From NCBI GenBank assembly GCA_031281115.1, contig JAITFV010000266.1, positions 1 to 23,489 on the forward strand: DNA of 23,489 nt, written 5' to 3'. This stretch comes from Oscillospiraceae bacterium (GTDB taxonomy: Bacteria > Bacillota > Clostridia > Oscillospirales > Ruminococcaceae). Made by a program: the position numbers and the translations under genes. Below are positions 1-23,489 of the stretch, piece after piece (the first letter of the stretch is position 1; every line of letters begins with the position of its first letter). Below the pieces are notes generated by a model, which saw nothing but the letters and a program-made list of their open reading frames with translations, was not told where the DNA came from and ran no database searches.

Positions 1-103
1 CCATTTGACCGCCGTTGGTGCTGTTGCGCGGAAACTTTGCAACATTATTTTTGTTATTCTCCTTGAAAATCGTCATTATGAAGCAATTCCACCAAAGAAA
101 TAA
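1..103 (+). CDS. IS110-family transposase, C-terminal end (partial)
   Basis: Reading from base 2, the plus strand is open for 33 codons to a TAA at 101-103; the gene runs in from beyond the left edge. The visible peptide includes TAVGAVARKLCNIIFVILLE followed by NRHYEAIPPKK. This resembles the end of IS110/IS1111-type (Transposase_20) recombinases, where a conserved (V)ARKL stretch is followed by an I-F/Y-x-hydrophobic-L segment and a short tail with a PY-like end. The DEDD catalytic part would lie off the window. The family call rests on the C-terminal signature alone. The element it belongs to appears to have landed in spoIVA (see 242-307). Confidence 0.7.
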   Translation, partial: HLTAVGAVARKLCNIIFVILLENRHYEAIPPKK

Positions 104-241
104 ATATTTATTCAAAAAGAGGTTGACATTTTATAGCTGGTCTTTCCTGCTCTTGTATTTACCCTTGTAAAAGGGCATAAAAAGTGGACTAAAGTAACAA
201 AGCTCCTTAGCTTTCGTTAACCTTAGTCCTATAATATCGTA
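1..241 (+). mobile_element. Right end of an IS110-type insertion sequence inserted in spoIVA
   Basis: The transposase end (to 103) is followed by about 138 non-coding bases before spoIVA sequence resumes at 242-307 on the opposite strand. This tail can fold. It has a CCCTT/AAGGG hairpin at 162-175 and a longer imperfect inverted repeat at 186-229 with arms GGACTAAAGTAAC and GTTAACCTTAGTCC. The exact right boundary is inferred from where SpoIVA similarity stops, so it could lie a few bases either side of 241. No target duplication can be judged without the left end. Confidence 0.6.
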
Positions 242-307
242 TTAGCCGATATAAATATTACCGTCCGTCCTTTGCGCGATATCCTGATAAATTGATGTTG
301 TAGTCAT
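242..307 (-). pseudogene. spoIVA: Stage IV sporulation protein A, first 21 codons only (interrupted)
   Basis: The minus strand starts with ATG at 307 and reads 21 codons to TAA at 244-242. The peptide contains SIYQDIAQRTDGNIYIG, which aligns with the conserved SpoIVA N-terminus (family pattern: IFKDIAERTGGDIY[IL]G, immediately followed by the VVG.VRTGKS P-loop). Here the P-loop is missing: after the last Gly codon the frame enters sequence attributed to an IS110-type element. SpoIVA is the ATPase that polymerises on the outer forespore membrane as the spore coat basement layer. Its position just downstream of sipL fits the known SpoIVA-SipL partnership. The rest of the gene probably lies beyond the element, outside the window. 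A weak AAAGGA site lies about 12 bases before the ATG. Confidence 0.82.
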
Positions 308-314
308 ATTTTCA

Positions 315-461
315 TTAAGTCCTTTCTTCACCAACGAGGAATGAAAACAACATTTCCCCCGTTTCAGTTGTATTCTGTTTCAAACTTCTTTCCCTATGTC
401 TTCCTTGCACAAGCAAGTTGTAAAACAACGTTTTCCCCGTTTCAGTAATGTTTTGTTTCAC
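315..461 (-). CDS. 48-residue tandem-repeat mini-protein between sipL and spoIVA
   Basis: A GTG at 461 follows a very strong Shine-Dalgarno sequence (GGAGGAGG, next to the sipL stop codon) at about 9 bases. The frame runs 48 codons to TAA at 317-315, and spoIVA starts 7 bases further on. The product is two imperfect copies of one unit: KQNITETGKTLF..LLV in the first half and KQNTTETGEMLF..LV in the second, offset by 26 residues, so the DNA repeat keeps frame. It has no signal peptide, no membrane segment and no cysteine. I do not recognise the family. Its position inside a sporulation operon and its ribosome binding site argue that it is translated, probably in the mother cell with sipL and spoIVA. 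The alternative is that the 78-base duplication is accidental and only mimics a gene; the second unit also has its own TTG preceded by AGGGAAAG. Confidence 0.6.
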   Translation of the reverse strand: MKQNITETGKTLFYNLLVQGRHRERSLKQNTTETGEMLFSFLVGEERT

Positions 462-463
462 AG
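344..463. repeat. Imperfect direct repeat, two 42-bp copies 78 bp apart
   Basis: Copies lie at 344-385 and 422-463. Both start AAAACAAC, share CCCCGTTTCAGT in the middle and end with TGTTTCA plus a few bases. Similarity extends weakly past each copy into the upstream A/G-rich (ribosome-binding-like) sequence on the minus strand. The repeat forms the two halves of the mini-protein at 315-461. Confidence 0.8.
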
Positions 464-475
464 TTTTTCCTCCTC

Positions 476-2053
476 CTATACTATCGGAATCAGCAACATC
501 GAAGGAAATTCAACTCTGTCGCTCTCAAGGTCGTTTTCGGTAATTATAGCATCCGCACTGGTATTATACCGCTTGGCAATTCCCCATATGTCCTCGCCGT
601 CCTCTGCGTAATAAAGTTTCAATGCGTACTCTGCGCTCTTTTCTTTCGGTTTTTCCCGATTCACCGTTATATCACGGATTACATTGATTGAATTAATCAT
701 GTACAAGCAAGCGTTAAGCGATAAATTAACTCTTATATCTACCTTGCTTTCGCCGCTGAGAGTAAATGCTGTCTGCGTCACCTGCAAGTTCGGCTCAATT
801 GAATACTCGGAAGAGAGCATCGGAACCTCGAGCACAAGCTCGAACGGCTCTGATTTTTCTATGAGTGCCGGCATACCGCCGTCAAGCGCCCCAATCGCTT
901 GTATGTTTATCTGCCCGGTAATCGTAAGCTCGCTTGTACCGCGCGCCCGGCAAACTACGTTGCTGACATCACAGCGCGCATCAAAGACTTCCGCAAGGCT
1001 CCCTTCAGTGCTCTCAACGGCGCTTCTGAGATTAAACGATTGCATGATAATATGCGGCAGTGTTTCGGCTTTAATCGTTGCAATCGTAAACGAGCTCTCG
1101 AATTCCGTAGAGTAAATGTCCGATACAGGCGAAACATTGCTTTCAAGATGCGCGGTGACAGAGCAGTCAAGAGTTAAATCGCAGGCGAAAATCCGCGTTT
1201 CTCCCGCTTCGCCGGGTCGCACCTCGAGGTCGCAGTCCATCATCGTGAAATTCACGAAACAAATGTGATTTTCGGTCACGCCCTCCAAATCCATGATTTG
1301 ACTTACCGGAATCGTTGCTTCCATGACCTCTGTGATGTTAGAACCGCCGTCATCTTCGCTGTCGGAACCGCTTATTATATAAAAGGCTTTGATTTGCGCC
1401 TCGCCTTTAACGATTACTTTGTTCGCGATTACTTTAAAATCAGTAACAGCAATATTGGCATCATGGTGAATTATACTGATTGCGCCGGAAACCGACGCGC
1501 CTGTTTCTATATCTTCGCGCGAAACAAACTGGCGGGAGGTCATAAGTTTTTCGCCGCAGTAAGACAGCGCGGTTTTCTTAGTCTCAACGCCGAGTCCTTC
1601 CGCACCTGTAATCATCTCGGTCTTTCTTGCACAGGTGACTTTAACTTTGCAGCTTACAGCACCGCGAACGTCGATTCTGCGCCCGCTTGTCGCCCGACAG
1701 TTGCAATAATCTGTTTTCGGCAGAATAATCACGGTCGCGCTTTCCGCGGGAGCATTTTTAACCAAATCGATTGTCTTTGAGTAAGTGTAGCGCTGTTCAA
1801 TGCAGTAAATGCGATTGCTCCCCGCTGTAAGGTACAGCACCTTAATATAAACCACACCGTCGCAGAAAAACTGCGAACCCGAAACGCTGTGCGAAATAAT
1901 CGCCGGCGTAAGGGTGCATTTTAATACTTTAAAAATGTCGGGGTAATAATCCGGCAGAACATAATCAAATTCCACCCCCTGCTCCGTCTGTCCGTCATAA
2001 ACGACCTCGTTCAGAAAAACAGGCTCTTTGTTGAGATTAAGTTGTAATTCCAT
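476..2053 (-). CDS. sipL: SipL-like SPOCS (DUF3794) / LysM spore coat assembly protein
   Basis: 525 residues, close to the length of Clostridioides difficile SipL. The N-terminus (LNEVVYDGQTEQGVEFDYVL then PDYYPDIFKVLKC) is the hallmark start of this family. Two or three SPOCS/DUF3794 beta-rich repeats fill roughly residues 30-450. The C-terminal 50 residues form a LysM module (YYAEDGEDIWGIAKRYNT, ending SMLLIPIV). SipL is a mother-cell protein whose LysM domain binds SpoIVA and is needed for coat localisation on the forespore. Finding spoIVA directly downstream supports that job here. The ATG at 2053 has GGAGGT five bases upstream. A sigma-E-like promoter lies 45-75 bases before the start. 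With spoIVA broken, this protein may have lost its main partner. Confidence 0.88.
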   Translation of the reverse strand: MELQLNLNKEPVFLNEVVYDGQTEQGVEFDYVLPDYYPDIFKVLKCTLTPAIISHSVSGSQFFCDGVVYIKVLYLTAGSNRIYCIEQRYTYSKTIDLVKNAPAESATVIILPKTDYCNCRATSGRRIDVRGAVSCKVKVTCARKTEMITGAEGLGVETKKTALSYCGEKLMTSRQFVSREDIETGASVSGAISIIHHDANIAVTDFKVIANKVIVKGEAQIKAFYIISGSDSEDDGGSNITEVMEATIPVSQIMDLEGVTENHICFVNFTMMDCDLEVRPGEAGETRIFACDLTLDCSVTAHLESNVSPVSDIYSTEFESSFTIATIKAETLPHIIMQSFNLRSAVESTEGSLAEVFDARCDVSNVVCRARGTSELTITGQINIQAIGALDGGMPALIEKSEPFELVLEVPMLSSEYSIEPNLQVTQTAFTLSGESKVDIRVNLSLNACLYMINSINVIRDITVNREKPKEKSAEYALKLYYAEDGEDIWGIAKRYNTSADAIITENDLESDRVEFPSMLLIPIV

Positions 2054-2097
2054 TGCGTACCTCCGTTGATTTTGTCTGTTTGAACCTTGTCTACATC

Positions 2098-2127
2098 AAT
2101 ATATGTGAGGACGAGTGCTTATATGAC
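2098..2127 (-). promoter_or_regulatory. Sigma-E-like promoter of the sipL operon
   Basis: On the minus strand GTCATA (2127-2122) and CATATATT (2105-2098) are separated by 16 bases, close to the sigma-E pattern (ATA in the -35 region, CATA..T at -10). The implied start site is about 40 bases before sipL. Mother-cell sigma-E control is what is known for sipL and spoIVA. The call rests on motif and spacing only. Confidence 0.5.
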
Positions 2128-2151
2128 AAGCCGAATAAAATTAAAATACTA

Positions 2152-2180
2152 TTGATATATTAAGAAGTTTATGCTATACT
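2152..2180 (+). promoter_or_regulatory. Sigma-A promoter of the GH5-moxR operon
   Basis: TTGATA (2152-2157), a 17-base spacer, then TATACT (2175-2180). The predicted start near 2187 coincides with the first bases of the hairpin repeat at 2189, so the leader of this operon would be almost entirely that repeat. Confidence 0.72.
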
Positions 2181-2188
2181 TTTATTTG

Positions 2189-2360
2189 TATAGCTGATTA
2201 AATTGAAAACACTAAAGTGTTTTCTCGGCAAGCGGCGCTTGCCGCCGTGCCATCAGCACGGACAATCAGCTATGCAGTCAAGTTAAACCGCCTTTGGCGG
2301 TTCGCGGCGTATACGTCGCGGGCTAAAAACGCTTTAGCGTTTTTAACTTAACTGGCTATA
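2189..2360 (+). repeat. Two joined multi-hairpin repeat elements (TATAG...CTATA)
   Basis: The first element (2189-2273) starts TATAGCTGATT and ends AATCAGCTAT. The second (about 2271-2360) starts TATGCAGTCAAGTTAAA and ends TTAACTTAACTGGCTATA, so the two share the central TAT. Inside are successive hairpins: GAAAACACT/AGTGTTTTC, GGCAAGC/GCTTGCC, CCGTGC/GCACGG, AACCGCC/GGCGGTT and AAAAACGCT/AGCGTTTTT. The first 66 bases are identical to 14719-14654 (reverse strand), and the last about 35 match the reverse strand of 12330-12370. This, with the promoter sites at 2098-2180, is what fills the gap between sipL and the GH5 gene. Confidence 0.88.
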
Positions 2361-2388
2361 AATAAAAATCATGAAAGGTCAGATTAAT

Positions 2389-4827
2389 ATGTTAGTTAAA
2401 AAAACAGTTTCAATAGTTCTTGCGCTGGTTATGCTGCTGAGCATTCTGCCGGTTCAAGCTTACGCGGAGGAGGCAGGCATCATGTCAACAAGCCGTTCAA
2501 TCGACTACGCCGAAAATATGGGCATAGGCTGGAATCTCGGTAACACCCTTGACGGGCGCGGCGGCGATGACCTCGCCGGCCGGGAAACTTCATGGGGAAA
2601 CCCCGTGACAACAAGAGAATTTATACAGTCAATCGCAGACAGAGGTTTCGGGCATATCCGCATCCCTTTTACAATCGATGACAGATATGCCGATAACGGC
2701 GCGGATACGCCCGTTGGCGAACTGCGCTACGTGATTCATGAAGACTGGCTGAATCGGTACACAGAAGTTGCCGAATGGTCGCTTGAAGCGGGTTTGACAG
2801 TAATGATTAACATTCATCACGACTCATGGATTTGGCTCGGCAGAGGCGAGAACAGTTGGGACGGCGATATAAATTCATGGCAGTACCGCAGATTCACCGA
2901 CCACTGGAAGCAGCTTGCGGCAGCGTTCGCGCATATGCCCGACACGGTCATGTTTGAAACTATTAACGAGCCGGAATTCCATGCCGATGCTCAAAACAGG
3001 CTTAATCTTATTAACAGGGCGGCGTTCGACATCATACGCGCTACGCCCGGTAACGAAAGCCGAATCATCGTTATACCCACTGTTAAAACTAATCATGAGT
3101 CAGTGAACAGCAGTGCTGCACGTGATTTTATACGCAGCCTGAATGATGAAAACATCATCGCAACCGTGCATTATTACTGTGACTGGGTGTTCGGCGCAAA
3201 TCTTGGTATAACAATGTTTGATGAGGTCGGTTCAGGGCGCACCGCCAGAGAAGCCGTTGATAGCTTCTACGAAATTATTGACAGATACTTCCTGTCTGAA
3301 GGAATCGGCGTAACTGTCGGCGAGTGGGGATTGCTCGCTTATGACGGCGGTACCGACATTCTTCAAACGGGCGAGGAACTTAAATACTACGAATATGTAC
3401 AGCATTTAGCGAATGAAAACCGCGGCGTAAGCCTGTCTTTCTGGGACAACGGCTCGGGAATCAACCGCCGTGATACGCCGGATTTCGGCTGGCATCAGCC
3501 TCGAGTGGGCGCGGTGTTAGAAAATTTCAGTGAGCGTTCTTCTTATTCAACAGGGCTTGATACATTATATTTTACCGAACACCCCGCCGAAGACATTGAA
3601 ATACCATTAATGCTCAACGGCAATGAATTTATAGGGATTGCAGGTTTAGAAGCAGGTGTTGATTATACATTCAACGAGTTAATGTCAACAGTTATCATAT
3701 CGGCAGATTTTATTAAAAATGCTTTGCAAGCGGCGGCTGTTACTCCTTTAATTATGCAATTCAGCGCAGGAACGGATTGGGAGCAATATATAGTAAGCCT
3801 CGGCACTCCCGAATACGGGCTTGCAGCAGGAACCCGCTCGGCGGGTATCAGCATTCCTGTTAATCTTAACGGCGCGCGCATACGCAATATCGCAGCTGAG
3901 CAAAACGGCAGTCAAGTCGGCGGTAATCAATTATGGTGGCGTTATCTGCACAACGGCGAAGCTTTCCGCGTCAGCTACGGGGAAACAAGTTACTTAACAC
4001 TGCTCGGAAACTTCTTCAGCGATTCCGTGAAAGAAGGGCAGGTTACGCTGAACATTAACTATTTCGACGGCAGCTCGGAAGCTTTAATTATAGACGTGCT
4101 TGGTGAAGCGGGCGGTTCGGCGGTGACTACGATTCCCGCGCCCGAACTTCCGCCTATGCCTTTAAACATAACATCGCTTACTTACAACTTCCTGATTGAA
4201 AATATTGCAGATGAAGAAAGTCTCCACTTCGAGATGATTGGAGATGTCTGGCCTGCAAACGTAAGCATAATCGAACTCAGCGGTGACGGCGAATACACTG
4301 TAACCGCAGAGTTCCCTTCGGGCATTGCGGGAATAATCCACTTAGGTTTCATACGCACCGTATCGGAGAGCGATATTACTTTAACCGTGAATAATATCAT
4401 TGTAAATAACGATATTACTCTCGCCTTTGACCATGATTTCGTTATACAGGCGGGAAGCGGAAGATATAATACCATGCCGCACCGCTGGACAATGGGAGAT
4501 GAAATGTTAATCGGTGATGAGCTGTTATATGACGGACGCAGAATTCTTCTTGCCGCTGACGGAGAATATTGGATTGAGTTTTCCGCAGGGGTAGACCCGG
4601 GTGAAACAGGAATCTTCGTACTTAATCAGAGAATCGAAAATAGCGGAGATGAAGCTGTTATTGATGAACAGCCGATTGAATCAGACGATGGTGATATAAT
4701 TGAAACAGCGAGCGAGTCCGGTACGGAACCAAACTCGAATACAGGCATTATAATTGCAATCGCGGCGGGAGTTTTAATTTTGGCGGCGACGGCAGCGGCC
4801 GTGCTGCTCCGGAAAAGGAAAAAATAA
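2389..4827 (+). CDS. Membrane-anchored GH5 endoglucanase-type glycoside hydrolase
   Basis: 812 residues from the ATG at 2389, preferred over the in-frame ATG at 2371 because AAAGGT sits 10 bases before 2389 while the earlier ATG has no ribosome site. A signal peptide (LVKKTVSIVLALVMLLSIL, then PVQAYA) leads to a GH5 catalytic domain at about 40-370: GIGWNLGNTLDG, HIRIPF, INIHHD, the acid/base Glu in ETINEPE (E194), VHYY, and the nucleophile Glu in TVGEWG (E312). A CBM_X2-like Ig domain follows (about 396-474), then beta-rich domains I do not recognise. The C-terminus is a single membrane helix followed by RKRKK, with no clear LPXTG motif (only SNTG before the helix). It likely cuts beta-1,4-glucan or a similar polysaccharide at the cell surface. 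Its stop codon overlaps the moxR start (TAATG), so it heads the operon. Confidence 0.88.
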   Translation: MLVKKTVSIVLALVMLLSILPVQAYAEEAGIMSTSRSIDYAENMGIGWNLGNTLDGRGGDDLAGRETSWGNPVTTREFIQSIADRGFGHIRIPFTIDDRYADNGADTPVGELRYVIHEDWLNRYTEVAEWSLEAGLTVMINIHHDSWIWLGRGENSWDGDINSWQYRRFTDHWKQLAAAFAHMPDTVMFETINEPEFHADAQNRLNLINRAAFDIIRATPGNESRIIVIPTVKTNHESVNSSAARDFIRSLNDENIIATVHYYCDWVFGANLGITMFDEVGSGRTAREAVDSFYEIIDRYFLSEGIGVTVGEWGLLAYDGGTDILQTGEELKYYEYVQHLANENRGVSLSFWDNGSGINRRDTPDFGWHQPRVGAVLENFSERSSYSTGLDTLYFTEHPAEDIEIPLMLNGNEFIGIAGLEAGVDYTFNELMSTVIISADFIKNALQAAAVTPLIMQFSAGTDWEQYIVSLGTPEYGLAAGTRSAGISIPVNLNGARIRNIAAEQNGSQVGGNQLWWRYLHNGEAFRVSYGETSYLTLLGNFFSDSVKEGQVTLNINYFDGSSEALIIDVLGEAGGSAVTTIPAPELPPMPLNITSLTYNFLIENIADEESLHFEMIGDVWPANVSIIELSGDGEYTVTAEFPSGIAGIIHLGFIRTVSESDITLTVNNIIVNNDITLAFDHDFVIQAGSGRYNTMPHRWTMGDEMLIGDELLYDGRRILLAADGEYWIEFSAGVDPGETGIFVLNQRIENSGDEAVIDEQPIESDDGDIIETASESGTEPNSNTGIIIAIAAGVLILAATAAAVLLRKRKK

Positions 4828-5759
4828 TGAAAAACAACGCAAAAGCCGCAGAAATCATTGATAACATCAACCGCAGCCTCATAGGCAAAAAGCAATCGGC
4901 AAAGCTCGCTGTAATAACGCTGCTCTCAGGTGGACATCTGCTCATTGAAGATGTGCCGGGTGTGGGTAAAACCACGCTTGCAAACCTGCTCGCGAAGTCT
5001 GTCGGTGTCGGTTTTACGCGGATTCAATTCACGCCCGACACGCTTCCCGGTGACGTTGTCGGCGCATCTGTTTACGACATGAGGAAAGGCGAGTTCCGTT
5101 ACGCGGAAGGCGCAATTATGAATAATATTGTACTTGTTGATGAAATCAACCGTACATCTCCGAAAACGCAAGCCGCGCTCCTTGAAGCCATGCAGGAGGG
5201 TCAGGTTTCCGTGGACGGAACAACATATTCTTTAAAAGAACCGTTTATGTTAGTCGCAACGCAGAACCCTATTGAGTTCATCGGAACTTACAACCTGCCC
5301 GAAGCGCAGTTAGACCGTTTTATGATGAAGCTGTCGCTCGGCTACCCCGGGCTTGACGATGAAAAAAAGATGGCACAGGATTTCATCTCCGGCGAATTAG
5401 CGCAGAACACAAATGCAGTCATAAGCGCAGAAACTCTCGTTCAAATGCGCGAGGAAGTAAAATCTGTCAAAGTTGCCGATAACGTTGCGGAGTACGTAAT
5501 AAACCTCGTTTCCTTAACACGGGTGAATCCGCTGCTTTCTCTCGGCGCGAGCCCGCGCGCGACACTTGCGCTTATCAGCGCGGCAAGGGGTGCGGCTTAC
5601 GTCAGCGGGCGCAATTTCGTCACGCCTGATGATGTACAGGAAATATTGCCGCACGTTCTGCGCCACAGATTAATTTTGACTGTCGAAGCGAAAATTAACA
5701 AGAATACACCCGAAAAAATTATAGAAAACGTGAAAAACACTGCGAAAGTTCCGTTATGA
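4827..5759 (+). CDS. MoxR-family AAA+ ATPase
   Basis: 310 residues, typical for MoxR. Walker A is GVGKTT (45-50) and Walker B VLVDEINR (about 102-109), followed by the MoxR pattern RTSPKTQAALLEAMQEGQV and the sensor-1 stretch ATQNP. A C-terminal lid (AAA_lid_2) contains GASPRA. MoxR proteins act as cytosolic chaperone-like ATPases, usually on the products of adjacent DUF58/vWA genes. The ATG overlaps the GH5 stop by one base and the stop overlaps the DUF58 ATG by four, so expression is coupled to both. No membrane segment is seen. Confidence 0.93.
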   Translation: MKNNAKAAEIIDNINRSLIGKKQSAKLAVITLLSGGHLLIEDVPGVGKTTLANLLAKSVGVGFTRIQFTPDTLPGDVVGASVYDMRKGEFRYAEGAIMNNIVLVDEINRTSPKTQAALLEAMQEGQVSVDGTTYSLKEPFMLVATQNPIEFIGTYNLPEAQLDRFMMKLSLGYPGLDDEKKMAQDFISGELAQNTNAVISAETLVQMREEVKSVKVADNVAEYVINLVSLTRVNPLLSLGASPRATLALISAARGAAYVSGRNFVTPDDVQEILPHVLRHRLILTVEAKINKNTPEKIIENVKNTAKVPL

Positions 5760-6919
5760 AACGAAATAGATTAATTTGCCTTGCTTTTATTGCTGCCGCT
5801 GCCGTGTTCGCGAGTTTTTTCGGCGGCGCGTTCAGTTACGCGCTTTTTTACGCGAGCCTCGCTGTTCCGCTGACTTGCTTTGTTTACCTCTTGTTCGTCT
5901 TTATACGGCTTAAAATTTATCAGGCCATTGATTCAAAAATCGTTGTAAAAGGCGCTCAAATCGGTTATAAATACATTCTCTCAAACGAAACAACAATACA
6001 TTTTACAAACATAGAAATAGAATTTCTCGATGATTATTCAAGAGTTGAAATGCCGGAAACTCAAGGCGGCATTTCACTTGCACCTTTTTGCAGAATTGAG
6101 GAGGAAACAAATCTTATCTGCCTTTACCGCGGCGAGTATGAGGTAGGCATCAGCGCAGTTATTGTTCGCGATTATTTGGGGCTTTTTGCGCTGCGGCGGG
6201 AATATCCCGCTTCCATGAATCTGCGGGTATATCCGCGGATTGTTAAATTGAATTCCCTCGGCGCTCTTTGCTTCGGCGATGATGTAAAGTCGCTGCCGTT
6301 CTCTTTGAAGCAAGGACAGGAGCAAGATACAGACCTGCGCGCCTTCACTCTCGGCGACAGCGTCAAAGCGGTAAACTGGAAAGTCTCCGCGAAACACGGC
6401 GAGCTTTACACCCGCCGCAGAACAGAACCTCCAAAAGAGAAAATCGTAATTATAATCGATACTTCGCCCGTTGAAGGCGAGAAAAAAATCCCGGCTGAGG
6501 ATAAAATTTTAGAAGCTGCTTTGGCGATTGCAGATTTTGAACTTATGCGCGGAATTGAAACAGAGATTATTTTTTATGCCGATGTTTTAAGCCGCTTTTT
6601 AATTAACAGCCGTGAGGATTTTTCACGGTTTTACGATGCCTGTTTGTCGCTGTCCTTTTCCGGTTACAACACAGCAAAATACTCTGCAGATGCCGCAGTT
6701 GAAAATGCTGCCGTGTTAGTTTTAATCACTGCTGACTGCAGAGAGTTTATCCCTGCGCTTTCCCGCGTTTCCGCGTTTATGAACACCTGCGTAATTTTAA
6801 TCGGCAACCGCGAAAACACCGAGCTTTCCGCATTGCGCGAAAGTCTTGGCAAAACCGCGCTCGTGCATATTCCGGACGATACCGAAGCAGGCGGCGTTTT
6901 AGAGCGGGGTATCTTATGA
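5756..6919 (+). CDS. DUF58 domain membrane protein
   Basis: 387 residues. Two hydrophobic segments lie near the N-terminus (about 5-25 and 28-48), then a beta-rich region, then the DUF58 core: DLRAFTLGDSVKAVNWKVSA at about 193-212, continuing KHGELYTRR. This matches the family pattern R.Y..GD....I.W..SA....L..R. A vWA-like tail follows, starting with a DTSP motif. The family is almost always encoded between a MoxR ATPase and a membrane transglutaminase, as here, with 4-base ATGA overlaps at both ends. Its molecular role is not established; it is thought to work with MoxR in envelope-related complexes. Confidence 0.9.
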   Translation: MKRNRLICLAFIAAAAVFASFFGGAFSYALFYASLAVPLTCFVYLLFVFIRLKIYQAIDSKIVVKGAQIGYKYILSNETTIHFTNIEIEFLDDYSRVEMPETQGGISLAPFCRIEEETNLICLYRGEYEVGISAVIVRDYLGLFALRREYPASMNLRVYPRIVKLNSLGALCFGDDVKSLPFSLKQGQEQDTDLRAFTLGDSVKAVNWKVSAKHGELYTRRRTEPPKEKIVIIIDTSPVEGEKKIPAEDKILEAALAIADFELMRGIETEIIFYADVLSRFLINSREDFSRFYDACLSLSFSGYNTAKYSADAAVENAAVLVLITADCREFIPALSRVSAFMNTCVILIGNRENTELSALRESLGKTALVHIPDDTEAGGVLERGIL

Positions 6920-9297
6920 ATAACATAAATTTCAAGACCGTTTACGAAAAATATGCTGTTCGCTTAATGTCTGCAATCTGTCTTTGTGCGGGTTTTTCAT
7001 TGTATTTTAACTCCCTGCTGAACACAGAACTCTCCGGTGCAGTTTTGTTTTTCGCCGCTGTAATCTCTGCGGCGCTTTTTGCCGTTTTCAACTTTTATAA
7101 TAAAAAATTGATGTTTTACACTGTGATTTTGCTGTTTGCGGTATTGATAGTTTCGCTTGTTTTACTGCTTGAAATCCCTGTTGCGGATTCGTTCAACTGG
7201 CTTTTTTACTCGCGCAGCCCCCTTGCCGAACATGCGCTGACCTACTCGCTTATTTCGCAGATTATTCTTCTTTTCGCGGCAGTCGGCGTTACGTTCTGCC
7301 TGCTGTATTTCAAATACGCCAGACTCGCGGCAGGAGCGGGGCTTTTAACTTTTTGCATTATAATGGCAGTCTTTGAAAGAAGCGCGGGTTTTGCGCCGAT
7401 TCTGCTGTTCTTTTCATTTATTTTCACGGTTCTGCACGAATGGCTGCTAATACTGTTTCCCCAATCCCCAATTTCATTGGGGATTGGTATAAGCAGGAAA
7501 ACCGCGCTCACATATCTGCTGCCGTTTATGATAATTGCAGGGTTCATTACTGCGATTCTACCGTCGAGGCAGGAGCCAATCAGGTGGGATTTCGTGAGGA
7601 ATATAATTAAGGAAGTGCAGAATATTGTAACCACTATAGGCGAGCAAATTTCCATATCGCTGGGCAGCAGAGATTATGAATTTAGTATCAGTATGACCGG
7701 CTACAGCGACTTAGGCAATATCGGCGGCGCAATAGCCGATTCTGATAAGCTCGCGGTACGAATTACAAATCATACTGACGCGGCGAGTCATATTTTTCTC
7801 ACGGGTTCGGTTATGGATTATTACACGGGACGCGGCTGGATACGTACAAACAACTTCAATCATTACCCCATGCCCGAATATAAACTCGATGTTTTAGAGT
7901 TTGTGCTTGCGCTGCATTACGGCGGGGTTTTCGACGAAAGCGATAAAGACGAAAACGCGCTCGGCGAAATCTTTGCGGTACGCGAAATCGGCATTGAATA
8001 CCTCGGTTCGCGCACGAGAACAATGTTCCATGTTTCAAAAATGATGCAGGTCGCTGTTCCCGGTTCGTACAGGACTGACACAAGCGGTTCAAGTCTGTTT
8101 TTCGAGCGGTCAGCAGGTGCAGGAACCGCTTATCGTGTAATTTATGCAGATTTTAATTACAACAGCGAAGTATTTACTGACCTGCTTGAAAACAGTATTC
8201 ATCGCGCTCATGACATTGAATCCCGTCGGCTTGAACAGCTCATTTCTGCGCATTTCTCCGGGGTTTCATTCGGGAGAATTCCGGAGAATTACGCGCAGAT
8301 TCTTGAAGTGCGGCGCAGAGAAATACACAGTGTTTATACGCAGCTGCCGGACAGCGTTCCCGAAAGGGTTTACGCGCTCGCCCGTGAAATAACAGCGGAT
8401 TATGACAGCGATTATCTCAAGATGTCTGCGCTTGAGCAATTCTTGTCAAGCAATTATACCTACACTAAAACCCCGCAGGTTTCGCTTGATGATGGCGATT
8501 TCGCCGATTCGTTTTTGTTTGAAATGCAGGAAGGTTTTTGCACTTATTTCGCGACTGCCGCCGCTGTTCTCGGCAGGGCGGCGGGAATCCCCACCCGGTA
8601 TGTTCAGGGATATTCTGCTCCCGCGGGTACAACTGCGAACTTCCAAAGCTGGAGCATACCCGAAAACACTGCTCACGCTTGGGTTGAAGCGTATATTGAC
8701 GGTGCGGGTTGGGTTCCGTTTGAGCCGTCGCCGACATTTTCCGAGGCGCGTTATGGTGAGTGGATTAACCGGCGGATTACAGCTTCAACCCCCGCAATCC
8801 CTGCAGCACCGCAAACCCGCCCCGGTACTGCACCGAGCACCCCCGCTTCAATCGACAGCCTTGAAAGCGTAGAGCCGGACGACGGGCTTCAAAGCATTTA
8901 TCTGTTTATTTTTATTATCGGAACCGCGATAATTATAGTCGCTTTTTTAGCTGTTTTCATCGGGATTTACACAGCGGCATGGCGCGCAAGAAAAAAGTAC
9001 AAAACTTCTTCGCCCGCCCAAAGACTCCTCATGGATTATAAAACAATTCTGCTTCTGCTTGAATTATCGGGCAATGAAAAAATCCCGCATGAAACCGCGA
9101 AACTTTTCGCTTTGAGAATGAATGATGAAACATTTATAAAGATTACAGATTCGTTTGAGAAAGTACGATACGGCGGCGAAAATATCAGCGCCGAGGAAGC
9201 AGGCATCGCCGCAGATTTCAAGGAATCACTTTTGAAACAGGCGAAAAAAATACGGGGAAAGCTGAATTATTTTCTGTACTTGATAAAATTACGTTAG
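6916..9297 (+). CDS. Membrane transglutaminase-like protein (TgpA type, DUF3488 and DUF4129)
   Basis: 793 residues. About six or seven membrane helices fill residues 15-230. An extracytoplasmic region follows, with a transglutaminase-like core carrying Cys542 (EGFCTYFATAAAVLGRAAGI, then PTRYVQGY) and His587 (NTAHAWVEAY). The third catalytic position is in the WVPFEPSP segment, where Glu replaces the classical Asp, as is common in the Firmicutes branch. A Pro/Ala/Thr linker, one helix (about 655-690) and a DUF4129-like cytosolic tail complete the protein. It is the last gene of the GH5-moxR-DUF58 operon. It probably acts as a protease- or amidase-like enzyme outside the membrane; the substrate is unknown. 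A perfect 12-bp inverted repeat lies inside the gene at 7461-7487. Confidence 0.9.
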   Translation: MNNINFKTVYEKYAVRLMSAICLCAGFSLYFNSLLNTELSGAVLFFAAVISAALFAVFNFYNKKLMFYTVILLFAVLIVSLVLLLEIPVADSFNWLFYSRSPLAEHALTYSLISQIILLFAAVGVTFCLLYFKYARLAAGAGLLTFCIIMAVFERSAGFAPILLFFSFIFTVLHEWLLILFPQSPISLGIGISRKTALTYLLPFMIIAGFITAILPSRQEPIRWDFVRNIIKEVQNIVTTIGEQISISLGSRDYEFSISMTGYSDLGNIGGAIADSDKLAVRITNHTDAASHIFLTGSVMDYYTGRGWIRTNNFNHYPMPEYKLDVLEFVLALHYGGVFDESDKDENALGEIFAVREIGIEYLGSRTRTMFHVSKMMQVAVPGSYRTDTSGSSLFFERSAGAGTAYRVIYADFNYNSEVFTDLLENSIHRAHDIESRRLEQLISAHFSGVSFGRIPENYAQILEVRRREIHSVYTQLPDSVPERVYALAREITADYDSDYLKMSALEQFLSSNYTYTKTPQVSLDDGDFADSFLFEMQEGFCTYFATAAAVLGRAAGIPTRYVQGYSAPAGTTANFQSWSIPENTAHAWVEAYIDGAGWVPFEPSPTFSEARYGEWINRRITASTPAIPAAPQTRPGTAPSTPASIDSLESVEPDDGLQSIYLFIFIIGTAIIIVAFLAVFIGIYTAAWRARKKYKTSSPAQRLLMDYKTILLLLELSGNEKIPHETAKLFALRMNDETFIKITDSFEKVRYGGENISAEEAGIAADFKESLLKQAKKIRGKLNYFLYLIKLR
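7461..7487. repeat. Perfect 12-bp inverted repeat inside the transglutaminase gene
   Basis: Arms CCAATCCCCAAT and ATTGGGGATTGG are separated by TTC. The repeat is in frame and encodes a short stretch (PQSPISLGIG) between two membrane helices. Confidence 0.8.
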
Positions 9298-9330
9298 GAA
9301 TTGCCGAGAAATAAACTTGACAATCCCTTA
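9297..9330. terminator. Convergent-gene hairpin, also a dispersed repeat
   Basis: The sequence from the transglutaminase stop to just before the stop of the ABC permease (9332) forms an imperfect hairpin, with GGAATTGCCGAG pairing to CTTGACAATCCC around an AAATAAA loop. It can end transcription from both sides, although there is no long T-run. A near-identical copy (3 differences) lies inverted at 14774-14807. Confidence 0.55.
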
Positions 9331-9331
9331 A

Positions 9332-11554
9332 TTAACCATCCTCCTGCGCTTTTAATCCTTCTATTATGTCAAGTTTACCGATGTGCCTTGATGTAATTAT
9401 TACCATAACCGCAGTAACACTAATCACAGCTAACGCAGAAACAGCATGACTGAGCGGTTCGATTTTTGCTGCAATTACAAAATTACTGCTTGAAAATTCG
9501 CCTTTTATTGCCTCAAGCAGTAAATATCCGCCGGCAAACCCAAGCGGAAGCGCAAACGTGAGCTGCATGAGCGTTTCTTTTATATGCGCTAAAAGTATGC
9601 TTTTATGCGGATAACCCATTACGCCCATAAACATATATTCGTATTCACGCGCCGAAAGATTAATTAGTCCGACCGCATAAAGCACGGTGAATCCGAGGAT
9701 TACCGAGCAAAGAATCATAAACCAAATTAGCACTTCCATGCTTTCCATAATCGAATCGAAGCTTGTTTTGTCATCATCAACAGTAGCGAAATCAATATTA
9801 TTTGTTATGAGAAAATCGGTGAGCTCGCTCATGTTTCCGCTTCTTCCGTAGAGTGTGTTGTAAACCGGCGGAATTTCATCGGAAAGCGCCGCGATATAAT
9901 CATAACCGGTATAGATTGTAAGCCCGAGATGCTGCGGAGTGATTGTAGAAATTACAGCGTCATAACCGTATATTTCGAGTATATCACCGACCCCGACATT
10001 CCAAATCTGCGCGAAATATTCAGGAACTATTACACCGTTTTGCAGTTCTGAATTTGGAATTTTTACCATATCGAAATTGTTTTCAACAATCGCAAGCATA
10101 TAATTTTCACCGCGGATTTCAATATGCAAAACCAGCGCTTTACTGCTTTCACCGATACGCTCGGAAGCAGGATGCTCAAAGCTGAGCGGAAGCGGATTAA
10201 AGCTGATAATTACATCATAATTCGCGAAGTCGTTGAAATACCGGGATTGTGTTTCGGCAATAGAATCATTGAATCCGAACGAAAACGCAAGCAGAGCGTA
10301 TGAGCCTGTCATGCCGAGCACAACTGCGAAAAAACGGCTTTTGTTGCGCAGAGAGTTTTTCAGGGCGTAACGGGTATTGAAGTTCATCTTTGATGAAGCG
10401 GGCAACGTGTTTCTCCGTCTGCCTTTCGGGATGCGGGAGCGGAGCGCGTATGCCGGAAGCAGCGGTAATATGCGAACGAGTGCAATCATTCCCGAAACCG
10501 CGCACAGCAATATACTAACAATAATCGCTGCAGCCCATAAGAGCGGCTCAAACGCAAAACTCAGCGCCGGGACTACAAACATTGAGGATAATATAGTTAT
10601 TATTTTGTCAGTTGCAAACACTCCCGCAAAACAGCCGAGCAGCGCGCCGACAGCGGCAGTTATGCAAAACTGTGACAAATACATCCCGATGATTTTTTTG
10701 TCACACATTCCCAGTGCCTTCATAATGCCGATTTGTTTCTTATCTTTCTGAATAGTTCTCGTAAGTATAACGTAAATCACAACAGCAATTAACACCGCGA
10801 AAACAAGCGGGAAAATCATCGCAAAGCTGCACAGTTCATCTAAATCGTTGCGGTATAAAATATGATTAATCTGGTCTTTCCGCGTGACCGTGCGGAACGT
10901 TCCGTCCGGTGCTAAGACTTCGCTGTCGGCGAGCACCGCGATTTCATTGTATCCGCCGGGAAAGAAGTCCGGCGTAACATATACAACAGCGAAGCGGCTT
11001 GCCTTTGCCATCACCGTGCGCTCGTTTTGAACCATGTAAATATATTCGGGATTTGCAACAAGCCCGGTAATTGTAAGTGAATTTTCACCAAGGTTTATAC
11101 TGCCGTATCCCGAAACTCCATCTTTGGCGGAGTTCGGTATAAAATTCATGGCATCGGCGTTACGTTTCAAAATCACGCACTCATTTGCGTTTTCCGGCAG
11201 TCTGCCTTCGTAGATATATGGAATATTAATTCCGTCCGTCAGTGAAATTACACGGAAAACCCGCTCAAGTTCCCCCCCCTGCCTAAAATCACGCACATTT
11301 CTTCCCGCAGCTAACCTGACGCCGTCCTGCTCCGAAAGCAGCCTCACGCTTTCATCTGTAAACTGCCCATAAAAAGTAACATCAGCATAAGCGTGTTCAA
11401 ATATGTACTGCTCTGCTGTTTCTTCAAGCTGCCATGCAATCGTGAACAGCGTAATAAAAAAGCAGACCCCGACAGCAAGCAGCAAAACTAATCCTAATAA
11501 TTGCGGAATCTGTGAGCGCATTTTCCGCACAGTTAATTTTAAAATTATCACCAT
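9332..11554 (-). CDS. ABC exporter permease, two FtsX domains
   Basis: 740 residues. A first helix near 15-40 is followed by an extracellular domain (about 45-245), then three helices with a conserved cytosolic segment (TIQKDKKQIGIMKALGM). A second copy of this layout starts near 405 (LRNKSRFFAVVLGMTGSYAL), has another extracellular domain (about 435-610) and ends with three helices, the last followed by LDIIEGLKAQEDG. This double-FtsX form is common in Firmicutes exporters of peptides or lipids and in resistance pumps. The ATG at 11554 lies within the end of the ATPase gene (7-base overlap), preceded by GGAGGTGG, so the two are coupled. The substrate cannot be read from the sequence. Confidence 0.88.
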   Translation of the reverse strand: MVIILKLTVRKMRSQIPQLLGLVLLLAVGVCFFITLFTIAWQLEETAEQYIFEHAYADVTFYGQFTDESVRLLSEQDGVRLAAGRNVRDFRQGGELERVFRVISLTDGINIPYIYEGRLPENANECVILKRNADAMNFIPNSAKDGVSGYGSINLGENSLTITGLVANPEYIYMVQNERTVMAKASRFAVVYVTPDFFPGGYNEIAVLADSEVLAPDGTFRTVTRKDQINHILYRNDLDELCSFAMIFPLVFAVLIAVVIYVILTRTIQKDKKQIGIMKALGMCDKKIIGMYLSQFCITAAVGALLGCFAGVFATDKIITILSSMFVVPALSFAFEPLLWAAAIIVSILLCAVSGMIALVRILPLLPAYALRSRIPKGRRRNTLPASSKMNFNTRYALKNSLRNKSRFFAVVLGMTGSYALLAFSFGFNDSIAETQSRYFNDFANYDVIISFNPLPLSFEHPASERIGESSKALVLHIEIRGENYMLAIVENNFDMVKIPNSELQNGVIVPEYFAQIWNVGVGDILEIYGYDAVISTITPQHLGLTIYTGYDYIAALSDEIPPVYNTLYGRSGNMSELTDFLITNNIDFATVDDDKTSFDSIMESMEVLIWFMILCSVILGFTVLYAVGLINLSAREYEYMFMGVMGYPHKSILLAHIKETLMQLTFALPLGFAGGYLLLEAIKGEFSSSNFVIAAKIEPLSHAVSALAVISVTAVMVIITSRHIGKLDIIEGLKAQEDG

Positions 11555-12252
11555 ACCACCTCCGACGGGGAAAGCGGCGCGGGATTTTCGTTTATACGCT
11601 GCACTCCGCCATTTCTCAGAGTAATTACGATATCTGCAATTTTTGCAATTTCCTGATTATGCGTGATGAGCAGTACCGATGATTTTTGCCGGTGGTGTAC
11701 TTTTTTCAAAGCTTCCAAAACTATAATCCCCGTGTTAAAATCAAGTGCGCCGGTAGGTTCGTCGCATAACAGGACTTTCGGATTCTTCGCGATTGCGCGG
11801 GCGATTGAAACGCGCTGCTGCTCACCTCCGGAAAGTTCAGCCGGATAATGGTTCATACGCTCCGATAATCCGACAATGCTCAAAGCGTTTTCGGCATCCT
11901 TTCGGGAAAGTCCCGCAAGCTCGGTGGAAAATTCTACGTTTTCAAGAGCGGTTAAATCCGGCAAAAGATTATAACTTTGAAATACAAAGCCGATATTTTC
12001 GCTACGGAAGCGTGTCATTTTATGCTTGCTGAAGGCAGTTATGTCGGTGTCAAAAAAGTTAATTATACCCGAAGTCGGCTTGTCCATACAGCCGAGCATA
12101 TTAAGCAGCGTGGACTTCCCCGAACCGGACGCACCGAGAATTACTGCGAATTTTCCCTCGGGAATAGTTAAATTGATTTGGTTAAGAGCAGTCACTTTTG
12201 CGCCCCCCTCACCATATTCCTTCGTTAAATCGGTAATCGTAAACAGATTCAT
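11548..12252 (-). CDS. ABC exporter ATP-binding protein (MacB/LolD class)
   Basis: 234 residues, full length for the class. Walker A is GASGSGKST (40-48), the Q-loop [16 protein letters not shown] starts near 91, the signature is LSGGEQQR (140-147), and Walker B is [11 protein letters not shown] (161-171), followed by the H-loop LLITHN. The signature and the TGALD variant are typical of ATPases paired with FtsX-type permeases. AAAAAGGAG precedes the ATG at 12252 with good spacing. Upstream (12277-12299) lies a site resembling the ArsR operator in front of the next gene, which suggests the exporter is controlled by that ArsR protein. Confidence 0.93.
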
Positions 12253-12276
12253 ATTTGCTTCTCCTTTTTGATGTAT

Positions 12277-12299
12277 TGGTTGTTCATGCGTTCAACTAT
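12277..12299. promoter_or_regulatory. Possible second ArsR operator before the ABC exporter
   Basis: The right half-site GTTCAACTAT (12290-12299) is identical to that in the palindrome at 12834-12859. The left half (TGGTTGTTC) matches the mirrored arm at 6 of 9 positions with the same 4-base spacer. It lies 25-47 bases upstream of the ATPase start. No convincing -10/-35 pair was found here. Confidence 0.4.
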
Positions 12300-12329
12300 T
12301 ACGGTAAAAAAACTCTGCCCCTACCCGTT

Positions 12330-12412
12330 TATAGCCAGTTAAGTTAAAAACGCTTTAGCGTTTTTAACCCGCGGCTTGCGAGCCGCAGGCGCTGTTGCAA
12401 CAGCGCCATCCC
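12330..12412 (-). repeat. Partial multi-hairpin repeat between arsR and the ABC exporter
   Basis: Read on the minus strand, it begins just after the arsR stop with the perfect palindrome GGCGCTGTTGCAACAGCGCC. It continues with GCGGCT/AGCCGC and AAAAACGCT/AGCGTTTTT hairpins and ends TTAACTTAACTGGCTATA. The last about 40 bases are almost the same as 2322-2360. The opposite TATAG end is missing, so the arsR-proximal side looks truncated. The hairpins could also terminate arsR. Confidence 0.8.
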
Positions 12413-12799
12413 TTATTGGATTTCAGTATCAGTATAAATATGCTCAAACCCAATCTTGAAAATGTTTCTCACGTGCTCATCGGTGAGCGAATAGTAAACA
12501 ACTTTCCCTGTCTTTTCATATTTTACAAAGTTGCAGAGCCGCAGGGATTTAAGCTGATGCGAGATTGCTGATTTTGTCATTCCGAGCAGCACCGCTAAAT
12601 CGCACACACACATGGTTTCGCAGGACAGCGCCCACAGAATTTTCAAGCGTGTATTATCAGCGAAGAGTTTATAAAGATTTGCAAGATTATACAAGCTTTC
12701 GTTGTCCGGCATGGCTTTACGGACACGGTTCACCACATCTTCATGGATTACGCCGCAATCGCACAGGGAGTCAGAGTTCATATTTCGGTTATTGAACAT
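12413..12799 (-). CDS. ArsR/SmtB-family metal- or thiol-responsive repressor (CadC-like)
   Basis: 128 residues with a winged helix-turn-helix; the recognition region is LLGMTKSAISHQLKSLR. Cys13 and Cys15 lie in the N-terminal arm (LCDCG), and Cys64/Cys66 in the CVCDLA motif before the recognition helix. This is the Cys arrangement used by CadC/ArsR-type sensors for soft metals. DEHVRNIFKIGFEH in the last helix gives D107, H109 and H120, which fit three of the four alpha-5 zinc-site positions of SmtB/CzrA. It probably represses itself through the palindrome at 12834-12859. No metal pump gene is adjacent, and the nearest candidate target is the FtsX-type exporter downstream. AAGGG lies about 10 bases before the ATG at 12799. 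Confidence 0.88.
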   Translation of the reverse strand: MFNNRNMNSDSLCDCGVIHEDVVNRVRKAMPDNESLYNLANLYKLFADNTRLKILWALSCETMCVCDLAVLLGMTKSAISHQLKSLRLCNFVKYEKTGKVVYYSLTDEHVRNIFKIGFEHIYTDTEIQ

Positions 12800-12833
12800 A
12801 AATTCTAAGCCCTTTCTTCGCTTGATATGTCTA

Positions 12834-12859
12834 TATAGTTGAACACATGTTCAACTATA
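12834..12859. promoter_or_regulatory. Perfect palindromic operator at the arsR start site
   Basis: Two 12-base arms, TATAGTTGAACA and TGTTCAACTATA, are separated by CA. The palindrome starts right at the edge of the -10 box, so bound repressor would cover the transcription start. Length and symmetry match ArsR/CadC-type operators. Confidence 0.82.
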
Positions 12860-12887
12860 TTATAGCAACTAACTTCTCCGTTGTCAA
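12859..12887 (-). promoter_or_regulatory. Sigma-A promoter of arsR
   Basis: On the minus strand TTGACA (12887-12882), a 17-base spacer and TATAAT (12864-12859): a full consensus promoter, as expected for a gene held off by a repressor. Confidence 0.85.
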
Positions 12888-12921
12888 GAGGTTTTCAAAA
12901 TATTTTTTTAAGAACCTGTAT

Positions 12922-13025
12922 TATAGTCGTTTAAAACGACTATGGCTGCGGTGAAACCGCAACTCGCCGCGTAGCGAGCGAAAATTTAGATTGGATTCAT
13001 TCCAATCTAAATTTAACTAACTATA
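12922..13025. repeat. 104-bp multi-hairpin repeat, copy 1
   Basis: Starts TATAGTCGTTTAA and ends TTAACTAACTATA. Contains AGTCGTTT/AAACGACT, TGCGGT/ACCGCA, CTCGC/GCGAG and a 14-bp arm pair AAATTTAGATTGGA/TCCAATCTAAATTT. It differs from the copy at 22435-22538 at only two positions. It lies between the arsR promoter and the end of the small Cys-rich gene. Confidence 0.93.
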
Positions 13026-13055
13026 ATACTGTTATCCATTTAAGAAACGGCAAAT

Positions 13056-13367
13056 TTATCCTATGTTCGGATAAAATTCATGAATCCATTTATGCTTGCC
13101 TGAGTGGTTAAACTGAACTTTATTACAGGGAATCCACTTCCCTGTAGTTATCTTCTCCACTAAATGCCACCGCCCGACACACTCATCCGTATTATAGCAG
13201 GAGCAGAATTTCAACAAACTCCCTTGGCAGATTGCTTTACATTTGACTCTTACGTGCGAGCGCGATTCTTCGTGCCGTATAAACTCATAAGGCTGTTCGG
13301 GTATGAAGTAGCACTCGCTGTCACGCTTCCCAAGCGTTCCTAATGTTATATCTTTTATACCGCTCAA
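13056..13367 (-). CDS. Small cysteine-rich protein of unknown function
   Basis: 103 residues if started at the TTG at 13367, which has GGGGTG six bases upstream. A longer frame from a GTG at 13394 would put the start only about three bases after the predicted transcription start. The protein has eight cysteines (including KCKAIC and FCSC), several His and Trp residues, and a basic, aromatic C-terminus (HKWIHEFYPN). There is no signal peptide or membrane helix. The Cys/His content suggests a bound metal or a zinc-ribbon-like fold, but no known pattern fits fully. It is transcribed alone from a good promoter at 13404-13432, away from spmAB. Confidence 0.6.
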   Translation of the reverse strand: MSGIKDITLGTLGKRDSECYFIPEQPYEFIRHEESRSHVRVKCKAICQGSLLKFCSCYNTDECVGRWHLVEKITTGKWIPCNKVQFNHSGKHKWIHEFYPNIG

Positions 13368-13403
13368 ATTTAACACCCCATCGTTTTTTATCACTATAGA
13401 TAT

Positions 13404-13432
13404 ATTATAACAATTATAATTCTAAATGTAAA
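13404..13432 (-). promoter_or_regulatory. Sigma-A promoter of the small Cys-rich gene
   Basis: On the minus strand TTTACA (13432-13427), a 17-base spacer and TATAAT (13409-13404). Confidence 0.72.
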
Positions 13433-13476
13433 CAGGTTTTTAATAAATATTTTGTTAGTCGTTTTTCAAGACAGGT

Positions 13477-13995
13477 CTAATAAAACCACAAACCCACGAG
13501 CAGCCCGCTTAAAATAAACAGCGTTAAATCCCCTGCCAGTGCCGCGGGAAGCGCGTGGCGGGTCTTTCGTACTTTTGTGGCGGCGAAGTAGACAGCGATT
13601 ACATAAAACGTTGTTTCGCTGCTGCCGAGGATTACGCTCGCCACCCGCCCCGCAAAGCTGTCTGCACCTGTTTGCCCGAGCACCGACTCAAAAATAGCCA
13701 CCGAACCGCTCCCCGAGAAAGGGCGCATAATTACAAGCGGCGTAACCTCACCCGGAAACCCGAGAAAATCCGTCACCGGCGAGAGCAGCGCTGAAATAAG
13801 TGCCAGCCCGCCTGAAGCGCGGAACATTCCCACAGATAATACAAGCGCAAACAATGCGGGGAAAACGTCATAAACAGTGTGTAATCCTTCTTTTACGCCG
13901 TGGGTAAATTCAGAAAAAACATCGGTTTTCTTACACAGCCCGAAAATTAGCACAAAAACAAATATAACAGGTACCGCGAAATCGGAAACTCTCAT
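13477..13995 (-). CDS. spmB: Spore maturation protein B
   Basis: 172 residues with about five hydrophobic segments, the usual length of SpmB. Conserved nucleoside-recognition (Gate) domain stretches are visible: MRPFSGSGSVAIFESVL and VILGSSETTFYVIAVYF. With SpmA, it is needed for full dehydration of the spore core in Bacillus; the molecular activity is thought to be transport-like. Its ATG overlaps the spmA stop by four bases (ATGA), so the two are translated together. No clear terminator follows. Confidence 0.93.
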   Translation of the reverse strand: MRVSDFAVPVIFVFVLIFGLCKKTDVFSEFTHGVKEGLHTVYDVFPALFALVLSVGMFRASGGLALISALLSPVTDFLGFPGEVTPLVIMRPFSGSGSVAIFESVLGQTGADSFAGRVASVILGSSETTFYVIAVYFAATKVRKTRHALPAALAGDLTLFILSGLLVGLWFY

Positions 13996-14618
13996 TTTGC
14001 ACCTCCGTCAGCAGGTTTTACGGTCTGACAGTGCCGTTTGCCTCTGCTGCCCAGCAGTTTCGCTATCGTCACCGCAACAGTCACCGCTGCGAGGGAGCAA
14101 ATCCACACTACCGGAAGAATTTCCATAGGAGCGGCTGAACCATGTTTGAGGCGGATGGCGGCAGCTGTAGTGGGGATAAGTTGGAGTGAAGCCGTATTAA
14201 TCACTACAAAAAGCACCATATTATTCGTTGCGCGCTCAGGATTTAAGACGCCTTCTTCCTTCTCAAGTTCACGCATTGCCGCAATCCCGAACGGCGTAGA
14301 GGCATTGCCCAGCCCCAGCAGATTTGCGGTTATATTAAGTACTATAAATCCAATCGCCTTGCCGTTTGGGTTTATTCCTTTAAAAAGCCGTACCAGTACA
14401 GGCTTGAATGCCTTTGCGAGCAGGTTTGCAAGCCCCGAAGTCTGCGCTACCCGCATAATCCCGCTCCACAGGCAAATCACCGCGCAAAGCGTCAGGCAGA
14501 GCGTAACGGCGTTTGCGGCTTCAGAAAGCGCGGCATCGGACACCGCTGCCACATCACCGTTTATTATGCCGAAAACAAGCGAAAAAAATAAAAGCCCCGC
14601 GAAAACCCACTTCATCAT
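13992..14618 (-). CDS. spmA: Spore maturation protein A
   Basis: 208 residues from the ATG at 14618. The frame stays open further upstream to 14705, but that extension is hairpin-repeat DNA. The 14618 start has AAAGAGGGG about nine bases before it and gives the expected N-terminus MMKWVFAGLLFFSLVFGI. Several membrane helices are present, with the conserved segments NLLGLGNASTPFGIAAMREL and NTASLQLIPTTAAAIR, typical of SpmA. It works with SpmB in spore core dehydration. A 66-bp hairpin repeat ends 35 bases upstream and probably lies in the leader. Confidence 0.93.
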   Translation of the reverse strand: MMKWVFAGLLFFSLVFGIINGDVAAVSDAALSEAANAVTLCLTLCAVICLWSGIMRVAQTSGLANLLAKAFKPVLVRLFKGINPNGKAIGFIVLNITANLLGLGNASTPFGIAAMRELEKEEGVLNPERATNNMVLFVVINTASLQLIPTTAAAIRLKHGSAAPMEILPVVWICSLAAVTVAVTIAKLLGSRGKRHCQTVKPADGGAK

Positions 14619-14653
14619 AAATTTATGCCCCTCTTTGCGCTCCTGTCCGTTTT

Positions 14654-14719
14654 GATGGCACGGCGGCAAGCGCCGCTTGCCGAGAAAACACTTTAGTGTT
14701 TTCAATTTAATCAGCTATA
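14654..14719 (-). repeat. 66-bp hairpin repeat upstream of spmA
   Basis: On the minus strand it starts TATAGCTGATTAAATTG and contains GAAAACACT/AGTGTTTTC and GGCAAGC/GCTTGCC hairpins. It is identical over 66 bases to 2189-2254 and lies in the same orientation relative to its downstream gene. The other end is absent. Confidence 0.92.
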
Positions 14720-14754
14720 TTAGGATTATATTCAAACCGAAGGAGGTTTAAAAC

Positions 14755-14784
14755 ATGGCAAGGGATAAATGGATAAGGGATTGA
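14755..14784 (+). other. Orphan ribosome site and 9-codon start (gene remnant?)
   Basis: AGGAGG (14741-14746) is followed eight bases later by ATG and the frame MARDKWIRD, then TGA. The end of this frame falls in the palindromic repeat starting at 14774. It looks like the start of a gene cut off by the repeat, but may be chance. Confidence 0.25.
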
Positions 14785-14810
14785 CAAGTTTATTTCTTGA
14801 CAATTCCTAA
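14774..14810. repeat. Short palindromic repeat, inverted copy of 9297-9330
   Basis: AAGGGATTGACAAG pairs with CTTGACAATTCCT around TTTATTT. The reverse complement of 14774-14807 matches 9297-9330 with three differences. It is followed by CGCGCTGTTGC, a half of the palindrome module seen at 12390-12409 and 22637-22654. Confidence 0.8.
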
Positions 14811-14827
14811 GGGTTCCGCGCTGTTGC

Positions 14828-14871
14828 AAAAAAAAAAAAAAAAAAAAACGGGAAGGTCTTAAACCTTCCCG
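14828..14871 (-). terminator. Intrinsic terminator overlapping the ECF gene stop codon
   Basis: On the minus strand the 9-bp stem CGGGAAGGT/ACCTTCCCG, with the TAA stop in its loop region, is followed at once by 21 T residues (14848-14828). The last codons of the gene form the left arm of the stem. Confidence 0.95.
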
Positions 14872-15422
14872 AAAAGCTCTCTGAGTCCTTTATTTTTTTT
14901 AAGCGGCTGAACGACAATGTGCGCGATTTTAAAATCAATCATGCTGTGAATAACCGTGCCAAGCCCTACCAACAGCAGAACGGATACAAGCCAGCCTTTT
15001 TCATAATACGCCTCGCCGACACTCAAGGTAATATAAAACGCGCTTACTACAGCTACTTCAATCGCGGCGTGAATAAGCCCTATACAGGCAGAGACTCCCC
15101 AAAACTTCTTCTCGGTTAATCTGCCTTTCGAGAACTTGTGCAGAAAAAGCGAACCTGCTGCTGCAAAAATTATATGAGAAGCCGCCCTAAGCACAATTAT
15201 AATCGGAAATCCGCCTAAAAAGAATCCCAGCGTTGTCCCTACGCAGACAGATATTGCAACACTCGGCGAGATAAACACAGCAACAAAGATTGCAACATGG
15301 CTCGCCAGCGTAAACGAAGCCGGTTCCAATACGATTTTGAGCGGCGAAAACATTGGAATTACTATGCCGACCGCAATAAGCAGCCCCGATATGGTTATCT
15401 TCAGTATGTGATTGTTTTTCAC
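14859..15422 (-). CDS. ECF transporter S-component-like membrane protein
   Basis: 187 residues with five or six hydrophobic helices and the look of vitamin-uptake S components: an N-terminal ITISGLLIAVGIVIPMFSPL, then the glycine-rich GTTLGFFLGGFP. Such proteins bind a vitamin or precursor and use a shared energising module (EcfAA'T), which is not in this window. The substrate cannot be fixed from the sequence; a niacin- or other vitamin-type S component is possible. The start is GTG at 15422, overlapping the upstream MFS stop by four bases (GTGA). It ends in a strong terminator, so the MFS and S-component genes form a closed two-gene operon. Confidence 0.7.
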   Translation of the reverse strand: MKNNHILKITISGLLIAVGIVIPMFSPLKIVLEPASFTLASHVAIFVAVFISPSVAISVCVGTTLGFFLGGFPIIIVLRAASHIIFAAAGSLFLHKFSKGRLTEKKFWGVSACIGLIHAAIEVAVVSAFYITLSVGEAYYEKGWLVSVLLLVGLGTVIHSMIDFKIAHIVVQPLKKNKGLRELFGKV

Positions 15423-16696
15423 TTGCTCATTTTCTCCTTGCCCAGCTTTCTCAAAATCACCATCAGCACTATTGCCGCTGCCGAGCAGCAGGAAGCAATT
15501 ATAAACGCGGGGAACATCTCGCTGACTACGATATAACCGTCATCGCCCCTTGCTCTTTTCGCGAAATACCCTGCAATCTGCGAGGCTACGTTCGAGCCTA
15601 TTCCGAAGCCGAGGAGTACGAATCCGTAGTTCGCGGCAACATGCTTCACGCCGAAGAGGTCAGCGGTGAGCGCGGGGAAGTTGCTGAAAATCCCGCCGTA
15701 AAAAAGCCCGATAAGCGCTATCAAAATAAATACCAATAATCCGTTTACAGTATTAACTAAAAGCGGTAAAATTACATTTCCCGAAAGCAGAATAAAAATT
15801 ACTTTATTGCGCCCGAGCTTATCGGAAATCATACCCCATGTGAGCCGCCCGAGCGAGTTAAACATCGTGACCGCCATAACGCCGAGCGCCGCAAGCCCCA
15901 TGCCGAAAATTACAGTTTCGTTAAGCCCTGCTTCCGTTACTCTGACTTCCGCAATCGGTCTCGCAAAATTAATCATCATTACGCCGCCTATACAAGCGAG
16001 CATATAAGTGCATACAATTAAATAAAACTGCGGTGTTTTCAGCATTTCCGAGGGAGAATATTGCTTTTTTGTTACAGCGGCGGTTGCAGCCGCGAGCTTT
16101 GCTTTGTCCTCGCCGTGCGGGCTGTGCAGAAAATACGAACCCGCCGAACATACGACAACGAAAATAATACTTAAAACAACAAACGTACCCTGCTCACCCT
16201 CGCCGACGCCGCCGAAAGCTTCTATCAGTTTTTCAACGAGCGGGGTCAGCACCACTCCGCCGAAACCGAGCGAAGCTACGATGATGCCCGTCACCAAGCC
16301 CCTTTTGTGCGGATACCATTTTTGAGCACAGGCGATGGTGGTCGAGTACGTAAAGCCCATACCCATGCCGCCTATGACGCCATAGGTAATCCACAGCATC
16401 CACGGATAATCAGCCGTCACCAAAGACGAGAGAAAAAATCCCGCCGCTAAAATTAAACCGCCGATAAAAACAACGATGCGGGTGCTGTGCTTCGCCGCAA
16501 GCTTACCGCCGACGATACTTCCAATCGTCATCATTAAAAGCAAAAGCGAAAATGCAAGGCTCGCGCCTCTGTCGTCACCGCTGAAAATAGTTCGCGCAAT
16601 GCCGTTTTGAAATACGCTCCATATATATGCTACGCCAAGCGTAATTTGAATAGCTACTGCCGCTAATATAGTTTTGATTCCTTGATTCTTAGTCAT
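15419..16696 (-). CDS. OFA-family MFS transporter (oxalate/formate antiporter type)
   Basis: 425 residues, 12 membrane helices. Family markers include the N-terminal IQITLGVAYIWSVFQNGI, GGMGMGFTYSTTIACAQKWY with PHKRGLVTGI just after it, and GRLTWGMISDKLGR in the second half. OFA members carry small carboxylates such as oxalate, formate or lactate; the actual substrate is unknown here. The ATG at 16696 has AAGGA nine bases upstream. A consensus promoter lies at 16809-16837, giving a leader of about 105 bases. Translation is coupled to the downstream S component by a 4-base overlap, which suggests a common physiological signal. Confidence 0.88.
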   Translation of the reverse strand: MTKNQGIKTILAAVAIQITLGVAYIWSVFQNGIARTIFSGDDRGASLAFSLLLLMMTIGSIVGGKLAAKHSTRIVVFIGGLILAAGFFLSSLVTADYPWMLWITYGVIGGMGMGFTYSTTIACAQKWYPHKRGLVTGIIVASLGFGGVVLTPLVEKLIEAFGGVGEGEQGTFVVLSIIFVVVCSAGSYFLHSPHGEDKAKLAAATAAVTKKQYSPSEMLKTPQFYLIVCTYMLACIGGVMMINFARPIAEVRVTEAGLNETVIFGMGLAALGVMAVTMFNSLGRLTWGMISDKLGRNKVIFILLSGNVILPLLVNTVNGLLVFILIALIGLFYGGIFSNFPALTADLFGVKHVAANYGFVLLGFGIGSNVASQIAGYFAKRARGDDGYIVVSEMFPAFIIASCCSAAAIVLMVILRKLGKEKMSK

Positions 16697-16808
16697 TTTA
16701 ATTTTTCCTTATCATTTGCAGCAAATTGCATAAGCATTGAAATATATTCGATTAACTTTAAAATATTACATTTTAAGTTTAAAGGACTACACTGCTTCAC
16801 AATAGGTA

Positions 16809-16837
16809 ATATTAGCATAAAACCGATAGCTTGTCAA
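16809..16837 (-). promoter_or_regulatory. Sigma-A promoter of the MFS/S-component operon
   Basis: On the minus strand TTGACA (16837-16832), a 17-base spacer and TAATAT (16814-16809). The leader to the MFS start contains an AT-rich imperfect stem at about 16753-16783 but no riboswitch I can recognise. Confidence 0.78.
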
Positions 16838-16868
16838 GGTTTTGGTCTGCATTTCGGCAAAACATGAA

Positions 16869-16896
16869 AAATCCCGCGGATTTTACCGCGGGATTT
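16869..16896 (-). terminator. Intrinsic terminator of the Gln-rich protein gene
   Basis: Perfect 11-bp stem AAATCCCGCGG/CCGCGGGATTT with a 6-base loop. The minus strand continues into TTTTTC. It sits 16 bases after the stop codon at 16912. Confidence 0.9.
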
Positions 16897-16911
16897 GTTT
16901 AATTAGGCAGT

Positions 16912-17616
16912 TTATGCCGCGATTTGCGAATTCGCCATACTCAAACTCGTAGGGTCGCTGTAATCCTGCACCCTCGTATACTCCTCAACCCCGTGTTCCT
17001 GGGCGGGAGTGAGCCTTGAATTTGAAGCTTCTTCTACTCTTTCATACGAAGTTTGTACTGTTGCGCTTTCGGCTACGCGCTCTTCAACACGGGCTTCCTG
17101 CGTCTGCGTTACGGTGTGTGTTCCGAGCGCGCTCTGCGTATCACTCAAGCCCTGCGGGTTCAGCGAATTCTGCGCACTGAACTCGAACGGTGAACTTGAC
17201 GGCTGTGCCATTTCTTCTACTGCTTCGTGAACCTGCTGAGATTGTGCTTGTGTTTCTAACTGCACCCGCTGTTCCTGCCGTGCCTGAAATTCTGCAAGGG
17301 TCATCTGCGGTTCACCGGTCGCCGGTGCGCCTGTTTGAAACTCTTCAATTGTAAATGTCTGCATATTCTGCACAGCCACAGGCAACGGCTCGGCAAAGCT
17401 GTTCTTCATCAGATTAATCGCCGCGAAATCCGGTTTTTCGCCTGCCGGTTCGTACCTTTCAACCGGTTGAAAGGTTTCTGCATAATCAGCTTGCAGATAA
17501 TTCTGCGTTTCGCGCTGCGCAATGCTGACGGTATTTACCTGCCTGACTTCGTCAATCGGAGCAAAATAATTGCTTCCGGCATGAACGCCCACAGCGTTTA
17601 AATTCCCAATCGTCAT
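16912..17616 (-). CDS. Disordered Gln/Glu-rich protein of unknown function
   Basis: 234 residues from the ATG at 17616, chosen because AAAGGAGG lies nine bases upstream; an ATG at 17655 has only a too-close AGGTG. There is no signal peptide, membrane helix or Cys. Composition is dominated by Q, E, A, S, T and V, with runs such as QARQEQRVQLETQAQSQQVH and PAQEHGVEEYTRVQD, which suggests a flexible or coiled-coil protein. I do not recognise a family. It is a single-gene unit with its own terminator. The Q-rich, repeat-poor style is seen in some clostridial scaffold and coat-associated proteins, but nothing here ties it to the spore. Confidence 0.75.
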   Translation of the reverse strand: MTIGNLNAVGVHAGSNYFAPIDEVRQVNTVSIAQRETQNYLQADYAETFQPVERYEPAGEKPDFAAINLMKNSFAEPLPVAVQNMQTFTIEEFQTGAPATGEPQMTLAEFQARQEQRVQLETQAQSQQVHEAVEEMAQPSSSPFEFSAQNSLNPQGLSDTQSALGTHTVTQTQEARVEERVAESATVQTSYERVEEASNSRLTPAQEHGVEEYTRVQDYSDPTSLSMANSQIAA

Positions 17617-17832
17617 ATTTTCCGCCCTCCTTTCCGTAAAGGTTGTATTACTCATGCACCTGACACTCGACGTTTTTTACTTTCAAGTGCAAAGGTAATG
17701 ATACAAATAAAGACAATTTCACACTTTAATTATAATATACTTATAAGGGAAATGTGTGAACATTTTGTAAACTTTTTCATGTTTTGGCAAATTATTTCAA
17801 TATTTTCGCGGATTTTCAATACTTTAAAAGGA

Positions 17833-17861
17833 TTGACAAGATAGTAAATTTATGGTAGAGT
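17833..17861 (+). promoter_or_regulatory. Sigma-A promoter of the site-2 protease/scpAB operon
   Basis: TTGACA (17833-17838), a 17-base spacer and TAGAGT (17856-17861), about 55 bases before the first gene. The rest of the 17617-17832 gap is AT-rich; I see no gene in it. Confidence 0.7.
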
Positions 17862-17918
17862 GAAAGTAAGCGTGTAAAAATTACCGCATTTTTCTGCTTA
17901 GAGGAGATATATTATTTT

Positions 17919-18620
17919 ATGGATTTGGTGAGATACCGACCGATTTTTCAGCTTTTTGACTGGTTTGCAGGAAACACTACAGCGGCGAATGTTTTAATCT
18001 CGTTTTTCGCTGCCGGCGTAATGATATTTATGATTTTTCCCGTGCGTGAATATGCTTGCGGTATGATGGCGAAGTGCCTCGGCGACGACACAGCGGAGCG
18101 GCAGGGGCGGCTGACGCTTAACCCGTTTGCCCACATAGACCCGCTGGGTTCGCTTATGCTGCTGCTTTTTCCGCTCGGCTGGTCGAAACCTATGCCGATT
18201 AATCCCGGACGCTGCAATAAAGTCAGCGGAAAAACCGCAATGCTGCTGATAACGCTTGCGGGTCCTGCGGCGCTTATAATTGTGGCTTATATCTTCATGA
18301 TTATTTTCAAGTTGCTGTTAATCAATATGGCTAACGAAGCAATGGCGTATTCAGTGATTGCTGTCAGTCTTATTGTGCAAATCTGCGCATTTATCGCGGT
18401 ATTGAACTTACTGCCGATTCCGCCGCTTGCCGGTTCGAGAATCCTGTTTTTCTTCTTAAAACCCCGGCAGATGTATAAAATAATGGAGCACCAGAGAATC
18501 ATTACAATGGTTTTCTTTGTTTTGCTTTTTATCCCGAATTCGCCGCTGATGTGGTTAATTCAGCAGCTTGCTTTTTATCTGCTTTCAGCTCTTAATTTTC
18601 TTTCGGGATTTATCCGGTGA
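17919..18620 (+). CDS. M50 site-2 protease homologue without zinc ligands (pseudoprotease)
   Basis: 233 residues with five or six membrane helices, laid out like the short YwhC-type site-2 proteases often found before scpA. Family landmarks remain: GRLTLNPFAHIDPLGSL (63-79), GWSKPMPINP (87-96), LAGPAAL (113-119) and NLLPIPPL (163-170). The active site does not. Where HExxH is expected the sequence is R43-E-Y-A-C47, and the usual Asp after PPL is Ala171 (PPLAGSR), so all three zinc ligands are gone while the Glu stays. It should be unable to cut peptides and may act as a membrane scaffold or binding protein. Its stop overlaps the scpA GTG (GTGA), so it is still coupled to an essential-type gene and intact in frame. 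Confidence 0.85.
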   Translation: MDLVRYRPIFQLFDWFAGNTTAANVLISFFAAGVMIFMIFPVREYACGMMAKCLGDDTAERQGRLTLNPFAHIDPLGSLMLLLFPLGWSKPMPINPGRCNKVSGKTAMLLITLAGPAALIIVAYIFMIIFKLLLINMANEAMAYSVIAVSLIVQICAFIAVLNLLPIPPLAGSRILFFFLKPRQMYKIMEHQRIITMVFFVLLFIPNSPLMWLIQQLAFYLLSALNFLSGFIR

Positions 18621-19300
18621 CGGCGCTTAGCTTTAAAACCGAGGTTTTTGAAGGCCCGCTTGACCTTATGCTGACGCTGATTGCGAAGCATAAACTCAGC
18701 ATAACCGATATAAAGATTTCAGTACTTTTGGAGCAATTTCTGCTCTACTTGGACACAATGCGGGAAGCTGATATAGAAATTGCGGGCGAGTTTTTAGAAA
18801 TGGCGGCGCGGCTTATTTATATGAAGAGCGCGGCGCTGTTGCCGAAGCACGAACTCGAAGAACTCAAAAAAGAGCTTCAGCACTCGCTTGAAGAATATGC
18901 GCGCTATAAGAAAGCGGCGGCAAGGTTCGCGGAACTGTATAACGGCGATAATATTTTTACACGCAAACCCGAAGAACTGCCCGTTGATAATGAGTACCGC
19001 GGATTTCATAGTATTGATGAGCTTTTAAGCGCGCTCGGAGCGATAATTGTTAAGGAGCGTCTCGCCGCGATGCCGCCGCCCGTAATACCCGCGATGACGC
19101 ATAAATACGTAAGTGTCTTTTCAAAAATAGTTTTTATATTGAAGCAAATCAGGCACGGCGGGGAATTCAGGCTCGCGGAGCTTTACGCGGGACAGACGCG
19201 CACAGAAAAAGTCGCGGTGTTTCTTGCGCTGTTAGAATTATCGGCTTACGGTCGCGTCAGGTTTTCGGATGACGATGAAGTAATAACAATTAATAGTTAG
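18617..19300 (+). CDS. scpA: Segregation and condensation protein A
   Basis: 227 residues, slightly short for ScpA (about 240-260). It has the kleisin N-terminus (FEGPLDLMLTLIAKHKLSIT), the typical EFLEMAARLIYMKSAALLP segment, and a C-terminal winged helix (FLALLELSAYGRVRF). ScpA bridges SMC heads and binds ScpB in the chromosome-condensing complex. The start is a GTG overlapping the previous stop. scpB follows after 66 bases, an AT-rich gap with TAATAATTAAT-like repeats. Confidence 0.95.
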   Translation: MTALSFKTEVFEGPLDLMLTLIAKHKLSITDIKISVLLEQFLLYLDTMREADIEIAGEFLEMAARLIYMKSAALLPKHELEELKKELQHSLEEYARYKKAAARFAELYNGDNIFTRKPEELPVDNEYRGFHSIDELLSALGAIIVKERLAAMPPPVIPAMTHKYVSVFSKIVFILKQIRHGGEFRLAELYAGQTRTEKVAVFLALLELSAYGRVRFSDDDEVITINS

Positions 19301-19366
19301 TAATTAATAATTAATAATTATGAAGTTCGCTGCAAAGCGGCGCAACGATTATTAACCGGAGATTAT

Positions 19367-19951
19367 ATGGAACTACAAGAAGGTATTGCTATAACCGAAG
19401 CTATACTGTTCGCGGCAGGCGAGCCGGTAAGCGTTGACAGGCTTTCCGAAGCCGCCGGAATCGACCCTGAAACAGCCGTGAAGCTCATCGGGCAGCTTGA
19501 GAGAAAATATAACGTTTCCGACAGCGGGCTGCGGATTATACGCCTTGAAGACAGCTATCAGATTACAACCCGCACGGAATACGCGCCTTTCATAAAAACC
19601 GCGCTCGAAATAAGAAGAAACGCGCCGCTTTCACAAGCCGCGCTTGAAGTTTTAGCGGTTATCGCATACAACCAGCCGGTGACAAAGGCTTATGTTGAGC
19701 AGGTTCGCGGCGTAGACAGCAACAGCGTGGTTAATACGCTCGCGGAGCGCGGGCTTGTCGAAGAGGCGGGACGGCTTGACCTGCCGGGGCGCCCGGTGAC
19801 TTACAGGACAACACAGACGTTCCTGCGCTCGTTCGGTTTAAATGAAATCGGGCAGCTCCCGCCTTTCCCCGACGAAGAAGGGCAGATGCGGCTTGATACC
19901 CGGTACGAAGAACGCGAGGATTATGAAGCGGGCGAGGAACAGGAAAAATGA
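19367..19951 (+). CDS. scpB: Segregation and condensation protein B
   Basis: 194 residues, normal for ScpB. It has two winged-helix domains, with the family stretches ITEAILFAAGEPVSVDRLSE, LSQAALEVLAVIAYNQPVTK, and VEQVRGVDSNSVVNTLAERG followed by LV. It dimerises and binds ScpA, regulating SMC. GGAG lies about seven bases before the ATG. The stop overlaps the next gene by four bases (ATGA). Confidence 0.96.
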   Translation: MELQEGIAITEAILFAAGEPVSVDRLSEAAGIDPETAVKLIGQLERKYNVSDSGLRIIRLEDSYQITTRTEYAPFIKTALEIRRNAPLSQAALEVLAVIAYNQPVTKAYVEQVRGVDSNSVVNTLAERGLVEEAGRLDLPGRPVTYRTTQTFLRSFGLNEIGQLPPFPDEEGQMRLDTRYEEREDYEAGEEQEK

Positions 19952-20664
19952 TTGCTCTGATTATTTTAGGTGCAGTATTGCTGTTGATTGCGGTTTTAAT
20001 GTCGCTGCCGCTTGTTTTCGTGATAGATTATGAAAAAGAAGCGGAGATAAAAATACGCTTGTTATTTTTTAATCTGTTTGAGGAAAAAGAACCGAAGAAG
20101 CAAAAGCGGCGTAAACGCGCAAAGAAGAAGTTAGTAAAATACAAAAAAGCAAAAGCAGCGCATATGCAAAGAACAAACGACATAACTACAGCCCCGAACG
20201 CGAAAAAAGAAAAAAGCATCGTAAAAGATATACCGGATTTAGACATAAAAATGCTTAAAATGCTCATCGGCGGCATGGCGCACCCGATTAAAAGGCTAAT
20301 CAGGAAAATTAAAATCACGGAGCTCAGCATAAACAGCGTTGTCGGCGGCTCCGATGCAGCGAAGACGGCGATTAACTACGGGTTGCAAAACGCTGCAGTT
20401 CATTCGGCAGTCGCGTGGGTTGGTTCAATTTCAAACGTGAAAGTCGAAAATATTAATATTCAAGCGGATTTTATGCGGGAAGATTCAAAACTTGCACTGC
20501 ATTGCAAAGTTAAAATAAAATCAGGTACGGTGCTTATTTGTCTGCTTGCATTTATGTTCAGGATAGCGAGCTTAAACGGCAATGGTAACGGGAATCACAA
20601 AAAGCCGCAATATCAGAGCAGAAGCGGCGGAATCGGTAAAACAATCAGAATCGTTATGGATTGA
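19948..20664 (+). CDS. DUF2953 membrane protein
   Basis: 238 residues. One N-terminal helix (ALIILGAVLLLIAVLMSLPL) is followed by a very basic stretch (KKQKRRKRAKKKLVKYKKAK, about 50-70). The DUF2953 region then follows, with the pattern ITELSINSVVGGSDAAKTAI and NYG after it, and a second hydrophobic segment near 190-205. Genes of this family commonly sit between scpB and gerW (ytfJ) in Clostridia, as here. The function is unknown; a sporulation link is inferred only from that neighbourhood. Confidence 0.82.
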   Translation: MIALIILGAVLLLIAVLMSLPLVFVIDYEKEAEIKIRLLFFNLFEEKEPKKQKRRKRAKKKLVKYKKAKAAHMQRTNDITTAPNAKKEKSIVKDIPDLDIKMLKMLIGGMAHPIKRLIRKIKITELSINSVVGGSDAAKTAINYGLQNAAVHSAVAWVGSISNVKVENINIQADFMREDSKLALHCKVKIKSGTVLICLLAFMFRIASLNGNGNGNHKKPQYQSRSGGIGKTIRIVMD

Positions 20665-20687
20665 TGTGCAGCTAATTTATATAATGG

Positions 20688-20763
20688 GTAGGGAACGGAT
20701 TAATCCGTTCCGCATAAAATCCTGCATTATGCCACAATCGGAACGCATAAATGCGTTCCCTAC
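20688..20763. repeat. Double-palindrome repeat GTAGGGAACG...CGTTCCCTAC
   Basis: Two hairpins, GGAACGGATTAATCCGTTCC (20692-20711) and GGAACGCAT/ATGCGTTCC (about 20740-20759), are bounded by GTAGGG and CCCTAC. The outer arms can also pair. This is a different family from the TATAG elements. It lies between the DUF2953 gene and gerW; I found no convincing promoter there. Confidence 0.8.
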
Positions 20764-20843
20764 AGATTTATATTATAAGCACTATTGTAATATCAACGCA
20801 AATATAAATTTTAAAACCGAAAAACAGCGAAAGGAATTATAAA

Positions 20844-21218
20844 ATGGCAGACAATTTAAAAGGGTTGCTTAGCTCCTCAATGGAGAAAATACGCGATTTG
20901 GTCGATGTCAACGCGATTATCGGCGACCCGATTACCTCGCCCGACGGGACGCTCATAATCCCGATTTCAAAGGTGACGTTCGGGTTTGTCTCGGGCGGCT
21001 CTGACATTCCGGCGAAAGCGCCGAACGACGTTTTCGCGGGCGGCGCGGGCGCGGGTGTTACGATTAAACCGCAGGCGTTCATAGTCATTAAAACCGATGG
21101 CGATGTAAAACTGCTTGAAGTCGGCGCAGACAGCGGTTTTATCGACGGGCTTATTACCGGTGTGCCTGATTTAATCAATAAAGTTAAAGATGTTTTCGGT
21201 AAAAGTAAAGAAGAGTAA
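20844..21218 (+). CDS. gerW: GerW/YtfJ-family sporulation protein
   Basis: 124 residues with the full family pattern: an N-terminal amphipathic segment, VNAIIGDPITSPDGTLIIPI, SKVTFGFVSGGSD, then the glycine-rich GGAGAGVTIKPQAFIVI. In Bacillus the protein is made in the forespore and affects germination. AAAGGAA precedes the ATG at a normal distance. In Clostridia it usually lies near scpAB and dacF, which matches this layout. Confidence 0.95.
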   Translation: MADNLKGLLSSSMEKIRDLVDVNAIIGDPITSPDGTLIIPISKVTFGFVSGGSDIPAKAPNDVFAGGAGAGVTIKPQAFIVIKTDGDVKLLEVGADSGFIDGLITGVPDLINKVKDVFGKSKEE

Positions 21219-21280
21219 TAAGTATGTCCGGCAATTTCACAGCATAAAATGGACTAAAACCCGAAAGGAATGTCCCGACT

Positions 21281-22426
21281 GTGAAAATAAATTCTTTTAT
21301 TATTTCTTTAACCCTGCTTCTTACACTTGCACCAATCTGCACTATTCAGGCAACGGCGGCTGAACCGTCCCCGCTTGAAATCTCCGCCCGTTCTGCAATT
21401 TTAATCAACGCGGATACGGGCGCTGTCATTGTTGAGAAGAACTCGCTTGAACGCCGCGCAATGGCAAGCACCACAAAAATAATGTCTGCACTGTTAACGC
21501 TTGAAGCCGGTGACCTTGAACGGCAATTCACGGTTGATTCAATGGCAATCCGCATTGAAGGTTCGTCAATGGGGCTTCGTGAGGGTGATATAGTCACAAG
21601 AAGGATACTAACGGCAGGCATGCTGCTGCCCTCGGGCAACGATGCGTCACAGGCGGCGGCAGTAAGCGTTTCGGGGAGTATTCCCGAATTCGTAAAATTA
21701 ATGAACGAACGCGCGCAGCAGCTCGGGCTCAAAGACACGCAGTTCAGAAACCCCTCGGGGCTTGATGCTGACGGGCATTATTCAACAGCTTATGACCTCG
21801 CGTTATTAACGCAATTCGCGATGCAGAACCCGGAGTTCGCACGAATGACCGCTGAACAGGCGTTGCGCGTGGAATTCGGTAATCCGCCGTTTCCGAGATG
21901 GCTCCATAATAACAACAAGCTGCTCCATATGTATGACGGTGCAATCGGCACTAAGACAGGCTTTACCGATAACGCAAGGAGGTGTCTTGTTTCGGCGGCA
22001 ATGCGGGACGGCGTAACTTTAATCGCCGTTACATTAAACGCTCACGACGACTGGAACGACCACATCAAGATGTTTGATTACGGTTTCTCGGTGGTGAAGA
22101 ATCAGCCTGTAGATTATGATTTATCGGAGTTTTACGTTGAGATAGCCGGAGGAATCCGGGAGCGCGCAACTGTAAAAGTCGCGGAAATTCCCACACTCGC
22201 GCTTTCGGACGAGGAAATGCGGTTCGTTGAAGTCAAAATTCAGCTCATACCTTTTATTTACGCAGGTTTTGAAGCGGGCGAACAGGTGGGTTTGCTGGAG
22301 TTTTATTATAATGGCAGGTTATTAAAATCCGTGCCTTTGGTCACAGCCGAAGCGTGTGAATCCCCGGCAGAGCGATTGACGCTCGCGGCAGGGTTCGTGC
22401 AGTTTTGGAGGAGGAGTTTGTTTTAG
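21281..22426 (+). CDS. dacF: D-alanyl-D-alanine carboxypeptidase (DacF-type PBP)
   Basis: 381 residues from a GTG at 21281; the nearby ATG is out of frame and AAAGGA lies 11 bases upstream. A signal peptide (FIISLTLLLTLAPI, cut near ATA-AE) precedes the peptidase S11 domain. The three active-site motifs are present: S63-T-T-K66, S118-G-N120 and K225-T-G227. A C-terminal beta domain follows (about 275-365). The final residues are WRRSLF, without the strong amphipathic anchor of some relatives. It trims pentapeptide stems outside the membrane; DacF acts during spore cortex formation in Bacillus, and the gerW neighbourhood supports that role. A hairpin repeat begins nine bases after the stop. 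Confidence 0.92.
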   Translation: MKINSFIISLTLLLTLAPICTIQATAAEPSPLEISARSAILINADTGAVIVEKNSLERRAMASTTKIMSALLTLEAGDLERQFTVDSMAIRIEGSSMGLREGDIVTRRILTAGMLLPSGNDASQAAAVSVSGSIPEFVKLMNERAQQLGLKDTQFRNPSGLDADGHYSTAYDLALLTQFAMQNPEFARMTAEQALRVEFGNPPFPRWLHNNNKLLHMYDGAIGTKTGFTDNARRCLVSAAMRDGVTLIAVTLNAHDDWNDHIKMFDYGFSVVKNQPVDYDLSEFYVEIAGGIRERATVKVAEIPTLALSDEEMRFVEVKIQLIPFIYAGFEAGEQVGLLEFYYNGRLLKSVPLVTAEACESPAERLTLAAGFVQFWRRSLF

Positions 22427-22434
22427 AGTGTTTA

Positions 22435-22538
22435 TATAGTCGTTTAAAACGACTATAGTTGCGGTGAAACCGCAACTCGCCGCGTAGCGAGCGAAAATTT
22501 AGATTGGATTCATTCCAATCTAAATTTAACTAACTATA
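22435..22538. repeat. 104-bp multi-hairpin repeat, copy 2
   Basis: Differs from 12922-13025 at two positions. The first hairpin TATAGTCGTTT/AAACGACTATA and the stem GTTGCGGT/ACCGCAAC are perfect in this copy. It lies just after dacF and may serve as its 3' end. Confidence 0.93.
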
Positions 22539-22565
22539 TGATACGCAGGAGGATAAAACTATTAT

Positions 22566-22705
22566 TATAATCGTTTAAATTGAAAACTGTTCCACAGTTT
22601 CAATTTAAACGGGTTTCCGCTGCGTGAGCGCAGCGGGCGCTGTCGCAACAGCGCAAGCCCCTTTAGCTTAAAAAAGCGAAACGCTTTTTAAGTTAAAGGA
22701 CTATA
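22566..22705. repeat. 140-bp multi-hairpin repeat
   Basis: Starts TATAATCGTTTAAATTG and ends AAGTTAAAGGACTATA. Hairpins in order: TTGAAACTG-like arms around TTCCA (TGAAAACTG/CAGTTTCA), CCGCTGCG/CGCAGCGG, GCGCTGT/ACAGCGC and CTTAAAAAGCG/CGCTTTTTAAG. The GCGCTGT.GCAACAGCGC module is shared with 12390-12409. With the previous repeat it fills most of the 22427-22729 gap. Confidence 0.85.
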
Positions 22706-22729
22706 ACTACGAGTGTGCATTAACAACAT

Positions 22730-22915
22730 TTGCGAGTAAGCGAACACATTATTATCGGGACGGTAAAACGATCTTATGTTGTTATTCATGACTTCTCCGA
22801 TTCAGAGGTGCGAAGTATTGATACACAACACGGCGATGGCGCAATGCTCGATGATGAAATCCTCATATTGCAAATATCACGCAGAAAATACGCCATTGTA
22901 AAAAGATTTTTATGA
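22730..22915 (+). CDS. Short ORF, possible 5'-truncated remnant
   Basis: 61 codons from a TTG at 22730 without a ribosome site. The frame is open only from 22724, just after the hairpin repeat. The tail (HGDGAMLDDEILILQISRRK, then YAIVKRFL) faintly resembles the end of DUF2179 domains in YitT-type proteins (a G.G followed by hydrophobic strand, SRRE and LK). That could make this the leftover end of a longer gene whose front was lost. It ends 15 bases before the CPBP gene. The function is not known and expression is doubtful. Confidence 0.35.
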   Translation: MRVSEHIIIGTVKRSYVVIHDFSDSEVRSIDTQHGDGAMLDDEILILQISRRKYAIVKRFL

Positions 22916-22930
22916 AAGAATAGGAAAAAA

Positions 22931-23489
22931 ATGAACGTAAAACTAACGGTACAATTTACATTGCGGACATTTGCGATTATGTTTACATCGTGGGGAACAA
23001 TGATTGTTCTCGGACAATTCGGAATCGTGGAATCAACCCACCCTTGGGTTTTAATCTTACATCTTATCGGTAGTTTATCACCCGCAATCGCTTCATATAT
23101 CGCATTGAAGAAAAACAAGAGAATTACAGGGTTTAAAGAGTGGCTTAAACTTGTTTTTAATGCAAAAATCCGTTTTATTTACTATATCGCCGCTCTTGCA
23201 CCTGTTGCAGTTTATCATATACTTAACAGGATTGTTTCGGGCGTTACAGGACCGCCCCTGCACATACTTCCTCTTGTTTTTTTAATCTGCTTTTTAATAG
23301 GCGGAATGGAAGAAGCAGGGTGGCGGAGCGTATTACAACCCGAACTTGAAAAGAAATTCGGATTTATTATAACTGCTTTAATTTTCAGCATTATATGGTT
23401 TGCATGGCATTTACCGCTATATTTCATTCCCGAAATTAGCGAGGCGCGCTTTGATATTTGGTTTTTCCTGTTCGTTTGTATTATGACAT
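22931..23489 (+). CDS. CPBP-family intramembrane glutamic protease (partial)
   Basis: 186 codons from the ATG at 22931 (AGGA seven bases upstream), still open at the window edge. At least five hydrophobic helices are visible. The CPBP/ABI (CAAX protease-like) motifs are present: EEAGWR at about 137-142 (pattern EExxxR) and, after a helix, WFAWHLP (pattern FxxxH). These hold the catalytic Glu and His of the family. Members act in prenyl-protein-like processing, bacteriocin self-immunity or membrane signalling; nothing nearby indicates which. The C-terminal part is missing. Confidence 0.85.
   Translation, partial: MNVKLTVQFTLRTFAIMFTSWGTMIVLGQFGIVESTHPWVLILHLIGSLSPAIASYIALKKNKRITGFKEWLKLVFNAKIRFIYYIAALAPVAVYHILNRIVSGVTGPPLHILPLVFLICFLIGGMEEAGWRSVLQPELEKKFGFIITALIFSIIWFAWHLPLYFIPEISEARFDIWFFLFVCIMT

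Follow-up and report, generated by a model that had tools for sequence, protein, structure and literature searches.

The stretch of DNA analyzed here (the window; 23,489 nucleotides) corresponds to positions 1-23489 of contig C93 of a draft genome (G000) assembled to 2.18 Mb in 333 contigs and 87% complete. Its left edge carries the end of an IS110-family transposase, a short stretch of other DNA, the first codons of spoIVA, and sipL (Table 1). SpoIVA starts spore-coat assembly, has an essential role and is under sigma-E control. Read on the minus strand from the ATG at position 307, the spoIVA frame gives MTTTSIYQDIAQRTDGNIYIG followed by TAA, and the similarity to SpoIVA ends sharply after codon 21 (window 307-245), as stated in the original prediction. 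A 27-bp repeat (window 304-330) covers the spoIVA start codon and has at least 41 further matches in the bin.

Table 1. Features at the left edge of the window and the basis of each assignment.
Feature	Position	Strand	Basis
IS110-family transposase, C-terminus and stop; rest lost to contig end	2..103	+	similarity to the G213 and G229 copies
Conserved 3' end of the IS110-family element	123..146	+	end motif copies in other genomes
Left end of putative element E, meeting spoIVA	147..244	.	between IS110 end and codon 21
Hairpin in the E end	186..229	.	z -4.95, window 147-245 folded as DNA
10-bp arm AGGACTAAGG, 15 nt outside GG (246-247), with inverted mate on C62	221..230	-	arm search
spoIVA 5' piece, codons 1-21	245..307	-	frame reading and comparison with G015, G132 and G345
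sipL, directly upstream of spoIVA as in G015, G132 and G345	476..2053	-	domain match and comparison

The remaining 474 codons of spoIVA are located on contig C62 of the same draft genome and start at the same codon, which bears out the proposed interruption just before the P-loop. The C62 frame (476 aa, of which 474 residues match SpoIVA) is open throughout, contains all three SpoIVA domains and is 77% identical to SpoIVA of G015, a genome of the same genus and the nearest relative of this piece. A genome-wide search with the SpoIVA ATPase family gave one match, on C62, beginning at profile position 19. A second complete spoIVA, considered earlier as a possible explanation of the fragment, was not found in searches of this 87% complete genome. 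A 29-residue SpoIVA-like match (27 bits) was also observed at C3:2604-2690. In three genomes of the same genus (G015, G132, and G345) spoIVA is unbroken behind sipL, and sipL, the 21-residue start and the C62-like part follow in a row; the 21-codon frame, which might have been a separate gene, is there the start of a whole spoIVA. Since one and the same glycine codon joins the start to the C62 part in the three relatives, the break is not a chance match, and the shared gene order indicates that spoIVA was broken after codon 21 with nothing visibly lost. The spoIVA break in the window genome is real. Its junctions are exact to the base, and the gene reads in frame once the insert is removed. 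The bases common to both junctions are GGC, at 245-247 in the window, which displaces the junction formerly placed at 241-242.

We next considered the DNA adjoining the break. The translation of window 2-103 (plus strand) ends in HLTAVGAVARKLCNIIFVILLENRHYEAIPPKK and a stop, and is 95% identical over 20 residues to the G213 transposase. By similarity this end belongs to the IS110-family insertion sequences, but it is not the DNA that meets spoIVA. The 10 other copies of the family's end motif, TATAGCTGGTCTTTC (with a single mismatch in G213), spread over 7 genomes, each lead into different DNA, and this places the end of the window copy at 146, leaving about 98 bp before spoIVA; an IS end directly touching spoIVA, as in an IS110 insertion into the gene, was thus not found. 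The presence of a transposase beside the motif was confirmed in G229 (two copies, 99% identical over 1524 bp) and in G213, where about 290 bp separate the matching transposase end from the motif beyond it. No other match to the window transposase was detected in its own genome. A reading of window 75-1 (minus strand) as an integrase start was rejected, as this stretch is antisense to the IS110 transposase. The earlier view that the adjoining sequence comes from a unit with an IS110 transposase therefore stands in part: the transposase does lie beside spoIVA, but bases 147-244 belong to another element, here termed E.

When window 1-262 was used as query, 17 of 396 family genomes matched, own genome included, the others only within 1-146, and 147-244 was unmatched in the 395 other family genomes. 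Written in the direction of spoIVA, the junction in the window is ...TTTATATCGGC TAATACGATATTAT AGGACTAAGG... and that on C62 is ...CCTTAGTCCT TACTTGACATATTCC GGCGTCGTGGGA...; outward from GG, both sides give AGGACTAAGG after exactly 15 nt. When the letters were shuffled 200,000 times, allowing three core positions, 38 shuffles gave a symmetric run of at least 10. Recombination by large serine recombinases (LSRs) follows a core-dinucleotide rule. Judged from sequence, a GGC core with symmetric arms and in-frame continuity is the geometry of LSR elements.

On the C62 side, the junction is flanked by a 152-aa frame that weakly resembles a phage-family transposase (E-value 5.6e-7) and by a 123-aa tape-measure N-terminus (phrog_10613, E-value 8.6e-43) that resembles phages recorded from Oscillospirales-type hosts. 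The tape-measure gene is truncated by an 87-bp MITE-like repeat with at least 38 copies in the bin, and copies of this repeat also occur at window 2189-2274 and 14644-14723. This truncated gene is the one phage structural gene seen for E, whose middle is missing from the assembly, given that the left end of C93 overlapped no other contig in our search and the right end of C62 branches. Contig C70 was rejected as a continuation of E: it shares the terminal 119 bp of C62 in the same orientation and then diverges, an assembly branch. The shared stretch (C70 1-119, L068) is the tape-measure start, so that this phage piece occurs in at least two contexts. No site-specific recombinase gene is present on C93 or C62, and the 19 PF07508 (recombinase domain) matches in the genome gave no link to E. 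The exact arm pattern had no hits in IMG/VR, and window 1-262 gave 10 weak DNA matches to phages (E-value 0.9). No other genome with an insert at the exact codon-21 site was found in the family and order surveys, within their limits.

To place this break in context, we surveyed spoIVA in related genomes. SpoIVA was matched in 128 of 148 family genomes, with an element split only in the window genome and G029. At the order level, at least 351 of 394 genomes match the SpoIVA ATPase domain, and at least four (G396, G544, G554, and G682) are split by elements. Several further candidates were not counted as element splits: in G027 and G635 the pieces overlap, with a frameshift; G007, G009, and G479 are cut by contig ends; both pieces of G412 lie at contig ends; the match in G442 starts at residue 61; and G549 is without a full-protein match. 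A scan of named genomes gave 194 loci with LSR relatives, and among the best 80 of these, 22 contain SpoIVA_C: its start lies 28-330 bp beyond the LSR match in 21, and at the remaining one (L210) spoIVA is whole. Three of the 21 correspond again to G396, G554, and G029.

Taken together, LSR-bearing inserts were identified at two other spoIVA sites in a minimum of 23 further genomes. The first, site B (...ETEV/SPIVG), is occupied in ten genomes (L164-L172 and G544), and the second, site C (...PSIH/M), in thirteen (twelve named loci and G682); G755, occupied at both, enters the count only under B. Carriers known by name include Flavonifractor sp. An10 and An306, Pseudoflavonifractor capillosus An827, and Papillibacter cinnamivorans DSM 12816. 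Both pieces of the gene lie on one contig and strand in nine genomes, 4.8 to 46.3 kb apart (4.8 kb in G544; 7.1 kb in G770 and G772; 16.0 kb in G755; 19.6 kb in G757; 24.2 kb in G764; 30.7 kb in G765; 41.4 kb in G682; 46.3 kb in G766, which is Flavonifractor sp. An10). For L171 and L202 no 5' piece was recovered; in G554 this piece reaches the end of a contig, and in G770 it is present on two contigs. G759 (L169) carries an additional, degenerate spoIVA stretch with seven stops, and about 11 kb separate the LSR from the 3' piece in G682. Resolvase and Recombinase domains were identified by Pfam in the LSRs of L119, L160, and L115, all from site B or C inserts, and precomputed domain assignments cover the proteins matched by the G396 fusion; the remaining site B and C loci are called by LSR similarity. 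spoIVA is a recurrent target, and the split pattern reaches well beyond the window genome.

In the better-resolved LSR inserts of these relatives, arms are found 8-17 nt outside the core. They are clear in G682 (run of 14), G766 and G762 (11), and G029 (10), and others show weaker arms, with runs of 6-8 and agreement at 15-22 of 30 positions; these are the best results over many core positions and, unlike the window pair, have no shuffle control. In G755, G757, G763, and G764 arms were not found or were misplaced, the script having chosen weak alignments. In G755 the 5' piece stops at site C; an LSR is followed by a short middle remnant of the gene, HMMRADITTEI, and another LSR is fused at site B to the 3' piece. 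spoIVA of this genome (L274:585-18027) apparently contains two consecutive intervening elements, both equipped with an LSR of their own. Among viral sequences, none of 31 LSR loci in IMG/VR holds a SpoIVA piece, and two IMG/VR stretches that matched SpoIVA patterns were not confirmed. GenBank phage records gave five SpoIVA matches, all in unannotated 'Bacteriophage sp.' entries; three span 3-476, and two start at residues 17 and 96 at the record edge.

Site B differs from site C in the fate of the recombinase frame. In the ten site B genomes the LSR frame runs into the SpoIVA C-terminal domain, giving fusion frames of 624-652 aa (nine named loci and G544), and the split coincides with the border between the SpoIVA middle and C-terminal domains. 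The two fusions run against Pfam, L119 and L160, both contain Resolvase, Recombinase, and SpoIVA_C (76/76). The common phase at site B is one inherited arrangement and not ten independent events. In the six site C cases read at the junction, spoIVA bases complete the TGA that stops the LSR, so no fusion arises there. With the G396 fusion as query, which favors fusions, 78 of 87 proteins at an E-value of 1e-150 or better contain SpoIVA_C (8000 candidates scored). The spoIVA 5' piece continues into an element-coded tail (G396, ...LEYKMKVCGRMRGHIAVKFCA; G029, ...LQYKMKV...), and one LSR without SpoIVA_C, P0078, ends in ...SHTEVSTYKMKVSEKLKGKFLNFEIMCNFTI. By its sequence this one protein looks like the un-integrated form of a site B recombinase; a tail of this type is absent from the other eight of the nine proteins without SpoIVA_C, and a recombinase tail was not seen by eye at 13 free LSR relatives. 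Sequence comparison places the SPbeta recombinase YokA among the relatives with solved structures; a single chain combining it with YotN has been deposited as well. In L160, the site B recombinase is immediately preceded by a 63-aa frame (L160:5163-5354, plus strand; no Pfam match) that is a candidate directionality factor, and a similar reading is visible upstream of the LSR in L164, L165, and L170.

We also compared the conservation of the two gene parts. Identity of the C-domain to the SpoIVA of the window genome was fitted against that of the N-part over 41 intact genes. Of 23 interrupted genes, 18 scatter around the line (mean residual -0.15 points, t -0.09), and the 'Bacilli' MAGs G772, G773, and G774 lie outside the fitted range, 9 to 19 points under the line. 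The lack of a mean conservation loss in interrupted pieces fits continued use and would also fit recent insertion. As for cargo, the sampled genes include a citrate-type transporter (G544); helicases, a DNA methylase, and a further recombinase (G757); a molybdopterin-type oxidoreductase and an ABC transporter (G755); and DarG-like, DpdF-like helicase, dynamin/LeoA-like, and WYL proteins with a weak reverse-transcriptase match (Flavonifractor sp. An10). The 46-kb An10 insert (L277-L279) thus carries genes resembling anti-phage defence (DarG-like, DpdF-like, LeoA-like). Ten cargo proteins compared with PHROGs fell into transposase, integrase, invertase, and helicase families, with an endolysin-like domain in An10 and a weak terminase match for one helicase, and gave no clear capsid or tail family.

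The skin element in sigK of Bacillus subtilis and Clostridioides difficile is likewise a phage-like element that splits a mother-cell sporulation gene, and it has a short shared core and inverted arms like E; in C. difficile, attL and attR with inverted repeats and an LSR have been described (PMC5025042). E has in common with skin a precise split that is restorable in frame and a shared core with inverted arms, and differs in that its target is spoIVA, its recombinase is not seen, and its excision would be deduced by analogy. Other intervening elements are SPbeta in spsM, vfbin in spoVFB, vrin in spoVR, and yin in yabG (PMC10747680, PMC4191935), phage-like inserts with a recombinase whose target genes differ from spoIVA. 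By contrast, gin in gerE of Bacillus cereus ATCC 10987 is a non-phage element with serine recombinases and a 9-bp shared sequence (PMC5595907); it resembles the site B and C inserts, whose sampled genes are mostly not phage-like, but differs in gene and recombinase family, and the in-frame LSR-SpoIVA fusion is found only at site B. The sporulation genes reported as interrupted in these sources are sigK, spsM, spoVFB, spoVR, gerE, and yabG (PMC10747680, PMC5025042, PMC4191935, PMC5595907). spoIVA does not occur in the main texts of PMC10747680 and PMC4191935, appears in the available text of PMC5025042 only as an expression marker and in that of PMC5553647 only as a CRISPR self-target, and is absent from the main text of a systematic LSR target survey (PMC10083194). 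We found no title on an interrupted spoIVA in the open-licence literature, which is weak support for its absence in print. The best reading is a skin-like intervening element in spoIVA, a target gene not named in the literature found, as far as the available texts go.

We consider it probable, on balance, that an element of the LSR kind, similar to skin and probably derived from a prophage, integrated site-specifically into spoIVA of the window genome and split the gene at codon 21. E would have recombined at GG inside the conserved P-loop region, leaving its ends on C93 and C62, which we infer to be linked by this one element and joined to it by the action of an LSR. The IS110 element would have landed later, about 98 bp inside one E end, and a repeat would mark the truncation of the tape-measure gene near the other. 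By analogy with skin in sigK, E would exit in the mother cell during sporulation, rebuilding spoIVA there.

The rival that survives best, which we regard as doubtful, is that the same insertion is permanent: E would be decayed and immobile, spoIVA dead, and normal spores not made. The E recombinase is lost from view, one end of E has IS110 close by and the other a truncated tape-measure gene, and the survival of sipL and further spore genes after such a loss may be temporary. Against this stand the fully open 474-codon piece, with its three domains and its identity to a same-genus SpoIVA, and the two att-like ends of E, intact to the base. Since both pieces are open, the junctions exact and the frame restorable, a removable skin-like insertion appears at least as likely as a dead gene. 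It is very unlikely that E is instead a transposon or tyrosine-recombinase element that duplicated GGC: the 3 bp at both junctions and the unseen recombinase gene would suit it, but the inverted repeats of a transposon are expected at its termini, whereas the arms of E lie 15 nt inside its ends, symmetric to GG, like those of the LSR inserts in spoIVA of relatives. An assembly or binning artefact, with the C62 piece misjoined or derived from another organism, is very unlikely. In its favor, C93 and C62 are not physically joined among the 333 contigs, the C62 end is a branch common to C70, and the rlu-like and obg genes beyond spoIVA on C62 are absent within about 5 kb (G132) and 3 kb (G345) downstream of spoIVA, the G015 contig ending there; but the breakpoints are complementary to the base with matching arms, the C62 piece has its nearest relative within the genus, and comparable splits lie on single contigs in nine other genomes. 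Finally, that IS110 itself cut spoIVA, as originally proposed from a transposase ending 142 bp from codon 21, is hardly credible, as its conserved 3' end is base 146 and the other element fills 147-244.

Extending the reading of E as a removable LSR-kind insertion to the relatives, we tentatively propose, as a joint and rather unlikely claim, that removable LSR elements dock recurrently in spoIVA of gut Clostridia and some Bacilli, and that the site B recombinase reports integration. In the widespread site B family the attachment site would lie inside the recombinase's own 3' end, so that integration would swap the recombinase tail for the SpoIVA C-terminal domain, in frame. A chimera of recombinase and SpoIVA could then be produced in cells with the element integrated, and the excised circle could encode a recombinase that keeps its original tail. 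A form that reports integration might bias excision or tie it to coat assembly. For an element to alter its recombinase through such a fusion when it integrates would be unusual. Should spoIVA be interrupted by removable elements on a regular basis, some seemingly asporogenous gut bacteria may be conditional spore formers, and a 'broken spoIVA' in genome surveys would be a poor sign of lost sporulation.
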